NCBI RefSeq assembly: GCF_007483665.1
Contig: NZ_VIQO01000049.1
Span: 1 to 64,000 of the forward strand
Origin: Catellatospora sichuanensis
GTDB taxonomy: Bacteria; Actinomycetota; Actinomycetes; Mycobacteriales; Micromonosporaceae
Length of the DNA stretch: 64,000 nucleotides
Direction: 5' to 3'
Of the stretch, positions 1 to 64,000 are shown piece after piece. The translations under genes and the position numbers were made by a program. Under the pieces are notes generated by a model, which was not told the origin of the DNA, did no database searches, and saw only the letters and a list, made by a program, of their open reading frames with translations. Positions within the stretch are counted from its first letter, which is position 1. Every line of letters starts with the position of its first letter.

Positions 1-93
1 TACAACGCCAACCGTCTACATTCCACCCTCGGATACCGCACACCCACCGAGGTCCGCCTCGGGTATCGTCACGACCACGCCCTCGCAGCGTGA
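1..93 (+). mobile_element. 3' end of an IS3-family transposase (integrase core)
   Basis: The open frame entering at base 1 reads YNANRLHSTLGYRTPTEV and stops with TGA at 91-93. The pattern N-R-x-H-S-x-L-G-Y-x-T-P-x-E is the usual C-terminus of IS3/IS150-type DDE transposases (rve domain). Only the last 30 residues are inside the window, so completeness cannot be judged. The bases just after the stop (about 100-124) are where the right inverted repeat of such an element would lie. The element marks this edge as mobile DNA. Confidence 0.8.
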
Positions 94-124
94 GAACCCC
101 GGTGTCCGGTCCTGGGGTGGAAGC

Positions 125-664
125 TCAATGCTCGCCGGACTGCGAGTCCCACGCCTGAGCAACTAGGCCATGTCTAACGGACCCGGGGACGGCAGACGGA
201 TCACTGTTGCAAATGACACATGGCCCTCGCCGCGCGCCGCGGCGAGGGCCATGTGTCATCACGGCCGGGCGCAGGGGCGCCCAGCCCAGGGTCGCGATGC
301 CCGCTGCGACGATCACCGACGACACGAAAACAGGGCTGGCGAGCGGCACCGGACGTCCTAATCCGGCGAGTACCGCCAGCGCGTTCCCGGCAGCCAGGCA
401 TATGCCGCCTACGGCTTCGGTGTGCCAGAACCGCTGGGCAGGCGCGGCAATCGTCGGCGTGGCGGCGACTGGACGGCATTGCCAGAAGAACACAGCCCAC
501 AGTGACGTCTTGACCGCGTTCGTCGCCGGGATGGCCGCCGGTGTCACGATCACGATCACGGCCGTCACCACCGCGACTCCGAGGGCGATCAGCCGGCAAG
601 GACCGGATCGATTGCCGGGCGGGGATGACGGGCGGGAGCCGATCGGCTCATGCAGCCCTCTCAC
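125..664 (-). CDS. Possible remnant of a small membrane protein
   Basis: This frame could encode 179 residues with three or four hydrophobic segments, including LIALGVAVVTAVIVIVTP near residue 25 and SSVIVAAGIATLGWAPL near residue 118. I recognise no family. The last 40 codons run through a perfect 22-bp inverted repeat at 213-259, which is unlikely to be coding. A TGATGA lies in another frame just before that hairpin, so the original gene probably stopped there and the present frame is slightly shifted. It could equally be a chance frame in GC-rich DNA. Its neighbours are an insertion-sequence end and a small unrelated gene, so context does not help. Confidence 0.3.
   Translation of the reverse strand: MRGLHEPIGSRPSSPPGNRSGPCRLIALGVAVVTAVIVIVTPAAIPATNAVKTSLWAVFFWQCRPVAATPTIAAPAQRFWHTEAVGGICLAAGNALAVLAGLGRPVPLASPVFVSSVIVAAGIATLGWAPLRPAVMTHGPRRGARRGPCVICNSDPSAVPGSVRHGLVAQAWDSQSGEH
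213..259. terminator. Perfect 22-bp inverted repeat with 3-nt loop
   Basis: The arms 213-234 and 238-259 are exact reverse complements and are separated by CGC. Such a long GC-rich hairpin without loop mismatches fits a strong bidirectional terminator. It sits between the insertion-sequence end and the membrane-protein frame. A small palindromic element of the REP/MITE type is the alternative. I see no second copy in the window. Confidence 0.6.
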
Positions 665-791
665 CTACCCGCACACGTTCAGGCACCGGCGCGCCGAGGT
701 GGGTGGGCCGTCGCACGTCGGGCGCGCAGGGGGACTGCACCGCTGGCTGACGGCCGTGCGGCGGCTGTCTGAGTTTCTGCGGAGGCAGAAC

Positions 792-1022
792 GTGGTTAAG
801 CAGTCCGAGGTTGCGCAAACAGCGCACAGACAAATTGCCGCCGCCGCCGCGCTCATCTCCCAGCATCACCCCGCCGACAACGGACTTTGCAGATGCGGTC
901 GCGATTTGCCGTGCACCGTCGCCTTGGCATGCGAACGCACCCGCGATCATCACGCCGGTGTGCTGGCCATACTTCACGCCACCATCGAGCTTCCGATCGT
1001 TGCTCAGTCCCCGCGTCGCTGA
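792..1022 (+). CDS. Small CxCG...C protein, possible zinc-binding
   Basis: A 76-residue protein is predicted from GTG 792, which has an ideal ribosome-binding site (GGAGG at 781-785, six bases of spacing). Its centre reads GLCRCGRDLPC. This resembles the short C-x-C-G-R-x-x-P-C motif of many small actinobacterial proteins of unknown function that probably bind zinc, often followed by a conserved arginine/histidine helix, here ERTRDHHAG. No enzyme motif is visible. The 3' end overlaps by 19 bases the 3' end of the convergent MFS remnant. The longer in-frame extension upstream has no ribosome site and no recognisable content, so I chose the inner start. Confidence 0.6.
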   Translation: MVKQSEVAQTAHRQIAAAAALISQHHPADNGLCRCGRDLPCTVALACERTRDHHAGVLAILHATIELPIVAQSPRR

Positions 1023-2131
1023 ATCACCCGACGTGGGCGGACAAACCGCTTAACCTCTCGGCGGCAACCTCGGACACCGGCCACACTCCGCCGACGGCCG
1101 TGCGTGTCTATGCCTGAGCGGCGGAGGTCGGGCCCCGGCGCCGAGCGCATCGCGGTGTGCAACATCCACACCAGTGCCAGAGCCATCCAGACGGCGAGGT
1201 AGACGAACGCGGCCGTCGGGGACACGGCCGTCCACAGGATCCCGGCGATCGCGCTGGCGGCGAGGTTGCCTGCGGCTTGGATGGCCGCGAGGAGCCCGAA
1301 GGCCGATCCACGGAGCTCGGTCGGCGCGAGTGCGGCGACGGCGGCGTGCTGGGCGGTCTCGACGCAGCCAATGGCCAGACCCGCCGTGGCGAACGGCAGT
1401 GCCATCAGCACGATGGTGGTGGTGTCGGCGGCGAAGCCGAGGTAGGCGGCAAGGAACAGGGCTACGCCTGCGGCCAGGACCCAGACTGGTCCCCGTACGC
1501 CGATCCGGTCGGCGGTGTACCCGGCCGGCAGCGACGCCAGCGTGGCGGCGAGGTTGTAGACCGCGTACAGCGCCAGGGCGATGGTCGTGGCTGTCGTGGC
1601 GCCGTGGTCTGGGGTGAGCTGTTCGGTGGCGCGCAGGATCAGCAGGGTGGCCGCGACGTTGCCGACCTCGAACGCGGTGATCGCACCCATGAGCCGGCCG
1701 AGGTCGCCGCGCAGCACGGGCCGGATCCGGATCCGGATCGCGATGCGCTCGGCCTTGGTGGGGCGTGGAGTGTTGCGGATGGCGTAGACGATCGCAGCGG
1801 CGGCCAGCAGCCCGGGGATGACCGACAGCGCGATCGCCCACCGCAGGCCGACCGAGGCGACCAGCGCCAGGGCCAGCAGCGGGCCGAAAATCGCGCCCAG
1901 GTTGTCCATCATGCGTTCGAAGCCGTACGCCCGCCCGTACGCGGCCGGGTGCACCACGTCGGCCAGCAGCGCGTTGCGGGCCGGCACTCGCAGCCCTCGG
2001 GCCGTCCATGCCCCGGCGCGCAGGACACCGACCTGCCACACGCTGGTCGCCACCGATGTCAGCGACGCCCGCACGGCCGTTGCCGCGTATCCACCAACCC
2101 GCGCCGGAGCACCCGAACCAGGACGCGACAC
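1004..2131 (-). pseudogene. 5'-truncated MFS transporter
   Basis: The frame encodes a major facilitator of the drug/multidrug type. The recognisable part starts near GGYAATAV (about 2095) and includes ARGLRVPARNALLADVV and YGFERMMDNLGAIFGPLLA, typical of the loop and helices around TM4-TM5. Eight or so membrane helices follow. The first three or four helices of the 12-TM fold are missing. The 5' edge runs straight into the 5' edge of the divergent carbonic anhydrase gene, so the first 37 codons of this frame include foreign sequence. The last 40 residues are arginine-rich and unlike a transporter tail. I expect no functional transporter. Confidence 0.75.
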
Positions 2132-2664
2132 GTCGGGCCGAGATCGCGCCTGGCCAGCGCCCGTTCGCAGTGGTGTTCGGCTGCTCCGACTCCAGACTGG
2201 CGGCAGAGATCATCTTTGATCGTGGCCTGGGTGACCTGTTCGTGGTGCGCACCGCGGGTCACGTGATGGGCGCGGAGGTGCTGGGCAGCATCGAGTACGG
2301 GGCAGACGTACTCGACTGCCCGCTGGTACTGGTTCTCGGCCATGACTCGTGCGGCGTGGTGGGCGCCGCCTGCGCCGCGTTGGAGGACGGGATCGCACCA
2401 GCGGGCTACGTCCGCGACGTGGTCGAGCGGGTGACGCCCAGCGTGCTCGCGGCCCGAGCCGCAGGCCTGTTCGAGCCCGACGAAATCCTGGCCGAGCACA
2501 TCAGGCATACGGTCGATCTTCTCCTGGACCGCTCTCGGGTGCTCGCCGAACGGGTAGAAGCAGGCCGGGCCGCCGTCGTTGGCCTGTGCTACCGGCTGGC
2601 CGACGGTAGCGCCCAGGTGGTAGCCGCCCGCGGTCTCGACCTCACCGCCAACTCCGCGACCTGA
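2056..2664 (+). CDS. Beta-carbonic anhydrase, N-terminally shortened
   Basis: Beta-class carbonic anhydrases hydrate CO2 to bicarbonate. The motif FGCSDSRLAAEIIFDRGLGD supplies the Cys and Asp-Arg dyad, and LVLGHDSCGVV supplies the His and second Cys of the zinc site, so all four ligands/dyad residues are present. The conserved region begins only at PEHPNQDATRR, near base 2104. The usual N-terminal helix (typically ...GNRRFVAG...) is replaced by unrelated codons read from the truncated MFS gene. ATG 2056 is the nearest in-frame start but has no clear ribosome site. The fold core is complete to GLDLTANSAT, so activity is possible, but expression depends on a borrowed start. It may be a pseudogene. 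Confidence 0.75.
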   Translation: MSATPARPLPRIHQPAPEHPNQDATRRAEIAPGQRPFAVVFGCSDSRLAAEIIFDRGLGDLFVVRTAGHVMGAEVLGSIEYGADVLDCPLVLVLGHDSCGVVGAACAALEDGIAPAGYVRDVVERVTPSVLAARAAGLFEPDEILAEHIRHTVDLLLDRSRVLAERVEAGRAAVVGLCYRLADGSAQVVAARGLDLTANSAT

Positions 2665-2869
2665 TCGCTGACCTGATCAGGCGTCGGCGATGCAGTGGCC
2701 AGAACGCGGAGAACTCTTCCTGCCCAAGGAAGCGGGCTCCGCGCTTTCGCCGCGACTCGGCGCAGCCCCGTGACCAGGGGTGACGCGATCGCCGTGTAAG
2801 GATCAAGCTGAGTTTGACCCATTGATGCGGGGCAATTGTGGAGCAGATTTGCCCACCAATAATCGAAGC

Positions 2870-2898
2870 AGCTCGCTACCGGTGATCGCTAGCGAGCT
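2870..2898. terminator. Hairpin downstream of carbonic anhydrase
   Basis: Arms AGCTCGCTA (2870-2878) and TAGCGAGCT (2890-2898) match perfectly around an 11-base loop. It lies between the carbonic anhydrase stop and the tRNA fragment. No U-tract follows on the + strand. It could serve as a terminator or be part of the attachment region. Confidence 0.4.
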
Positions 2899-2920
2899 TC
2901 TGACCTGCATATATCTGTGG

Positions 2921-2962
2921 GCGATACTGGGATCGAACCAGTGACCTCTTCCGTGTGAAAAA
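2921..2962 (-). other. tRNA-Val 3' fragment (candidate attachment site)
   Basis: Read on the minus strand, this stretch ends in GGTTCGATCCCAGTATCGCCCA, which is a T-arm plus acceptor 3' strand. It is preceded by CACAC-GGAAG, the 3' half of an anticodon arm that matches actinobacterial tRNA-Val. The 5' half of a tRNA is not present: the bases beyond 2962 have a T-run and no D-arm. CCAGTGACCT at 2938-2947 recurs at 2982-2991. A tRNA 3' half ending abruptly in this way is the usual footprint of a tyrosine-recombinase-driven integration, so I read this as an att site and not a functional tRNA. Confidence 0.75.
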
Positions 2963-3024
2963 AAGGGAAGCGTTCATCAAGCCAGTGACCTGCGGTTTCA
3001 CGGGCGTCCAATCAGGACGTGTAT

Positions 3025-3069
3025 GCAGTTGTGTGCAGTACGCCGCAGCTCAGCGCAGTTGCGTGCAGT
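3025..3069 (+). repeat. Pair of 15-bp direct repeats beside the att site
   Basis: GCAGTTGTGTGCAGT (3025-3039) and GCAGTTGCGTGCAGT (3055-3069) differ at one base and are spaced exactly 30 bp apart, close to three helical turns. Regularly phased repeats next to a tRNA-derived attachment site are typical of arm-type integrase or excisionase sites. No integrase gene adjoins them here. Confidence 0.55.
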
Positions 3070-3298
3070 TCCGAGCGGGGCCGTGCTCCACGTTTTGCTC
3101 CACGCCGCCAGCCCCACCATCCCATCCGTTCCGAGTGACTTGTCTGCGTCCAGACTGCGGCGCACATCCCCAAACCCACAAGCCCACTCCCCCGCCAGAG
3201 GTACCTCGGTCCCCCGACGGCATGACGCAGGCGTCACCCAACCGGGCAGACCCCCATGTTAATGATCTCCAGGTGTTGCGGCGGTGGCTGGCCCGGGT

Positions 3299-4531
3299 TC
3301 ACGGTGCGGCCGTGTCGAGGGCGATCTCGTGGCTGGCTCCGCCCACCCCGAACCCGAACGTGCTCTCGGTGTGGGGGTTGTAAGTGCCGTATGGCTGTGT
3401 GCGTTCGGCTGGCGCGTCGGCCGTGGTGACCGAGTATCCGAAGAGCGGTCCGTACTCGTCGGTGTGCAGACTGTACTGGACCTCCACCTGCTGTTCGCCC
3501 ATGGTGAGCTTATTGATCAATCCCGTGTTCTCCAGGTGCCATGACTGCAGCAGCGGATAGTCCGAACCGGTACTCTCGCCGAGCAGTGCCCGGTCGGCGA
3601 ACCCGGTGGCGATCGAGACGTCGACCTCCGCGGTGTCGTACTGCTTCAGCGGGACGAGTGCTGGGAAGCTCTGGGTGTTCTCGCTTCCAGCCTCCAGGTA
3701 GTCGCCGGGCTCGTACAGGTAACCTGCCTCGATCAGTTTCGGCGCCGACGACGGCTTTTCGTAACGGGCGGACCAACTGTGTCTGCCCAGGTCATCAATG
3801 ATGTCCGTGTCCGCTGTGTCGGGGACGTTCGAAACGAGCGGGCGTTTGACCGCCCTGAGCGTGTACGACGATGCCACGAAGACCAGCCGCCGGCTGCTGA
3901 TGTTCCGCACGGTGACACTGATGTTGACGACGGCGATTTTGCCCAGCTTCGGATCCTGCCGATGACCGCTTACCGTCAGTAGCGCCTGCACCTGCAGTGT
4001 CTCCGGCCCCTCGACCGCGCGGAAGGCGCCGCCGATCCACGGCAGCGCGGCAGCCAGGATCGTCGTGACGACCGTGGCCCAAACCGTGGATTGCCGCCCG
4101 CCCGGGCGGGCGCCCTTGGCCCAGGCCGAGACTGCGACGGTGAACGGCAACAGTGCCATTGCCATCCAGTAGAGAGCCCGTGGGCTGTAGCCGAATGAGC
4201 CCAGCTGAATCAGGCAGATCGCCGAACCGGGAAAGGCCCCCAAGGCGAACCCCACCAGAGCGTAGCCGCGTTCACGAAACCTCGCACCGTCCTTCAGCGC
4301 CTTGCCGCCGGCTATGGCCAGCGCCAGGCCCGCGACAGCGACGATCGATCCAACGACCTGCTCCCCGACACGGTCGGCGGCTACCGCGTCGTAGGCACCC
4401 ACAGTAAGCGCGAATAGGCCGATGAGCAGCGAAACGGTGATCGCCACCCACCGCAGAGCGGCCAATATCCAGCGACCGGCAATGCGCAGTGCGACAGCAG
4501 GCGAATGTCGTCTAACACGAGCACGGGGCAT
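3299..4531 (-). CDS. Membrane protein with extracytoplasmic domain, unknown function
   Basis: A 410-residue product is predicted from ATG 4531. The N-terminal half carries about five or six hydrophobic helices, including WVAITVSLLIGLFALTVG and WATVVTTILAAALPWIGG. The C-terminal 230 residues look like an all-beta extracytoplasmic domain (KIAVVNISVTVRNISSRRLVF and similar strands), rich in Tyr/Ser and without cysteines. I recognise no enzyme motif. The domain order suggests a surface or sensor protein anchored by the helices. A longer frame extends to 4639, but those codons look non-coding. No operon partner is evident. It lies just inside the putative attachment site, so it may be cargo of the integrated element. 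Confidence 0.65.
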   Translation of the reverse strand: MPRARVRRHSPAVALRIAGRWILAALRWVAITVSLLIGLFALTVGAYDAVAADRVGEQVVGSIVAVAGLALAIAGGKALKDGARFRERGYALVGFALGAFPGSAICLIQLGSFGYSPRALYWMAMALLPFTVAVSAWAKGARPGGRQSTVWATVVTTILAAALPWIGGAFRAVEGPETLQVQALLTVSGHRQDPKLGKIAVVNISVTVRNISSRRLVFVASSYTLRAVKRPLVSNVPDTADTDIIDDLGRHSWSARYEKPSSAPKLIEAGYLYEPGDYLEAGSENTQSFPALVPLKQYDTAEVDVSIATGFADRALLGESTGSDYPLLQSWHLENTGLINKLTMGEQQVEVQYSLHTDEYGPLFGYSVTTADAPAERTQPYGTYNPHTESTFGFGVGGASHEIALDTAAP

Positions 4532-4772
4532 TCCCTCATATCTACCGCCACGATCGCCGCTTGCACAGCCACCGTACGGCGCAAATGCACCAACGAGGCC
4601 GATCGGGCCAGCGGACTCGCCGCTGATCGTCATCAACACCGCGGCCGTGTTCGCGCTTCAGGCGGCCGCTGCAGCCTGGGAGCTCTAAAGGGGGATGTAT
4701 TGAGCACTGTAGGCCCGTTCGTAGTCCCGCGGAGGTTCCAATGCCCCTAAGACCAGCGTCCGCCTCCGTTAC

Positions 4773-4982
4773 TCAGCGCTTGTCAGCTTGCCGGCTCACG
4801 ACCGCCGGCTCGCCCGCCTCGTCGGGTGATGTGTTGACCGGCTTCGGGTTCTCGGCGACCCACCGCAGTACATCTGATACCGCCCTGGTCTGCTCCTGTT
4901 CCAGGTACTTCGCACCCGGGCCGGAGACGATGGTCACCTCGGCGGTGGCCAGGATCGGCGGCACGTTCCGTTTTCTCGCCAT
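4773..4982 (-). CDS. Small hypothetical protein (69 aa)
   Basis: ATG 4982 is preceded by GAGGA with seven bases of spacing, which decides the start over an upstream ATG at 5027. The product begins MARKRNVPPILATAEVT and has a helical middle, EQEQTRAVSDVLRWVAEN. It is hydrophilic, has no cysteines or membrane segments, and I do not recognise it. It stands alone between unrelated genes. Confidence 0.5.
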   Translation of the reverse strand: MARKRNVPPILATAEVTIVSGPGAKYLEQEQTRAVSDVLRWVAENPKPVNTSPDEAGEPAVVSRQADKR

Positions 4983-5124
4983 CGGCTCTTCCTCGTAGTG
5001 GCTCGGCGTTCGGAGCTTGCTCGGCACAGGCTACAACCGCAGCTGCGTGGGAAGCGCGACGTGCCGAGCGACTCACCCACTCAAAACACTCGATACATGC
5101 GTAATCGCGATAATCTACATCGAC

Positions 5125-5440
5125 TCAACGACGTCCAGCGGACGTACGAGATTGTCTGGCGACGACCTCCAGAAACAGGGCTATGCCCTGCCCTGGAGTG
5201 CTGGGTATAGCGTCAGGCCATGAGTCCGTTGCGCAGGTAGTCAGGTCGTCGCAGCCCGCGTCGAGGGCGGTGCGCAGGTTTGCGGCGATGGTCCGCAGGT
5301 CCGCGATCTTCGTCTCGATCTCGACGAGTTTGGTCGCGGCGCGTTTCTGCAGGCTGGTGTCAGATCGGCGCCGTTGCGGTGGGTGCCCGACGAGTTCGGC
5401 GACCTCGTCGAGGGTGAACCCGAGCCGCTGGGCCGTCCCC
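5125..5440 (-). pseudogene. C-terminal remnant of a MerR-family regulator
   Basis: The frame contains AQRLGFTLDEVAELVG, the end of the MerR helix-turn-helix/wing linker, followed by a long dimerisation helix (KLVEIETKIADLRTIAANL) and DAGCDDLTTC. That last motif is typical of the metal-binding C-terminus of mercury/copper-type MerR proteins. The N-terminal winged helix is absent: homology breaks near 5440 and the upstream codons are unrelated. The tail after CATD is also atypical. It cannot bind DNA as it stands. It is one of several remnants of metal-response genes in the window. Confidence 0.7.
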
Positions 5441-5546
5441 GCCCGACGAGGACGTCCGCCACTACAGCGGGCGGATCCCGGACTGGGCGCTGCAGGTGCA
5501 CCCCCGCGCTGCGTCCGGCACGTCGTCAATCTGTCTGTCGAGCGGG

Positions 5547-5572
5547 TCAGCCGCCGATATGTCGGCGGCTGA
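5547..5572. terminator. Perfect 11-bp hairpin with TATG loop
   Basis: TCAGCCGCCGA (5547-5557) and TCGGCGGCTGA (5562-5572) are exact reverse complements around TATG. It lies between the MerR remnant and the cupin gene and would serve as a terminator on either strand. Confidence 0.5.
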
Positions 5573-5645
5573 GTTATCGATGAGTGCAGGCGTGCGGCAG
5601 GCATCGCGCAGCTAAAGGCCCATGGGTTTTATAACCCTACCCGCG

Positions 5646-6062
5646 TCACGCTGGTCTGGGTGCGCGCCGGTCGCGGCGACGTTCGAGTTCGTCCGCGTCC
5701 ACGAAGGTGACCATCTGTGCTCCGGGCACACTCAGCATCACCACGACGAACCTGGTCGTCGCGTCCTGCAGGTTATTGGCGTCCTGGTAGTGGATAAGGT
5801 CTCCCCCGGGTTCCCAGAAGGCCTCCCCTGCCCGCAGTACCCGTTCGGGCTCGCCTTCGAGTTCGAACTTCATCTCCCCCTCGAGCATGTAGCCGAAGAC
5901 AGGACCGGAGTGCCGGTGCGGCGGCAGACCACGCCCTCCGGGCGGTATCTCGACCAGCAGCGTCGTGACCTGTGTGGGCTGCGGGACTGTCGGCGGGGCT
6001 TCCTCGGACAGCGTCGTTAGAACCGAGGTGATCGGCCAGGCCGGCTGCGGTGAAGACGTCAT
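5646..6062 (-). CDS. Cupin-domain protein
   Basis: This 138-residue single-cupin protein has motif 1 as PPHRHSGPVFGYMLEGEM (two His, Glu further on) and a second half, GEAFWEPGGDLIHYQDAN, containing the later ligand His. This is the metal-binding pattern of small bicupin-related stress or ligand-sensing proteins. The substrate is unknown. The product is soluble without a signal peptide. The start ATG 6062 follows only a weak ribosome site. It lies downstream of, and on the same strand as, a two-gene membrane operon, but 160 bases away, so linkage is uncertain. Confidence 0.8.
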   Translation of the reverse strand: MTSSPQPAWPITSVLTTLSEEAPPTVPQPTQVTTLLVEIPPGGRGLPPHRHSGPVFGYMLEGEMKFELEGEPERVLRAGEAFWEPGGDLIHYQDANNLQDATTRFVVVMLSVPGAQMVTFVDADELERRRDRRAPRPA

Positions 6063-6223
6063 GGCTTCACGCTAGGCAGTTCAGCGGCCAGTGAAGGCCG
6101 ATTCGCCGCTTTGAGGTGGCCTGTCTTGATGCGCCCGCCTGTGTGCTGGTCGCGCGCGGGCATGTCGCCGCGGTGCGTGCCATGCGGATCGCCTGCCGCT
6201 CGCCGGGGGTGACGACGGTGCGG

Positions 6224-6739
6224 CTACCGGGACGAGGCTGCGGCCGGTTGAGCCCGGCGTTGTCCGTAGCAGGTCATACCGCGTGGTTTGAACACGGCCA
6301 GGACCGTCGCGGCGAGAAGGACGATGATCGCGGCGACAGCATCGGCGATGAGCTGGATCCGTAGGCCGTGCAGGTCGGTCGCGAGCGCGTCGTGGCTGGT
6401 GGCGAGGACGGCGATGGGTTGGGTGTGCACGAGCAGCACCGCGGTGGCGGGGATGGTCAGGATGAGTTTGGCCAGGACCCAGTAGTGGCGTAGCAGTCCC
6501 CAGGATGTGCCGAGGGACTGGATGATTCCGGTGGCGAAGGAGGCCAGGGCGAGCGGGACGATGATTGTCCAGGTGATGAGGTCGGCGGCGAGGTAGAGGG
6601 CGTGGGCTCGGTCGGGGTCGGTGGTGGTGAGGCCCGCGATGGCCAGGGCGAGGAAGGCCGCGACGGCGCCGAGCCAGCCCAGCGAGGTGGTGACGTGTGC
6701 GGTGAGGGCGGTTTTGCGTAGCCGGGGTGGCATGGGCAT
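6224..6739 (-). CDS. Four-helix membrane protein, DUF2269-like
   Basis: The 171-residue product has four hydrophobic helices. The first starts at GAVAAFLALAIAGLTT, and others lie at ITWTIIVPLALASFATGI, VLAKLILTIPATAVLLVH and IADAVAAIIVLLAATVLAV. The charge pattern and the motif SLGTSWGLLRHYWVLAKL resemble DUF2269-type proteins of unknown role. Its ATG at 6739 overlaps the stop of the upstream gene (TGATG), implying translational coupling. The pair is divergent from a TetR gene with a strong palindrome between them and is probably repressed by it. Confidence 0.7.
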   Translation of the reverse strand: MPMPPRLRKTALTAHVTTSLGWLGAVAAFLALAIAGLTTTDPDRAHALYLAADLITWTIIVPLALASFATGIIQSLGTSWGLLRHYWVLAKLILTIPATAVLLVHTQPIAVLATSHDALATDLHGLRIQLIADAVAAIIVLLAATVLAVFKPRGMTCYGQRRAQPAAASSR

Positions 6740-6891
6740 CAGTGGCCGCCGTGGGTGGGGCTGTTGCCGGTCAGGTGCAGGGCGAGGAACGCTGCGACGA
6801 GCAAGATCGCGATGAGGCCGGAGATCTTCACCCAGAGTGGCATGCCCGCTGGCAGCGGGGTGTGGTTCTCGTCGGGGGTGCGCTGGGTCAT
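6739..6891 (-). CDS. 50-aa single-pass membrane protein
   Basis: ATG 6891 has GGAG five bases upstream. The 50 residues contain one transmembrane helix (WVKISGLIAILLVAAFLALHL) and end in GNSPTHGGH, a short histidine-bearing tail. It overlaps the DUF2269-like gene start, so the two are co-translated and may form a complex. A longer reading of this frame to 7158 crosses the operator and the TetR gene and is not credible. Confidence 0.7.
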   Translation of the reverse strand: MTQRTPDENHTPLPAGMPLWVKISGLIAILLVAAFLALHLTGNSPTHGGH

Positions 6892-6937
6892 GTCGACTCC
6901 TCGATCAGGGCGTGCTGTTTCCGCCGCCACTTTAACG

Positions 6938-6969
6938 ATACATAGTGTCTTGCACAAGACGATATGTAT
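6938..6969. promoter_or_regulatory. TetR operator palindrome
   Basis: ATACATA (6938-6944) and GTCTTG (6947-6952) are mirrored by CAAGAC (6955-6960) and TATGTAT (6963-6969) around a central CA. It sits between the divergent TetR gene at 6998 and the membrane operon starting at 6891, the classic position for autoregulation plus repression of the neighbour. Confidence 0.8.
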
Positions 6970-6997
6970 CTGACCCGACGTCTCGTAGACTGGGCGG

Positions 6998-7567
6998 GTG
7001 CCGAAGCTGTGGAACGCCACCATCGACGCGCACCGCAACGCGGTGCGCGAGGCGGTACTGGACGCCACCGCGAACCTTGTCGCCGCGCACGGGCTGGCGT
7101 CGGTGACGATGTCGCAGATCGCCGAGTCCTCCGGCATCGGCCGGGCAACGTTGTACAAGTACTTCCCCGACGTCGAGTCGATCCTGCAGGCGTGGCACGA
7201 GCGGCAGGTCGGCGCACACCTGCACCAGCTTCAGGCAGTGCGCGAGCAAGCCGGAGACCCCGGCCGGGCCCTGGTCAGCGTGCTGGAGACGTACGCGCAC
7301 ATCTGCCAGGCCCGCCACGGCGGGGACGTGGCGGCGATGCTGCACCAAGGTCCGCACATGGCCCACGCCCATCAGCACCTACGCGCGCTCGTCGCCGACC
7401 TGATCGTTGGCGGCGTACGCACCGGTGACGTGCGCGACGACGTCCCCGCGGCGGAGTTGGCCGCGTTCTGCCTCAACGCTCTGCAGGCCGCCAGCGGTCT
7501 GACGTCGAAAGTAGCGCTCGGCCGGCTGGTCGCCGTCACCCTCGCCGGTCTGCGGCCGCCGGCCTGA
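6998..7567 (+). CDS. TetR-family transcriptional regulator
   Basis: This 189-residue regulator has a canonical helix-turn-helix at residues 35-60: VTMSQIAESSGIGRATLYKY followed by FPDVESIL. The C-terminal domain (from about residue 70) is helical and contains a His-rich stretch, LHQGPHMAHAHQHL, that could bind a metal, though that is inference. It reads from GTG 6998 and diverges from the two membrane-protein genes, with a 32-bp palindrome between. It most likely represses that pair and itself. A decayed relative of its C-terminus lies at 12040-12245. Confidence 0.9.
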   Translation: MPKLWNATIDAHRNAVREAVLDATANLVAAHGLASVTMSQIAESSGIGRATLYKYFPDVESILQAWHERQVGAHLHQLQAVREQAGDPGRALVSVLETYAHICQARHGGDVAAMLHQGPHMAHAHQHLRALVADLIVGGVRTGDVRDDVPAAELAAFCLNALQAASGLTSKVALGRLVAVTLAGLRPPA

Positions 7568-7856
7568 CCCGGCTCGGCTCGCAGGCGCGGTGGCCGCAAC
7601 CGGCGGCGCCGTCGGACGGTGACGTTTCGACGATGTGCCTGCCGCCATCACAGCTCGGCCTGAGCCTGACGGTATGTGACATCGCGGCAGCTCAGCGAAG
7701 TTGTCCTGGCCCTGGGTTGAAACCGGTTCGCCTTTCTTCCTAGGGTTGGTGGCCAACTGCCGCGTACGCCTGGTTGCACCCCCTGCGACCCCGCGGCAGT
7801 CACCGCCGCCGGGCTCACCCCGACCTCCGGCCGCGGTCGGCGGCAAAGGAGATCCG

Positions 7857-8873
7857 GTGTCCCCCCTCCATACCGCGTCCCGCCCGCTCGCGCGGGTCCT
7901 GATCGTGGTGGCAGCTTTGACGGCCGGACTGCTCTGCTCGGCCCCCGCGCACGCCGAGCCGACCCCCGCCGAGATCGAGGCCCAGATCCTCACCGCGTGA
8001 AACAAGCTCGAGCCGGTGATCGAGGAGTACAACAAGGTCCACGCCGAGCTGAACAAGCTGAAGAAGAAGGCCGCCACCCTGGACGCGAAGCTCGCGCCGC
8101 TGCGGCTGACGGTCGAGGTTACCCGGGCCCGGGTCGGCGTCATCGCCTCCGAGTACTACAAAGGCGGCCGCACACAGGAGATCAACTCGCTGCTGTCCAC
8201 GGGGTCACCTCAGCGGTTCGCCCAGCAGCTGTCGATCCTGACCCAACTGGCCCACGCCAAGCAGCAGGAGATCGCCAAGACGACCGAGGTGAAGGCCGAG
8301 TTCGACGAGCAGAAAGCCGCTCTCGACCAGATCATCGCCGACCAGGCGAAGAAGGACGCCGACATGGCGGCCAAGAAGAAGACCATCGAGGCCGACATGG
8401 AACGGCTCGCGGCCCTGCGACTCAAGGCATACGGCAGCGGCGGCCCCGGCGGCTCGTTGAAGATCGGCAACCTGTGCCCGGTGCCCGCACTCGGCACGCA
8501 GGACAACACGTCCTCGAAGGGCAACACCGCGGCGCTTGCCGCGTGCAAGCAGATCAGCAAGACGTACGTTTTCGGGTCCAACGGCCCGAACACCTTCGAC
8601 TGCTCGGGCCTGACCCAGTGGGCATGGGCGAAAGCCGGCGTCGAGCTGACCCACTACACCAAGGCCCAGTGGACCGAGGGCAAGCGGGTGAGTACCCCCA
8701 TCGTCGGCGACCTGGTCTTCTTCTACCCCAACGACGGCCTGCACCATATGGGCATGTACGTCGGGAAGGTCAACGGCAGGCGGGTCATGGTCCACGCACC
8801 CCACACCGGCGACGTCGTGCGCATGCAGTACGTCGACGTCATGCCGCTGGCCGGATACGTACGTCCAAGCTGA
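7857..8873 (+). pseudogene. NlpC/P60 cell-wall hydrolase interrupted by in-frame TGA
   Basis: GTG 7857, with GGAG just upstream, opens a secreted protein: a signal peptide (VLIVVAALTAGLLCSAPAHA), then AEIEAQILTA, then TGA at 7998-8000. The same frame continues without further stops to 8873 with NKLEPVIEEYNKVHAEL, a long coiled coil, and a complete NlpC/P60 peptidase domain: NTFDCSGLTQWAW gives the catalytic Cys and HHMGMYVG the His. Relatives usually have Trp (TGG) before NKLEP, so this looks like a TGG-to-TGA change. Reinitiation at GTG 8016 would yield an unexported protein. A miscalled base is the alternative. Confidence 0.85.
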
Positions 8874-9035
8874 CCGGCGCTCGCGCGTGTACCTTCACTC
8901 ATCACGTAGGCAAATCGCCAAACCGGCCGAGCTGGTCGCGATGCTGAAGACCTCTCCGCCGGTCTTGGCGCGGCTTAGCACGTCGGGGGTTGTGGCGCAC
9001 TCAGTCTCATGCCTGCTGCGGCCGGTGGCCGGAGT

Positions 9036-9064
9036 GGGGCAACGACGTTTCCGGTCGTTGCCCC
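9036..9064. terminator. Bidirectional terminator hairpin
   Basis: GGGGCAACGAC (9036-9046) pairs exactly with GTCGTTGCCCC (9054-9064). It lies between the convergent 3' ends of the NlpC/P60 gene and the membrane protein ending at 9128. Confidence 0.7.
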
Positions 9065-9127
9065 GCCCGACTGCCCGGCACGCTGCCTGCCGACCCCACG
9101 GTGCCTTGAACTTGCCCCGCGTCTGCG

Positions 9128-9595
9128 CTACCGCACGCTGGGCTGCTCGTCCAGCAACGACCTGAACAGCTGCGACGCGAGGCGCCATCCGTAGTACGTC
9201 GTGAACGCGCTGGCCACAGCGGTCAGCACGCCGGTGCCTTCGTAGAAGACCTGAGTCGCTTGCGGCGACCACAGCTGGTAAACGGTCGGCACCACGTCCT
9301 GGTCGCCTCCGGGCAGAAAAGTCAGGTTGGACAGGCCTGCCGCCTTGAGCACGTGGTCGAGGAATCCGTCGACGACGCCGAACCACCACACGACCAGCAT
9401 GTTGAGGAGCAGGTACCCGCCCAGCAGCCACCGGCTGGATCGCCACCGGTAGACGGCTACCAGCACCGATGGCAGCAGGCAAAGCCCGATTGCCGCCGGC
9501 AGCGCTCCCGTGCCCAACCGGAACACATGATGAACGCCGGTCGCGACCATGGCAGCGGTGACGGCGACTATAGAACGGCGAAGCGTCCTATCCAC
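9128..9595 (-). CDS. Membrane protein of unknown function
   Basis: GTG 9595 has AAAGGA six bases upstream and gives 155 residues. It has three or four hydrophobic segments: SIVAVTAAMVATGVHHVF, ALPAAIGLCLLPSVLVAVY, WLLGGYLLLNMLVVWWFGVVDG, and a weaker one near the C-terminus. I recognise no family. It is divergent from a TetR regulator 134 bases away, which makes it the probable target of that repressor. A longer upstream frame would run into the operator and the TetR gene. Confidence 0.65.
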   Translation of the reverse strand: MDRTLRRSIVAVTAAMVATGVHHVFRLGTGALPAAIGLCLLPSVLVAVYRWRSSRWLLGGYLLLNMLVVWWFGVVDGFLDHVLKAAGLSNLTFLPGGDQDVVPTVYQLWSPQATQVFYEGTGVLTAVASAFTTYYGWRLASQLFRSLLDEQPSVR

Positions 9596-9628
9596 GAAGC
9601 ATCCTTTCCGAACATGATGTCTGGAAAC

Positions 9629-9641
9629 GAACGCTACGTTC
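9629..9641. promoter_or_regulatory. Candidate TetR operator (GAACG-n3-CGTTC)
   Basis: GAACG (9629-9633) and CGTTC (9637-9641) form a short palindrome between the divergent membrane gene and the TetR gene at 9729, just upstream of the membrane gene's ribosome site. It is short, so this is tentative. Confidence 0.45.
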
Positions 9642-9728
9642 ATTAGACTCGTGGGACCAGGAACGGTTCTGCCTGGAACAGTTCGATTCGGCACAGCTGA
9701 CAGACGCTTCGTCCAGCAAAGGACTGTG

Positions 9729-10271
9729 ATGGTGGCCACAACATCCGACCGGCGTGTACGGCGCTCCCAGAACGCGCTCCAAACAGCGCTACTGAGCCTC
9801 ATGAGCGAGAGGCAGTACGACCAGATAACCGTCCAGGACGTGATAGACCGAGCCGACGTCGGCCGCTCGACTTTCTACGCCCATTACTCCAGCAAAGAGG
9901 CGCTACTCAACGCCTCACTCGGTGAACTGCGCACAGTCCTGACCAGCCCTAACGAACAGCCGCTGGGCTTCAGCCTGCCGCTGCTGCGCCACATTGAGCA
10001 GCACCGCGCCCTCGGGCAGGCACTATTCGGCTCCGCCCAGCACACCCCGGTCGCGCAGCGCATCATGTCCCTGCTCGAAGAAGCGATCAGGCAAGACCTC
10101 CTGCAAGCCCGGCTGACACAGCTGCCGCTGCCGCTCGACGGCTTCACGAAGTACGCCGCCGGCGCCTACCTGGCTATCGTGCAATGGTGGCTTCAAGCGG
10201 CAGAACCGATGCAACCGGTGGAACTGGACCGGCTGATGCGCAGGCTGATCCTTGCAGCCACCCACCCCTAA
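9729..10271 (+). CDS. TetR-family transcriptional regulator
   Basis: ATG 9729 follows AAAGGA with good spacing and gives 180 residues. The HTH is ITVQDVIDRADVGRSTFYAHY with the conserved continuation SSKEALL, as in the TetR subgroup with C-terminal domain TetR_C_33. The second half is helical and ends VELDRLMRRLILAATHP. It is divergent from a membrane protein gene and likely represses it. Codons upstream to 9651 overlap the operator region and are unlikely to be translated. Confidence 0.88.
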   Translation: MVATTSDRRVRRSQNALQTALLSLMSERQYDQITVQDVIDRADVGRSTFYAHYSSKEALLNASLGELRTVLTSPNEQPLGFSLPLLRHIEQHRALGQALFGSAQHTPVAQRIMSLLEEAIRQDLLQARLTQLPLPLDGFTKYAAGAYLAIVQWWLQAAEPMQPVELDRLMRRLILAATHP

Positions 10272-10451
10272 GCGACCGGCGGCAGTCGTCAACGCACACC
10301 CTGCCGCCTCCGATCGGTCGCATCACATGCCCACACCGACGCAACCCGCACTCGAACAGTTCATCGGTCGCCTCAAGCAACTGCGGTCCTAACAATCGGT
10401 CCGTCCCGGTCCTTAAGGCGCATCACGTCGAACACGATGGTGTAGCGAGCC

Positions 10452-11831
10452 TTACGCCGGGGCGGGCACCGGGGAAGGCGTGCTCGATGGACCTGGGCCC
10501 GCCGCGGACGGCGACTCGGCGGGCCTCGGCGACGGGGATGGCGACGGGCTGGCCGAGGGGGTCGGCGAGCTGCTCGCCGAGGGCAAGGAACTAGCCGACG
10601 GCCGCGGCGATGTGGTCTGCGTCGGCGCCGGGCCGCTGGTCTGCGTCGGGCCGGGCTGGTTCGGCGCCGGCAGCGCGTCCACCACCCGGGTGGCGAAGTC
10701 GACAGAACTCAGATTGACAGTCGAGATCCTCACCACATCGCCCGTAGTGCGTGCCTGTACCACGCGGCCGTCGCCCATATACATGGCCACATGGTGGATG
10801 GTGCGCCAATCGGCGGGATCGGTGGCGTAGAAGAGCAGGTCACCCGGCAGCAGCGCGTTCTTGCTGACCGTCTTGTGCCGGGTCCCGTAGTACTGGTCCT
10901 TGGCGACTCGGTTGAGCCTGACGCCGGACGAAAGGTACGAAGCCAGCATCAAGCCCGAGCAGTCATAGGTATTGGGGCCCTCGTCGCCCCAGCGGTAGGG
11001 CTTGCCACGCTGGCTGAGCGCGAACATGACGGCCTGGCGCGCCTTGGTATGCGCGACCAGTCCGGCGTTGCTCTTGCCGGCGTCGTAGCCACCGAGGTTC
11101 TGCTGCTCGAGCTCTCGCACGCGGTCGGCTTCGGACTGCAGCTCAGCGAGGCGCCGCTTGAGCTCTAGGAAGGCGACCTCCTTACGCTTGAACTCCGTCT
11201 CCACCGCCGCGTAGGCCGAGGAAGCCTGCTGCTCGGCCGTGATGGCGGCCGTGAGCACCGTGTACGCCTGGCGCTCCTCCTGCTGGGCGCGCGCGAGGTC
11301 GTTGAGCACGGCCTCGGTCTCCGGCGTCGCCTCGTTGCGCGGGATGAGCTGCTCGAGCTCGTTGAGCGACTCGCCCAGCCGGGGCGGTGCCTTGACCGCG
11401 GCCTGGTAGGCGGCCACCGCTGCGGCCTCGGCTGCCTTCTTGGCCTCACGCAGGGTATCGGCGGTGGCCCGCCACGCGTAGTCGGCCACGGCCTTGGCCA
11501 CGAGGGCGTTGGCGTACGTCTGATACAGCTCGCTGCGGCGCGCACCGAGCACGGACAGTTCAAGCTCGGCGGCGGTGTACTGGGCCAGCAGCACGGCCTG
11601 GGCGGTCGTCGGCTGAGTGCGGGGCTGGCTCAGCGAGCCGAGCGGCAGTGCCGGCAGCCCGTCGGGCTGGGGGCGGGAGCCCGCGTCGGGGATCGACGTG
11701 ATGTTCGAACCGACGGGCGCCTCGGCGCCGGCGGGCACAGCGATGCCACCTGCGATAAGTGCGCTCAGAACGGCGCTGCCCAGCGCAACCTGGCTCTGCC
11801 GTCGAGTCTGTCCACTTCGGCGCTTGGACAT
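10452..11831 (-). CDS. Secreted NlpC/P60 peptidoglycan hydrolase with Pro/Ser-rich tail
   Basis: This 459-residue protein has a signal peptide (VALGSAVLSALIAGGIAVPAG, cleaved near AEA), a long coiled coil at about 75-260, and an NlpC/P60 domain at 265-390. The catalytic Cys is in NTYDCSGLMLASYL and the His in IHHVAMYMGDG. A 65-residue low-complexity Pro/Ser/Thr tail probably extends into the wall. Such D,L-endopeptidases cleave muropeptide stems. The start has a strong GGGGAGG site. It is an intact counterpart of the interrupted gene at 7857, so it may compensate for it. A 200-base untranslated leader precedes it, but I could not match that leader to a known riboswitch. Confidence 0.9.
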   Translation of the reverse strand: MSKRRSGQTRRQSQVALGSAVLSALIAGGIAVPAGAEAPVGSNITSIPDAGSRPQPDGLPALPLGSLSQPRTQPTTAQAVLLAQYTAAELELSVLGARRSELYQTYANALVAKAVADYAWRATADTLREAKKAAEAAAVAAYQAAVKAPPRLGESLNELEQLIPRNEATPETEAVLNDLARAQQEERQAYTVLTAAITAEQQASSAYAAVETEFKRKEVAFLELKRRLAELQSEADRVRELEQQNLGGYDAGKSNAGLVAHTKARQAVMFALSQRGKPYRWGDEGPNTYDCSGLMLASYLSSGVRLNRVAKDQYYGTRHKTVSKNALLPGDLLFYATDPADWRTIHHVAMYMGDGRVVQARTTGDVVRISTVNLSSVDFATRVVDALPAPNQPGPTQTSGPAPTQTTSPRPSASSLPSASSSPTPSASPSPSPSPRPAESPSAAGPGPSSTPSPVPAPA

Positions 11832-12039
11832 CAGTGGCCCGCCCTCCCCTGGTTGGTCCCACGATGTTCCTACCGGAAGTCAGGATCTGTGTCGACCCTT
11901 CTGCGCCGGTGCCATCAAGCTGTACACCAGCTGTGAGGGCAGCGCCGTTGATGCCGCGGCGGCATCGCACGCACCGAGGCGTTGGTCGGGAGAGGTCCGT
12001 TGGCCAGCACTTGCCCGGCCCCGGCGATGCCCGCGCAAG

Positions 12040-12245
12040 GCCCAAACCCAGTACCTGCGCCTCCGTGTCACCGAGCTGCTCGCCGACGCCGCGAGCTCAG
12101 GGGACGTCCGCAGTGACGTTGCCTGCGGCGAAACGGGCCGGATGCCGCATCAGCGCCTGCAGGGCATGAGGCGGGCTGACGGCGAATGTCGCCGTCAGCC
12201 CGTCTCATCGCGGTCGCTCTCGCCGTGCTGCGCCCGACGGTCTGA
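12040..12245 (+). pseudogene. Decayed TetR C-terminal fragment
   Basis: The frame reads YLRLRVTELLADAASSGDVRSDV, matching the region LRALVADLIVGGVRTGDVRDDV of the TetR gene at 6998. After a frame change, RLIAVALAVLRPTV and a TGA at 12243-12245 match that protein's last residues (RLVAVTLAGLRPPA). The DNA-binding half is gone. It is a frameshifted remnant of a paralogue, downstream of and convergent with the CPD-type ATPase. Confidence 0.6.
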
Positions 12246-12251
12246 CCCGCT

Positions 12252-14777
12252 TCAGCTGGCAACCGCCGTGGTGGCAGGCGTACGTGCGGGCTGCGGCACG
12301 GGCGGGGTGTGCCGGCGCAGCAGCAGCGCGTTGAAGGTGACGATGATGGTGGAGGCGCTCATCAGCAGCGCCGCCCACTGCGGCTGCAGCAGGATCCCCA
12401 GACTCGTGTAGAACACTCCGGCTGCGACCGGAATGGCGAGGAGGTTGTAGATCGCGGCCCAGAACAGGTTCTGCTTGATCTTCTTTCGGACGGCGCGGGC
12501 GATGCTCAGGGCGTAGGCGACGTCGGCAGGGTTGTCACGGATGAGCACGACATCAGCGGTCTCCACGGCCACGTCGGTGCCCGCGCCGATCGCCATGCCG
12601 ATGTCGGCCTGCGCCAGGGCGGGGGCGTCGTTGACACCGTCGCCGACCATCGCCACCTTCGCGCCGCCCTGCTGCAGCTTGGCGATGTGGCCGGCTTTTT
12701 CTGCGGGCAGGACTTCGGCGATGACGGTGTCAATGCCCAACTGCCGGGCGACCGCCTCGGCGGTGGAGCGCTGGTCGCCGGTCAGCATGACCGTGCGCAC
12801 GCCTGCGGCGTGCAGCGCCGCGATCGCGGCCTTGGCGGAGTCGCGGATCGGGTCGGCGACCGCGACGACGCCCAGCGCACGGCCGTTGGCCGCGACGTAC
12901 ATGGCGGTCTTGCCGTCGCCGGCCAGCGCCAGCCCGGCGCCGGTCAGCCCGCTGATGTCGATGTTGTCGCGCTGCATTAGCCGGGCGTTGCCGATGAGCA
13001 CCTTGCGGCCTTCGACGGTGGCCTGGACGCCGTGGCCGGGTACCGAGTCGAAAACCTCGGGCGGGTTGACGGTGACGCCGCGCTGACGGGCGGCGTCGAC
13101 GATCGCCGCGGCAAGAGGGTGCTGGGACGGCTGGTCGGCACCGGCAGCCAGGCGCAGCAGTTCTTCATCGGTGACGCCGTCGGCGGGCACGAGGTCGGTG
13201 ACGGTGGGTTTGCCGGCGGTCAGCGTGCCGGTCTTGTCGAACACGACCGTGTCGATACCGGCGGTCATTTCGAGGGCGGTGGCGTTCTTGAACAGCACCC
13301 CGCCGCGGGCGCCCTGCCCGACGCCGACGGTGATCGCGGTCGGGGTGGCCAACGCGAGGGCATCGGGGCAGGCGATGACGATCGCCGACACCGCGGCGGT
13401 CAGCGCGAACCCGACCCCGTGTGCGCCCCACAGCATCCACGCGGCGAAGGTCAGCGCGCCCGCGGCGAGCGCGACGTAGACGAGGTACTTGCCGGCGGTG
13501 TCGGCCAGCCGCTGCGCGGGGGCCTTGGATGCTTGTGCGTTGCGGACCATCTGCACGATGCGGGCCAGTGCGGTGTCGGCGCCGACCGCGGTGGCGGTGA
13601 ACGTGAACGCGCCGGTGGTGTTGATCGTGCCGCCGACCACCGGGTCGCCCGGCCGCTTGACGACCGGCACCGGCTCGCCGGTGATCATCGACTCGTCGAC
13701 GTAGGACTCCCCGTCGGCGACGGTGCCGTCGACGGGGATCTTCGCGCCCGGCTTCACGACGATCACGTCACCGGTGACCACCCGGTCCAGGGGGATCTCG
13801 GTCTCCTGGCCGACGCGGCGCACGATCGCCGTCGGCGGTGCCAGTTGCAGTAGCGCCTCGACGGCTCGGCCGGTGGCGAAGCGTGAGCGCATCTCCAGCC
13901 AGTGCCCGAGCAGGCTCAGCGTGGTCAGCATCGCGGCGGCTTCAAAGAACACCTCATGCCCGCCGAGCAGCGTCGAGGCGACGGAGTACAGGTAGGCCAC
14001 GAGGATGCCGACGGCGATCAGGGTCATCATGGTGACCTCGCCGTGACGCAGCGAGCGGGCCGCCGAGGAGATGAACGGCCAGCCGCCCCACCACACGACG
14101 GGGGTGGCCAGGATCAGCCCGAACCAGCCCATGGAAAGCCCGAACGGCGGCTGCGACGGGAACCCGAACACCTCCCCGATCGGCGAGAACAACACGATCG
14201 GGATGGTCAGGACCGCGCTGATGACGAAGCGGCGCAGCATCGAGGCGACCATGTCCGCGCCGTGTCCGGCGTGCTCGTCGTAGCCGGCGTGCTCGTCGTG
14301 GCCAGCGTGCTCGTCGTGCTCGGCCGGGTGTGTCTGGTCGGCGGCCGGCGGGTGCTGCATCGTCGCCGTTGGCGACTGGTGGGCGTGGCCGCCGGCCGGG
14401 TCGTCGGCCGGCCGGCTGGCGGCGGTGTGGCTGGGGTGGTGGGCGTGGGCATCCGGCTCGTCGGGATGGCCGGCGGCCGGGTGCCCGGGCTGGCAGCACG
14501 AGGCCGGGCAGTCGGCGCATTCGCAGCCGTAGCCGCGCCCGCGCAGCAACGCCTGGATGCCGGGGGCGTCAATGCGTTCCGGGTCGTAGCCGATGTGCAG
14601 GACGGAGCGGGTGCGGTCGGCTACCGCGGTCGTGATGCCGGGCTGTGCGATGAGGCACCGCTCGAGGGCGGCCAGTTCGGTGGCGCAGAAGCAGAATTCC
14701 AATGCGATCTCGGCGACATGGCCGCCGTGCGCGCTGTTGTGGGCCTGGTGGCCTTGGCCGGAGTGTTGGTGTCTCAT
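12252..14777 (-). CDS. P1B-type heavy-metal ATPase with CPD motif
   Basis: This 841-residue cation pump has all P-type signatures: phosphorylation site FDKTGTLT at Asp514, TGE loop, HP motif [10 protein letters not shown] and hinge [16 protein letters not shown]. The membrane metal site reads [13 protein letters not shown] (C470-P-D472) instead of CPC or CPH. The N-terminus carries an HMA-like fold with [13 protein letters not shown], then a cysteine cluster [11 protein letters not shown] and a histidine tract with repeats of DEHAGH. This resembles CopB-type pumps, with copper export as the likely role. From memory, some actinobacterial relatives share CPD. A CsoR-type box lies just upstream. 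Confidence 0.9.
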
Positions 14778-14816
14778 TGCGGTTCCCCAGTCCCGTCTTC
14801 GCTAGATCCACTTCCG

Positions 14817-14836
14817 AACATACCCCGTGGGGGTAA
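14817..14836 (-). promoter_or_regulatory. CsoR-type operator and -10 of the CPD ATPase
   Basis: On the minus strand the palindrome TTACCCCCACGGGGTAT runs directly into TATGTT (plus-strand AACATA at 14817-14822), a plausible -10 element. The box-TATGTT arrangement recurs before copZ (18484-18502) and the CstR gene (34804-34822). Binding would block the promoter when copper is low. Confidence 0.75.
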
Positions 14837-14937
14837 GTCGGGCGCGCGATTTGATCATTATTTGGGAAGCTTGCTGGTGGCGTTTCCGGCCTTGGCGGGC
14901 AGCGCGGTGGTGCCGGCTCCCCGCCACGGGCAAGCGG

Positions 14938-16392
14938 TCAGGCTCGTGTCCGGACCGCGAGGGCTTCCTGCTCGGCGGTCGTCTGCTCTGTTGTGGCCTG
15001 CTGTGAGGTTGGCGATGGCGTGCGGAGGGTGATGGCGGCCAGCACGGCGGCCGCGGCCGCGATGACGGCGGCGCCGGTGAACGCGGCGGAGAATCCGCCG
15101 GTCAGTGCGTCAGGGTCGCCGAGTGCGGTGGCGCCGTGGGAGGCGGCCAGGGCGGTCATCGCGGCCAGGCCGAGCGCGGAGCCGACCTGGTAGCTGGTGT
15201 TGACCAGGCCGGAGGCCAGGCCGCCGTCGGCTGGGGGTGCGGCGGAGATCGCCGTGCCCAGCGACGGGATGAACGCCAGGGCCATGCCGGTCGCGGCCAG
15301 TAGCGAGGCTGCGAGGACGTCGGCGGTGAAGCTGCCGTCGGCGCGGACCAGGGCCAGCCAGCCGATACCTGCGGCCAGGATCGCCAGCCCCGTGACGGTG
15401 GTCGCCTTCGGGCCGAACCGGGCGATGACCCGCGGCGCGAGCGTGATCATGGCGGCCATGATGAGCAGGGTCATCGGCAGCAGTGCCGCCCCGGCCGGCA
15501 GGGCGCTGTAGCCGAGGACCTGCTGCAGGTAGAGGTTGAGGAAGAACCACATCGGGATCCACGCCGCGCCCAGCAGTGCCTGGGCGAGGTTGGCCGCGGT
15601 GAGGTTCGGCGCCCGCAGCAGCGACAGGCGCAGCAGCGGCGCCCGCCGCACACCCTGGATGATCACGAAGGCGGCCAGCAGAGCGGTCGCTGCCCCGAGC
15701 ACGGCCCAGATGTGGGGGGAGGTCCAGCCGCGTTCGGGTGCGGCGACGATGCCGTACACCAATGCGGCCAGGCCGGCGGTCACGGTGAGCGCGCCGGCCC
15801 AGTCGACGCTGCCGCGGGCTCGGGTACCTGCCGGCATCAGCGCCGGGGCGGCGATGACGGCGGCGATGGCGACCGGGATGTTGAGGTAGAAGATCCACGG
15901 CCAGGACAGGTACTGGGTGATGAGGCCGCCGAGGAACACCCCAGCGGTGCCGCCGGCTGGGGCGGCCGCGCCGTACAGGGCCAGAGCGCGGGTCAGCTCG
16001 CGCGGGTTGGCGCCGAACAGCATCATCAGCAGTGTCAGCGACGACGGGGCGATCAGCGCGGCGCCGGCGCCTTGCACAGCGCGGGCGCTCAGTTCGGTCG
16101 CGACGTCTCCGGCGGCGCCGGCGGCTGCGGAGCCGGCGAGCAGGATCAGCCAGCCCGTGATGAACATGCGCCGGGCGCCGAACAGGTCCGACAGGCGCCC
16201 GCCGAGCAGCAGCAGGCCGCCGAAGGCGATCACGTAGGCGTTGAACACCCAGGACAGGTTTTCCTGGGTGAAGCCGAGCTGGTCCTGAATGTGGGGCAGG
16301 GCGACGCCGATGATCGACGTGTCCATGATGACCATGAACTGTGCGGCGGCGATGAGCGCCAGGGCCCACGAGCGCCGCGGTTGCGTTGACAT
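14938..16392 (-). CDS. MFS drug exporter of the DHA2 (14-TM) type
   Basis: ATG 16392 starts a 484-residue protein beginning MSTQPRRSWALALIAAAQF. The DHA2 hallmarks are visible: FMVIMDTSIIGVALPHIQ in TM1, WVFNAYVIAFGGLLLLGGRLSDLFG in TM2-loop2-3, and ARAVQGAGAALIAPSSL in TM4. About 14 helices follow. It should export a cationic or aromatic compound by proton antiport, and the substrate is unknown. Upstream codons to 16554 are Pro/Arg-rich and untranslated in my reading. It lies 46 bases downstream of the small HMA gene on the same strand, so it may share the CsoR-controlled promoter at 16.7 kb. Confidence 0.9.
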   Translation of the reverse strand: MSTQPRRSWALALIAAAQFMVIMDTSIIGVALPHIQDQLGFTQENLSWVFNAYVIAFGGLLLLGGRLSDLFGARRMFITGWLILLAGSAAAGAAGDVATELSARAVQGAGAALIAPSSLTLLMMLFGANPRELTRALALYGAAAPAGGTAGVFLGGLITQYLSWPWIFYLNIPVAIAAVIAAPALMPAGTRARGSVDWAGALTVTAGLAALVYGIVAAPERGWTSPHIWAVLGAATALLAAFVIIQGVRRAPLLRLSLLRAPNLTAANLAQALLGAAWIPMWFFLNLYLQQVLGYSALPAGAALLPMTLLIMAAMITLAPRVIARFGPKATTVTGLAILAAGIGWLALVRADGSFTADVLAASLLAATGMALAFIPSLGTAISAAPPADGGLASGLVNTSYQVGSALGLAAMTALAASHGATALGDPDALTGGFSAAFTGAAVIAAAAAVLAAITLRTPSPTSQQATTEQTTAEQEALAVRTRA

Positions 16393-16438
16393 GACTTCGG
16401 GTCCCTTCAAGGTTCCGGCCGCGTGGGGCCGGCGGGTT

Positions 16439-16684
16439 CTAGGGGTGTGCGGTGTAGCCGGCGGCGGTGACGGCCGCGGTGATCTCGGCCGGGCTCGCGG
16501 TGCCGGCGACGGTGAGGGTGGCGGCGGCCAGGTCGACCGTGGCGTCGGTGACACCCGGCACGGCCCGCGCCGCGGCGGTCACGCGGGCGGCACACGAGCC
16601 GCAGGTCATCCCGGACACGGTGTAGGCGCGGCCGATGGCCGAAACGGTGGTGGTCGAACAGGTGCCGTTGTCGCAGCAGCCCAT
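16439..16684 (-). CDS. HMA-domain copper chaperone with extra cysteines
   Basis: The 81-residue product opens MGCCDNGTCSTTT, an N-terminal cysteine cluster, followed by a full HMA fold with the metal loop SGMTCGSCAARV. This is the CopZ-type CxxC site that hands Cu(I) to a P1B ATPase. ATG 16684 was chosen because upstream codons overlap the operator boxes. It is divergent from csoR, with two CsoR boxes between them, so repression in low copper is expected. The extra CC...C at the N-terminus is less usual and could form a second metal site. Confidence 0.85.
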   Translation of the reverse strand: MGCCDNGTCSTTTVSAIGRAYTVSGMTCGSCAARVTAAARAVPGVTDATVDLAAATLTVAGTASPAEITAAVTAAGYTAHP

Positions 16685-16707
16685 GACAGAACCCCTCTCA
16701 GATACCC

Positions 16708-16770
16708 ATACCCGGTGGGGGTATAGCGTCTTCGGCAACGTAGCATACCCCCCGGGGGTTTCGCTATAGT
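16708..16770. promoter_or_regulatory. Twin CsoR operators and leaderless csoR promoter
   Basis: Box 1 is ATACCCGGTGGGGGTAT (16708-16724) and box 2 is ATACCCCCCGGGGGTTT (16745-16761). A TATAGT -10 element lies at 16765-16770, six bases before the csoR ATG, so the csoR mRNA is probably leaderless. The arrangement lets one repressor control both the HMA gene and its own gene. Confidence 0.85.
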
Positions 16771-16776
16771 GGTGTC

Positions 16777-17103
16777 ATGACGACGCACACCCACGCCCCG
16801 ACCACGCCCGCGACGGGCACCCCGACCCGCGGCTACACCGCGACCAAGGACCAGCTGCTCACCCGCATCCGCCGCATCGAGGGCCAGGTGCGCGGCATCG
16901 AGAAAATGGTCGAAGACGACCGCTACTGCATCGACGTGCTCACCCAGATCTCAGCGATCCAGGCTGCGCTGGACAAGGTCGGCCTGGGCCTGCTGGACGG
17001 CCACGCCCGCCACTGCATGCAGGCCGGCGCCGAGCAGGGCCGCTCCGAGGAGATGGCCACCGAGATGATGGCCGCGGTCGGGCGGTTGATGAAGCGCGGC
17101 TGA
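16777..17103 (+). CDS. csoR: CsoR copper-sensing repressor
   Basis: This 108-residue all-helical regulator shows the CsoR signature RIRRIEGQVRGIEKMVEDD. The Cu(I) ligands Cys51, His76 and Cys80 have the same spacing (25 and 4) as in characterised CsoR proteins. Apo-CsoR binds GC-rich palindromes and Cu(I) releases it. Two such palindromes sit directly upstream and others precede copper genes across 12-19 kb. The N-terminal 20 residues (THTHAPTTP...) are an unstructured His/Thr tail. It is the likely master repressor of the copper island. Confidence 0.95.
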   Translation: MTTHTHAPTTPATGTPTRGYTATKDQLLTRIRRIEGQVRGIEKMVEDDRYCIDVLTQISAIQAALDKVGLGLLDGHARHCMQAGAEQGRSEEMATEMMAAVGRLMKRG

Positions 17104-17165
17104 ACGGGTCACCGCGTCGTGTGACGGCGGATGCAGGGCTGGGCCCTGCACCCGCCGCGTTGGTG

Positions 17166-17777
17166 TTACTTCAGCCGGTCGAGGATCTGCTGCAGCGTGG
17201 CGATCTCGGCGGTCTGATCCTTCTCGATCTTCGCCGCGAGCTCCTTGGCCGCGCGGTCCGAGCCGTTGGCCTGCTCGGTCTTGGCCATCGTGATCGCACC
17301 CTGGTGGTGGGCGATCATCATGCGGACGAACTCGCGATCGAACGCCGCGCCCGACATGCCTTCCAGCGCGGCCATCTGCTCGTCGGTCATCATGCCGGGC
17401 ATCGACTGCATGTTGCCCATGTCGTGACCCGGCATGGCGGTCGGCTGACCCCACGCCTTGAGCCAGCTCTGCATGGTCTCGATCTCAGGGCCCTGCGCCG
17501 TCTTGATCTGCGTGGCGAGCTGGGCGACCTGCGGGTCGGCGGCCCTGGTCGCGGCGAGTTCGGACATGCGCACCGCCTGCTGGTGGTGCGGGATCATGGC
17601 CTGGGCGAACGTGACGTCTGCGGCGTTGTGGGCCGACCCGGCCGGGATCGACGGCGCCGGTGTGCCGCCGTGGCCGCTGTTGCCACCGTGCTCGCCAGCG
17701 GCCGAACAGCCGGCCGCGAACAGGGCAGCGGTGAGGGAGCCGGTCAGCAGCAGCCGCCGGACGATGTTCTTGTTCAT
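17166..17777 (-). CDS. DUF305 lipoprotein, copper-associated
   Basis: This 203-residue protein has a lipobox-type signal sequence (TGSLTAALFAAGCSA) and two DUF305 repeats, each with a paired-histidine motif: MIPHHQQAVRMSEL and MIAHHQGAITMAKT. The middle is Met/His-rich (MPGHDMGNMQSMPGMM), as expected of an extracytoplasmic Cu(I) binder. The start ATG 17777 follows GGAAGG. It is convergent with csoR and transcribed after the DUF6153-like gene. DUF305 proteins recur in copper and silver islands, but their exact role is unknown. A second copy lies at 24472. Confidence 0.88.
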   Translation of the reverse strand: MNKNIVRRLLLTGSLTAALFAAGCSAAGEHGGNSGHGGTPAPSIPAGSAHNAADVTFAQAMIPHHQQAVRMSELAATRAADPQVAQLATQIKTAQGPEIETMQSWLKAWGQPTAMPGHDMGNMQSMPGMMTDEQMAALEGMSGAAFDREFVRMMIAHHQGAITMAKTEQANGSDRAAKELAAKIEKDQTAEIATLQQILDRLK

Positions 17778-17851
17778 GGTTGAGCCTTCCATCGGTCTGC
17801 CGGACGTGAGGTGTTCCGTGCGGCCGCCACAGGTGGGCCGCAGGGGTCGTC

Positions 17852-18250
17852 TCACGTCCGAGACACCGACAGGCGGGCAAGGCGCAGGCGCAGCGGATCC
17901 ACCGCAGGCGGGCCGCGCGAGCAGGCGGACGCCGCTGCGGCCGGCCGTGGCGGATGGACGCGGCCGGCCGCTCGGCGCAGCCAGAACAGGGCGATCGCGA
18001 GCAGGGCCAGTGCCGACAGCACGGCCATGCAGACGCTGAAGGCCTGCCATGGCTGGTGGTCGCCGCAGCCGTGGCAGTCGTCCGGCTGGAACGCGGGGAC
18101 CGCTGTGGGCGCGGTGTGGCTGTAGGCGCCTGCCGCGTCGGGGTGGTGGGGGCCTGCGTGGGCTGCGTGGCCGAAGGTGTGCATGAGGGTGAGGCCGAAA
18201 AGCACTGCCATCAGCAGCACTCGCAGCGTCACCCGGTGCACGTCGGTCAC
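17852..18250 (-). CDS. DUF6153-like histidine-rich membrane protein
   Basis: GTG 18250 gives 132 residues. There is an N-terminal helix (LLMAVLFGLTLMHTFGHAA), a periplasmic loop with AAHAGPHHPDAAGAYSH and DDCHGCGDHQ, a second helix (MAVLSALALLAIALFWL), and a basic tail ending LRLARLSVSRT. The two-helix, His/Cys-loop layout and the terminal L-S-V-x-R-T match the DUF6153 family of actinobacterial copper islands. The loop probably binds metal outside the membrane. A degenerate CsoR box lies 78 bases upstream of the start. A paralogue is at 22493. Confidence 0.75.
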   Translation of the reverse strand: MTDVHRVTLRVLLMAVLFGLTLMHTFGHAAHAGPHHPDAAGAYSHTAPTAVPAFQPDDCHGCGDHQPWQAFSVCMAVLSALALLAIALFWLRRAAGRVHPPRPAAAASACSRGPPAVDPLRLRLARLSVSRT

Positions 18251-18327
18251 CTTTCCACCGTAGCCAACCCTCGCCCGCGCAGCGGGCGATCGCGTCTGCG
18301 GCCAGGGTGCCACGTGCTGCGGCCAGG

Positions 18328-18344
18328 ATACCGGCGGGGGGTAT
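18328..18344 (-). promoter_or_regulatory. Degenerate CsoR-type box
   Basis: ATACCGGCGGGGGGTAT resembles the other boxes with one imperfect half. It lies upstream of the DUF6153-like gene that starts at 18250 on the minus strand and is continued on that strand by TATCCT, a possible -10. Confidence 0.55.
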
Positions 18345-18483
18345 CTTCGGCGACGAGCAGGCGCTTCGTCGACCGGCCGGTGTTCGACGGCCGGCTCGCC
18401 GCCGGTCGCCGTACACCGGTGACAGCGTGGCCTGCGGGGAAGAGGTGTTCGGTGTGACGACGGCCATCGCCGCCCGCTAGCCA

Positions 18484-18534
18484 CACCCCCCGGGGGTATG
18501 TTACGGTGCCGTGAGAGATACCCCGTGGGGGTAT
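18484..18534 (+). promoter_or_regulatory. Tandem CsoR operators before copZ
   Basis: Box 1, CACCCCCCGGGGGTAT (18484-18499), overlaps a TATGTT -10 element at 18497-18502. Box 2, ATACCCCGTGGGGGTAT (18518-18534), lies in the short leader, followed by GGAGGG and ATG 18553. Two boxes suggest tight repression of the copZ-YtkA-copA operon. Confidence 0.85.
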
Positions 18535-18552
18535 CGCGTGGAGGGAGTTGTG

Positions 18553-18765
18553 ATGGAGACCGTCTACACCGTCAAGGGAATGACCTGCGGGCACTGCGTG
18601 AACTCGGTCAGCGCCGAAGTCGGCAAGATCGACGGCGTGACCGGCGTACAGGTCGACCTGGCGACCGGTGCGGTCACCGTGACCAGCACCGAGCCGCTGC
18701 AGCAGACCGCGGTCGCCGCCGCGGTCGACGAGGCAGGCTACGAACTGATCGGAGCACAGTCATGA
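18553..18765 (+). CDS. copZ: CopZ copper chaperone
   Basis: This single 70-residue HMA domain has the loop KGMTCGHCVNSV, where the CxxC binds Cu(I). It also has the conserved beta-alpha repeats (GVTGVQVDLATGAVTV, AVDEAGYEL). A strong GGAGGG site precedes ATG 18553. The stop overlaps the next start (ATGA), so it is the first cistron of a tightly coupled operon with a periplasmic protein and CopA. It delivers copper to CopA or to CsoR. Confidence 0.95.
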   Translation: METVYTVKGMTCGHCVNSVSAEVGKIDGVTGVQVDLATGAVTVTSTEPLQQTAVAAAVDEAGYELIGAQS

Positions 18766-19721
18766 ACACCCCGCTCAAGCTGAGCCTGTACGGGCTCGGC
18801 CTGGCCGCGGTCTTCGCAGCGTCGCTCGGGGCCGGCCACCTGGCCGGCCCCGGCTCCGCCGCCGACAACCCCCAGCCGGCGAGCCCGGCGCACGGCGGCC
18901 ACGCCGCCACACCTGCCGCCCCGCAGCCGGCCGAGGTGCCCGGCGGGTTGCAGACCGCCGAGGACGGCTACCGGCTGCAGCCGCTGACCACCGCCCTGTC
19001 CACCCAGTCCCCCACCGCGCTGCGGTTTGCGGTCCTGGGCCCGGACGGCAAGCCCGTCACCGCCTACACGCCCACCCACGACAAGGACCTGCACCTGATC
19101 GTCGTGCGACGGGACCTGACCGATTTCCAGCACGTCCACCCGACGCTGGGTCCCGACGGCGTGTGGCAGATCGACCTGAAGGCGCCGGCCGCCGGGCAGT
19201 ACCGGCTGTTCGCCGACTTCCAGCCCGCCGGCCGCGACCAGTCGCTGACCCTCGGCGTGGACCTGCCCGCCGCAGGTGACTATCAGCCGCAGCCGCTGCC
19301 CGCGCCCGCACGCACGGCCACCGTCGACGGCTACACCATCACCTTCGACGGCGACCTGGTGCCCGGCACCTCGTCGAAACTGACCCTGTCCGTGACCAAG
19401 GACGGCGTGCCGGTCACCGACCTGCAGCCGTATTTGGCCGCCTACGGGCACCTGGTCGCGCTGCGTGACGGCGACTTGGCCTACCTGCACGTACACCCCG
19501 ACGGCACACCCGGCGACGGCCGCACCGCCGCCGGACCTCAGATCGTTTTCCACGCCGAGGTCCCCTCCGCCGGGGCTTACCGGCTGTTCCTGGACTTCCA
19601 GCACGCCGGCGTCGTACGCACCGCCTCGTTCACCGCGGTGGCCGGGCAGGCCGCCGCACCGGCGCCCGCGCCCAGCGCCGCGGCGCCCAGCCCGTCGCAC
19701 GGACACGAAGGAGGGCACTGA
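18762..19721 (+). CDS. Exported protein with two YtkA-like HVHP repeats
   Basis: The 319-residue product has an N-terminal signal/anchor helix ([17 protein letters not shown]) and a short His-bearing linker. Two related beta domains follow: one with [19 protein letters not shown] (about residue 110), the other with [19 protein letters not shown] (about residue 235). The HVHP motifs are plausible metal sites, and the fold resembles YtkA/FixH-type domains. The tail is Ala/Pro-rich with a final HGHEGGH. It overlaps copZ and copA by 4 and 1 bases, so it is made with them. An extracytoplasmic copper-binding role is inferred from context. Confidence 0.75.
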
Positions 19722-21979
19722 TGAGCACCGACAGCAAGCCGCTCACCTACGCCACCCAGCAGATCGAGCTCGCCATCGGCGGCATGACCTGCGCCTCCTG
19801 CGCCGCGCGGATCGAGAAGAAGCTCAACCGCATGGACGGTGTGTCCGCCACGGTCAACTACGCCACCGAGAAGGCGTCAGTGACGTTCCCCGACACGCTG
19901 TCACCCGATGACCTGATCGCCACAGTGCAGGCCACCGGCTACACCGCCGCCGTACCGACACCCCCGCAAGCCGAACCCGACCAGCAGGCCGCACCGGCAG
20001 ACGAGCTCGCCGGGCTGCGCCGACGCCTATGGAAATCGCTGGTCCTGGCGGTGCCGGTCGTGGTCCTGGCAATGGTCCCGGCGTGGCAGTTCACGAACTG
20101 GCAGTGGCTGTCGCTGACCCTGGCCGCACCGGTCGTGGTCTACGGCGGCGCGCCGTTCCACCGTGCCGCGTGGGTCAACCTGCGCCACGGGGCCGCGACC
20201 ATGGACACGCTGATCTCCGTGGGGACCCTGGCCGCGTTCGGGTGGTCGCTGTGGGCGCTGTTCTTCGGCACCGCGGGCACGCCCGGCATGACGCACCCGT
20301 TCAGCCTGTCGATCTCCCGCAGCGACGGCTCCGGCAACATCTACCTCGAGGTCGCTGCTGCGGTCACCGTGTTCATCCTCGCCGGCCGGTTCTTCGAGGC
20401 CCGGTCCAAGCGCCGCGCCGGCGCGGCCCTGCGGGCGCTGCTCGAACTGGGCGCCAAGGACGTCATCGTCCTGCGTGACGGCCGCGAGCAGCGCATCCCC
20501 GTGGCGCAGCTGGCCGTCGGAGACAGTTTTGTGGTCCGGCCCGGGGAGAAGATCGCCACCGACGGCCTTGTCGCCGACGGCAGTTCGGCGGTGGATGCCT
20601 CGATGCTGACCGGTGAGTCGGTGCCGGTCGAGGTCGGTCCCGGTGACTCCGTGGTCGGCGCGACCGTCAACGTCGGCGGGCGGCTGGTCGTGCAGGCGAC
20701 CCGGGTCGGTGCCGACACGCAGTTGGCGCAGATGGCGCGGCTGGTCGAGCAGGCCCAGACCGGCAAGGCGGCCGTGCAGCGGCTGGCTGACCGGATCTCG
20801 GCGGTGTTCGTCCCGATCGTCATCGCCCTGGCGGTCGCGACGCTGGGGTACTGGCTGGGCACCGGCAACGGTGTTGCGGCGGCGTTCACTGCCGCGGTCG
20901 CCGTGCTGATCATCGCGTGCCCCTGCGCGCTGGGGCTGGCGACGCCGACGGCGCTGCTGGTCGGCACCGGCCGCGGCGCGCAGCTGGGCATCCTCATCAA
21001 GGGTCCCGAGGTGCTCGAGTCCACCCGGCGGGTCGACACCGTCGTGCTGGACAAGACCGGCACCGTCACCACTGGCCGGATGACCCTGGTCGACGTCGTC
21101 ATCGCCGACGGCACCGACCGGGCCACCGCGCTGCGGCTGGCCGGCGCGGCCGAGGCCGCTTCCGAGCACCCGATCGCTCAGGCCATCGCCGCCGCGGCGG
21201 CCGAAGACGGGGACCTGCCGCCGGTGTCCGGGTTCGCCAACACCCAAGGCCTGGGTGTCACCGGCACCGTCGAGGGCACTGCGGTGGTCGTGGGCCGGGC
21301 GGCGTTGCTGGCCGAGCACGGTCTGAGCGTGCCTGCCGAGCTCGACGCCGCCCGCCAGATCGCGGAGCAGGCCGGGCGCACGGCGGTGCTGGCCGGCTGG
21401 GATGGTGCCGCACGTGCGGTGTTCGCGGTCGCCGACGTGGTCAAGCCGACCAGCGCCGCCGCGGTCGCCGGGCTGCGGGCGCTGGGGTTGACGCCGGTGC
21501 TGTTGACCGGGGACAACACCACGGTCGCCAAGGCGATCGCGGCCGAGGTCGGCATCGAGCAGGTGATCGCCGAGGTCATGCCCGCAGACAAGGTCGAGGT
21601 CGTCAAGCGGCTGCAGGGCGAGGGCAAGGTCGTGGCGATGGTCGGTGACGGCGTCAACGACGCCGCCGCCCTGGCCCAGGCCGACCTCGGGCTGGCGATG
21701 GGCACCGGCACCGACGCCGCGATCGAGGCCGCCGACCTGACCCTGGTCCGCGGCGACCTGATGGCCGCGGTCGACGCGATCCGGCTGTCGCGGCGCACCC
21801 TGGCGACGATCAAGACGAACCTGTTCTGGGCGTTCGCCTACAACGTCGCCGCCCTGCCCCTGGCGGCGCTGGGGCTGCTGAATCCGATGATCGCCGGTGC
21901 GGCGATGGCCTTGTCGTCGGTGTTCGTGGTGTCCAACAGCCTGCGGCTGCGCGGCTTCACCACCGTCACCGCACGCTGA
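19721..21979 (+). CDS. copA: CopA Cu(I)-exporting P1B-1 ATPase
   Basis: This 752-residue pump has one N-terminal HMA domain ([12 protein letters not shown], Cys24 and Cys27), membrane motif [14 protein letters not shown] (C400-P-C402) and phosphorylation site [10 protein letters not shown] at Asp443. It also has the SEHPIAQAI (HP) motif, [15 protein letters not shown], and the late-helix signatures [12 protein letters not shown] and [15 protein letters not shown] expected of P1B-1. It exports Cu(I) from the cytoplasm. The one-base overlap with the preceding gene shows operon membership under the twin CsoR boxes at 18.5 kb. Length and motifs are complete. Confidence 0.97.
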
Positions 21980-22047
21980 CCCACCGCTGGTGGCACCGCC
22001 TGTAGGGGCGATGCCACCAGCCCGCATTTACGAGAGGCGAACCGACG

Positions 22048-22440
22048 ATGCCGACCCCCCTCGACGCTGCGGGTACATGCCGGGTGGTGCTGTGCCGGGG
22101 CTGCTGCTGCGGCACCGTCAGCAAGCATCCCGACACCGACCACCAGCAGCAGGCCGAGCAGCTGCGCCAAGCCCCCGGCGTCGACCTGACCGTCACCGGC
22201 TGCCTGGGTAACTGCGAGCGCAGCAACACCGTCGTGGTGGCGCCCAGCAGAGCTGGGCGAGCCGCGGGCGGGCGGGCGACGTGGTTCGGACGCATCCTCG
22301 ACCCGCAGTCGACACAGTCCCTGGCGCAGTGGATCGCCGCCGGCGGCCCTGGCCTGGCCGAGATCCCGGCTGAGTTGGCCGAACGGGCGCAGCCGCCGGG
22401 TCGGCGCCTGGACGCTGAGCAGCGTGCCGGCGCACGCTGA
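22048..22440 (+). CDS. Thioredoxin-like [2Fe-2S] ferredoxin protein
   Basis: This 130-residue soluble protein has cysteine spacing CRVVLCRGCCCGT early and VTGCLGNCERSNTVVV later, as in the (2Fe-2S) ferredoxin fold related to NuoE. The motif HPDTDHQQQAEQL and the WFGRIL stretch are typical of small actinobacterial members. The electron partner is unknown. It follows copA by 68 bases on the same strand, so it may be co-transcribed. A role in redox repair or in sensing during copper stress, which damages Fe-S clusters, is inference. Confidence 0.75.
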   Translation: MPTPLDAAGTCRVVLCRGCCCGTVSKHPDTDHQQQAEQLRQAPGVDLTVTGCLGNCERSNTVVVAPSRAGRAAGGRATWFGRILDPQSTQSLAQWIAAGGPGLAEIPAELAERAQPPGRRLDAEQRAGAR

Positions 22441-22492
22441 CGCACCGCCCCGGCCCAGCCCCGCCGGCCGGGGCGCACCGTATCCTTGCGGG

Positions 22493-22879
22493 GTGCAGCA
22501 CTTTACGACACGACCGGCGGGCAAACCGCTGCGTGTCGTGCTGGTCGCGCTGCTGCTGGCCGGGCTCGGGCTGTGGCAGTCCTGGCAGTGCACCGACGAC
22601 ATGGCACCACTGATGATGCCGGCGGCGATTGCCGCCGGCACCGGTTCACACGTGCACGGCGGTGCCCACGAGCAGGTTCCGGCCGACGACGGCGGCCACG
22701 GCGGCCTGGTCGTTGCGTGCATGAGCGTGCTGGCCGCGGTCGCCGGTGCGCTGCTGCTGATGGGTGCGCCACGACGGCTGCTGGTGATGATCGCCCGTGC
22801 CGTACAGATGCTGCTACGCCCGATCGGGCCGCTGCCGCGTGCGGCGACGCTCGCGCAGTTGTGCGTCCTGCGCACGTAG
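22493..22879 (+). CDS. DUF6153-like membrane protein (second copy)
   Basis: GTG 22493 gives 128 residues: a first helix (VVLVALLLAGLGLWQSWQC), a His-bearing loop (GSHVHGGAHEQVP...GGHGG), a second helix (CMSVLAAVAGALLLMGAP), and a tail ending LAQLCVLRT. The layout and C-terminal L-C-V-L-R-T parallel the protein at 17852-18250. No strong ribosome site is seen. It lies in the copper island between the ferredoxin-like and UreH-type genes. A membrane-anchored extracytoplasmic metal buffer is the best guess. Confidence 0.65.
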   Translation: MQHFTTRPAGKPLRVVLVALLLAGLGLWQSWQCTDDMAPLMMPAAIAAGTGSHVHGGAHEQVPADDGGHGGLVVACMSVLAAVAGALLLMGAPRRLLVMIARAVQMLLRPIGPLPRAATLAQLCVLRT

Positions 22880-22960
22880 GAGAAACCCGCCCCAAAACAT
22901 CTATTCCAATGGATGCGTTGTTGTCGGTTTCATTCCTCGCGCGAAAGGTTTTCTCTCACA

Positions 22961-24046
22961 GTGTCGACAAGTCTGTTCTCCGTGCTGCTGCTGGGCCTGC
23001 TGGCCGGCGGCGTGTCCTGCGCCGCCGTACAAGGCGGCCTGCTGGCAGGCCTGGTCTCCCGCCAGCGCCAACCTGTCACCACAGGCCCGCGCCCCCGCGG
23101 CGCCGCCCCGGCCCCCACCCCCGGCATCGGTGACGACCTCGCCCCCGTCGGCGGGTTCCTGGCCGGCAAACTCGCCTCCCACACCCTACTCGGCGCACTG
23201 CTCGGCGCGGTCGGCACCGCCGTCGAGCTCGGGGTGCACCTGCGTGCCATGGTCCAGATCGGCGCCGGCCTACTGATCATCGCCATGGGCCTGGGGCAGC
23301 TCGGCGTCAGAGCGTTCAGCGGCCTGACCTTCACTCCCCCTGCCTCGTGGACCCGCCTGGTCCGCGGCCGCGCCCGCTCCCAGTCCGCGCTCGCCCCGGC
23401 GGTGCTCGGCGTGACCAGCGTCCTCATCCCGTGCGGGGTGACGCTGTCGGTCATGGCCCTGGCGGTCACGTCCGGGTCGCCGTGGCAGGGTGCGCTGATC
23501 ATGGCCGTGTTCGTCATCGGTACCGCGCCGCTGTTCACCGTGCTCGGCTACGCCGCCGCCCGTGCCCGCCGCGCCGCCGGCGCGTGGGCCAAGCGCCTAG
23601 CGGTCGCGACCGGCGTGGTCGTCCTGGCGCTGGGCGCCTACACCCTCAACGGCGGCCTTGAGCTGTCCGGGTCCCCGATCGCCGCCAGCAATGTCGCCTA
23701 CGCTCTCGGCCTGTCCGGCGACGCACCCGCGGAGGTCACCGGGCCGCGGGTCACCGTCGACGGCGGGCAGCAGACCGTGATCGTCACCGCGCAGACCGGG
23801 GCCTACACCCCGAACAATCTCGAGGTCGCCGCCGGGCTGCCCACCACCCTGATCGTCCGCTCGGACAAGGCGCAGGGCTGCGTGCGCTCGTTCGTGATCC
23901 CCAGCCGGGGCGTCGAGAAGATCCTTCCGGTCAATGGCGACACCCGCATCGACCTCGGCGTCCTCGAACCAGGCCGGTTGGCGTACTCCTGCGGCATGGG
24001 CATGTACACCGGCCGCCTGACCGTCACCCAGAAGGCGACGTCATGA
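22961..24046 (+). CDS. UreH/TauE-type membrane protein fused to a cupredoxin domain
   Basis: This 361-residue protein has six or so helices in its first 260 residues, beginning VLLLGLLAGGVSCAAVQGGLL and including GVTSVLIPCGVTLSVMALAV. That is the COG2836 sulfite-exporter/UreH-like (DsbD-related) pattern with paired helix cysteines. After SGSPIAASN a cupredoxin-like domain follows, with GAYTPNNLEVAAGLPTTL, a conserved CVRSF and the copper-site SCGMGMYTG. Such fusions accompany copper ATPases and probably move or hold copper or electrons at the outer face. GTG 22961 was chosen because the helix starts there. Its stop overlaps the HMA gene. Confidence 0.85.
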   Translation: MSTSLFSVLLLGLLAGGVSCAAVQGGLLAGLVSRQRQPVTTGPRPRGAAPAPTPGIGDDLAPVGGFLAGKLASHTLLGALLGAVGTAVELGVHLRAMVQIGAGLLIIAMGLGQLGVRAFSGLTFTPPASWTRLVRGRARSQSALAPAVLGVTSVLIPCGVTLSVMALAVTSGSPWQGALIMAVFVIGTAPLFTVLGYAAARARRAAGAWAKRLAVATGVVVLALGAYTLNGGLELSGSPIAASNVAYALGLSGDAPAEVTGPRVTVDGGQQTVIVTAQTGAYTPNNLEVAAGLPTTLIVRSDKAQGCVRSFVIPSRGVEKILPVNGDTRIDLGVLEPGRLAYSCGMGMYTGRLTVTQKATS

Positions 24047-24264
24047 CCACCTTCACTTTCACCGTCACCGGGATGCACTGCGCCAGCTGCGGCCTGCTCA
24101 TCGACGAAACCCTCGAAGAGGAGGTCCCCGGCGTGCGCCGCGCCGAGACCAGCGTGCGCAAGCACCGCACGGTCGTGACCGCCGACGACGACCTCGACCC
24201 GGCCGTCATCGCCGCCGCGATCACCGCCGCCGGTTATCCCGCGACCCTGACGGCCACGGCCTGA
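24043..24264 (+). CDS. Small HMA-domain protein
   Basis: The 73-residue HMA domain has the loop TGMHCASCGLLIDETLEE, where His replaces the usual Thr before CxxC, and EVPGVRRAETSV typical of the second strand region. It overlaps the preceding UreH-cupredoxin gene by four bases (ATGA). In some genomes these two are one polypeptide, so the pair likely works together, the HMA domain loading copper onto the membrane partner. Confidence 0.88.
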   Translation: MTTFTFTVTGMHCASCGLLIDETLEEEVPGVRRAETSVRKHRTVVTADDDLDPAVIAAAITAAGYPATLTATA

Positions 24265-24471
24265 CCGATCCGGCGGCGCCGCCGGTGACCTGACACGGTC
24301 GGCATCCCAGTGCCGGTGGCGGCCCAGCGGCCGTCACCGGCACCGCCACGCCGGCCGGGACGCCGACCCCGCCGACCGTCGAACCGCCACCAGTTACCGC
24401 AAAGCGCCATTAGCGCGCTCCTATCCGGCTTAACGTGGTCGAGGTTGCTGGACACGCCTGGAGGGGTCGAC

Positions 24472-25107
24472 ATGAGTTCTGCTGTCCGCATGATGGCGGT
24501 CACCACCGCGGTGCTGCTGAGCGCCAGTGCACTGTCCGGCTGCGGCGCCAGCACGCAGACCACGCCGTCCACGCATGTTCCCGCGGCCGTGCAGCCGAGC
24601 CCGACGCAGCAGTTCAATGACATCGACGTCCAGTTCGTCCAGCAGATGATCGTCCACCACCAGCAGGCGCTGATGATGGCCCAGATGGCCGCCGACAAAG
24701 CCGCCGACGCCGACGTCAAGCAGCTCGCCGTCGAGATCGAGCAGGAGCAGACGCCTGAGATCGAGCAGATGAGCACGTCGCTTGCGCAGTGGGGCAAGCC
24801 GGCACCGTCGATGGGGCCGGGCATGGCGATGCCGTCTATGCCGATGGGCCCCGGCATGATGCCGTCGATGGGCCCGATGCCCGACATGGGCCAGATGCAG
24901 AACATGGCCGGCGAGCAGTTCGACCGGATGTTCCTGCAGATGATGATCGCCCACCACGAAGGCGCGGTCGCGATGGCCGAGGCCGAGATCGCCGGTGGTG
25001 CGGACCCGGCCGTCATGCAGCTGGCGGAGAAGATCCAGGCCAGTCAGAGCGCCCAGATCGAACAGATGCGCCAGATGCTGGGCGCCACGCCCAGCCCCAC
25101 CAGCTGA
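24472..25107 (+). CDS. DUF305 lipoprotein with methionine-rich insert
   Basis: ATG 24472 follows GGAGG. The 211 residues start with a lipobox signal (VLLSASALSGCGAS) and contain two DUF305 repeats with MIVHHQQALMMAQM and MIAHHEGAVAMAEA. Between them is a Met/Pro-rich segment with repeated PGM and PSM motifs, a common soft-metal binding design. It is a paralogue of the protein at 17166-17777 but with a longer Met tract. It stands alone, 207 bases after the HMA gene, in the copper island. Confidence 0.88.
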   Translation: MSSAVRMMAVTTAVLLSASALSGCGASTQTTPSTHVPAAVQPSPTQQFNDIDVQFVQQMIVHHQQALMMAQMAADKAADADVKQLAVEIEQEQTPEIEQMSTSLAQWGKPAPSMGPGMAMPSMPMGPGMMPSMGPMPDMGQMQNMAGEQFDRMFLQMMIAHHEGAVAMAEAEIAGGADPAVMQLAEKIQASQSAQIEQMRQMLGATPSPTS

Positions 25108-25325
25108 CCTCACATGCGGCTGCCCAACCAGATTCCATCCGATGCTGGCGCTTGCACCATCTTGCGCGGTTCGACGGCTTCGGCAAGGTGCCGATGCGCG
25201 AGCAGTCAGGACTGCCCGGCGTCTCCTGCCGCCGCACCGGCATTCCGTCAGACTCGCCCTGTTCATGCGCATAGAAGACGATCCGCGCGGGTATAGGTGC
25301 GGCCGTACCGATCGAAGGAGACGCC

Positions 25326-25733
25326 ATGACCAACGTGACCATGCCCATGCTCGAGACGTACCCGCTGGAGATCAACCTCGACCGGCGCCAGCTCGCCGCC
25401 GCGATCGACTCGCTGATCTCGTGCAGCGAGGCGTGCACCGCATGTGCTGACGCCTGCCTGAGCGAGCCGATGATCGCCGAGCTGGCCAAGTGCATCCGCA
25501 CCAACCTCGACTGCGCCGACATCTGCCAGGCCACCGCCCGCGTGCTGTCACGGCACACCGGCTACGACGCCAACATCAGCCGCACCCTGCTGGAGGCGTG
25601 CGTCATGGCCTGCCGCACCTGCGCCGACGAATGCGAGCGCCACGCCGACATGCACGAGCACTGCCGCATCTGCGCGCAGGCGTGCCGGGACTGCGAGGCT
25701 GCCTGCCAGCAGCTGCTGGCAGCGATGAAGTGA
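25326..25733 (+). CDS. csp3: Four-helix-bundle copper storage protein (Csp, DUF326)
   Basis: The 135-residue protein has 16 cysteines spaced C-x2/3-C along amphipathic helices (SCSEACTACADAC, KCIRTNLDCADIC, ACVMACRTCADEC, HCRICAQACRDCEAAC) and no other cysteines. In Csp proteins these thiols line the bundle core and store many Cu(I) ions. No signal peptide is present, so it is the cytosolic Csp3 type. ATG 25326 is preceded by GAAGGAG. It completes the island: sensor, chaperones, pumps, extracytoplasmic binders and a storage protein. The gene symbol is by family resemblance. Confidence 0.88.
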   Translation: MTNVTMPMLETYPLEINLDRRQLAAAIDSLISCSEACTACADACLSEPMIAELAKCIRTNLDCADICQATARVLSRHTGYDANISRTLLEACVMACRTCADECERHADMHEHCRICAQACRDCEAACQQLLAAMK

Positions 25734-25944
25734 GGCGTCGTCGGTTCGGCTGAAAGGACGGGCTGCTGGCTGGCGGACAGTGCTGGACAGCGACCATTTG
25801 TGACCGTGACACTGAGTCGGCAGCCGGTCGTGGTGTTGTGCTGCCTGTCGCAGACCGACGCCGTTCTCCCTTGTCCACGCTCGGCGAGTGTTTGGGCGAG
25901 CCGGTCCCCGCTTCATCGGTGGGTGGGACAACGCGGAGCAGTCG

Positions 25945-26610
25945 ATGGTTGATCGGCAGCTGAAGAACCTTCAGCATCCCAGGTTTGCCCGCTTCTACAC
26001 GGCGATCAGCACGCGAGCCGAAGCTCATGGTGGCGCCGAGCACCGTGCTCGGCTTCTGAAAGGGCTGGCCGGGACGGTGATCGAGGTCGGCGCGGGCAAC
26101 GGCCTCAACTTCGCCCACTACCCGCCCCACGTCACCCGCGTGCTGGCTGTAGAACCCGACGACACTCTTCGTGCGCTGGCACGGCGTGCCGCGCAGCGGG
26201 CTCCCGTGCCGGTGGAGGTCGTCTCCGGGCACGCCGATGCGCTGCCTGCGCCAGACGGCGCCTTCGACACGGCGGTGATCTCCCTGGTCCTGTGTACGGT
26301 GGCCAACCCGGTCCACGCGCTCGCCGAGATCAGACGTGTGCTGCGCCCGGACGGGCAGCTTCGTTTCTACGAGCATGTCCGCTCCGACAAGCTCTTGCTG
26401 GCACTGTTGCAAGACCTGATCGCCCCGCTGTGGGCACGTCTGGCCGGGGGGTGCCGCCCCAACCACGACACCGCTGCGGTCATCGCAGCTAACGGGTTCA
26501 CCATCAGCAGCTGCCAGCGGTTCGGGTTCAGTCCCTGTTCGGCCGTGCCCCGATTCGCCCACATCCTCGGCGTCGCCTACCCGACCTCAGGCGACCGGCG
26601 GGCCGCCTAG
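25945..26610 (+). CDS. Class I SAM-dependent methyltransferase
   Basis: ATG 25945, with GGAG seven bases upstream, gives 221 residues. Motif I is VIEVGAGNGLNFAHYP, motif II region VLAVEPDDTLRALA, and the acidic loop HADALPAPDGAFDTAVISLVL, all as in UbiE/Coq5-like methyltransferases. The late LRPDGQLRFYEHVRS is also standard. The substrate is not evident. It is commonly found beside metal-resistance genes, but no specific link is visible here. It is monocistronic. Confidence 0.85.
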   Translation: MVDRQLKNLQHPRFARFYTAISTRAEAHGGAEHRARLLKGLAGTVIEVGAGNGLNFAHYPPHVTRVLAVEPDDTLRALARRAAQRAPVPVEVVSGHADALPAPDGAFDTAVISLVLCTVANPVHALAEIRRVLRPDGQLRFYEHVRSDKLLLALLQDLIAPLWARLAGGCRPNHDTAAVIAANGFTISSCQRFGFSPCSAVPRFAHILGVAYPTSGDRRAA

Positions 26611-26746
26611 GCCAACCAGGCGGCCATCGCAGCGCCGGCGCGGATTGTCGCTGCGCCTGCGCAAGCCGCTCCACAGCCCTACGTCGGCCTGCGCGCTGTC
26701 CTGCGGGCTGGCTGCCGATGCGCGTTCGACGCAGGCGGCGTGCTCG

Positions 26747-26769
26747 GTAGAATTCTACGACTTCGTGTA
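26747..26769. promoter_or_regulatory. Probable BlaI operator upstream of blaI-type gene
   Basis: GTAGAATTCTAC (26747-26758) is a perfect 12-bp palindrome. It is followed by a second CTAC...GTAG pair (26755-26770), reusing the half-site found in the operator at 28056. It lies just before the ribosome site of the BlaI-family gene, which fits autoregulation. Confidence 0.6.
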
Positions 26770-26781
26770 GGAGGTGGCGGG

Positions 26782-27144
26782 TTGGGGCGGCGTGGTGTCG
26801 GAGAGCTGGAACGAGCGGTCATGGCGGTGCTGTGGTCGGCCGGCGAGGCGTTGACGGTCCGGCAGGTGCTCGACCGGCTGGCCGACAATTCGATCGCGTA
26901 CACGACGGTGATGACCGTGCTGGACCGGCTGGCGGGCAAAGCCTCGGTACGCCGGGAGCGCGACGGTCGGGCCTGGCGGTACCGGCCGGCGGCGTCGCGG
27001 GAGGATGTCGTCGCCGAGCTGATGCGCGACGCGCTGGAGCGGGCCGGTGACCGCGGTGTCGCGCTGGCCCGCTTCGCGCAGCTGGTCTCCGGTGAGGACG
27101 CTGCGGCGCTGCGGGCGGCGCTGGACGCCGACGGCGGCCGGTGA
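26782..27144 (+). CDS. BlaI/MecI-family repressor
   Basis: TTG 26782 is preceded by AGGAGG with seven bases of spacing and gives 120 residues. The sequence GELERAVMAVLWSAGEALTVRQVLDRL and IAYTTVMTVLDRLAGKASVRRERDGRAWRY is the Penicillinase_R winged helix. BlaI dimers bind TACTAC-type palindromes and are inactivated by a partner M56 protease, which is the next gene here with a TGATG overlap. The nearby operator at 28056 suggests it controls the cytochrome c assembly gene. A longer frame to 26740 would translate the operator and is rejected. Confidence 0.9.
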   Translation: MGRRGVGELERAVMAVLWSAGEALTVRQVLDRLADNSIAYTTVMTVLDRLAGKASVRRERDGRAWRYRPAASREDVVAELMRDALERAGDRGVALARFAQLVSGEDAAALRAALDADGGR

Positions 27145-28037
27145 TGCGGCACGTGCTCAGCCACGGCGGGCACTACCTGGCTGTGATCGCGCTGTGCGTG
27201 ACCTGCGCCAGGCCGCTCGCCGCTGCGGAGTGGACGCGCCGCGCTCCTGGCCTGGCGATCGCGGTGTGGCAGGCGCTGATGTTGTCGGTGTGGCTGTCAC
27301 TGGTGGGCCTGTCGCTGTCGGTGGCGCTGGCGGGCTACCGCACCGGTGAGCTGGCCGGATTGGTGCGGCTGGCCGGTGACGCCGATCCGGCACTGGGACC
27401 GGTGCAGTGGACGGCGCTGGCGGCCGCGGCGGCGCTGACGTGCGCGCTGGCGGCGCTGACCGGCCGGTTCGCGGTGGGCGTGCTGCGGGCCCGTCGGCGG
27501 CACCGTCACCTGCTGGATCTGGTCGGCACCCGCGACGGCGGGGACGTGCAGGTGCTGCCACACCCTGCGGTGGTGGCGTACTGCCTGCCCGGGCGGGGTG
27601 GGCGGCTGGTTGTCAGCAGCGGTGCGGTGGCCGCGCTGAGCTCGGCCGAGCTACGGGCGGTGCTGGCGCACGAGCGGGCGCATGCCGCCGAACGCCACGA
27701 TCTGGTGCTGCTGCCCTTCGCGGCGCTCGCGGCACTGCGCCTGCCGCTGTCGGCGCTGTCGCTGCAGGCGGTGTCGCTGCTGGTGGAGATGCGCGCCGAC
27801 GACCGCGCGTGCGCGGCGCAGGGCAGGGACGCGGTGCGGCGGGCGTTGCGGGTGTTCGCCACGGCCAGCTTGGCCGCGGTGCCGGCCGGTGCGCTGGGCG
27901 CGGCGGGGCAGGTGGCCGAGCGTTTGCGGCGGGTGGACGCCGGTCTGCCGCGGTTACGCGCCGGCGCGGCTGCGCTGGTGGTGGCGATGACGGTCACCGT
28001 CGCCACGACCGCGCCGAGCCTGATGCTGCCCTGGTAG
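27144..28037 (+). CDS. M56-family membrane metallopeptidase (BlaR1-like)
   Basis: The 297-residue product has three N-terminal helices, a cytoplasmic protease domain with the zinc motif AHERAH (His176, Glu177, His180), followed by ERHDLVLLPF and a downstream EMRADDRA (third ligand Glu), and a final helix. It lacks the large extracytoplasmic penicillin-sensor domain of BlaR1, as is usual in actinobacteria. It overlaps the BlaI gene, so it likely cleaves or senses for that repressor. The activating signal is unknown. Confidence 0.88.
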   Translation: MRHVLSHGGHYLAVIALCVTCARPLAAAEWTRRAPGLAIAVWQALMLSVWLSLVGLSLSVALAGYRTGELAGLVRLAGDADPALGPVQWTALAAAAALTCALAALTGRFAVGVLRARRRHRHLLDLVGTRDGGDVQVLPHPAVVAYCLPGRGGRLVVSSGAVAALSSAELRAVLAHERAHAAERHDLVLLPFAALAALRLPLSALSLQAVSLLVEMRADDRACAAQGRDAVRRALRVFATASLAAVPAGALGAAGQVAERLRRVDAGLPRLRAGAAALVVAMTVTVATTAPSLMLPW

Positions 28038-28055
28038 CCGGCGCCGACAGGCCCC

Positions 28056-28084
28056 GTGGTCTACTACATCGAGTAGTAGACCAC
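28056..28084. promoter_or_regulatory. Perfect BlaI-type operator before ccsB
   Basis: GTGGTCTACTAC (28056-28067) and GTAGTAGACCAC (28073-28084) are exact reverse complements around ATCGA. The inner TACTAC...GTAGTA matches the known BlaI/MecI consensus. It lies 15 bases before the ccsB start, where a bound repressor would block transcription. Confidence 0.88.
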
Positions 28085-28098
28085 GGAGTGGAGCTGTC

Positions 28099-29016
28099 AT
28101 GTCCTTCACCGACTGGGCGGGCACGTCCGACGCCCTGCTGGTAGTCGCCATCGTCGGATACATCGCAGCCATGGCCCTGCACGCGGCCGAACTCGTCGCA
28201 CCGGCGCGGGTGCACGTCACCGCAGGCGCCGGTGTCACCGCCAGCGCGCCGGTCACCGACGGGCACCGCGCGCGGCTGCTGGGCCGCGCCGCCCTGGCCG
28301 TAACGGCCGCCGCGGTGCTGACGCACCTGGGCTGCGCCGTCACCCGCGCGCTGGCCGCGGGCCGGGTGCCGTGGGGCAACATGTACGAGTTCATCGTCGC
28401 CTCGTGCCTGATCGCGATGCTGACCTGGCTGGCCATCGCGCTCACGCGGCCGGTGCGGGCCGTCGGGCTGTTCGTCACCCTCACCGCGGCGCTGCTGCTC
28501 GGCGGAGCAGGGAGGGCACACGTACAGGCCGAGGCGCTCATGCCGGCACTGCAGTCGCCGTGGCTGCGCGTTCACGTCGCCGCGGCAGCCCTGGCCACAG
28601 GACTGTTCCTGATCGGGTTCGTGGTTACCGCGCTGTACCTGCTGCGCACCCGCCACGACGCCGACCCGGCCCGCCACGCGGGCACGATCGGCGCGCAACT
28701 GCCCGCCGCCGTGGGCCTGGACCGCATCGCCCTGCGCATGCACGTCATCGCGTTCCCGATCTGGACGTTCGCCATCGCCACCGGCGCGATCTGGGCCGAA
28801 GCGGCGTGGGGCCGCTACTGGGGCTGGGACCCCAAAGAGACGTGGGCGTTCGTCAGCTGGGCGCTGTACGCCTGCTACCTGCACGCCCGCACCACCACCG
28901 GATGGCGTGGCAAGCGCGCCGCGGCGCTGGCGTGCGCGGCCTGGGCCAGCATGCTGATCAACGTGTTCGCGGTCAACATCCTGGTCAAGGGGCTGCACTC
29001 CTACGCAGGATGGTGA
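28099..29016 (+). CDS. ccsB: CcsB/ResC-type cytochrome c assembly protein
   Basis: This 305-residue polytopic protein ends with the heme-handling WWD motif (WGRYWGWDPKET) and conserved MHVIAFPIWTF and WASMLINVFAVNIL helices. CcsA/CcsB proteins present heme for thioether attachment to c-type cytochromes together with ResB, which is not in this window. ATG 28099 follows GGAGTGGAG. A BlaI operator overlaps its promoter region and the blaI-M56 pair lies directly upstream, so expression appears controlled by that sensor. It may be an accessory copy that rescues cytochrome assembly under metal stress (inference). Confidence 0.9.
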   Translation: MSFTDWAGTSDALLVVAIVGYIAAMALHAAELVAPARVHVTAGAGVTASAPVTDGHRARLLGRAALAVTAAAVLTHLGCAVTRALAAGRVPWGNMYEFIVASCLIAMLTWLAIALTRPVRAVGLFVTLTAALLLGGAGRAHVQAEALMPALQSPWLRVHVAAAALATGLFLIGFVVTALYLLRTRHDADPARHAGTIGAQLPAAVGLDRIALRMHVIAFPIWTFAIATGAIWAEAAWGRYWGWDPKETWAFVSWALYACYLHARTTTGWRGKRAAALACAAWASMLINVFAVNILVKGLHSYAGW

Positions 29017-29062
29017 CCGCCTCTCGTGCCGGACACTTCCGCTCATTCAAGCGCTGCCGGCG

Positions 29063-29102
29063 CGGGCCGGTGTGGTGCAGGAAAACGCGCCACACCGGCC
29101 CG
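29063..29102. terminator. Bidirectional terminator between ccsB and hupE-like gene
   Basis: The arms CGGGCCGGTGTGG (29063-29075) and CCACACCGGCCCG (29090-29102) are exact reverse complements around a 14-base loop. They separate two convergent genes. Confidence 0.8.
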
Positions 29103-29107
29103 TCCTG

Positions 29108-30238
29108 CTAAGGCTGCCCGGTGTCGGAGCGGGGGTCGGTGAACCAGTTCTTGGCGAACGTATTGAGCGCCGGCAGGTCGAACTGCTGACACATGAGGGT
29201 GTCGTAGCGGTTGACGGCCTTGAACGCGCCGGTCAGGCCCGGTTCGGCGCCGCCGGCCACGCCCTTGCCCTCGTCCCCGGCGATGTAGGACGCGAGTTCA
29301 GTGAGCTGGGCGGCGGGCAGGTCGGGCCGGTAGTGCACGATCACCCAGCTGTCGCCGATGACGTGGCCGAAGTCCTTCCAGGGCGGGGTCTGCGCCGGGT
29401 TGAAGAAGTCACCGGACGGGTGCCCGCCGTCGGCGGGGTAGGTCTCGGTGCGTTCGCGGACCTGGCAGCTGCCGATCGCCGTCGGTCTGGACTCGGTCTC
29501 GGCTTCGTCCGGGGCGGTGCTCACGCCGATGACGCCGGTGGCCAGCAGCAGCGCGGCGACGACACCGACGCCGGCGAGGGTGGCGTGGGTGGCCTTCCAG
29601 GTGTGGCGCCAGGTCAGGTAGGTCTTGGCGACGTCGCCGGCCATGTACATCAGCCCGAGGGCGAGCAGCTGGCCGAGTTCGACGCCGACGTTGAAGCTGA
29701 TGACGCGGGCCAGTAGCGGCATGGTGTCGTGGGGCAGGCCGATGTCCTGCAGGCGGGTGGACAGGCCCAGGCCGTGGATGAGCCCGAACCCGAGGACGCT
29801 CAGCCCGAACCAGCGCCAGGTGGTGGGGCGGCCGAAGAATCCGACGACGCCGACGAACACCAGGCTCAGGGCGATGACGACGTCGACAAAGGTGGCGTTG
29901 ATGCGCCACCCGGCCATGGTGGCGATGATCAGGGTGGTGCTGTGCCCGAGCGCGAACAGGAAGATCATCTGCGCGCCGCGGCGGATACCGCCGGACAGCA
30001 GCAGCACGCCGCCGGCGAACAGCAGGTGGTCCCAGCCGGCGAGCATGTGGATGAACCCGGACCAGATGAAGCTGTACCAGCGTCCGCCGGTGCCGGTGAC
30101 CCCGTGTGCCGAGGCGGCGGTCGCGGTGAGCGCGAGCAGTGCCGCGGTCGCGGCGGTGACGGTGAGGGTGCGGGCGGTGAGCCTGCCCAGCGGGGTGTGC
30201 GGGGCCGGGCGATCGTAGGGCAGGGTGGGGTTGTTCAT
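29108..30238 (-). CDS. HupE/UreJ-type membrane protein fused to DUF3105-like domain
   Basis: This 376-residue protein has a signal-like N-terminus ending ATAASAHG. Six to seven helices follow with HupE/UreJ_2 hallmarks: GFIHMLAGWDHLLFAGG, FALGHSTTLIIA, GFGLIHGLGLS and FNVGVELGQL. HupE proteins transport nickel or cobalt or act in hydrogenase assembly. The C-terminal 120 residues (SCQVRERTETYPADGGHPS... HYRPDLPAAQLTELASY) resemble DUF3105, an extracytoplasmic domain of unknown role. The fusion suggests a periplasmic ligand-capture function. It is convergent with ccsB. Confidence 0.75.
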   Translation of the reverse strand: MNNPTLPYDRPAPHTPLGRLTARTLTVTAATAALLALTATAASAHGVTGTGGRWYSFIWSGFIHMLAGWDHLLFAGGVLLLSGGIRRGAQMIFLFALGHSTTLIIATMAGWRINATFVDVVIALSLVFVGVVGFFGRPTTWRWFGLSVLGFGLIHGLGLSTRLQDIGLPHDTMPLLARVISFNVGVELGQLLALGLMYMAGDVAKTYLTWRHTWKATHATLAGVGVVAALLLATGVIGVSTAPDEAETESRPTAIGSCQVRERTETYPADGGHPSGDFFNPAQTPPWKDFGHVIGDSWVIVHYRPDLPAAQLTELASYIAGDEGKGVAGGAEPGLTGAFKAVNRYDTLMCQQFDLPALNTFAKNWFTDPRSDTGQP

Positions 30239-30310
30239 GGGTTGCCTTTCTGCATGACGGAGCCTGCGCCGGAGTTCGTCGTGGTTCCGGCGTGGTGACG
30301 GGAGGGGCTG

Positions 30311-30904
30311 TCAGGCAGGAGGTGCTGGTGGACCCCGGCCGGCGCAGGCGTGCGGCCAGTGCAGGGTCGCGGGTGCCGCGACGGTGGTCAGTCCGCGGTG
30401 TGGCCGCCAGGCGGGGATCGTGGTGGTGTCGGGTGCGCTGAGGCGGCGCGCGGCGCGCTGTACCGCGGTGACCGACGAGCGCCACAGCAGCGAGATGCCG
30501 ACACCGATGAACAGGTAGGTGGCCAGGCCGACCGCCGCGACCACGGGTGGTGGCAGCTGATGGCCGCCTGCGGTGATGTGTTCGGCGTATTCGGCGGCCA
30601 CGTATGCCAGAGGTGACAGCGCCGCGGCGACACGCATGTCAGCGTGCCTGCGCCGGCGTCCCGAGGCGGGCTTGCCGGGGCGTGCCGGGGCCAAGGCGGC
30701 CAGGAACACTGCCAGCAGTGATGCCACGCCGAGCGCGGCCGCGGCGACGATCACCGACGGCAGGTAGCCGTGGATGTGACGGGCACCGCCGTGCTCGTGA
30801 GCCAGCAGCAGGTCGACGGCGGCGTGCGCACCGGCCCAGCCCAGCATGCCGAACGACACCGCGGACAGGGCAAGGCTCGCCCGGGGCCGCCGCACCGTGC
30901 TCAC
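30311..30904 (-). CDS. Membrane protein of unknown function
   Basis: The 197-residue product has about four helices (ALSAVSFGMLGWAGAHAAV, SVIVAAAALGVASLLAVFLAAL, AALSPLAYVAAEYAEHI, VVAAVGLATYLFIGVGISLLW) with a histidine-bearing loop (AHEHGGARHIHGY) and a Pro/His tail. I do not recognise a family. It precedes the HupE-like gene on the same strand by 72 bases, so the two may be co-transcribed and act together at the membrane. Metal handling is only a guess from the histidines. Confidence 0.6.
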   Translation of the reverse strand: MSTVRRPRASLALSAVSFGMLGWAGAHAAVDLLLAHEHGGARHIHGYLPSVIVAAAALGVASLLAVFLAALAPARPGKPASGRRRRHADMRVAAALSPLAYVAAEYAEHITAGGHQLPPPVVAAVGLATYLFIGVGISLLWRSSVTAVQRAARRLSAPDTTTIPAWRPHRGLTTVAAPATLHWPHACAGRGPPAPPA

Positions 30905-31045
30905 CGCCTCACCTCCTACCGCGTGTCACAGCCATCCTGCGGTAGTGGTCGCGGTTCGGCGAGCCGTGGTTCCCGCCGATGGCGAACAGGTGACCGCGGG
31001 GACAAGCCCTGTGGTGCGGCATGGATGAGCCCGAGGCTGACCCGC

Positions 31046-31090
31046 CGCCGGCCGCTGCCGACCGGATGTCGCCGCCGGCAGCGGCCGGCG
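31046..31090. terminator. Terminator of the ABC exporter operon
   Basis: CGCCGGCCGCTGCC (31046-31059) pairs exactly with GGCAGCGGCCGGCG (31077-31090), directly after the permease stop on the minus strand. Confidence 0.75.
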
Positions 31091-31091
31091 T

Positions 31092-31826
31092 TCAGGCGAC
31101 GTCGCGGCGGGTGCTGAACACGACCGCGGCCGCCGCGAACAGCACGGCATACCCGGCCAGTAGCGCCGCGGCACCTGACTGCGGCAGCCCGTCGGCGATC
31201 GAGGCAGGCAGGCGACCTACGGCGGTGCCTGCCGAGAAGGGCAGGTAGCGGGTCACGTCCCGGCCGGCGACCTGACCGACGATGCCTTCGACCAGTGCGA
31301 GCCAGGCCAGTGAGGCGGCGACCGCGACGGCGAGGTTGCGCACCAGTGCGCCGACCCCGACGCCGATCGCCGCGAACGCGGCGTTCCACACGACGCCGCC
31401 GGCGGCGGTGCGCCACAGTTCAGGCTCCGACCAGGGCATGGTGTGACCCGCGGCGGTCAGCCACACCCAGGTCACCGCCAGGGACACCGCCGCGCCCGCT
31501 ACGCCGAGACCTGCGCCGACAAGGGTGGTGGCGGTCAGTTTCGCGGCGACGACCCGGCCGCGGCGCGGTGTGCCCAGGTAGGTGTCGGTGATGGTCTTGT
31601 GCCGGTACTCCCCCGCGACCGCGGAGATGCCCAATATCAGCGCGACCAGCGACGTCAGGCCGACGTGCGCGACCGCGCCGATCGCGGTCGCCGCCTGGTC
31701 GAGGGGCATGTTCGACAGCGGCCCGGCCGCGCCGACGGTGATGAGGGTCAGTTGGACGGCGAGCAGGATCCACAGGCCGCGGGTGGTGCGCAGCTTGAGC
31801 CATTCGTTGCCGATGAGCGTGAGCAC
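31092..31826 (-). CDS. ABC-2 type exporter permease
   Basis: GTG 31826, with GGAG upstream, gives 244 residues in six helices. It has the typical ABC-2 pattern: NEWLKLRTTRGLWILLAVQLTL, GISAVAGEYRHKTITDTYL, RVVAAKLTATTLVGAGLGVAG and a late AGYAVLFAAAAVVF. It lies 14 bases downstream of the ATPase gene. Together they form an exporter of unknown substrate, divergent from a two-component system that probably regulates it, the usual arrangement for drug or antimicrobial-peptide exporters. Confidence 0.88.
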   Translation of the reverse strand: MLTLIGNEWLKLRTTRGLWILLAVQLTLITVGAAGPLSNMPLDQAATAIGAVAHVGLTSLVALILGISAVAGEYRHKTITDTYLGTPRRGRVVAAKLTATTLVGAGLGVAGAAVSLAVTWVWLTAAGHTMPWSEPELWRTAAGGVVWNAAFAAIGVGVGALVRNLAVAVAASLAWLALVEGIVGQVAGRDVTRYLPFSAGTAVGRLPASIADGLPQSGAAALLAGYAVLFAAAAVVFSTRRDVA

Positions 31827-31840
31827 GGTGGGCGTCTCCT

Positions 31841-32581
31841 TCAGCGTGCCGCGGCGGCGGCTGCGGCGTCGTCGTGGTCGGTGGTCAGGCGCAGGAACGC
31901 TTCTTCGAGCGAGCCGGCCTCGGCCTCGAGCCGGTCGAGCGGTCCGTCGAAGGTGAGCCGGCCCCGAGCCACGATGATCACGCGGTCGGCGGTCTGGGCC
32001 ATCTCCGACAGCACGTGGCTGGACACGATCACGGTGCGGCCGGTGGCGGCGCGTTCGCGCAGCAGGTCGCGCAGCCACGCCATGCCGGCGGGGTCCAGGC
32101 CGTTGGCGGGCTCGTCGAGGACCAGCACCTGTGGGTCACCGAGCAGGGCCGTGGCCAGCCCGAGGCGCTGGCGCATGCCCAGGGAGTACCCGCCGACCCG
32201 CCGACCGGCAGCGTCGGACAGGCCGACCTCGTCCAAAACCTCCTCGACCCGCGCCAGAGGTAGTCCGGCGGAGTACGCCGCGATGCGCAGGTGGTCGCGG
32301 CCCCGGCGCCCGGGGTGGAAACCGGTCGCCTCCAGCACTGCGCCGACCGTCCGGCGCGGGGACGGCAGGTCCGGGTATGCCCGGCCGCAGATCAGCGCCT
32401 GCCCGGCGGTGGGCCGGACCAGGCCCAGCAGCATCCGCAGGGTTGTGGTCTTGCCCGCGCCGTTGGGGCCGAGGAATCCGGTCACCTGCCCGGCGGGCAC
32501 GTCGAAGGTGAGGTCGTGCACGGCCCGCACCGGGCCGAAGTGTTTGCTCAGCCCGCGGACCGAGATGTCGATGGACGCCAC
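31841..32581 (-). CDS. ABC exporter ATP-binding protein
   Basis: The 246-residue ATPase has Walker A LGPNGAGKTTT, a signature YSLGMRQRLGLATALLG (LSGGQ variant SLGMRQ), Walker B VLVLDEPANGLDP and H-loop VSSHVLSEM. This pattern belongs to the CcmA/DrrA-like antibiotic exporter class. It starts at GTG 32581 and is followed by its permease. The C-terminal run of seven alanines is odd but short. It is divergent from the histidine kinase gene. Confidence 0.92.
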   Translation of the reverse strand: MASIDISVRGLSKHFGPVRAVHDLTFDVPAGQVTGFLGPNGAGKTTTLRMLLGLVRPTAGQALICGRAYPDLPSPRRTVGAVLEATGFHPGRRGRDHLRIAAYSAGLPLARVEEVLDEVGLSDAAGRRVGGYSLGMRQRLGLATALLGDPQVLVLDEPANGLDPAGMAWLRDLLRERAATGRTVIVSSHVLSEMAQTADRVIIVARGRLTFDGPLDRLEAEAGSLEEAFLRLTTDHDDAAAAAAAR

Positions 32582-32684
32582 ATGGAGCCTTCCTGACAAG
32601 GCCGGGCACCTGTCCCGGCGGCAGGCACTCACGATCGCCGCCGGCAGCAGGCCCTGTCGTCGCCGCGGCGCGCCATCTTCGGCA

Positions 32685-32700
32685 TACCGCACATGCGGTA
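32685..32700. promoter_or_regulatory. Palindrome between ABC operon and two-component genes
   Basis: TACCGCACATGCGGTA is a 7-bp inverted repeat around CA, placed in the shared promoter region between the divergent exporter and histidine-kinase operons. It is a candidate binding site for the LuxR-type response regulator at 33961. Confidence 0.5.
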
Positions 32701-32758
32701 CGCCACGTACCACCGCCCGACGACGCGGCCCTGGCCGGGTAGCCCTTAACCTGGTGTG

Positions 32759-33964
32759 ATGACCGTGCTGGACCGGCTGCGCGCCGCCGCCGCGCGCCGC
32801 CCGCACGCCGACCTCGCGATCGCCGCCGTGATCTACACGGTCACGCTCGTCACCACGGCCGCCGGACCGGCCGGCGCCCCCATCGACGCCCACGGCCTCA
32901 CCCTGGCCACCCTCACCTGCGGCGCGCTGGCCGCACGCGGCTACCGGCCGTTCCTGGTGCTCCTGATCACGACCGTCGGCGCCGAGGCTTACCTGCTGCA
33001 CTACCACGACCACCACGGGCAGATGGTCCTCGCGGCACCGCTGATCGCTCTCTACACCGTCGCGGAGTCGTCCCACCGCCGCCGCTCCCTGCTCGTCGGC
33101 GGCCTGGTCATGGTTCTCTTCGGCGGCATCCACCTGCTGGTCAGACCCGCGACGTGGATCGGCGCGGAGAACATCGCCCTCGGCGCGCTCGGGGCCCTGG
33201 CCGTCGCGGCCGGGACCGCGTCCCGCCACCGGCGAGCGTGGCTCGCAGAAGCGCAGGCCGCAGCACGCCACGCCGAAGCCGACCTGGAAGCCGAAGCCGC
33301 GCGCCGCGTCACCGAGGAGCGGCTGCGCATCGCCCGGGAACTGCACGACGTCCTCGGCCACCACCTCGCCCTCATCCACGTTCAGGCAGGCGTCGCCGCC
33401 CATGTCCTCGACCAGCCCACCGGCGTGCAAGTCGCCCCGCCGCAGGCACGCGAGGCGGTGTCGCACATCGCTACCGCCAGCAAGACCGCGCTGGGCGACC
33501 TGGCCGACACCGTCGGCCTGCTACGCCAACCCGGCGACCAGCCACCTGCCGTGCAGCCGACGACCGGGCTCGACGGCATCACCGACCTGCTGCGCGCCTT
33601 CGAACGCCTCGGTCTGGCCATCACCGAACACACCGACGGCGCCGCACGCATGGTGCCCGCCGTCATCGACTTGACCGCCTACCGCATCGTGCAGGAATCG
33701 CTCACCAACGTGTGCAAGCACGCCGGCCCGGTCACCGTCGTCCTTTGTTGGAACTACCAGCCGCACACTCTGCACGTGACAGTGGAAAACACCCCCGGCC
33801 GGCAGCAAGCCCGTCCCGGCGCGCGCGGCGGCGCGGGACACGGCCTGACCGGGATGCGCGAACGCGTCACCGCCCTCGGTGGGGCCTTCACCGCAGGTCC
33901 ACTGCCCGACGGCGGTTTCCGCGTCACCGCCGCCCTGCCCCTGACGGCCGGAGCCCCGGCATGA
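32759..33964 (+). CDS. NarL-type sensor histidine kinase
   Basis: The 401-residue kinase has four or five N-terminal helices forming the sensor part (to about residue 155). A coiled linker follows, then the HisKA_3 box RIARELHDVLGHH with phospho-acceptor His196, and a HATPase_c domain (LTNVCKHAGPVTV N-box, GHGLTGMRERV G-box). The input is probably membrane stress or a drug, since no large extracytoplasmic domain exists. Its stop overlaps the regulator start (ATGA). It is divergent from the ABC exporter. Confidence 0.92.
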   Translation: MTVLDRLRAAAARRPHADLAIAAVIYTVTLVTTAAGPAGAPIDAHGLTLATLTCGALAARGYRPFLVLLITTVGAEAYLLHYHDHHGQMVLAAPLIALYTVAESSHRRRSLLVGGLVMVLFGGIHLLVRPATWIGAENIALGALGALAVAAGTASRHRRAWLAEAQAAARHAEADLEAEAARRVTEERLRIARELHDVLGHHLALIHVQAGVAAHVLDQPTGVQVAPPQAREAVSHIATASKTALGDLADTVGLLRQPGDQPPAVQPTTGLDGITDLLRAFERLGLAITEHTDGAARMVPAVIDLTAYRIVQESLTNVCKHAGPVTVVLCWNYQPHTLHVTVENTPGRQQARPGARGGAGHGLTGMRERVTALGGAFTAGPLPDGGFRVTAALPLTAGAPA

Positions 33965-34635
33965 GCATCCGAGTACTGCTCGCCGACGACCAGCCCCTTG
34001 TCCGGGCCGGGTTCGCGTTCTTCGTCGATACGGCACCCGACATGCTCTTGGTCGGCCAGGCCGCCGACGGTGCCGAGGCCGTCGAACTCGCCACCTGCGC
34101 CGTGCCCGACGTCGTGGTCATGGACATCCGGATGCCGGGCCTGGACGGCCTGGCCGCCACCGCCCGCATCACCGCCGACCCCGCCCTGGCCGGCACCCGG
34201 GTCCTGATCCTGACCACCTTCGAACTCGACGAGTACGTCTACACCGCGCTACGTGCCGGAGCCGCCGGATTCCTCGGCAAGAGCACCGAACCCGCAGACC
34301 TGCTCGACGCCATACGCACCGTGCACCGCGGCGACGCGCTGCTGTCACCCAAGGCCGTCATAGCGCTGATCAACCGGTTCCTCACCCAACCCCAACAAGC
34401 CGATGCCGTGACCGGTGACCGGCTGGCAGCACTCACCGACCGGGAACGGCAGGTGCTGGGCCTGGTCGCCGCCGGGATGAGCAACGACGAGATCGCCGCA
34501 CACCTGGTCCTCAGCCCCCACACCGCCAAGACCCACGTCAACCGGGCCATGACCAAACTCGGCGCCCGCGACCGCGCCCAACTCGTCATCGCCGCCTACG
34601 AATCCGGCCTGGTCACCCCCTCTCGCCAGCAGTGA
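33961..34635 (+). CDS. NarL/LuxR-type response regulator
   Basis: This 224-residue regulator has a receiver domain (acidic pair in LLADDQPLVRAG, phospho-site Asp55 in VVVMDIRMPG, conserved Lys in GFLGKST). Its GerE-type HTH reads LTDRERQVLGLVAAGMSNDEI and LSPHTAKTHVNRAMTKLGA. It is coupled to the kinase by a four-base overlap. The expected target is the divergent ABC exporter, via the palindrome at 32685. Confidence 0.93.
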   Translation: MSIRVLLADDQPLVRAGFAFFVDTAPDMLLVGQAADGAEAVELATCAVPDVVVMDIRMPGLDGLAATARITADPALAGTRVLILTTFELDEYVYTALRAGAAGFLGKSTEPADLLDAIRTVHRGDALLSPKAVIALINRFLTQPQQADAVTGDRLAALTDRERQVLGLVAAGMSNDEIAAHLVLSPHTAKTHVNRAMTKLGARDRAQLVIAAYESGLVTPSRQQ

Positions 34636-34784
34636 CCGCACGCCGGCCACAGCGTCCGGCTTCGAGCGTCGCCCCGCGGCGGTCGGTACGGGGGCGCTGG
34701 GCGGGCAGGGCAAGGCCCATCCAGCAGACGGGTTCCGGTGGCCGGTAACGCGATGATCGCTCGCCTCAGCCGTAAGCCAGGTAA

Positions 34785-35099
<315 letters not shown>

Positions 35100-35107
35100 T
35101 CCACTAG

Positions 35108-35129
35108 CCGACACCCGGTTCGGTGTCGG
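35108..35129 (+). terminator. Terminator after the CstR-like gene
   Basis: CCGACACC (35108-35115) pairs with GGTGTCGG (35122-35129) around CGGTTC and is followed by CTTCTTTC, giving an intrinsic-terminator shape. It separates cstR from the persulfide operon, which has its own operators. Confidence 0.7.
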
Positions 35130-35147
35130 CTTCTTTCGGTCGGAAAG

Positions 35148-35205
35148 ATACCCCCCGGGGTATGCCTAACTGCCGAAGTCTCAACGAAAAATACCCCCCG
35201 GGTAT
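35148..35205 (+). promoter_or_regulatory. Two CstR/CsoR-type operators before the persulfide operon
   Basis: ATACCCCCCGGGGTAT (35148-35163) and ATACCCCCCGGGTAT (35191-35205) are near-perfect palindromes 43 bp apart, just ahead of GTG 35223. They match the box at 34804, so the CstR-like protein should repress this operon. Confidence 0.85.
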
Positions 35206-35222
35206 CAGTCAAGGAGTGGAAA

Positions 35223-36551
35223 GTGGAGATCATCTCCTTTCGTACGCCCGGTCTGGGCGACCAGACCTACCTGCTCACGCACGAGGGCCAGGGCGTGCTC
35301 GTGGACCCGCAGCGCGACATCGACCGGTTCCTGGCCGCAGCCGCCGAGCGCGACGTGCAGCTGCGGTTCGTGCTGGAGACGCACCTGCACAACGACTACG
35401 TCTCCGGCGGTGAGCAGGCCGCCCTGCGCACCGGTGCCGAGCTGGTCCTGCCCGCCGCGGCCGCAGCTGCATATCCGCACACCCCGGCGTTCCACCTGGA
35501 AGACATCAAGGGCGGGCGGGGTCTGACCCTGCGCCCGATCCACACCCCCGGCCACACCCCGGAACACACCAGCTACCTCGTACTCGTTGACGGCGAGCCG
35601 GTGGCCGTGTTCTCCGGCGGCAGCCTGCTCGTGGCCTCCGCCGGCCGGCCCGACCTGCTCGGCCGGCCCCGCGCCCACACCCTCGCCAAGCTGCAGTACG
35701 GGTCGCTGCACCGGCTCGCGGGACTGCCCCGCGACGTCGAACTGCTGCCCACCCACGGCGACGGATCGTTCTGCACGTCCAGCGGTGCCGGCCGCTACAC
35801 CTCCGCCATCGGCGCGGAGGTCGACACCAACCCGCTACTGGCTGTGGCCGACGCCGAAGCCTTTGCCCAGCGGCTGATGGCCGAGCCGATGCCCATCCCG
35901 GCCTTCTACCAGCACATGGGACCGGCGAACACGCTCGGCGTGCCGCCCATGCCTACGGTGACCGTTGCCGAGCTAACCCTGGACGACGTCCCCGACGGCG
36001 CGCACGTGGTCGACATCCGGCCGCGGGCCGACCTCGCCGAAGGGCATCTGCCGGGAGCGGTCGGTATCGAGCTGGGCACCGACTTCGGCTCCTGGGCAGG
36101 GTGGCTGCTGCCCTACCAGGAGCCGATCGTGCTGGTCGCCCAGCACGACCAGGACGTCACCGAGGCGGTCACCCAGCTGGCGCAGATCGGCGTCGACAGC
36201 GTCCGCGGAGTTGTCTACGAGCTCGGCGACGCCGCGTCCATGACCTTCGAGCTGCTCGACCTGCCGGCTTTCACCGACTGCGTGAGGGCCGATGACGCGC
36301 AGGTGCTCGACGTGCGTATGCCCAGCGAGCAGGCCGCCGTCTCGCTTGACGGCGCAGTGCGGCGGTTCCTGCCCGACCTGATCACCGAAGGCATCCCGGC
36401 CGAGCTGGACCGCACTCGACCGGTGCTGGTCGCCTGCGGCTCCGGCCGCCGCGCCGCCATCGCCGCAACCCTGCTGCTGCGCGAGGGCTACCAGCCGGTG
36501 GTGCTCACCGGCGCCGGCGTGCCCGACGTCGTCGCCGCGCAGTCCGCCTGA
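35223..36551 (+). CDS. Metallo-beta-lactamase-rhodanese fusion, persulfide dioxygenase type (CstB-like)
   Basis: The 442-residue protein has an N-terminal MBL domain with the ligand motif ETHLHNDYVSGGEQ, PIHTPGHTPEHTSY and LLPTHGDGS, as in ETHE1/CstB non-heme iron persulfide dioxygenases. Two rhodanese domains follow. The first (VVDIRPRADLAEGHLPGAV) lacks a Cys in its active loop and is structural. The second (VLDVRMPSEQAA) has the loop LVACGSGRRAAIA with catalytic Cys. It oxidises persulfides to sulfite/thiosulfate. GTG 35223 follows GGAG. It leads an operon with a rhodanese and a TauE exporter. Confidence 0.9.
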   Translation: MEIISFRTPGLGDQTYLLTHEGQGVLVDPQRDIDRFLAAAAERDVQLRFVLETHLHNDYVSGGEQAALRTGAELVLPAAAAAAYPHTPAFHLEDIKGGRGLTLRPIHTPGHTPEHTSYLVLVDGEPVAVFSGGSLLVASAGRPDLLGRPRAHTLAKLQYGSLHRLAGLPRDVELLPTHGDGSFCTSSGAGRYTSAIGAEVDTNPLLAVADAEAFAQRLMAEPMPIPAFYQHMGPANTLGVPPMPTVTVAELTLDDVPDGAHVVDIRPRADLAEGHLPGAVGIELGTDFGSWAGWLLPYQEPIVLVAQHDQDVTEAVTQLAQIGVDSVRGVVYELGDAASMTFELLDLPAFTDCVRADDAQVLDVRMPSEQAAVSLDGAVRRFLPDLITEGIPAELDRTRPVLVACGSGRRAAIAATLLLREGYQPVVLTGAGVPDVVAAQSA

Positions 36552-36582
36552 CCAAGCACCCGTCCCGAGAAAGGAATCGCGC

Positions 36583-37170
36583 ATGACCACGACCCCATCC
36601 GCCACCATCCGCGTCGACGCCACCCGAGCGTTGGTTGCTTTCGACCCCGACGTACTCCTAGTCGACGTGCGCACGCCTGGTGAGTACGAAACCGCCCACA
36701 TCGCCGGGGCCGTCAACCTGCCCCTCGACCAGGTCGACAGCCACCTTCAGCACATCGTCGCCGCTGCCGGCACCACCATGGTGATCGTCTGTCAGTCCGG
36801 CAACCGGGCCGAACAGTGCCGGACCAAACTCGCCGCCGCCGGCCTCACCGACGTGGCCGTCATGACCGGCGGCATGAACGCCTGGCTCGCAGAAGACGGC
36901 CCCGTGGTACGCGGTCGGCAGCGCTGGTCGCTGGAACGCCAGGTCCGCCTCGCCGCCGGAGGCATCGTACTCGCGTCGATCCTGGTCAGCATCTGGTTGC
37001 CCGCGGCACGGTACCTGGCCGGGTTCATCGGCGCCGGGCTCGCCTTCGCCGCGCTCACCGACACCTGCGCCATGGGCATGATGCTGTCCAAGCTGCCCTA
37101 CAACCGGCCCCGAAATACCACCGACGTCCGGCAGGCCATTACCCGGCTGCTCGACAGGACCGGCCGGTGA
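36583..37170 (+). CDS. Rhodanese with C-terminal membrane helices (YgaP-like)
   Basis: The 195-residue protein has a rhodanese domain with active loop IVCQSGNRAEQC (catalytic Cys) and LVDVRTPGEYETAHIAGAVN. It is followed by a DUF2892-type pair of helices (AAGGIVLASILVSIWL, LAGFIGAGLAFAALTDTCAMG) as in YgaP. It transfers sulfane sulfur at the membrane. It lies 31 bases after the MBL-rhodanese gene, and its stop overlaps the exporter start (GTGA), so all three are co-expressed. Confidence 0.92.
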   Translation: MTTTPSATIRVDATRALVAFDPDVLLVDVRTPGEYETAHIAGAVNLPLDQVDSHLQHIVAAAGTTMVIVCQSGNRAEQCRTKLAAAGLTDVAVMTGGMNAWLAEDGPVVRGRQRWSLERQVRLAAGGIVLASILVSIWLPAARYLAGFIGAGLAFAALTDTCAMGMMLSKLPYNRPRNTTDVRQAITRLLDRTGR

Positions 37171-37931
37171 GCGCCGGACTCGTCCTCACCCTGACCGCCT
37201 CCGTCGCCATCGGCGTTGCCCTGGGGTTGCTCGGCGGCGGCGGCTCCATCCTCACCGTCCCAGTGCTGGTCTACCTCGCCGACGTCGAGCCTAAAGCCGC
37301 GATCGCCATGTCACTGGTCGTGGTGGGCGTGACCAGCGCGGTCGCGCTGATCACGCATGCCCGGGCGGGCCGGGTCCAGTGGCGCACTGGAGCGCTGTTC
37401 GGCGCCGCCGGAATGGCCGGAGCCTACGCCGGCGGCCGGGTCGCTCAGTACATTCCCGGCAGCGTGCTGCTGATCGCCTTCGCGGTGATGATGCTGATCA
37501 CCGCGGTCGCAATGCTGCGGTCCCGGCGCGGCACCACCACACCGAACCAGCACCAGGACCAGCCGCTGCCCATCGCCAAGATCCTCGCCGAAGGCGTGGC
37601 CGTCGGACTGGCCACCGGCCTGGTAGGCGCCGGCGGCGGGTTCCTCGTCGTGCCGGCCCTCGTCCTGCTCGGCGGACTACCCATGCCCGTCGCGGTCGGC
37701 ACGTCACTGCTCGTCATCGCAATGAAGTCGTTCGCCGGGCTGTCCGGTTACCTGCACAGCGTAACCATCGACTGGCGCCTGACCGCCGCGGTCACCGCCG
37801 GCGCCGTCGCAGGCAGCTTCGCCGGCGGCAGGCTGGCCGGGCGGATCGACCCCGCCCTGCTGCGCCGGACATTCGGCTGGTTCGTCGTGGTCATGGGCGT
37901 GGGAGTCTTGGCCGGCCAACTCGCCGGGTAG
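37167..37931 (+). CDS. TauE/SafE-family sulfite/sulfur anion exporter
   Basis: The 254-residue, eight-helix protein shows the family repeat VALGLLGGGGSILTVPVLVYL and GLVGAGGGFLVVPALVLLGGLPM. In cst-type operons the exporter removes sulfite or thiosulfate formed by persulfide oxidation. GTG 37167 overlaps the rhodanese stop by four bases. It differs from the UreH-type protein at 22961, which belongs to copper handling. Confidence 0.9.
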   Translation: MSAGLVLTLTASVAIGVALGLLGGGGSILTVPVLVYLADVEPKAAIAMSLVVVGVTSAVALITHARAGRVQWRTGALFGAAGMAGAYAGGRVAQYIPGSVLLIAFAVMMLITAVAMLRSRRGTTTPNQHQDQPLPIAKILAEGVAVGLATGLVGAGGGFLVVPALVLLGGLPMPVAVGTSLLVIAMKSFAGLSGYLHSVTIDWRLTAAVTAGAVAGSFAGGRLAGRIDPALLRRTFGWFVVVMGVGVLAGQLAG

Positions 37932-38021
37932 AGGCCCTCCGCGGCTGGCCGGCGAGCGGAAGGCCGGCACTCGCCGGTTGTCCCTGAAGCAAGCATGAGC
38001 GTGGACCACCGGCGATCCACT

Positions 38022-38040
38022 ATACCCCAGGGGGTATATT
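38022..38040 (+). promoter_or_regulatory. CstR/CsoR-type operator with -10 element
   Basis: ATACCCCAGGGGGTAT (38022-38037) overlaps TATATT (38035-38040). It lies 34 bases before the small cysteine-protein gene and puts that gene in the same regulon. Confidence 0.8.
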
Positions 38041-38074
38041 GGCCTGGGAAATGAGATCTACGAAAGAGAGCGCC

Positions 38075-38242
38075 ATGTGCGAGCGTGCCGTCTGCAGCAA
38101 GTGCGGCAAGGCGACGTACCAGGGATGCGGGATGCACGTCGAGCAGGTCCTCGCCGACGTGCCAATGCCGCAGCGGTGCACGTGCGACCAGGCACAGGAC
38201 CGGCCGAGGCGTGGGCTGTGGGCAGTGCTGCGTCGCCGCTGA
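38075..38242 (+). CDS. Small cysteine-motif protein (55 aa)
   Basis: ATG 38075 gives MCERAVCSKCGKATYQGCGMH followed by a helix (VEQVLADVPMPQ), then RCTCDQ and a basic tail. The C-x2-C-G-K-x-T-x-x-G-C-G-M-H pattern occurs in a widespread family of tiny actinobacterial proteins of unknown function, which suggests a zinc knuckle. Here it has its own CstR/CsoR box, tying it to persulfide or copper stress. It ends 220 bases before an OsmC remnant. Confidence 0.75.
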   Translation: MCERAVCSKCGKATYQGCGMHVEQVLADVPMPQRCTCDQAQDRPRRGLWAVLRRR

Positions 38243-38415
38243 ACACCCAGGCACCGCAACATCACAGCGGCCCGAGTGGACCAGTGGGCTGGCGAAGGTG
38301 CCCGTAGAACCGTCCCCTGGCCTGCTCCCCCATCCGGCGACGGCGGGGCCAGCAGCGGATGTTGCCCTCCGCGCTCGCCCCGCCCTGAATGCCAGTTCCG
38401 CGGCCCGAAGCGGCT

Positions 38416-38446
38416 CGGTGACCCGCACCCCGTGTGCGGGTCACCG
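38416..38446. terminator. Hairpin terminator
   Basis: CGGTGACCCGCAC (38416-38428) and GTGCGGGTCACCG (38434-38446) pair perfectly around a 5-base loop, just after the OsmC fragment on the minus strand and downstream of the small cysteine-protein gene on the plus strand. Confidence 0.7.
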
Positions 38447-38462
38447 GAATGGCACGCCGACG

Positions 38463-38705
38463 TCACGCGGTCAGATCGATGCGCACCGACGGCGGGTCGG
38501 CCAGGCTGTTGTGCACCGTGCAGTGCTCGATCACGGCACACAGGGCGGGCCGTCGATGAGCGGGCAGCGCGGCGGGGACGGTGACAGTCAGGTCGATCGC
38601 GGCCACGCGGGCCGGGCGGTCGGCGGCCATGCGGTACGCGACCTGCACGCCCAGGCCCTCGCGGGTGATGCCGTGGCTGGTCAGGAAGCGTGCGCGCCAG
38701 GACTA
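38463..38705 (-). pseudogene. OsmC-family C-terminal fragment
   Basis: The frame reads FLTSHGITREGLGVQVAYRM, then VAAIDLTVTVPAALPAHRR, then CTVHNSLADPPSVRIDL before the stop. That is the second half of an OsmC/Ohr-like peroxiredoxin, including the catalytic-Cys motif EHCTVHN. The first half with the other cysteine is missing, and the homology breaks near 38705. No start codon with a ribosome site remains. OsmC proteins reduce organic hydroperoxides, but this copy cannot. Confidence 0.65.
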
Positions 38706-38811
38706 TCGGCCCTGAACAGGCAGCCTGCTTCACCCCCAACATTGACGAAGAAGGGGCACCTGTCCGCGGGAGTTCCCGGCGATGGCGGGCGACTGGATGG
38801 GACACTCTGCC

Positions 38812-39006
38812 ATGATCAGCGAGCCGATCAGCCGACGCCGGACCCCGACGCTGCTCGGGCTGAGCGGCATGGTCATCGCCGGAGGCGGAGTGGGCTGGAC
38901 GAGCTGTACCGCAGGCGAAGCCGGCAGTGGCGGGGCGCTGGCGCAGGCGCCGCTGCTCACCAGCCGCAACGGGTTCCTCGGGTCGGCTGTCTTTGTGGTC
39001 AGGTGA
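38812..39006 (+). pseudogene. N-terminal fragment of a TAT-exported (multicopper oxidase-like) protein
   Basis: ATG 38812 opens a twin-arginine-type signal, PISRRRTPTLLGLSGMVIAG, then a linker and APLLTSRNGFLG, which resembles the start of the first cupredoxin domain of actinobacterial multicopper oxidases. Homology then stops and the frame ends at 39006 inside the 3' end of the convergent chromate transporter gene. A multicopper oxidase would suit a copper island, but only about 55 residues remain. The family call is tentative. Confidence 0.45.
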
Positions 39007-40196
39007 GCAGCGTGTGGACCAGGCCGATGGCGGCGCCCGCGGCGATGTACCAGGCGTTGTTGAGCTTGGTCTTCCACAACAGCAGCAGCGTTACCGCGGC
39101 TATGGCGGCGGTGATGGGGTCGATGATCGCGGTCCGGGCCAGCTGGTAGGACACCCCGGCCATCAGCGCCAGCGCAGTGGCGTTCACCCCGTCGAGCAGG
39201 GCCGAGGTCCACGGCGAGGAGCGCAGCCGGTCGGTGACCTTGGTGAGCAGGCCGACCAACACGAACGACGGCAGGAAGATCGCGACCGTGGCGACGAAAG
39301 CTCCGGCGGGTCCGGCGACGAGGTACCCGATGAAGGTGGCGGTGGTGAACACCGGCCCAGGGGTGACCTGGCCGATGGAGACCGCATCGATGAGTTGCTG
39401 CTGGGTGATCCAGTGCAGCCGGTCGACGAAGTCGCCTTGCAGGAACGCCAGCAGCACGTAGCCGCTGCCGTACAGCACCGATCCGATCTTGAGCATGGTG
39501 AGGAACAGGGTCCACAACTCGTTGCCGGTCGGGTCGGGAAACAGCGGCTGCTCGCCGAGCATCGGTACGCCGACCCAGCCGTTGATCCGGGGGCGGGGTG
39601 GGTGGCGGATCAGGTGCGCTGCGGCGGCGACCATCGCCCCGGCGGCCAGGATGAGCAGTTCGTTGACGCCGAGCAGGTATGCCGCCAGGCCGGCGGCGGC
39701 GAGCAGCCCGAGCCACACGTTCTTGATCACGGTGCGCAGCAGGGCGAACAGCGCGTGCGCGATGATCGCGATCACCGCCGGGACGATCCCGTAGAGCAGC
39801 CTCGACGGCCGGGGTGTCGCCGTAGGTGACGTACGCCCAGGCCAGGCCGGTGACGATGAGCGCGGCCGGAAGGATGAAGCAGACCCCGGCGGCGATCAGG
39901 CCACGCCAGCGGGCCCGGTCGAAACCCAGGTGGATGGCGAGCTCAGTGGAGTTCGGGCCCGGGATCAGGTTGGTGGCGCCCATCAGGTCGACGAACCGCT
40001 CGTCGGTCACCCACCGGCGGCGGCGCACGATCTCGTCGCGCATCATCGCGGTGTGCGCGGCCGGGCCACCGAATGCGATCAAGCCGAGCTTGAGGAACAG
40101 CAACGCCACCTCGGCCACCGACCCGGGCGAGCCGCCCGGCGACCTCCCCGATCGGGCGGGCGAGGGCTCCTCGCTGCTGGTGCGCTCGATGGTCAT
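38999..40196 (-). pseudogene. chrA: Chromate transporter (ChrA) with frameshift
   Basis: From ATG 40196 the frame reads EVALLFLKLGLIAFGGPAAH and GATNLIPGPNSTELAIHLG, the ChrA signature of the first half, up to VTYGDTPAVEA near 39805. The second half continues in another frame as VIAIIAHALFALLRTVIKN, with IGQVTPGPVFTTATFIGYL (second CHR signature) and a stop at 38999. One indel near 39800 therefore splits a full-length two-repeat ChrA, a proton-linked chromate exporter. If the indel is a sequencing error the gene would be intact (about 400 residues). Confidence 0.85.
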
Positions 40197-40559
40197 GACC
40201 TGCCTGTGCCTCGTCGTGGTGATCTCGGCCGCTGATCGTACGGACTGCTGATGAACCACAGAAGAACCGGTGTCCAGACCAGCGGCGTGGCGGCGATACG
40301 GGCGGGCCGTGCGCAAGACGATGGTCCTCTAACCACAAGGTGAGGTCCAAGGGCGGAGGTGGTCGCGCTGACGGAGGGCGCGATCATGCCCAGCAGATGG
40401 TCCCCGAGGGGAAGCTGCCGGTCGACGACTGGCGGGCGGTGCTTTCGGCGATTGGCGCCAGAGCGGGCGATGCTGCGCCGATACCCCGTGGACCCTGACC
40501 ACCGAACCGACGAAGGGCTGGGCTGCGGCCTCCGTGGGTCGCAGCCCAGCCGGTTCACT
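40197..40559. other. Intergenic stretch with terminator hairpin
   Basis: No gene is supported in these 363 bases. GGCTGGGCTGCG (40516-40527) pairs with CGCAGCCCAGCC (40540-40551), a terminator for the minus-strand gene ending at 40560. The rest holds the presumed promoter of the chrA remnant. Confidence 0.6.
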
Positions 40560-41045
40560 TCACCGTGATGGGTTTGGGTGGCTGTACTGCGAGCCGTCCT
40601 CGATCGACGGGCACACCGTGCGCAGCGTGTGCTGCCCGGCACCGATGTCTGCCGGGACGGTGAACCGCAGCCGATAGACTCCGAGTAACAGCCGGTCCGG
40701 GCCTTCCGGTGCGGATTCGGTCACGGCGGTGCCGACGGCGACGTCGTCGATGAACGCCGTGACCGTCGATCCCGGCCGGCAGCCGGACCCCTTGATCCAG
40801 TCGATCTGGCCTGGGGTGAACGTGTCAGCTGCGCCCAGGGGCGGCTGCTTAGTGAACACGCCCATGGCGGTCGCGGTCGCGCCGCCAGCGAGCACGAGCG
40901 CGACGGCCGCACCCGCGATCACGGCCGGGCGTGTGACCCGCCGCCGCTTCACCGCAGCCGGCGTGGATGCGGCGGCCGGGACCCGCTGCGCGTCGGCTTG
41001 CGCCAGCGCCTGTCCGAGGCGGTCTTTGAACCCGTTGATGGTCAT
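40560..41045 (-). CDS. Membrane-anchored protein downstream of an ECF sigma gene (anti-sigma-like position)
   Basis: The 161-residue product has a cytoplasmic helix (GFKDRLGQALAQADAQRV), a basic stretch (KRRRVTRP), one transmembrane helix (AVIAGAAVALVLAGGATATAM) and an extracytoplasmic beta-rich domain with two cysteines. This topology and the four-base overlap with the sigma-factor gene fit an anti-sigma or sigma-linked membrane protein. No zinc-binding HxxxCxxC anti-sigma motif is seen. Since the sigma gene is broken, its role may be lost. Confidence 0.65.
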   Translation of the reverse strand: MTINGFKDRLGQALAQADAQRVPAAASTPAAVKRRRVTRPAVIAGAAVALVLAGGATATAMGVFTKQPPLGAADTFTPGQIDWIKGSGCRPGSTVTAFIDDVAVGTAVTESAPEGPDRLLLGVYRLRFTVPADIGAGQHTLRTVCPSIEDGSQYSHPNPSR

Positions 41046-41635
41046 GCTGCTTCCTCCTTCGTTACCAGGCGCATCGCGGAAGATGGCGGACCTGCCGCCA
41101 GCAGGGTGCGTAGACGGCCGCGGGCACGCACCAGCCGCACCCGAAGGGCGACGGGGCTGACGCCCAGCGCGGTTGCGGCCGCCCCGGTCGACAACCCGTC
41201 GACCGCCACCAGCTCCAGCACCTGCCGGTCGGCCGGGTTCAGCCGCTGCATCGCGGCGTATTCCCGGCGGGCTTCGGCGGCTGCGTCCATGCGCTCCTCC
41301 ACCTCGGCGTGCGCGTCGGTGTCGAGGAACTCCCGCCGCAGCTGCTGTGCCGTCCGGGTCTGGCGGAACTGGTCGCGGCCACATGCCCGCGGCCACGTTC
41401 GTGGACAGCCCGTACAGCCACGGCACCGCCCGCCCCCGAGCGGGGTCGAACCCGCCCGCCGACGTCATGACCTCCAGGAACACGTTCGCGACGAAGTCTG
41501 CTACGTCCTGCGGGTTGTCGAACCGGCGCACACCCATCCGACGATCTTGCCCATGTGCCGCTGGTAGAACTCGGGCAGCGCGCCCGGACCCGCGGCTATC
41601 GCGGCCAGCAGCGCCTCATCGGTGAACTCCTGCAC
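41042..41635 (-). pseudogene. ECF sigma factor with two frameshifts
   Basis: Three frames together give one ECF sigma factor. EALLAAIAAGPGALPEFYQRH and KIVG come from GTG 41635. VRRFDNPQDVADFVANVFLE and FDPARGRAVPWLYGLSTNVA (region 2) lie in a second frame. DQFRQTRTAQQLRREFLDT and LNPADRQVLELVAVDGLSTG (region 4 HTH) lie in a third. Breaks are near 41530 and 41390. Each domain is conserved, so the loss is recent or reflects sequencing error. It overlaps the downstream membrane gene by four bases. Confidence 0.75.
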
Positions 41636-42070
41636 GGCATCTGCCTTGACTTGCCTGCTCTTGTAGGGAGTTGGCCCAGCGGGCCACCGATGTTACAGAC
41701 CAATTCCGCTGCCGGCCGGGCCGCCGATCGCACCCCCGCGACCCGGGCAACGAACGAGCGGTCACGCAGGGAGAGCAGACGAGGCGTCGGCGTTTCAGCC
41801 ATCACCAACCCCGACTATCGGCAGCCATACTTCCGGTGACCCCAGCCTCCAGCACGTCGCCGGCCGGTCGCGCAGTAGCGCTCAGCCGATGGGCAGTGCC
41901 GCCATCGAGGTCCGCGACCGACACCTGACCTGGCCGTACATGTCGAGCCGCAGCAGTACCTCGTCTGCTGCCTGCGGCTCCTCGGGCGGACGGCCAGTGT
42001 CGCCGCTCGGGCGGCCGGCATTTGCTCGCCCCGACGAATTCACAGCGAGGAGAACTGGTCTCGGGTGCTG
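41636..42070. other. No gene supported
   Basis: These 435 bases lie between the sigma-factor remnant and the recombinase remnant. All open frames are short, mutually overlapping and without recognisable motifs. I see no structured element beyond short inverted repeats. Confidence 0.5.
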
Positions 42071-42245
42071 TCAGACTGACTCGTCGTGGCCGCGGACGAG
42101 CAGATGCAGCGCGTTGTCGGCATAGCGGATCGCGGTCTTGTCGGCCACGCCGAAGACGGCGGTAAGGTACCTGGGATCCGCGCTGGTGGCGACCGCTTCC
42201 TCCAGCCGACGGTGGATGTGCAGCCGATCGATGCTCGCGGCAGGC
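42071..42245 (-). pseudogene. C-terminal fragment of a recombinase/transposase-type protein
   Basis: The frame reads IDRLHIHRRLEEAVATSADP, then RYLTAVFGVADKTAIRYADN and ALHLLV before the stop at 42071. I know this end (L-R-x-D-R-x-L-E-E-A, L-x-x-V-F-G-x-x-x-x-T-A-I-R-Y-x) from the C-termini of actinobacterial tyrosine-recombinase-related integrases with an added HTH. Homology breaks at about 42245, where the ABC permease remnant begins. It is direct debris of a mobile element inside the decayed region. Confidence 0.6.
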
Positions 42246-42249
42246 CGGG

Positions 42250-42628
42250 GGTGATCGGGGCGGTGAAGGTCGTACTGACCGCGCTGGCGCGCGCAGTCGG
42301 GGTGAGCCCGCAGCTCAACGGGCAGCCCCTGCCGGCGGCGGCGCGGGTACTGCTGTACTTCGCGGGCTGGACCCTGATGGGGTTCGGTACTGCCGCGGCG
42401 ACCCGCAACACGGTGCTGGGCATCGTCATCCCGCTGTTGACGGCACTCGTTGTGGAACAACCCTGGCCGGCACACTGATGCAGCGGCTGCCATGGCTGGA
42501 AAGCGTGCTGCCCTTCCTCAACACCAACGCAGCCACCGGCACCGACGTGTGGCACCAGCTCGGCGTGGCTCTGGGCCCTCACCGCCGTGGTCGCCGCCTA
42601 CGCGGCGTTCACCCGCCGCGACGCCTGA
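42250..42628 (+). pseudogene. ABC-2 permease fragment with frameshifts
   Basis: Pieces in successive frames read LLYFAGWTLMGFGTAAATRN, TVLGIVIPLLTALVVE, then LMQRLPWLESVLPFLNTNAA and finally WALTAVVAAYAAFTRRDA with a stop at 42626-42628. They reconstruct the last three helices of an ABC-2 permease with breaks near 42460 and 42572. The 5' half and any partner ATPase are missing. Confidence 0.65.
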
Positions 42629-42763
42629 ACAGAGGCGGCTTTGCATCGGCTGCCACAACGACCCTGTCTGCCTTCTCGTCGGCCGCCGGTGTGTCGACCA
42701 ACGGCTCTTGGTGACGGGTCTGGCGCATTCGCAGGTGCCAGTTGAGATGGCTTGCCAACAATC

Positions 42764-45169
42764 TCATTGTGACATGCCGTGTGCTGCCAGGGACTGCTGG
42801 GCGAGCTCGTGCAGCTGCTGCTCCTGGTCGGTGTCGGGGTGTGGGTCGATGTCGAAGACGACCCGTTTGACGGTGCCGGTGAAGGCGAACGGCGACTGGT
42901 CGGCGTAGGAGCGGTCGACGGGCAGGCCGCTGTCGCGGCCGAGGTCCATGCCAGCGTAGCCGGAGAAGCGGAACGGCACGGTGTGTTCCATCCGGCCGCC
43001 GCCGACGGGCCGGTCGTTGACCAGAAGGGTCACGTGGCCGCCGGTGCCTGGCTTGGCCGCGTCGGCGGCGAACACCATTGCGACCTGCACGTCGCCGGTC
43101 GGCATTTGCTCGCTCGCTTCGTGGTGGTACACGGACACGCCCATCATCGAGTAGGTGTGCCGCAGTCTGCCGTCCTTGACGAACAGGCTGAAGCCGCCGA
43201 GATGGTCGGCTTCGGCGACGATGACGCCCTCGGCACCGCCGTTGGGGATGTGCAGCTCCGCGCTGATCGTGTACGAGTGGTTGTAGATCCGGGGAATCAT
43301 TCCGGAGCTGACGTTCTGCACGTCACCGTAGTAGGTGAACTGGCTGCGGGTCGGCATGGGCGGCACGATGCCGAAGTAGAACGACATCCCACCCAGCAGC
43401 GGCAGCACCTGGTACTTCTCGGCCTCACTCCAGAACAGCTCCTGCAGCTCCTTGACCTTGTCAGGGTGCCGAGCGGCTAGGTCGTTTGCCTGGCTGAAGT
43501 CGTCGGGCAGGTAGTACAGCTCGACGGGGTCGTCGTCGGGGTTCCAGACGCCGGGTGCGAAGCGTTTCATCGTCTCGGGGTCGACCGTCCACGGGATACG
43601 CGGCAGGCGCATCGACAGCCACCAGCCGTCGTCGTAGATCGCGCGGTTGCCGTAGATCTCGAAGTACTGGCGGGTGCGGTGCTCGGGCGCGGCCGCGTCG
43701 GTCAGCGAGCCGGCGAAACTACTGCCGTGCACAGGCTGCTGGGCGATGCCGTCAACGTGGGTCGGCTGTGGGATGCCCGCGAGGTCGAGGATCGTGGGGC
43801 CTATGTCGATGACGTGGGTGAACTGGGTGCGCAGACCGCCGCGGTCGGCGATGCGGGTGGGCCAGTGCACCACCATCGGGTCGCGGGTGCCGCCCAGGTG
43901 GGAGGCGACCTGCTTTCCCCACTGGAACGGCGCGTTTCCCGCCCAGGCCCACGCCGCCGAGTAGTGCGGGGCGATGACGTCGGTGCCCCAGGCGTCCAGG
44001 CCGCCGTACTGACCGATCAGGTCCAGCTGCTGCTGCTCGGTGAGCGGGATGCCGTTCTGCATGGTCAGCTCGTTGAACGAGCCGGTGATGGTGCCCTCCA
44101 TGCTGGCGCCGTTGTCGCCCCAGATCCAGATGACCAGCGTGTTGTCGAGCTCCCCCATGTCAGCAATCGCATCCAGCACGCGGCCGATGTTGTGGTCGGC
44201 GTTTTCCTGGAAGCCGGCATAGACCTCCATCTGGCGGGCGTAGAGCCGCTTCTGGTCGTCGGTAAGCGAGTCCCAGGCGGGGAAGGCGGGGTCGCGGGGG
44301 GTCAGTTCGGCGTCGGCGGGAATGACGCCCAGCTGCTTCTGCCGCTCGAAGGTCCGCTGCCGGCAGGCGTCCCAGCCTTCGTCGAACCTGGCCCGGTAGC
44401 GGTCGGCCCATTCCGGGGGCACGTGGTGCGGCGCGTGGGCGCAGCCGGTGGAGAAGTAGACGAACCAGGGCCGGTCCGGGTCCTGGGACTGTACGCCGTG
44501 CAGCCAAGCGATGGTCCGGTCGGCCATGTCGTCGGGCAGGTAGTACTCCTGGCCGTCCTTGCCGGCGGGCACGCCGGTGATCGTGTTGTTCTCGGCCACG
44601 ACGGGGTCGTACTGGCCGGCCTCACCGCCGAGGAAGCCCCAGAAGTAGTCGAAGCCCCAGCCCGACGGCCAGCGGTCGAACGGCCCGGCGGGACCTTGCT
44701 GGTGGTCAGGGGTCAGGTGCCACTTGCCGAACGCGGCAGTGGTGTAGCCGTTGTCGCGCAGCACCCGCGGGAACGGCGTGCAGTCCTTGGGCAGGAACGC
44801 GGTGTAGCCGGGAAAGCCGCTGGACAGTTCGCCGATCGAGCCGAACCCGACGGTGTGGTGGTTGCGCCCGGTGAGCAGCGCGGCGCGGGTGGGCGAGCAC
44901 AGTGCGGTGACGTGCAGGCGGTTGTAGCGCAGACCGCCCTCGGCCATACGGGTGTAGTTCGGTGTGTCGACAGGGCCGCCGAAGGTGCTCGGGTTACCGA
45001 AGCCGGCGTCGTCGACGAGCACCAGCAGCACGTTCGGCGCGCCTTCGGGGGCGCTCACGTGGCCGATCTGGCTCCAGTCGGGTTGTGAGCCGTCGAGGGT
45101 CCGGTTGACGGTGCCGCTGAATGCGGGCCGCCGGATCGGCAGGGTGGTTCGGTCAACGTCCTCGCCCAT
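42764..45169 (-). CDS. Arylsulfatase (type I sulfatase)
   Basis: The 801-residue sulfatase has NVLLVLVDDAGFG (metal ligands Asp-Asp), the formylglycine motif ALCSPTRAALLTGR with Cys91 as the residue to be matured, TTAAFGKWHL, and VIWIWGDNGASMEG (Asp-Asn ligands). A C-terminal beta domain follows. It hydrolyses sulfate esters and needs a formylglycine-generating enzyme elsewhere. No signal peptide is evident, as in other actinobacterial members of about 780 residues. ATG 45169 sits five bases after GAGGAG. It follows the NTF2-like gene but behind a terminator. It is intact within an otherwise decayed stretch. Confidence 0.92.
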   Translation of the reverse strand: MGEDVDRTTLPIRRPAFSGTVNRTLDGSQPDWSQIGHVSAPEGAPNVLLVLVDDAGFGNPSTFGGPVDTPNYTRMAEGGLRYNRLHVTALCSPTRAALLTGRNHHTVGFGSIGELSSGFPGYTAFLPKDCTPFPRVLRDNGYTTAAFGKWHLTPDHQQGPAGPFDRWPSGWGFDYFWGFLGGEAGQYDPVVAENNTITGVPAGKDGQEYYLPDDMADRTIAWLHGVQSQDPDRPWFVYFSTGCAHAPHHVPPEWADRYRARFDEGWDACRQRTFERQKQLGVIPADAELTPRDPAFPAWDSLTDDQKRLYARQMEVYAGFQENADHNIGRVLDAIADMGELDNTLVIWIWGDNGASMEGTITGSFNELTMQNGIPLTEQQQLDLIGQYGGLDAWGTDVIAPHYSAAWAWAGNAPFQWGKQVASHLGGTRDPMVVHWPTRIADRGGLRTQFTHVIDIGPTILDLAGIPQPTHVDGIAQQPVHGSSFAGSLTDAAAPEHRTRQYFEIYGNRAIYDDGWWLSMRLPRIPWTVDPETMKRFAPGVWNPDDDPVELYYLPDDFSQANDLAARHPDKVKELQELFWSEAEKYQVLPLLGGMSFYFGIVPPMPTRSQFTYYGDVQNVSSGMIPRIYNHSYTISAELHIPNGGAEGVIVAEADHLGGFSLFVKDGRLRHTYSMMGVSVYHHEASEQMPTGDVQVAMVFAADAAKPGTGGHVTLLVNDRPVGGGRMEHTVPFRFSGYAGMDLGRDSGLPVDRSYADQSPFAFTGTVKRVVFDIDPHPDTDQEQQLHELAQQSLAAHGMSQ

Positions 45170-45260
45170 GGTCACTCCTCGGCTGCGCGATGCGATGTCG
45201 TACGTGCCGTCGTTGCTGTCCCGGGCGACGGCGGCGCCAATGACGCCCGATGGGCGAGGT

Positions 45261-45288
45261 CGCCACCCGGCACCTGTGCCGGGTGGCG
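45261..45288. terminator. Hairpin between NTF2-like gene and sulfatase
   Basis: CGCCACCCGGCA (45261-45272) pairs perfectly with TGCCGGGTGGCG (45277-45288) around CCTG. It follows the minus-strand gene ending at 45339 and precedes the sulfatase promoter. Confidence 0.7.
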
Positions 45289-45338
45289 TCGCCGGGTAGC
45301 CGCATCGAGCCCGCCGGCCCGCGCGGGGTGGAGAAGCT

Positions 45339-45992
45339 TTACGTCACTGCCCTGTTTCGGGCGCCGGTGCTGGCCTTCGCCTTGCCGAGGACGTACTGGT
45401 CATATGACGGCAGGGGTTTGATCAGCGGGTTGAGCGCCTCGGCGGCCATGGCCACCGTGATCACCTCTTCGGGGCGGCACTTGGTGATCACGGCCTTCTC
45501 CGGGTCGACCTCCCAGACGTCCTCGCCGATGAGACGGCAGCGGTCGTCGTAGGGCCAGACCATCTCCTGGTGCGCCGAGTACACGTACATCGCGTCCGGG
45601 TCGTCGACAGTAAAGCCCAGCGCCTGCAGCACCTGGCCCGGCATGAACTGATGGCCGTGCAACGTCGAGGCGATGAAGTTGTCGGCCACCGCCACCTGCT
45701 CGTCCTCGGCGTACATCACGCACTGACCGGTCTCGGTCCACTCCCGGTAAAGGGTCTCCACCGCGTCGCGGCCCTCGAGCGTCGTGCTCACGCCCAACGC
45801 GTGGAAGTGATAAACGGGGTTTTCGATCGTCATGTCCGGTTCGAAGATCTCCTTGTACCGTCCTGCGATCTCCAGGTACCGGTGCCGGTAGTAGGACATG
45901 AGCATGTACCGGTGCCGGGGGTTCTGGGTCGTCTCCAGCAGCCGGTCGATGGCGATGTTCGTCTTCGTGAGATCGATCTTCGGTAATGCCAC
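45339..45992 (-). CDS. SnoaL/NTF2-like protein
   Basis: The 217-residue soluble protein shows a cone-fold pattern: YYRHRYLEIAGRYKEIFEPD, NPVYHFHALGVSTTLEGRDA, YREWTETGQCVMYAEDEQV and WEVDPEKAVITKC, as in the SnoaL-like/NTF2 superfamily. Members are enzymes or ligand binders and no catalytic residues can be assigned. ATG 45992 is the first good start. It is on the same strand as the sulfatase and may serve the same pathway, though a terminator separates them. Confidence 0.7.
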   Translation of the reverse strand: MALPKIDLTKTNIAIDRLLETTQNPRHRYMLMSYYRHRYLEIAGRYKEIFEPDMTIENPVYHFHALGVSTTLEGRDAVETLYREWTETGQCVMYAEDEQVAVADNFIASTLHGHQFMPGQVLQALGFTVDDPDAMYVYSAHQEMVWPYDDRCRLIGEDVWEVDPEKAVITKCRPEEVITVAMAAEALNPLIKPLPSYDQYVLGKAKASTGARNRAVT

Positions 45993-46233
45993 CTGTACTC
46001 ACCATCCCCTGGCGTCGCCGGTCACCACGGTGCCCTCCGTGGATTACTCCACGAGCGTAGGACGGCTAACGAACCATAGGTGCAGATCAGCAGAATTAGT
46101 GCAGGCCTGGTCCATCACCGGGCCCCACGTCAGTCCGAGCACGCCGTCGCGTCGACAGCGTCATGGTCCAGTGCCCGATGTCGAACAGCGCCGCCACGCC
46201 CACCCATGACCACTCCCACCCGGTCAGGGCCGC

Positions 46234-46696
46234 CTGATCGGCCAAACGATGATCAACGTGAAGGCGTCCGGAGCCCGCACCGCCTGTCCACGTTCCTGGC
46301 CGGCACATTCCTTCTGATCCTGGTCGTCGCCCTCGGCGACGTCGTCGCGGTGATCCCGATGGCCGCACTGGTCGCCGTGATGATCATCGTATCGGTGCCG
46401 ACCTTCGACTGGCACAGCATCACCCCCGCCGCTCTCAAGCGCATGCCCTGGGGCGAGACCACCGTCATGGTAACGACCGTCGCCGCGACCCTGATCACCC
46501 ACAACCTCGCCATCGGCGTGGTCCTCGGCGCGCTGGCCGCGATGGTGATCTTCGCCCGCCGGGTTCGGTCGCCGCGCTCGACGCGATCACCACCAAGTAC
46601 GCCTCCCGCGGCAAGACCGTACAGATCAGCGGCCTCAACAAGCCCAGCGCCCGCATCCACCAGACCCTCGCCGGACAGCTGCAGGCCGGCCACTGA
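46234..46696 (+). pseudogene. SulP-family anion transporter remnant
   Basis: LIGQTMINVKASGAR (frame 1) continues after a shift near 46280 as RLSTFLAGTFLLILVVALGD, VVAVIPMAALVAVMIIVSVP and HNLAIGVVLGALAAMVIFAR. Those are late SulP helices. A further break near 46560 leads to ALDAITTKYASRGKTVQIS and GLNKPSARIHQTLAGQL, the end of the STAS domain. The first 250 residues and most of the STAS domain are missing. The 3' stop overlaps the next start (TGATG), so it was once operonic with the MerR gene. Confidence 0.75.
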
Positions 46697-47113
46697 TGGC
46701 CCCGGCAGGCAAGACCGCGGACAGCGGGCGGCACATGCAGATCGGCGAGGCCGCCGAACGGTCCGGGCTGAGCATCCACCATCCGGCACTACGACGAAGC
46801 CGGGCTGGTCGTGCCCTGTGGAGCCCGTAGCGAGGGCGGATTCCGCCTGTACACCTGCGCCGACCTCGACCGGCTCGCGGTGATCAAGCGGATGAAACCA
46901 CTCGGCTTCACCCTGGAGGAGATGCGCGACCTGCTCGACATCGTCGACGCCCTGCCCCGCGTGTCCGCCGCCGACGGGACCGCACTGATCGCCCGGCTCG
47001 AAACGTTCCACCGGGCCGCCTGGCAACGTGTGGCGGACCTGGCCGGGCAGCTGGCCACCGCGCAAGGCTTCGCCGACCAACTCCACGAGCAGCTCGCCCT
47101 CCACCAGCGCTGA
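46696..47113 (+). pseudogene. MerR-family regulator with one frameshift
   Basis: ATG 46696 reads to MQIGEAAERSGLSIH, the first HTH helix pair, and then loses frame near 46785. The adjoining frame resumes with RHYDEAGLVVP, FRLYTCADLDRLAVIKRMKP, LGFTLEEMRDLLDIVDALP and a coiled C-terminus ending EQLALHQR. Restoring frame by one indel gives a complete MerR regulator of about 138 residues without metal-ligand cysteines near its end. It overlaps the SulP remnant by one base and probably regulated it. The indel may be a sequencing error. Confidence 0.75.
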
Positions 47114-47175
47114 GTACGGAAATCGAACAAGCCCAGCGGATTGGCCGCCGGACCTACCGCGGCCGTTCCGGCAAA

Positions 47176-47217
47176 GTTCCCGGGTGCCAGCACTGCGTTC
47201 CCGGGTGCCCGCACTGC
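47176..47217 (+). repeat. 21-bp tandem duplication
   Basis: GTTCCCGGGTGCCAGCACTG and a following C are repeated immediately as GTTCCCGGGTGCCCGCACTG and C, with one mismatch. It lies in the intergenic region before the antiporter gene and could be a regulatory repeat or simple slippage. Confidence 0.5.
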
Positions 47218-47387
47218 TCGGTCGGCACACAGCTCGCACGCCACAGCACATCGTTTCGACGGCGGCGTACCTCGCGATCGCCTGACCCGCGCCGTCCGGC
47301 AGCGTTCGTCACCGGCCTCGGCGCGATCGACGCCGGTGGCGGCGGTAGTACACAATCGGCTGTCGTCAACGATGTGGAGGCACGCCG

Positions 47388-48470
47388 GTGTTGGCGTTGG
47401 GCAAGCTCGTCATCCCAGCCGGCGTCGGCCTGCTTGTCGCCTTCGCGACCGGGGCATCCGGGCTCGAGTCATCGCCGACGTACCTGCTGGTGACCACGAT
47501 CCTGCTCGCCGTGGGCCTGTACGGCAGCACCTTCGGCATCGACCTGCCCCACGCCCGCAGAGACTGGCGCACCATCGTCGCCGCGGTCACGATCGGTGTT
47601 TTCGCGAAGGCCGCGATCATCGGCGTGAGCTTGGCGCTGGCGTTCCAGAACCCGCTGTACCTGGTGCTCGGTGTCGCGGTGGCACAGATCGACCCCCTGG
47701 CAGCGGCGGCGATCATCGGCAATCCGCGCATGTCCCCGCGCGCCAAGTCAATCTTGGCCGCCTGGTCGTCGTTCGATGACCCGATCACCGTGCTGCTGTC
47801 GGTGTACGCCGCCGCGATCGTCGCCACAGCCCAGGGCGTGCCGCAGTTGCAGACGGGTGCCGGCGGGTCCTACCTGAACAACCTCGCCGCGAACGTGGTG
47901 TTCATCGCGGTGGCGTTCCTGGGCTGGTACTGGCTGCGCTGTTTCCCCAAGGCGATGGCCGTGTTCGCGCTCGCGCTCATCGCCCTTGCGGTGTGGCAGT
48001 TCACGATGATCGGACTGGCAGTCGCCGGGCTGTTCATCCGGCCCAACATCAGCCGCCAGCTCAGCTGGGCCGTGCAGGCCGCGCTGATCGGCGCGGCTTT
48101 CATGCTCGGGCTGCTGCTCACCGAAGGCGTCAACATCGGCGCCGGACTGGCGCTGGGCGCGGCCGCTTTCGCGGCGCAGGTCATCGTCGGATACGCCCTC
48201 ACCCGCAAACTGCCCGCAGGCGACCGCGCGCACCTGGCCCTGGCCCAGCAGAACGGCATCACCGCAATCATCCTCTCGCTCCTGCTGCAGGCACAGTTCG
48301 ACGGCGTCATCGCCGTCGTCGCACCCGCGATCCTCGTCGTCAACGTCATCCACCTCGTGGCCAACACACTGCTCGACCGACGCGCCACACCAGCACCCGA
48401 AGCGGTCGTGCCGCTGCCGTACCAGGCCGGGCCCAGCGCCGACCTCGGACACGAAACCCAGCCCCGCTGA
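47388..48470 (+). CDS. CPA1-type cation/proton antiporter
   Basis: GTG 47388 follows GGAGG and gives 360 residues in about 11 helices. The core has LGVAVAQIDPLAAAAIIGNP and SFDDPITVLLSVYAAAIVAT, where the Asp-rich helices fit the NhaP/CPA1 ion-binding region (ND-like motif replaced by DD). Late GDRAHLALAQQNGITAIILSLL is also typical. It exchanges Na+ or K+ for protons. The N-terminus lacks the first helix or two compared with 400-residue relatives, so slight truncation is possible. It stands alone. Confidence 0.8.
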   Translation: MLALGKLVIPAGVGLLVAFATGASGLESSPTYLLVTTILLAVGLYGSTFGIDLPHARRDWRTIVAAVTIGVFAKAAIIGVSLALAFQNPLYLVLGVAVAQIDPLAAAAIIGNPRMSPRAKSILAAWSSFDDPITVLLSVYAAAIVATAQGVPQLQTGAGGSYLNNLAANVVFIAVAFLGWYWLRCFPKAMAVFALALIALAVWQFTMIGLAVAGLFIRPNISRQLSWAVQAALIGAAFMLGLLLTEGVNIGAGLALGAAAFAAQVIVGYALTRKLPAGDRAHLALAQQNGITAIILSLLLQAQFDGVIAVVAPAILVVNVIHLVANTLLDRRATPAPEAVVPLPYQAGPSADLGHETQPR

Positions 48471-48576
48471 CACGAGCCGACGCCCGTGCGATGCGCGCCG
48501 CAACCGGCGCACCACACCGCGTGCGCGCGTTCCTTAAGATGACCTCTCCGCACTCCCCCTCAACCGAAGGTGCGCG

Positions 48577-49515
48577 ATGTCCACAGCCGACCCCACCTCC
48601 ATGCCGAAGATCAACTGGTCGCAGCGCATGGCCGGGATCCTCGCCAGCACCATCGCCCTACCGCTGATCTTCGAAATACTCCTCGCCCTGCTCGGCGACG
48701 AGCCCTTCAACTTCGGCCGCGCCGGCGTCGCCGTCGTGATCGTCGGCCTGACCGCAGGCGGCCTCTACATTGCCCGGCCCGGCTGGCTCAACGTCCAGCG
48801 CGCCCGCGGCGCGTTCCTCATCCTCGCCGGCCTGGGTAGCGCCATCCACGGCTTCCTGGTCACCGCCGCCTACAACCTGTTCAAAAGCGACCTCGTCCAA
48901 GACATCGTCGGCATGCTCACCCTGCTACTCGGCGTCACCACCTTCGCCATCGGCTGCTTCTACTTCCGCGTCGAAGACGTCCAAGAGGTCATCGAGAACC
49001 CCACCACCACGCCCCTGCCCGCCGAGGAGGTCGCGATCTCCACCGTGCCCGGCGCCTACCAGGCCGACTCCACCGACCGCGCCCTGCTGGAAGCCTGCCG
49101 CGACGCGCTCAGCGTCGAACGCCTGCACTACATCGCCCTGTACGAGCCGCCGGACGGCCAACCCGACGCCCCCGCCCAGCGCATCTTCAGCGTCGACGCC
49201 TTCGAGCAGGCGAAATACCGGCTGCGGCAGGTGAGCCCGCACCAGCGCCGCGAGCTCTACCAGGCCGAAGGCCTGCGGATCATCGAACGCCACCACGAGC
49301 TAAACCGTGAGTTGTCCGTGCTGTACACCGGCAGACTGACCCGCATGGTCCTCGACGTGGAGCAGGGTGCCCTGTACCACTACGAGATCAGCCGTGAGCC
49401 CAGCCGTCACCTGATCGCCGTCACCCTCGACCAGGACCACGTCTACACCACCGACGCCGAACTCGACGTGCTCAAGGGCCGGTTGCGGCGCGAGCTGGGA
49501 CTTCCCCGCCACTGA
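48577..49515 (+). CDS. Four-helix membrane protein with cytoplasmic domain, unknown
   Basis: The 312-residue product has about four helices in the first 130 residues (MAGILASTIALPLIFEILLALLG, VAVVIVGLTAGGLYIA, GAFLILAGLGSAIHGFLVTA, DIVGMLTLLLGVTTFAIGCFYF). A soluble 180-residue domain follows that is rich in charged helices and strands (RRELYQAEGLRIIERHHEL, RLTRMVLDVEQGALYHYEIS). I recognise no family. It follows the antiporter on the same strand by 106 bases and could modulate it, but this is only proximity. Confidence 0.65.
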   Translation: MSTADPTSMPKINWSQRMAGILASTIALPLIFEILLALLGDEPFNFGRAGVAVVIVGLTAGGLYIARPGWLNVQRARGAFLILAGLGSAIHGFLVTAAYNLFKSDLVQDIVGMLTLLLGVTTFAIGCFYFRVEDVQEVIENPTTTPLPAEEVAISTVPGAYQADSTDRALLEACRDALSVERLHYIALYEPPDGQPDAPAQRIFSVDAFEQAKYRLRQVSPHQRRELYQAEGLRIIERHHELNRELSVLYTGRLTRMVLDVEQGALYHYEISREPSRHLIAVTLDQDHVYTTDAELDVLKGRLRRELGLPRH

Positions 49516-49928
49516 CGCGCGACGGTGCAGCCAGCACCTGGGCTGCAGCAGGTTTCTGGACCCGTGTGACGTCCACCGCGGCGAGACCATCCACATGTGG
49601 ATCTTCCTCGCAGTGCCCCTGCAGATCAGCAGAGGCCGTGCTCCTGCGCGAGGTCGAGTCGCCTGTGGCCAGTCGCCGTCGTCGTACGCTGTGCTGCGAC
49701 GCAGGCGGCGGTGGGCATGGCCATGATCGGATTCGTACTGTCTGAGCGGGCGCCGGAAACGCGGCGTCGCTTGGCGCCTGACCGGTGCCCGTCCCGGGGC
49801 TCGCGCATAGGACGGCGCGTCGGTCGGGCATTTCGCAGTCGGCAACGCTTTCGAGGTCGGTTCCGACGTCGCCGCCACCGTCGTGTTCCTGCGGCACAGG
49901 TGTGGTTGCCGGCGATTACCCTGGCGCC
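49516..49928. other. No gene supported
   Basis: This 413-base stretch holds only short overlapping frames without motifs. The last 100 bases presumably contain the promoter of the small membrane-protein gene at 49929. Confidence 0.5.
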
Positions 49929-50342
49929 ATGCTGGTCACTGGACGAGACCCGCACGGCAGCGTGCAGCTGTGGCGGGTGGGCCGGCGCCGCATCGCCTGG
50001 CGACCCCGATCGGCGATCAGAGGACTGGCTCACGACGATCCGATGATGTTCTCCCCGCTGCCTGGGCGGTTGGTCGGCCAGGCTCTGGAATGGATGCCGG
50101 CGCTATTGGCCACGGTGGTGGTATGGCCGTGGCGAGCCTGCACGGGTATCTGGCCTGTCGTCGCGTATACGCTCGGCATGGCTGACCAGGCCGGATACCT
50201 CTACCTGGAGGCCGTCGGCGGTCGTGCAGCCGCCGACACTCTCGCCTTGCAGTGGGCAGCCGACATCGGCCGTCACGGCCGGCCGCAGGGTGTCGAGCCA
50301 GCGGAGGTCGTGGCCGACCGCACGGACCTTACCGGCCTATGA
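49929..50342 (+). CDS. Small membrane-associated hypothetical protein
   Basis: ATG 49929 gives 137 residues starting MLVTGRDPHGSVQLWRVGRR. There is one or two hydrophobic stretches in the middle (WMPALLATVVVWPWRACTGIWPVVAYTLG) and a polar C-terminus. The N-terminal pattern (G-x-D-x-x-G-x-x-W-x-V-x-R-x-R-R) is common in short actinobacterial membrane proteins of unknown function. There is no ribosome site of note, so the start is uncertain. Confidence 0.45.
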   Translation: MLVTGRDPHGSVQLWRVGRRRIAWRPRSAIRGLAHDDPMMFSPLPGRLVGQALEWMPALLATVVVWPWRACTGIWPVVAYTLGMADQAGYLYLEAVGGRAAADTLALQWAADIGRHGRPQGVEPAEVVADRTDLTGL

Positions 50343-50349
50343 CCACTGC

Positions 50350-50518
50350 AGCTCGGCCCGGGATCTGATGGGGTCACTCGGCCGCTGTCCTCGACCAACT
50401 GCTTCTTGGTGACCAGCCCGGACAGGATCGGGTGCGGAGCGTACAGCGCCCGCAACGTGGCCGCAGGCCCGCGCTTTGCGCAGTCCCTTGCGAGCTTCGC
50501 GGACCTTTCGTCAGACAC
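50350..50518 (-). CDS. Possible small gene or fragment
   Basis: GTG at about 50518 opens a frame with strongly GC-biased third positions: RSAKLARDCAKRGPAATLRA, then LYAPHPILSGLVTKKQLVED. The codon pattern argues for coding, but the end (to 50273) overlaps the convergent gene and looks random. It may be the start of a truncated gene. No family is recognised. Confidence 0.25.
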
Positions 50519-50533
50519 CTCCTTGTTCCGACG

Positions 50534-50554
50534 AAATGTTAGCCGCTAACATTT
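50534..50554. promoter_or_regulatory. TetR operator palindrome
   Basis: AAATGTTAG (50534-50542) and CTAACATTT (50546-50554) are exact reverse complements around CCG. The site lies 10 bases before the TetR gene start and is an obvious autoregulatory operator for the TetR-ABC operon. Confidence 0.8.
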
Positions 50555-50564
50555 TCTTGTTGGG

Positions 50565-51128
50565 TTGGAGAGTGAGGTCGGTGGGCGACGGGCCCGCACC
50601 CGTGCCCGCCTGCTGGACTGTGCGCTGGATTTGTTCGAGCGGCAGGGCTACGAGCAGACGACCGTCGCGCAGATCGCCGAAGCCGCGGGGGTTACTGAGA
50701 TGACGTTCTTCCGGCACTTCGCCGCGAAGGACCGGGTGGTGGTCGAAGACCCCTACGATCCGTTGATCGCCGACGCTGTCGCGGCGCAGCCCCGTACCCT
50801 CACTCCCCTGGTGCGGGCGGTCGCCGGCCTGCGGACGGCCTGGGCACAGCTCCCGGAACCGCAGAGTCAGACGGTACGGCGGCGGGTGCGTATCGCGGCG
50901 GTCACCCCGTCGCTGCGTGCCGCGATCGCCGCGAACAACGCCACCACCGAGCAGATCCTGGTCGACCAGCTCGTCGCCGATGGGACCGACCCGCGCTCGG
51001 CCAGGGTCGCGGCCGCCGCGACCCTGGCCGGCATCACCGCAGCGCTGCTGGACTGGTCCCAGCGCGACGACATCGCCCTGACCGATGCGGTGGCCGCGGC
51101 CCTCGACACGCTGGACGGACGCCGATGA
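50565..51128 (+). CDS. TetR-family repressor of an ABC exporter operon
   Basis: TTG 50565 gives 187 residues. The HTH is TTVAQIAEAAGVTEMTFFRHF, preceded by RARLLDCALDLFERQGYEQ. A perfect palindrome immediately upstream is its presumed operator. Its stop overlaps the ABC ATPase start (ATGA), so regulator, ATPase and permease form one operon, a typical drug-inducible exporter cassette. The ligand is unknown. Confidence 0.9.
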   Translation: MESEVGGRRARTRARLLDCALDLFERQGYEQTTVAQIAEAAGVTEMTFFRHFAAKDRVVVEDPYDPLIADAVAAQPRTLTPLVRAVAGLRTAWAQLPEPQSQTVRRRVRIAAVTPSLRAAIAANNATTEQILVDQLVADGTDPRSARVAAAATLAGITAALLDWSQRDDIALTDAVAAALDTLDGRR

Positions 51129-51853
51129 GCTCCGCACGCATCCAGGCACGCGGGCTCACCCGGCAGTTCGGCGGCGGCGCTGGCGTGGCCGGCATCGACC
51201 TCGACGTCGCCGCCGGCCAGATCCACGCCCTGGTCGGACTCAACGGGGCAGGCAAGACCACGCTCATGCGGCTGCTGCTGGGCATGCTGCACCCGGATTC
51301 GGGCACGGTACGCATCAACGACCGGCCGCTAAACGCGGCCGACTGGGCGCACGTCGGTCACCTGGTGGAGAACCCTCTCGCCTACGGCGAGCTGGACGGA
51401 CGCACCAACCTGATGCTGGCGGCACGGCTGCACGGGGCGAGTTCGGCCCAGGCCGCGCTGATCGTGGAACGTGTCCTGGCGGAGCTGAATCTCACCCGCT
51501 ACGCCGGCGTCCGTGCGCGGCGGATGTCGCTGGGTAACCGGCAACGGCTGGGCCTGGCCGCGGCGCTGCAGCACAACCCTGACGTCGTGGTGCTCGACGA
51601 GCCGACCAACGCCCTCGACCCGGCCGGCGTCATCATGCTGCGCGAGGCGCTCGTACGGCGCGCCGCCGCTGGCGCCGGCGTGCTGGTGTCCAGCCATCAT
51701 CTCGACGAGGTCGCCAGGGTCGCGCACCGGATCACCGTCATCAACGCCGGCCGCGTCATCGGAACGCTCGACCCGCACGGCGTCGACATCGAAAGATCCT
51801 TCTTCACGCTCGTCCACGACGACGACACCCGGCATGAACGGAGCCAGCCATGA
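51125..51853 (+). CDS. ABC exporter ATP-binding protein
   Basis: This 242-residue ATPase has Walker A VGLNGAGKTTL, signature MSLGNRQRLGLAAAL, Walker B VVVLDEPTNALDP and H-loop SSHHLDEVA. It is of the antibiotic-exporter (CcmA-like) class. It overlaps both neighbours by four bases. With the permease it forms an exporter under the TetR at 50565. Confidence 0.92.
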   Translation: MSSARIQARGLTRQFGGGAGVAGIDLDVAAGQIHALVGLNGAGKTTLMRLLLGMLHPDSGTVRINDRPLNAADWAHVGHLVENPLAYGELDGRTNLMLAARLHGASSAQAALIVERVLAELNLTRYAGVRARRMSLGNRQRLGLAAALQHNPDVVVLDEPTNALDPAGVIMLREALVRRAAAGAGVLVSSHHLDEVARVAHRITVINAGRVIGTLDPHGVDIERSFFTLVHDDDTRHERSQP

Positions 51854-52620
51854 CCGCCCGGACGCTGGCGACGGCCATCGCCGTCGAAGGCCGCAAGGCA
51901 ACCGCCTCCCGCGTGCTGACCAGCACCGCGATCCTGCTCATGTGCGGTGTGGCCGCGCTGGCCGCAGCCACCACGGCCGCTGCCGCCGACGGCAACGAAC
52001 AGCTCGCCGCGAAGCTGGGACCGCTGGCCGCCGAGGGCGGATGGCCCGCCATGCTCAACGTCGCCACCCAGGTCACCGCCGCGGCCGGACTGCTGGCCTT
52101 CGGGGTCGGCCTGAGCTGGATGTTCGGGCGGGAGTTCACCGACGGCACCATCACGGGCCTGTTCGGCCTGCCCGTCACCCGACCCACCATCGCGTCGGCC
52201 AAGCTCATCGTCTTCCTGCTGTGGGCGTGCGTCGCGTCGGCGGGACTCACCGCCGCTGTGGCACTGGCCGCTGTCGCCGTCACCCGGCAGGCCCCCAGCC
52301 CAGCGGACTGGGCGGGCCTGGGCCGCCTGCTGGCCTTGGCTCTAATGACCGCGGCGCTGGCCGCCCCGGCGGCGTGGGCGGCCACCGTCGGCCGCGGACT
52401 GCTGCCCGCGATTGCCGCCGTGGTCGGTTTGATGGCCGTCACGCAGATCGTGGTCGTGGCCGGCGCCGGCGGCGGCTGGTTCCCACCTGCAGCACCGGCG
52501 CTGTGGGCGCTGCTGCCCGATACGGTGACCGCTGCACAGCTGATGCTCGCCGCAGTCTTCCCCGTCGCCTTCGGGCTGCTGACCCTGCACACATGGCGCC
52601 GCCTTCAACTCGACCGCTGA
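51850..52620 (+). CDS. ABC exporter permease
   Basis: The 256-residue product has six helices in ABC-2 order: VLTSTAILLMCGVAALAAAT, LLAFGVGLSWMFGREFTDGT, LIVFLLWACVASAGLTAAVAL, LLALALMTAALAAPAAWAAT, AIAAVVGLMAVTQIVVVAG and MLAAVFPVAFGLLTL. It is coupled by overlap to the ATPase. The substrate is unknown. Confidence 0.88.
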   Translation: MTARTLATAIAVEGRKATASRVLTSTAILLMCGVAALAAATTAAAADGNEQLAAKLGPLAAEGGWPAMLNVATQVTAAAGLLAFGVGLSWMFGREFTDGTITGLFGLPVTRPTIASAKLIVFLLWACVASAGLTAAVALAAVAVTRQAPSPADWAGLGRLLALALMTAALAAPAAWAATVGRGLLPAIAAVVGLMAVTQIVVVAGAGGGWFPPAAPALWALLPDTVTAAQLMLAAVFPVAFGLLTLHTWRRLQLDR

Positions 52621-52907
52621 CGAGCCCCGAAATGACCGGCGCCGCGCACGTGCAGCCCTCAGCCAGTAGAGACGAGGAAGCGGCAGCACAGCCCGCATGA
52701 ACCTTCGCCTTCCTCACCGCCCCGAAGAACTGTGCGACGAGCGTCGTTGTATTCGAGGTTAATGATCCGCCAGCGTCAGTTGCGTGCGATCTGGTAGTTC
52801 ACCGAGTGCGGCCGGATCTTCGCCCATGATCACCGCCGAAGTCTGCCTGCCGTATCGGTGGCTGCGCTTCTCTGACCGGAGGCGCCGGTGCCTCGAGCCC
52901 ACCGAGG

Positions 52908-53444
52908 TTACGAACGAAGTGACACTTTCGGTCGACGAGTCGGGTCCTGTTCAGCGCGGGCAAGCAGGTGGCGCGTGCGAGCCGCGGTCAGTCCATGCCC
53001 GCGTACCAACAACTGGACGGCTTCGCGGGCGAGGCTATGCCGTGACCACCCGATTTCAGCGACGGGCACGTGGCCTGTGGCATCACGCAGCGCGAGCAGA
53101 ACCGCGGCGATGGCGGGACCGACCGATGACGCTCGGACTGCGAGGATCTGGTGACCGTAGTACCGCACGCCGTGGACGGCCGCCACCGCGAGCCGCGTCC
53201 GTGCGACGGTGACCTCGATGAAGAAGGTGCCATCGCAGTCGTGATCGTCGCGCTCAGTATGTGGGCCGTCGTCGTATGGCACCGGCTCCATGGCAATCAC
53301 ACGGATGCAACGGTGCTTCGCCGCCGCGGCCAGCATGTCTTGGGCTCGGGCATCAAACACGACGTGCGGCAGGCGTCTAGGCAGCCTCAGCAGGCCGGCT
53401 GCGAGCCCAGCCGCGGCCAGACACATGACTGTCACCAGGGTCAT
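52908..53444 (-). CDS. Single-pass hypothetical protein
   Basis: ATG 53444 gives 178 residues: one helix (TLVTVMCLAAAGLAAGLLRL), then a mixed alpha/beta region with FFIEVTVARTRLAVAAVHGV and a His-rich acidic patch (ERDDHDCDG), and a C-terminal helical part (SLAREAVQLLVRGHGLTAAR). I recognise no family. An alternative ATG at 53543 follows directly on a copy of the conserved leader element (53571-53607), which suggests transcription from that leader whichever start is used. Confidence 0.5.
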   Translation of the reverse strand: MTLVTVMCLAAAGLAAGLLRLPRRLPHVVFDARAQDMLAAAAKHRCIRVIAMEPVPYDDGPHTERDDHDCDGTFFIEVTVARTRLAVAAVHGVRYYGHQILAVRASSVGPAIAAVLLALRDATGHVPVAEIGWSRHSLAREAVQLLVRGHGLTAARTRHLLARAEQDPTRRPKVSLRS

Positions 53445-53570
53445 CGTATGAGTCCGATGCAGGTACACGGCCTGGGATCCACGCCGGCAGCGGTCCGCTG
53501 CTGGGTCAGGCAAGGGCCAAGGGCGCTCAAGATGTGAGCTCATTTCGGTCGGCGGTCACGGTTCGACGTC

Positions 53571-53607
53571 GCCGACCAGGCTTCCCGGCACACCTGGGCG
53601 GAGTCTA
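53571..53607 (-). promoter_or_regulatory. Leader element copy D
   Basis: On the minus strand TAGACT (53607-53602) is followed after six bases by AGGTGTGCCGGGAAG, then CCTGGTCGGC. GGTCGGCG then pairs with a downstream CGCCGACC to make a hairpin. It matches three other copies in the window in both promoter spacing and sequence. Confidence 0.7.
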
Positions 53608-53774
53608 CCTGCACATTTGTGGGCGGTTGGACCGCCACCTAAAGGGCTGGCAGGTGCCGGATCGCGGGCTGGTCTCGGCGGCATCATCGTCACCGGGGCA
53701 GTGATGTGACGCGCTGCCGCCCTGATCACCGGGACAGCGCGGTGCCCGTATTGCGAGTAGCCGGTGACGGGCCG

Positions 53775-53830
53775 TACCGTGTGGGCCGGTGTGCCGGGAA
53801 GCCTGGTCGGCGATGACGTTGCCGTCTTGT
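53775..53830 (+). promoter_or_regulatory. Leader element copy C
   Basis: TACCGT (53775-53780), six bases, then CGGTGTGCCGGGAAG and CCTGGTCGGC (core 53788-53811). CGGC then pairs with GCCG near 53821. It precedes the STAS-domain gene at 53857. Confidence 0.65.
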
Positions 53831-53856
53831 AGGAGTTGCCTTAGCTGCCATACCCG

Positions 53857-54762
53857 ATGTCGATCTCGTCGGCTGTAGCGGCTTCGGCCTGCGGTGCGGC
53901 ATTGTCTGAAGAGCTCAGGATTCGCTTGAGCATGCGTGCAGGCAGCGTCTGCCTGATCGTCGCGGGTCATATGGACTTCTCGACAGCGCCCACGCTGAGT
54001 AAGGTCACTGTCGCGGTGCTGCACACTCGGGCGGCTGTCAGCTTGGCGCTGGACATGTCGGCGGTCACCTTCGTCGACACTGCCGGTGTCGCAGCGGTGA
54101 TCGCCTGCAGGCGCGAAGCAGTCCGCCGGAACCTGCCCTTCTCGGTAGTCGATCCGTCTGTGCCCGTGGCGGCGATGATGAGGTTGTGCGGTGTCGCCGA
54201 CCTCCTGGGGATCGCGGCCGGCGACAGTCCGGGTGCCTGGCCTGAGCGGGCAACCTGCGCACCGCGATACCGCCATGGCGTCCGGCACCCTTCGAGATGC
54301 CAAGGCCAGCCCGAGCGGTCGCTATGTGAAGACACCGAAAGCCGCACGGACCTGCTGGGGTGTGCGTGTCGGCGGCGATCGGGCTGTGAGGTCCCGCCGA
54401 CAGCGGGAACGGCGCGGCGCGGGTCACCGCGCCGGGAGGTTGTCGGCCAGGCGGGTGGCCAGCGGGCCGATGATCGCGAGCACGATGACGTACGCGGCGG
54501 TGAGCGCGTTGAGCTGCGGGAGGGCGACGAGGCTGGCGATGACGATGGAGAACTCGCCGCGGGCGATGAGGACGGTCCCGGCCCGCATCCGTCCCCTGCG
54601 GGCGGCTCCGTCACGGGCGGCGGCGTACCAGCCGGTGGCGATCTTCGTGGCGGCGGTGACGGCGGCCAGGACGAGTACGGCCGGCAGGACCGGGATCATG
54701 TCTCGCGGATTTATGGACAGGCCGATGGCGAGGAAGAACACGGCGGCGAACAGGTCGCGTAG
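53857..54762 (+). CDS. STAS-domain anti-anti-sigma-type protein, C-terminus uncertain
   Basis: The first 125 residues form a STAS domain: SVCLIVAGHMDFSTAPTLSK, VSLALDMSAVTFVDTAGVAA (with the phosphorylatable Thr in DTAG) and PVAAMMRLCGVADLLGI. Such proteins switch anti-sigma kinases. Beyond about residue 128 the frame is arginine-rich and runs 339 bases into the convergent antiporter gene, so the native stop has probably been lost by a frameshift. A shift at 54240 would stop at once. No good ribosome site is near ATG 53857. Copy C of the leader element lies upstream. Confidence 0.65.
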   Translation: MSISSAVAASACGAALSEELRIRLSMRAGSVCLIVAGHMDFSTAPTLSKVTVAVLHTRAAVSLALDMSAVTFVDTAGVAAVIACRREAVRRNLPFSVVDPSVPVAAMMRLCGVADLLGIAAGDSPGAWPERATCAPRYRHGVRHPSRCQGQPERSLCEDTESRTDLLGCACRRRSGCEVPPTAGTARRGSPRREVVGQAGGQRADDREHDDVRGGERVELREGDEAGDDDGELAAGDEDGPGPHPSPAGGSVTGGGVPAGGDLRGGGDGGQDEYGRQDRDHVSRIYGQADGEEEHGGEQVA

Positions 54763-55557
54763 CGGGGCCACGACACGGCGGGTGCGGTCGGCGACCTGAC
54801 CGGTGAGCGCGAGCCCGACCAGGAACGCCCCGACGGCGGCCGAGGCCTGCAGCAGTTCGGTGACCCCGGCGACGAGCAGGGTGAGGCTGAGCACGCGCAG
54901 CAGCAGCAGTTCGGGGTCGTCGGTGTCGACGATGCGGGCCAGCGGCCCGCCGAGGCGGTGGGTGGCGGCGAAGGCGAGGCTGATCGCGGCGACGGCGGCG
55001 GCGACGCTGAGCGCGGCCTGCCACCAGGCTCCGCCTGCGGCGAGCACGGCCAGCAGCGGCAGGAACGCGGCCATGGCGACGTCTTCGAGGACCAGCACCG
55101 ACAACACGGCGGGGGTTTCCCGGTTGGCCAGGCGCCGCAGGTCGTCCAGCAGGCGGGCGACGATTCCGGACGACGACACCCAGGTGATGCCGGACATGGC
55201 CAGGGCGCCGATCCAGCCGAGGCCGAGCAGCCAGCCGGCGACCGCGCCCGGGGCGGCGTTTAGCGCGAAGTCGATCCAGGCCGAGGGAATGTGGTGGCGG
55301 ACGCTGGCGGTGAACTCCCCGACGGTGAACTCGAGTCCGAGGGTGAGCAGGAGCAGGATGACGCCGATGGAGGCGCCGGTGGCCACGAACGCGCCCGCGG
55401 CAGGCACCGGCGCGACGCCGCCCGGTCCGAGGGCGAGCCCGGCGATCAGGTACAGGGGCACCGGGGAGTAGCCGAAACGGCGGGCCAGTGCGGCGAGGGT
55501 CGCCAGCGCGGCCAGCACGATTCCCAGTTCGATCAGCAGCGCCGAGGATCCGTGCAC
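54424..55557 (-). CDS. CPA2-type K+/H+ antiporter (KhtU-like)
   Basis: The 377-residue protein has about 12 helices, starting LIELGIVLAALATLAALARR. It has CPA2 signatures VPLYLIAGLALGPGG, ILLLLTLGLEFTVGEF and LSVLVLEDVAMAAFLPLL (ion-site Glu-Asp), and late ASAAVGAFLVGLALTGQ. There is no C-terminal TrkA-N domain, because the regulatory TrkA-C part is the separate upstream gene, as in KhtTU systems. It expels K+ in exchange for protons. It begins five bases after the partner's stop. Confidence 0.9.
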   Translation of the reverse strand: MHGSSALLIELGIVLAALATLAALARRFGYSPVPLYLIAGLALGPGGVAPVPAAGAFVATGASIGVILLLLTLGLEFTVGEFTASVRHHIPSAWIDFALNAAPGAVAGWLLGLGWIGALAMSGITWVSSSGIVARLLDDLRRLANRETPAVLSVLVLEDVAMAAFLPLLAVLAAGGAWWQAALSVAAAVAAISLAFAATHRLGGPLARIVDTDDPELLLLRVLSLTLLVAGVTELLQASAAVGAFLVGLALTGQVADRTRRVVAPLRDLFAAVFFLAIGLSINPRDMIPVLPAVLVLAAVTAATKIATGWYAAARDGAARRGRMRAGTVLIARGEFSIVIASLVALPQLNALTAAYVIVLAIIGPLATRLADNLPAR

Positions 55558-55561
55558 CGTG

Positions 55562-56053
55562 TTATCCGCTGATGATGGCTTGGACGCCGGCGATGCCCTC
55601 GTGGGTGCCGATGACCACCAGGATGTCGCCAGGACGCAGGATCTCGTCGGGCCGGGGCGAGGCCACGACGGTGTCGTCGCGGACCACCGCCACGATCGAC
55701 GCGCCGGTCAGGGTCCGGGCCCGGGTGTCGCCCAGCGGCCGCCCGGCGTACGGCGAAGAGCCGGTGACCGGCACCTGCCCGGCGCCGAGCCCGGGGATCT
55801 CCTTGGTCAGGTCGGCGAAGCGTTCGGCGATCCGCGGGGCACCCAGCACCTCGGCGACGACCTCGGCCTCCTCGGCGTCCAGCCGCCACAGCGGCCTCGG
55901 CGCATCGGGGTCGTCGCTGTAGGTCATGAACTCGACGTCGCCGCTGCGGCGGGTCACGACAGCGAACCGCTCGCCGCGGCCGGTGGTGAAGTCGTAGCGC
56001 ACCCCCACGCCTGGCAGCAGGACCTCGGTGACCTCCACCTGCGTCATCATCAC
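55562..56053 (-). CDS. KhtT-like TrkA-C regulatory subunit
   Basis: The 163-residue soluble protein has an N-terminal region (MTQVEVTEVLLPGVGVRYDF and GERFAVVTRRSGDVEF) typical of KhtT. It ends in a TrkA-C (RCK_C) domain (ARTLTGASIVAVVRDDTVVA, LRPGDILVVIGTHEGIAGV). KhtT gates the membrane antiporter in response to a nucleotide or pH. Its stop is four bases before the KhtU-like start, so the two are one operon. Confidence 0.92.
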   Translation of the reverse strand: MMMTQVEVTEVLLPGVGVRYDFTTGRGERFAVVTRRSGDVEFMTYSDDPDAPRPLWRLDAEEAEVVAEVLGAPRIAERFADLTKEIPGLGAGQVPVTGSSPYAGRPLGDTRARTLTGASIVAVVRDDTVVASPRPDEILRPGDILVVIGTHEGIAGVQAIISG

Positions 56054-56090
56054 CGAGTACGGCGCACGGCGCGGCTAAACCATGGATTCT

Positions 56091-57033
56091 CAGCTGCGCG
56101 GCGGACCCGCGACCTCGGCGGTCAGCGCCACCGCGTCAGGGAGGTGTTCGGGGGCGGTCAGGTGACCCATCGATGCGATGATCCGCAGGAGTGTGTTCGT
56201 GGTGCGCTGGACTACTGGCGCCGGGCGCGGTGTTGGCAGGAACCAGTCGTGTTCGCCGACGGTGACCAGGCACGGTAGATGTGGCGCGGTCGGCCAGCAG
56301 CGCGACGGGCAGCGGCGGCGGGGCCAGGGTCGTGCGGCAATTCGCGGCCATCAGGGTCATCCACTCCGCCTCCGTCTCGGGTACGTTGCGGCCGGGGGGC
56401 GACGAACAACTGCAGCACGTCACGGGTGCGGTCAGCGGTGGGACGCAGCAGCCACGCTGCTGAAACACCGACGAGCTTCGGGTCGACGGTGAGCCGGACG
56501 AACCCTGCGGGTGACACCAGCAGGCGTGCGGCGACGCGGGGCGAGCCTGCCGCCAGCGCAACCGCCGCACCCAGCGTGTTACCCGCCAGCACCACGCCGT
56601 CCATCTGTGTGACGTCGAGGACTTCGTCCAGTACGCGGCCGTACCAGGCCAGCCTGGCTCGCGGTGGTCGGCGCGGGTCGCTGAGGCCCGGCTGGCCCGG
56701 CAGGTCGACGATGGTTGTCGGCCAGTGTTGCGACAGCGCACGCAGCCATGGCAGCGCCGCTGCGGCGTTGTGCCCGGTTCCGGGGAGGACGACGATACTC
56801 GGTTTATCAGTACCAGCCGAGGTGAGATGGACCTTCTCGGCTGTGGTGTCGACGGTCGTGGTGGCCAGCGGGAAGTCCGCTCGCCCCAGGGCGTCTGAAC
56901 ACAACTGCCGCACCGAGCTGACCGCGTGCGTTTCGGTACACGGACTGCATTGCTCCGGTGCGGGCGGGCGCGTGGTTGGTCCAGGTCGCACCCACCCGCG
57001 CGGCGGCGCGGGGCGTAGCGCTGGATATGACAC
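56091..57033 (-). pseudogene. Alpha/beta hydrolase with frameshifts and Thr at the nucleophile elbow
   Basis: One frame gives PSIVVLPGTGHNAAAALPWL, TTIVDLPGQPGLSDPRRPPR and DGVVLAGNTLGAAVALAAGS. The nucleophile elbow is G-N-T-L-G where relatives have Ser. The sequence continues in a second frame as TEAEWMTLMAANCRTTLAPP, and in a third as CLVTVGEHDWFLPTPRPAPV and IIASMGHLTAPEHLPDAVAL (catalytic Asp and His regions) to a stop at 56091. At least two indels split it. It lies directly upstream of the KhtT gene. Confidence 0.7.
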
Positions 57034-57037
57034 AGGT

Positions 57038-57604
57038 TCAGGGCCTGGGAGCCGACGCCTGCGCCAGTTCCTTCCCGTCGGCGTCCAAAGCGGTTACCTG
57101 GGCGCCCTCGGCGGAGATGCCCGGCTTTCAGACCACGAACAAGTCGTCGTCGACGGCTGCTTGGACCATCTGCCCGGCTGGCAGTCGGGCTTGCACGCGG
57201 ACGGCGCCGGAGGGCGGGCGGCCCAGCAGCAGAGGCCGTTGAGCACCGACTCGTAGCCGCCGTGGAACAGCAGCCGATCGCCAGCGCTGTCTTCGACCAC
57301 GGTGCCGAATCGACCGGTGGTCGCGGCCGGTCCGCGCTGACAGGTGCCGATCCACCGCCCGCTGTCCAGTCGGTAGACACGCAGCCACGTCTGGCCGTCG
57401 CGCAGCGTCACCTCGGGGACCGGTTGCGTCTCAACCGGCTGGCCCAGGTCGGCCCAGCCGCTGATTGCACCGCTGCAGTTCGACGTCTTCTGACAGTGCC
57501 TGCGTTCTCGGATCGGGCCCGCCTCCCCAGCTGGCCAGCGCGAAAGTCGACGCGACGGCGGCCGTCCGCGCCCGCCGGGATCTTGCTCGGCGTTCGCCGC
57601 TCAC
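57038..57604 (-). pseudogene. Exported hypothetical protein, frameshifted and with in-frame TGA
   Basis: GTG 57604 opens a basic signal sequence (RRARTAAVASTFALASWGGG). After a shift, SGWADLGQPVETQPVPEVTL and VYRLDSGRWIGTCQRGPAAT continue in another frame. After a second shift, VRVQARLPAGQMVQAAVDDD and LFVV run to a TGA, and the same frame goes on with KPGISAEGAQVTALDADGKE to a natural stop at 57038. The pieces look like one exported protein of about 180 residues with paired cysteines. I recognise no family. Confidence 0.6.
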
Positions 57605-57704
57605 GGAATCTCACTTTCTCGCCGGGTGCCGGAGTCTAGACCGTTCAGCGCCGGATCCGCGCACCCACGCACTGGGGTACCCGCGCCGTAGGGTACCCGT
57701 GCGC

Positions 57705-57745
57705 TACGGTGTGGGCCGGTGTGCCGGGAAGTCTGGTCGGCAAGC
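57705..57745 (+). promoter_or_regulatory. Leader element copy B
   Basis: TACGGT (57705-57710), six bases, then CGGTGTGCCGGGAAG and TCTGGTCGGC (core 57718-57741). It is 40 bases upstream of the disrupted Ca2+/cation exchanger gene. The 15 bases before the core are nearly identical to copy C. Confidence 0.75.
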
Positions 57746-57780
57746 AGGACGCCTGTCGCTGGATTCATCTGGAGCACACC

Positions 57781-58315
57781 GTGATCACCGAAGCTCTGCT
57801 GGCAGTCGCCGGCCTCGGAGTTCGAAGCCGAGGGCGGCGCCGTGGTCGTCGCACCTGCCAAACGCGCGGCAGCCTGGTTCGAGCCGGTACGCACCGTGCT
57901 GGGCCTGGCCGGGGTACTGGCCGGTGCACAGCTACTGGTCGCCAACGCCCCCACAATCGCCGCCCAGCTCGGCGTGCCGCAGATCATCATCGGGTTCACG
58001 CTGGTTGCGTTGGGCACGTCGCTGCCGGAACTGGTCACCACGATCCAGGCACAGCGCCGCGGCGAGACCGATCTGGTCGTGGGCAACCTTTTCGGCAGCA
58101 ACCTGTTCAACAGCCTCGCCGGCGGGGCGTTCATTGGCTTCGCGGCCGGCGTCGACCACCCCGGCACGGCCGCGCTCACGCTGCTGTCGGCGATGGTGTT
58201 CACTGCGGTGCTGGCATGGGCGCTGCTGCGGCGCGGTCTGCGCCTGACTCGCATCGACGGCGTGGTGCTGCTGGGTGTTTACGCGCTCACGCTGCCACTG
58301 CTACTGGCGTCCTGA
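57781..58315 (+). pseudogene. CaCA-family Ca2+/cation antiporter with internal deletion
   Basis: GTG 57781 begins ITEALLAVAGL, a normal start of the first helix. After about 12 codons the sequence jumps, out of frame, to FEAEGGAVVVAPAKRAAAWF and the complete second half: VPQIIIGFTLVALGTSLPEL and TDLVVGNLFGSNLFNSLAGG (alpha-2 repeat with the conserved Glu and Asn). The whole alpha-1 repeat is deleted, so transport is impossible. The remaining half could be translated from GTG 57842 as a 157-residue fragment. The leader element is intact. Confidence 0.8.
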
Positions 58316-58410
58316 CCAGCACGAACACGACGTTGTTGCCGGGGTTCGGCAGCCTTTGGCTGTCGAACTCGGCCGAGTCCGAACCTAGAACCACAAGCCG
58401 GAGGCAGCCG

Positions 58411-59346
58411 ATGCTGTGGCACATGACAGACGACATCGCCGTGCGGGCCGAGGACTTGACCAAGTTCTACGGCACCCGCCGCGGCATCGAAGGCCTCGAC
58501 CTTGAGGTGCGTGCCGGGGAGGTAATGGGCTTCCTCGGCCCTAACTGCGCCGGCAAGACCACCACCATCCGGCTGTTGCTGGACTTCCTGCGCCCCACCT
58601 GCGGCCACGCCACCGTGCTCGGAATGGACCCCCGCCGGGATAAGGCCACACTGCACCGCCACATCGGCTACCTGCCCGGCGAGCTCGCGTTCCCGGGCCG
58701 GGAGAGAGCCGCCGACCTGCTGCGGTTCTTCGCCGACTCCCGCAGCGGCGTCGCCTGGCAGACCGTCACCGGCCTGGCCGAGCGCCTGGAACTGGACCTG
58801 TCGCGGCCGATCCACACCCTGTCCAAGGGCAACAAGCAGAAGGTCGGCCTGGTCCAAGCGTTCATGCACTCCCCCGCTCTGCTGATCCTCGACGAGCCGA
58901 CCAGCGGCCTTGACCCACTGATGCAGCAGGAGTTCCTGGCACTGGTCCGCGAAGCGCGCGCCGCGGGGCAGACGGTGTTCATGTCCTCCCACGTTCTGGC
59001 GGAGGTGCAGCAGACCGCTGACCGGGTCGCGATCGTCCGCGACGGACGCCTGGCCGCCGTCGAACGGGTCGAGTCACTGGGCCGCCGCGCGGTGCGGACC
59101 GTCGAGATCCACTTCGACGGGCCGGTGGAGGTCGCCGAGTTCGCTGCGCTGCCCGGCGTCACCGACGTGACCGTCTCGGGACCGGTGCTGCGCTGCACCG
59201 TCGACGGCCGTCTGGACCCGCTCATCAAAGCCGCTGCCCGCCACGAGGTCGTCGACCTGCTGTCGACCGAACCCGACCTCGAAGAGACCTTCCTCAGCTT
59301 CTACTACCACTCCGAAGGAGCAGGCGATGTCCCCGCTGGTACGTAA
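58411..59346 (+). CDS. ABC exporter ATP-binding protein with Cys in Walker A
   Basis: ATG 58411 follows GGAGG and gives 311 residues. Walker A reads LGPNCAGKTTTIRLLL, with Cys where nearly all relatives have Gly. The signature is TLSKGNKQKVGLVQAFMHS, Walker B LLILDEPTSGLDP, H-loop MSSHVLAEVQ. A C-terminal 90-residue extension (VRTVEIHFDGPVEVAEF...) is typical of DrrA/NatA-like exporters. It overlaps the permease by 20 bases. Confidence 0.9.
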   Translation: MLWHMTDDIAVRAEDLTKFYGTRRGIEGLDLEVRAGEVMGFLGPNCAGKTTTIRLLLDFLRPTCGHATVLGMDPRRDKATLHRHIGYLPGELAFPGRERAADLLRFFADSRSGVAWQTVTGLAERLELDLSRPIHTLSKGNKQKVGLVQAFMHSPALLILDEPTSGLDPLMQQEFLALVREARAAGQTVFMSSHVLAEVQQTADRVAIVRDGRLAAVERVESLGRRAVRTVEIHFDGPVEVAEFAALPGVTDVTVSGPVLRCTVDGRLDPLIKAAARHEVVDLLSTEPDLEETFLSFYYHSEGAGDVPAGT

Positions 59347-60112
59347 GACCTGGCGCGACGACCGCCGCGCCATCATCGGCTGGGCGGCCGGCATCGCCGC
59401 GTTCACCACCGTCTACACCTCCTTCTACGCCAGCTTCCAAGGCGCCGCACAGCTCAAAGACGACGCCCTGCCCGAAGGCATGAAGAACTTCCTGTCGATC
59501 CAGGACATGACCTCCGGCACCGGCTACCTGCAGGCCACCGTCTACGGCCTCGTCGGACCACTGCTGGTGGTCATGGCCGCCATCATCCTCACCGTGCGCA
59601 CCATCCCCCGACCCGAAGAAGACGGCGGCATCGAGCTGCTCATGGTCAACCCGCTGTCCCGGCGCGCGTTCGCCACCCAGCGCCTGACGGCGACCTTCAT
59701 CACCGTGACCGCGCTGGCCGCCATTCCAGGCGTGCTGGTGCTGGCGATCGCACCCGGGGTCGGTATCGACGTGCCGGCAGCCAACATCATCTCGGCCTCG
59801 GCCGGGCTGGTCGCCCTGGCCTGTTGCTTCCTGGGCATCGCCTTCGGCGTGGGAGCGGCCACGGGCCGCCGTGGCATCGCCCTGGGCGTCACCGGTGCGC
59901 TCGCGGTCGGCACCTACATCCTGCGTGGCGTGTCCGGGATCGTCGACGGGGGAGCATGGCTGCGGTGGCTGTCACCGTTCCACTACTTCATCGGCACCGA
60001 CCCGCTGCACACCGGCTGGCACCCCGCCCATCTGCTCGCTCTCGCGGCGGCAGGTGCCGTCGGCGCGGCCGTGGGGATCGTCATGTTCGACCGCCGCGAC
60101 GTCGGTGTCTGA
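59327..60112 (+). CDS. ABC exporter permease
   Basis: The 261-residue product has six helices (RAIIGWAAGIAAFTTVYTSF, GLVGPLLVVMAAIILTVRTI, ATFITVTALAAIPGVLVLAI, IISASAGLVALACCFLGIAF, GIALGVTGALAVGTYIL, LLALAAAGAVGAAVGIVMF) and the ABC-2 loop PRPEEDGGIELLMVNPLSRR. It is coupled to the ATPase by a 20-base overlap. It precedes a PucR regulator gene on the same strand. Confidence 0.88.
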   Translation: MSPLVRKTWRDDRRAIIGWAAGIAAFTTVYTSFYASFQGAAQLKDDALPEGMKNFLSIQDMTSGTGYLQATVYGLVGPLLVVMAAIILTVRTIPRPEEDGGIELLMVNPLSRRAFATQRLTATFITVTALAAIPGVLVLAIAPGVGIDVPAANIISASAGLVALACCFLGIAFGVGAATGRRGIALGVTGALAVGTYILRGVSGIVDGGAWLRWLSPFHYFIGTDPLHTGWHPAHLLALAAAGAVGAAVGIVMFDRRDVGV

Positions 60113-60193
60113 ACCTCGGCCGCTGGGGCGGGACCTGGCCCGCCTGCCACCCGCCCCAGCCCGTCCACGCCGCTCTCCGGCCGAAGGACTCCC

Positions 60194-61243
60194 ATGAGCG
60201 AAACCCATCCCACCTGGCTCACCGACGCCTGCGCAGAGCTGCTCCACACGAGCTCCGGGCGGCACCTGGCCGAAGTGAGCGCACTGGGCGCATGCGCTGC
60301 GAGCGCGTCGCTGACCAGCGCCGCCACCGTCGATGCGCTACTGCAGGCGGCAGCCGACCACTGGGCCGCAACCGACCCCGCTGACGCCCACGAGCACGGC
60401 CTGGCGATACTCGCCACGCTGCGGCAGGTCACCGCCGCAGTGCTCGACGGCTACCACCGCAGCGCCCGCGACGAAGCCACCCACCGCGAAACCGAACGCG
60501 CCGCATTCGTCGACGACCTGCTCGCCGCCCACCCCGACCCCGGACACCTCGCCGCCCGCGCCCAGCGCTACGGGATTCGCCTGTCCGGCCAGCACACCGT
60601 CATAGCGGCCCGCACCACCGGGCTGCCCCCAGCGGCGGCGTACGCCGTCGACGACGTCCTCGCCCAGCGCTTCGGCGCGGCCAACACCCTCACGACGCTG
60701 CGCGACGACGAGCTGATCTGCGTCGTAGCCGGCGGGCTGCGCGGCGTGCCCGCCGAACTCGCCCGCCACCTGCACACCCACCTTCCGGCAGGCAGCTGGC
60801 AGATTGCCGTCGGGCGCACCCACACCGGGCTGGGCGGCCTGGCGACCTCCCTCGCCGAGGCCCGCAACGCGCTGCACCTGGCAGACCGGCTCGGGTTCAC
60901 CACCCCCGTCCTGCACGCCGCCGACCTGCTCGTCTTCCCGGTCCTGCTCCGCGACCGCGACGCCATCACCGACCTGGTCACTACCGTGCTCGGCCCGCTC
61001 ACCCAAGCCCGCGGCGGCGCCCAGCCGTACCTGGACACCCTGGCAGTGTTGTTCGACAACGAAGGCAACCACACCGCCACCGCCCGGCAGCTGCACGTCA
61101 GCGTCCGAGCCGTCACCTACCGCCTCGACCGCATCCACGCCCTCACCGGCTACCACCCCGGCGAGCCCACCCAGCGATTCACGCTGCACACCGCGGTGCT
61201 CGGAGCCCGCCTGCTCGGCTGGCCCGGGGGTACCAATCGCTGA
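60194..61243 (+). CDS. PucR-family transcriptional regulator
   Basis: The 349-residue regulator has a middle GGDEF-like/CdaR region (about 130-260; LICVVAGGLRGVPAELARHL, WQIAVGRTHTGLGGLATSL). Its C-terminal PucR HTH reads LDTLAVLFDNEGNHTATARQ, LHVSVRAVTYRLDRIHALTG and PTQRFTLHTAVLGARLL. Such proteins activate catabolic or export genes. It lies 81 bases after the ABC permease and may regulate that operon. Confidence 0.88.
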   Translation: MSETHPTWLTDACAELLHTSSGRHLAEVSALGACAASASLTSAATVDALLQAAADHWAATDPADAHEHGLAILATLRQVTAAVLDGYHRSARDEATHRETERAAFVDDLLAAHPDPGHLAARAQRYGIRLSGQHTVIAARTTGLPPAAAYAVDDVLAQRFGAANTLTTLRDDELICVVAGGLRGVPAELARHLHTHLPAGSWQIAVGRTHTGLGGLATSLAEARNALHLADRLGFTTPVLHAADLLVFPVLLRDRDAITDLVTTVLGPLTQARGGAQPYLDTLAVLFDNEGNHTATARQLHVSVRAVTYRLDRIHALTGYHPGEPTQRFTLHTAVLGARLLGWPGGTNR

Positions 61244-61375
61244 TCGCGGATCTCACCCTGCCCACCGGCAGCCGGACTGTGCCTTTCCAGCCGGCATGCG
61301 GAGTTGCGGCCGCGTGCTGCCGCCCGGGTCAGCGCGCGTCCGGCACGCTGGCTCCTGAGGCAGGTCGGTACGTGG

Positions 61376-61861
61376 TCAGTCGTCGGGGTACTGCACGAAC
61401 GTGCCTTCACGCCGAAAGCCGATCGTTGCGGTTACGATGCTGCCGCGGGAGTCGCCTGCACCGGCATCAATATGCATGCCGTCGGCCAAAGTCCGGACCA
61501 GCCACAAGCCACGGCTGGCGGGCGACCCAGGCTCTGGCTGCGCCCGTCCGTCGATTCCTGCGGGGATACCGGGACCCTGGTCGGATACGCGGCAGTAGAT
61601 GGCGTCGGCGGCGGTCCACAGCTGCATCCCGCCCACGCCACCGCCATGGCGCACAACATTGGTGGCCAGCTCATACGCGACGAAGACCAGAGCGTCGACC
61701 CGGTCTGCGGGCATACCGGCCGCGTCGGCGTGGGCGGCTACCGCAGGGCGCAGACTGACCAGTTCGGCTTCGGTGAATGGCAGCTCGACGAGCAGTACCG
61801 CGTCGGGGGGCAGGCCCTGCGCCGGTGCCTGCTGAAACTGGCTGCCCGGTTCAGTCGCCAT
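61376..61861 (-). CDS. RsbW-like ATP-binding protein (HATPase_c_2)
   Basis: The 161-residue protein has ADRVDALVFVAYELATNVVR (N-box), VSDQGPGIPAGIDGR (G1) and GLWLVRTLADGMHIDAG (G2). These are the serine-kinase-type anti-sigma ATPase signatures. It overlaps the 3' end of the upstream MEDS-STAS gene by 11 bases, so kinase and antagonist are made together, a partner-switch pair. The target sigma factor is not in view. Confidence 0.88.
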   Translation of the reverse strand: MATEPGSQFQQAPAQGLPPDAVLLVELPFTEAELVSLRPAVAAHADAAGMPADRVDALVFVAYELATNVVRHGGGVGGMQLWTAADAIYCRVSDQGPGIPAGIDGRAQPEPGSPASRGLWLVRTLADGMHIDAGAGDSRGSIVTATIGFRREGTFVQYPDD

Positions 61862-62720
61862 GTCGGGCCGTTGTCAGGGTCACCCTTGCCTGTTCCTGCA
61901 TTCCGAGCGCGGCGAGAACGTCGAAGGAGATGCGTGTGCAACGGACGGTCATGCGCTGGCGGCCGGTGAGTCCGAGTGCGGTCTGGACGATCACCCCGGC
62001 CGTGGTGGTGTCCATGAACCTCAGTTGGGTCAGGTTCACGTCGATGTGGTCGTCGAGCGAGAGGGCCTCTGACAGGGCCAGGGTCAGTGGTTCGATGGCC
62101 CGGTAGTCGATTTCGCCGGCGATCCGGACGCCGGTCGGCACATGCTGGCGGCAGATCCGCAGCAGGGCGTCGTCGTGGTAGGTGACAGCGGTGACGTTCA
62201 TGCTGTGGTTGTCGGCCGCAGTAGCGAGGGTCACGGTGTCGAAGCACTGCCGGTCAAACTGGCACGCAGCGGTGGCGTTCTGCCCGGCGAGCATCCGGGT
62301 CAGCCTCGACTCGTACTCCATCAGATCGGCCACACCGCCGACTGGCCGCAGCGCCCAGCACATGTCGCCGGTCACGCGCAGCCCGCCGTACCCGTCGCGG
62401 TTGGCCTGGTCGATCTGCGCCTGCCAGCGCACGATCGTCGCCGAAGGGTCGAATGACCCTTGCGGTGTGAAAAACTGCCCGCTTGCAGCGACCTGCAGTT
62501 GTCCCGAGCGGGCGGCCGACCCGATGCCCACGCCTCGGGCGGCCAGTTCGTCGGACAGGGCGGTCTGGCTGACGGACTCGGTCAGGCACAGCACCTTCTG
62601 GCCCAGCCGGAGGCCGTCACGCACGAACGCGGCGACGATGTCCAGGCGCTCGTCGTTGTCGGAGAATGTCAGGCAGGCGTGATCACCCGGTTTGAGGTCC
62701 TCCACCGACGTACCGCTCAC
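61851..62720 (-). CDS. MEDS-STAS two-domain regulator
   Basis: GTG 62720 sits six bases after GGAG and gives 289 residues. The N-terminal MEDS domain (VEDLKPGDHACLTFSDNDER, LRLGQKVLCLTESVSQTAL, DGYGGLRVTGDMCWALRPVG) is a DcmR-type sensory module. The C-terminal STAS domain (IDVNLTQLRFMDTTTAGVIV) has a Thr-rich phosphosite. It probably senses a small ligand and releases a sigma factor via the downstream RsbW-like kinase. Codons upstream to 62930 lie in the promoter region and are not translated in my reading. Confidence 0.88.
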   Translation of the reverse strand: MSGTSVEDLKPGDHACLTFSDNDERLDIVAAFVRDGLRLGQKVLCLTESVSQTALSDELAARGVGIGSAARSGQLQVAASGQFFTPQGSFDPSATIVRWQAQIDQANRDGYGGLRVTGDMCWALRPVGGVADLMEYESRLTRMLAGQNATAACQFDRQCFDTVTLATAADNHSMNVTAVTYHDDALLRICRQHVPTGVRIAGEIDYRAIEPLTLALSEALSLDDHIDVNLTQLRFMDTTTAGVIVQTALGLTGRQRMTVRCTRISFDVLAALGMQEQARVTLTTARHGD

Positions 62721-62945
62721 TGCCAACTCCTCACACCCCGACACAGCGAGCACCAACGTAGCCCCTCCCACCGATCCAGCAGCGTCCTTCCCCTGCGGTG
62801 GCTGGCCAAACCCCATCCACGCCGTTGCTCCTGTGCCCGCCGACGCCAACGGACAGTTTTGGTAGGTCAGGGGCACGGCCGACCGGCCACCTGGGTGTGG
62901 CCGGAGCCGTTGATCACCGACGTCGGCCATGGCTGATCATGCGGG

Positions 62946-63008
62946 TAGGGTGGAGACAGGTGTGCCGGGAAGTCTGGTCGGCGAATCTATCTCGCCGACC
63001 ACCGGAGG
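62946..63008 (+). promoter_or_regulatory. Leader element copy A, upstream of nhaA
   Basis: TAGGGT (62946-62951), six bases, then AGGTGTGCCGGGAAG and TCTGGTCGGC (core 62959-62982). GGTCGGCGA (62976-62984) pairs exactly with TCGCCGACC (62992-63000). CCGG (62965-62968) can pair with CCGG (63002-63005), which touches the ribosome site GGAGG at 63004-63008. ATG 63014 follows. This architecture could control nhaA translation. Confidence 0.8.
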
Positions 63009-63013
63009 CCGTT

Positions 63014-64000
63014 ATGTCCCCTTCCGTCCCTAGCAAGGTGATCTTCGGGCGGGGATCGTGGGCCGAGGCCCGGCGGCTGGCCGACATCCTGCGCCAAGAA
63101 ACCGTCGGCGGCGCGCTCCTGCTCGCCGCAGCTGTGGCCGCGATGATTTGGGCCAACTCGCCCTGGTCGCCTGCCTACGGCGCGCTACGGGAGTTCACCG
63201 TCGGTCCGGCCTTCTTGCACCTGAACCTGCCGCTGGCCGTGTGGGCCGCCGACGGGCTACTAGCGATCTTCTTCTTCGTCGCCGGCCTCGAGCTCAAACG
63301 TGAATTCGTCGCAGGCGACCTGCGCGAGCCCCGCCGGGCGGTCGTGCCGATCGCGGCGGCCGCCGGCGGCGTGGTCGTGCCCGCGCTGATCTACCTGGCC
63401 CTTAACCACGCCGACGCGTCCGCGGCGCGCGGCTGGGCGATCCCCACCGCCACCGACATCGCCTTCGCCCTGGCTGTACTCGCCGTCATCGGCCGCAATC
63501 TGCCCTCGGCGTTGCGCACGTTCCTGCTCACCCTCGCCGTCGTCGACGACCTCATCGCGATCGCCATCATCGCCGTCTTCTACACCCAGAGTCTGCACCC
63601 GCTCCCCCTCGCCGCAGCACTGATCCCGCTGGCCGCATTCGCCGTCGCGGTCCAGCGCCGCCACCGCTCCCCCTGGCTGCTGCTGCCCCTGGCCACGGCG
63701 ACCTGGGCCCTCGTGCACGCCTCCGGCATCCACGCCACCGTCGCCGGAGTGCTGCTGGCCTTCACCGTCCCGGTCCGGTCCAGGCCCGGCGGCGACGCCC
63801 ACGGCGACCACGACCCCGGCCTGGCCGGACACTTCGAACACCGGCTCCGCCCGATTTCCGCAGGCATCGCCGTCCCGATCTTCGCCTTGCTGTCAGCCGG
63901 GGTGACCATCGGCGGCCTGAGCGGCCTGGCCGACGCCTTCACCTCCGGCATCACCGTCGGCATCACCGCCGGCCTGGTCATCGGCAAGACCGTCGGCGTG
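63014..64000 (+). CDS. nhaA: NhaA Na+/H+ antiporter (3' end beyond window)
   Basis: ATG 63014 follows GGAGG. The 329 visible residues match Nha[18 protein letters not shown] (TM1), [20 protein letters not shown] (TM2), [20 protein letters not shown] (TM4), and [20 protein letters not shown], where the paired Asp form the Na+/H+ site. [15 protein letters not shown] and the later unwound helix follow. The frame is open to the end of the window, so about the last quarter is missing. It exchanges two protons for one Na+ or Li+. The structured leader (copy A) directly precedes it. Confidence 0.95.

Follow-up and report, generated by a model that had tools for sequence, protein, structure and literature searches.

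A conserved hairpin in the leaders of cation/proton antiporter genes as a candidate RNA switch

Copies of the element and their gene contexts

The window (the whole stretch of DNA analysed, 64,000 nt) contains four copies of a short element. All of them match GGTGTGCCGGGAAGYCTGGTCGGC exactly at the positions named in the original prediction (Table 1). Among 100 shuffles of the window, none contained four or more matches, even with three mismatches allowed. The four-copy observation is confirmed, and it is larger in extent than first claimed; the genome as a whole has six copies, the two additional ones having a GGAGCG 5' end and lying on other contigs upstream of CBS-domain genes.

Behind the four copies we found the genes that had been predicted: nhaA, a Na_Ca_ex gene, a STAS gene and an ORF without a Pfam match. 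"Copy A" had been tied to the ribosome site of nhaA, a mislabelling, as the nhaA copy is the one at 62959. In the whole genome, the nhaA match extends to C36:64225. The Na_Ca_ex gene (PF01699, 5.8e-27) is in a different reading frame from the start codon behind the copy C leader and thus looks broken. A TANNNT hexamer ends six bases before the A or C preceding the core in 4/4 copies, as had been described. The inverted repeat GGTCGGCG...CGCCGACC occurs in the 53571 (minus) and 62959 copies and is absent from the other two. The hairpin that it can form, part of the original prediction, corresponds to an alternative helix that excludes the covarying stem, which had gone unnamed.

Table 1. Copies of the element and neighbouring features in the window
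Feature	Position	Strand	Basis
Element copy A, core nt 1-24, stem GCCG/CGGC	53571..53594	-	Exact match
ORF downstream of copy A, family unassigned by Pfam	52908-53543	-	ORF list; no Pfam match
TAGACT, -10-like hexamer of copy A	53602..53607	-	Sequence and pattern match
CGCCGACC, possible downstream partner of nt 18-25 of copy A in the alternative helix	53547..53554	-	Sequence
Element copy B, upstream of STAS-domain gene (53857)	53788..53811	+	Exact match; Pfam STAS
TACCGT, -10-like hexamer of copy B	53775..53780	+	Sequence and pattern match
Element copy C, upstream of start codon 57781 and out-of-frame Na_Ca_ex gene (57842-58315)	57718..57741	+	Exact match; Pfam; frame
TACGGT, -10-like hexamer of copy C	57705..57710	+	Sequence and pattern match
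Element copy D, nhaA leader; nt 6-9 (62964-62967) would pair with nt 21-24 (62979-62982)	62959..62982	+	Exact match; pairing deduced from covariation in homologues
TAGGGT, -10-like hexamer of copy D	62946..62951	+	Sequence and pattern match
CGCCGACC, partner of copy D nt 18-25 (62976-62983) in the alternative helix; stops just 5' of ribosome site	62993..63000	+	Sequence; predicted fold
GGAGG, likely ribosome-binding site of nhaA	63004..63008	+	Sequence
nhaA, Na+/H+ antiporter, continues beyond window end	63014..64000	+	PF06965, 9.4e-106 for 63014-63991

Structure, distribution and associated genes

The element is a hairpin, P1 (G6CCG9/C21GGC24), which closes a strongly conserved 11-nt loop, GGAAGNCUGGU. 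The invariance of the loop is partly due to construction, since most search patterns fixed loop bases; single loop changes do occur (L197, L199, L217 and L250). The conserved part comprises only about 25 bases, and the leaders are otherwise unlike.

Covariation in homologues had been proposed as a check, and compensatory stem changes were indeed found. Five copies, all of which precede nhaA, have paired C-G to U-A changes in the stem. Both double changes at pair 7/23 are U-A, with a further U7-A23 in L186, and so are both double changes at pair 8/22. A control for single changes in 246 genomes, which covered bases 7 and 23, gave two double changes for pair 7/23 versus one single change (base 7 alone 0, base 23 alone 1). 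Within each of two genomes (G284 and G455), variant and canonical copies coexist. Single stem changes that leave a base unpaired or in a wobble were also seen, namely C7 to G (L226), G23 to A (L267, which precedes a Na_H_Exchanger gene), C8 to U as a wobble (L206) and, less certainly, C24 to G (L198).

Bases 5 and 25 also vary together. Among 240 copies they are U-G in 153, C-A in 35, U-A in 20 and C-G in 1, and their mutual information, uncorrected for relatedness, is 0.385 versus a maximum of 0.076 over 5000 shuffles. The 5/25 contact in Actinobacteria is mostly non-Watson-Crick, and the rule was not seen in the Ktedonobacteria copies. The alignment-wide covariation score, with 5/25 counted as a pair, was reached by 485 of 500 column shuffles.

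In its own class, the element was found in 154 of 246 sampled genomes and 64 of 104 genera, with no hit in a reversed-pattern control. It was also present in 21 of 47 genomes in the class to which a Ktedonobacteria genome belongs; two of the 21 had been known beforehand as carriers. A search of the phylum in which the stem was left free yielded 50 places in 36 of 296 genomes (control 0), and the 5' arm was GCCG in 46 of these 50; in the Ktedonobacteria, GCCG/CGGC is kept in 30 of 31 matches. Thirty places with one mismatch, among the matches listed, comprised four with the hexamer and a GGNGNG start, two with the start only and 24 with neither. When 30 of 40 nhaA matches were read, 22 of these loci were without the element.

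The original prediction had raised the possibility of a random location, yet homologous copies lie mainly upstream of cation/proton antiporter genes, which come from unrelated families. We scanned the first genes of three samples, in which family counts may overlap between families and some first genes may be wrong because ORF starts were picked by script. From 170 copies, a chance match (L058) and L026 were removed; of the remaining 168, four had no ORF, and 14 of the 164 ORFs were omitted (12 short or cut ORFs, L053 and L116). The resulting 150 ORFs included 70 NhaA, 13 Na_H_Exchanger and 3 PPDK_N. A scan of 55 ORFs, for which one further copy had no ORF, gave 32 NhaA, 9 Na_H_Exchanger and 3 of the Mrp/complex-I type; complex I subunits also fall under the Mrp Pfam model. 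The first genes of 29 Ktedonobacteria copies were Na_H_Exchanger in 16 cases, NhaA in 4, P450 in 3 and Na_Ca_ex in 2. Some first genes are thus not transporters (P450 in 3/29, PPDK_N in 3/150), and Na_Ca_ex, TrkH, P-type ATPase, CBS, STAS, SpoIIE, PP2C and ABC genes were found as well. Judged by its covarying stem and the antiporter association, the element is a conserved structured RNA in the leaders of functionally linked genes, and the regulatory RNA interpretation of the original prediction is supported.

Promoter position and predicted expression platforms

TANNNT starts at -14 to -12 in at least 120 of 170 copies, a mostly actinobacterial set not chosen for the hexamer, which would put the core at the 5' end of the transcript. 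This set was used for the figure because part of the 240-copy set had been selected for the hexamer. For the Ktedonobacteria, 30 canonical matches gave 29 distinct copies, 28 of which had enough upstream sequence, and just one of these 28 has the hexamer at that spacing. The link to a promoter, as originally predicted, therefore holds for the mostly actinobacterial copies but not for the Ktedonobacteria. For the -35 element, TTGA/TTGNC had no clearly enriched position.

In 20 of the 29 Ktedonobacteria copies, nt 1-12 can pair with a downstream strand that precedes a T-rich tract, which yields the shape of an intrinsic terminator and excludes P1. Such a hairpin was found in 113 of 2900 shuffles and in 1 of 237 other copies, a comparison that is uncorrected for relatedness and includes several near-copies. 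The predicted energy is -18.0 to -25.9 kcal/mol for the terminator-like fold versus -7.5 to -12.9 kcal/mol with P1 forced. No terminator was detected in 9 of the 29 copies, and the T-tract is poor in some of the 20. At the sequence level, the 20 copies have an expression platform that is mutually exclusive with the hairpin. Capture of the 5' strand (within nt 1-12) by the downstream strand would generate the terminator-like hairpin, at which we infer that transcription ends. Formation of P1 would allow read-through and turn the gene on, the anatomy of antitermination.

In Actinobacteria, it would be the 3' strand (nt 18-24) that is captured, by a linker just 5' of the ribosome site. In 105 leaders, nt 18-24 are predicted to be paired with the linker at 0.686, versus 0.353 with shuffled linkers (p 2e-14). 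Both this set and one of 114 leaders consist of leaders with a clear ribosome site. The original prediction had let the core pair with the ribosome site, and sequestration of this site by the 5' strand is predicted for copy D; across the 105 leaders, pairing of the ribosome site with the core was not above that with shuffled linkers (p 0.49 and 0.17), and we rejected this candidate. Natural ribosome sites are predicted to be more open than those of shuffled leaders (0.46 versus 0.38). Forcing P1 in the 114 leaders decreased the predicted access by more than 0.1 in 36 and increased it in 19. Owing to the openness, forced-P1 and shuffled-linker results, the actinobacterial output step that might follow strand capture is unsupported.

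Interpretation and alternative explanations

The element could not be matched to a class described in Rfam, in agreement with the original prediction: none of 4227 Rfam families reaches its cut-off there (window at gathering score, copies A/B and D at E<=10, 15 further loci at E<=1). Sub-threshold matches were isrG over copy B (11.2 bits, cut-off 100) and sR30 and sR19 upstream of copy D. The nhaA-I/Li+-I model (RF03057) had no match in the window, around copies A, B and D (E<=10) or at the 15 further loci (E<=1), nor was it found in the same genome or one relative; the control found it in Caulobacter, one of 14 control genomes. Likewise, nhaA-II and DUF1646 (Na+-I) did not match in the window, at copies A/B and D or at the 15 loci. 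The motif GGGAAG..GGU resembles what we take to be part of the cobalamin riboswitch, a resemblance without Rfam support.

In the literature searched, which excluded most subscription journals and all preprints, no description of the element was found by core string, 15-base strings or topic. The 11-base core led to no paper on bacterial regulation, judged by title, and six 15-base strings did not occur. The Li+ riboswitches (nhaA-I, RF03057, and nhaA-II) similarly precede nhaA and other monovalent-cation transporter genes and are reported in the main text of PMC9646797 to be ON switches, but RF03057 is a 55-position model and the present element one 4-bp hairpin in 25 nt. The Na+-I riboswitch (DUF1646 motif) also has a Na+-related gene set and is reported to activate expression (main texts of PMC9337991 and PMC9646797); its 308 examples have two helices, with conserved nucleotides at the bottom of P1 and in the P2 loop (PMC9337991, main text), as opposed to a single hairpin here. 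The main text of PMC9646797 contains neither "actinobacteri-" nor "Streptomyces", and Actinobacteria are named in neither of the two main texts.

A 25-nt hairpin that is nearly unchanged between two bacterial groups, stands in front of Na+/H+ pump genes and in one of the groups overlaps an apparent transcription stop signal is probably a small, undescribed RNA switch turning salt-export genes on. The conservation, the covariation of the stem, the gene association and the mutual exclusion with a terminator-like hairpin are apparent at the sequence level. The likeliest reading is a riboswitch class not described before, for Na+ or for a cation or pH signal linked to it, direct sensing and the ligand being what we infer beyond this. 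The aptamer core would be the 25-nt hairpin, with P1 formed by nt 6-9 and 21-24 plus the 5/25 contact in Actinobacteria. P1 would compete with a stronger alternative helix, and the sensed signal would stabilise P1 so that this helix cannot form. What the controlled transporters have in common is their substrate, which makes Na+ inside the cell (or Li+, or an alkaline or osmotic signal linked to it) the likeliest ligand. We consider it reasonably probable that the element is a cis-acting RNA switch of this kind in cation/proton antiporter leaders, with Na+ sensed by the loop.

Such a switch could also respond to another antiporter-related signal, such as cytoplasmic pH, Ca2+, K+ or a nucleotide second messenger, and the first genes outside the main antiporter families, from Na_Ca_ex and TrkH to PP2C and ABC, would fit this. 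However, NhaA, CPA and Mrp families share Na+/H+ antiport, and we regard a signal other than Na+ or Li+ as unlikely, if a serious contender.

It is less probable still that an RNA-binding protein instead of a small ligand stabilises the hairpin, in protein-mediated antitermination or translation control. The BglG/LicT-type RAT is a small hairpin that overlaps the 5' strand of an intrinsic terminator, and its formation, which leads to read-through, works through a protein. The present hairpin shares this architecture and the predicted outcome, and its strongly conserved loop suits a protein contact equally with an ion site. Yet the first-gene families listed for the three samples include no family of RNA-binding regulators (25 of 29 families for the 150-ORF sample), and protein and site would have to be conserved jointly through many families of one phylum and the Ktedonobacteria.

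The core is also an imperfect 19-bp palindrome (GCCGNNNAGNCTNNNCGGC), an inverted repeat centred on the variable base 15, and might be a DNA operator for a dimeric repressor, for which the +1 location suggested for most copies by the hexamer spacing is typical. We hold this to be very improbable. In at least 120 of 170 copies, the hexamer is found on the same side and the same strand of the core, which is asymmetric (GGA versus GGT), and a symmetric site tolerant of one-arm changes does not agree with this asymmetry or with two double changes versus one single at pair 7/23. Moreover, the two arms change jointly in genomes that retain a canonical copy, the 5/25 rule (U-G, C-A) is not palindromic, and the Ktedonobacteria copies lack the hexamer spacing and are located in terminator-like hairpins.

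A simple repeat, insertion-sequence footprint or other mobile DNA, as four exact copies inside 10 kb might suggest, can practically be dismissed given the short conserved part in otherwise unlike leaders, the antiporter association in two groups and the lack of an exact match among viral contigs, on which phage origin was likewise rejected. Two further candidates were discarded. A leaderless upstream ORF, and with it a conserved peptide, is unlikely because both possible GTG starts (nt 2-4 and nt 4-6) are lost in the GGAGCG copies (7/170). Copies that differ at bases 3, 5 and 15 coexist within one genome, which argues against a single pairing partner such as one sRNA with the element as its antisense target.

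Returning to the Na+-responsive switch, a bolder version that we put forward tentatively is a new and very widespread alkali-cation (Na+) riboswitch whose entire aptamer is a single 25-nt hairpin; in Actinobacteria, this hairpin would begin with the first transcribed base or right beside it. Antiporter genes in many Actinobacteria and in Ktedonobacteria would have it as their main Na+ sensor, one group using the 5' strand of the aptamer as the terminator arm and the other group switching with the 3' strand. Bacterial Na+ sensors known so far are few, and according to the main text of PMC9337991, NhaR is the one protein validated for Na+-selective gene control. If confirmed, the element would be a sensor for a large part of the Actinobacteria. 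It would also be a natural aptamer of very small size, open to direct tests of how a minimal loop recognises an ion. Irrespective of any ligand, a hairpin with a covarying stem and an overlap with terminator-like structures at antiporter genes is a concrete regulatory RNA family absent from Rfam 15.

Distribution of the element and comparison with described RNAs

The core GGTGTGCCGGGAAGYCTGGTCGGC was found without mismatches at all four places in the window where the original prediction had put it, and shuffles of the window yielded none. The spacing of the TANNNT hexamer before the core and the two inverted repeats were likewise as described; the copy preceding nhaA had been mislabelled as copy A and is the one at 62959. 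Two further copies in the same genome have one mismatch to the searched pattern and lie upstream of CBS-domain genes. Clusters of several copies within a few kb also occur in other genomes (e.g. G169, G175 and G177).

Element copies in the genome of the window and associated genes
Feature	Position	Strand	Content or neighbouring gene
Copy A	53571-53594	-	
Copy B	53788-53811	+	
Copy C	57718-57741	+	
Copy D	62959-62982	+	nhaA
Further copy, GGAGCG form	G000:C25:32034-32057		before CBS-domain gene
Further copy, GGAGCG form	G000:C39:17949-17972		before CBS-domain gene
Gene behind copy A	52908-53543		
Gene behind copy C	57781-58315		Na_Ca_ex
Island	53571-64000		STAS; CPA-type exchanger and separate TrkA-C gene; Na_Ca_ex; ABC ATPase and ABC-2 membrane gene; PucR-type regulator; MEDS-STAS; nhaA

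The surroundings of the copies in the window form an ion-homeostasis island, whose ABC pair is possibly NatAB-like. The gene behind copy A had no Pfam match; its predicted protein of about 211 aa has, by eye, a hydrophobic stretch near the start. The Na_Ca_ex gene behind copy C looks broken: its 157 aa span just about a single Na_Ca_ex domain, and its frame differs from that of the start codon after the leader.

When one mismatch was allowed, the 18-base part of the element matched in 187 of the 200 family genomes, a figure that contains chance hits, because 24 of 30 one-mismatch places that were read lacked the 5' bases. Of the 246 genomes sampled from the class, 154 carry the exact 24-base form (bases 3, 5 and 15 free), and 64 of 104 genera are represented; the reversed pattern gave no match in these genomes. 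Public genome contigs contained at least 120 stretches with the element; by title, the matches listed were from Actinobacteria, three Chloroflexi (L090, L105, L146) and one alphaproteobacterium, the last of which lacks the CG at 21-22 and looks like a chance hit. The class to which the Ktedonospora genome belongs, which we take to be Ktedonobacteria, has the element in 21 of 47 genomes, two of them known beforehand. Viral contigs gave zero exact matches.

Comparison with the Rfam families nhaA-I, nhaA-II and DUF1646, which had been suggested as a check, produced none of them. Within the window every family stayed below its cut-off. When thresholds were relaxed around copies A/B and D, the hits were at chance level only: isrG over copy B (E 1.3; 11.2 bits, where its cut-off is 100) and, upstream of copy D, sR30 and sR19. 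A further 15 loci had no hit at E up to 1. A search for nhaA-I in the same genome and one relative was negative, and the control detected it in Caulobacter. The main texts of the Li+ and Na+ riboswitch papers (PMC9646797, PMC9337991) do not contain the word start actinobacteri-. No description turned up in the open literature, which was searched both by sequence and by topic and which includes few subscription papers and preprints.

Stem P1, covariation and position

To leave the bases of the hairpin stem P1 (nt 6-9 with 21-24) open, a search was run with only the loop, the 5' bases and the hexamer fixed. It gave 50 places in 36 of 296 genomes of the phylum (control zero), 46 of which had GCCG as the 5' arm; of the stem-free hits in Ktedonobacteria, 30 of 31 had GCCG/CGGC. 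A covarying stem, which the original prediction had asked for, was found. Two double changes at 7/23 and two at 8/22 occurred in the 246 genomes, with a third at 7/23 in L186; all five are C-G to U-A and lie before nhaA. For pair 7/23, to which the count of single changes applies, base 7 alone was changed in no copy of the same genomes and base 23 alone in one (L267). If these two bases varied independently, single changes should far outnumber double ones. A changed DNA-binding protein is made less likely by G284 and G455, and probably G429, in which a variant and a canonical copy occur together. We conclude that the element acts as RNA. Against covariation stand the alignment-wide score (5/25 counted as a pair), which was lower than in most column shuffles, two stems with an unpaired base (C7 to G in L226, G23 to A in L267) and the wobble in L206. 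Bases 5/25 follow a mostly non-Watson-Crick rule (U-G 153, C-A 35, U-A 20, C-G 1 in 240 copies, nearly all actinobacterial). Loop invariance is partly by construction, because the loop was fixed in most search patterns; single loop changes were found in L197, L199, L217 and L250.

Of 170 copies that had not been selected by the hexamer, at least 120 have a TANNNT beginning at -14 to -12, which would make the core the start of the transcript in Actinobacteria. The same spacing was seen in only 1 of 28 Ktedonobacteria copies, and the element is thus not part of the promoter. The start codon follows base 1 at a distance of about 60 nt (medians 60 and 62 in two sets).

Genes behind the element

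Family counts for the first genes, which can overlap, were NhaA 70, Na_H_Exchanger 13, ABC 10, Na_Ca_ex 6, CBS 6 and CitMHS 5 in 150 copies, with few STAS, SpoIIE, TrkH, PPDK_N and others; NhaA 32, Na_H_Exchanger 9, Mrp/complex-I type Proton_antipo 3, P-type ATPase 2 and CitMHS_2 1 in a second set of 55; and Na_H_Exchanger 16, NhaA 4, P450 3, Na_Ca_ex 2, DUF2254 2 and PP2C 1 in 29 Ktedonobacteria copies. That one element precedes such unlike transporter families in both groups suggests that the genes have a signal in common, and not that a single gene was inherited. DUF2254 membrane proteins (2 of 29, L298-L327; 1 of 55, L163-L297) may have a cation-related role, as their place after the element hints. 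Of 40 nhaA matches in 21 relatives, 30 loci were read; eight of them carry the element, and in these the nhaA match falls within a single size range. The element is missing at the other 22, in the same and related genomes (L237-L248, L253, L254, L257, L260-L266), and nhaA paralogues may thus be controlled differently.

Possible modes of switching

In 20 of 29 Ktedonobacteria copies, some with poor T-tracts and several from close relatives, nt within 1-12 pair with nt within 26-39 over 7-12 contiguous positions, directly followed by a T-rich stretch, compared with 113 of 2900 shuffled sequences and 1 of 237 other copies (L164). The partner strand varies (G-C, G-U, U-A, U-G and C-G pairs) and the pairing is kept. 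This terminator-like fold has a predicted energy of -18.0 to -25.9 kcal/mol versus -7.5 to -12.9 with P1 forced, so P1 would have to be stabilised by something for the terminator to be prevented, as in an ON switch.

In 105 actinobacterial leaders, pairing of nt 18-24 with the linker was 0.686 versus 0.353 in shuffled linkers (p 2e-14). The helix, shown by 86 of the 105, stops short of the ribosome site by a median of 6 nt and might block translation or stop transcription. The originally proposed pairing between core and ribosome site did not exceed the control in these leaders. Natural ribosome sites are predicted to be more open than those in shuffled leaders, and forcing P1 lowered their predicted access in 36 of 114 leaders and raised it in 19.

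The element is real and widespread, an apparently undescribed cis-regulatory RNA of antiporter genes. In our judgement, which is not a computed value, it is very probably an RNA switch, and it is more likely than not that it senses a ligand directly; Na+ or Li+ may be that ligand, a choice that we make only tentatively.
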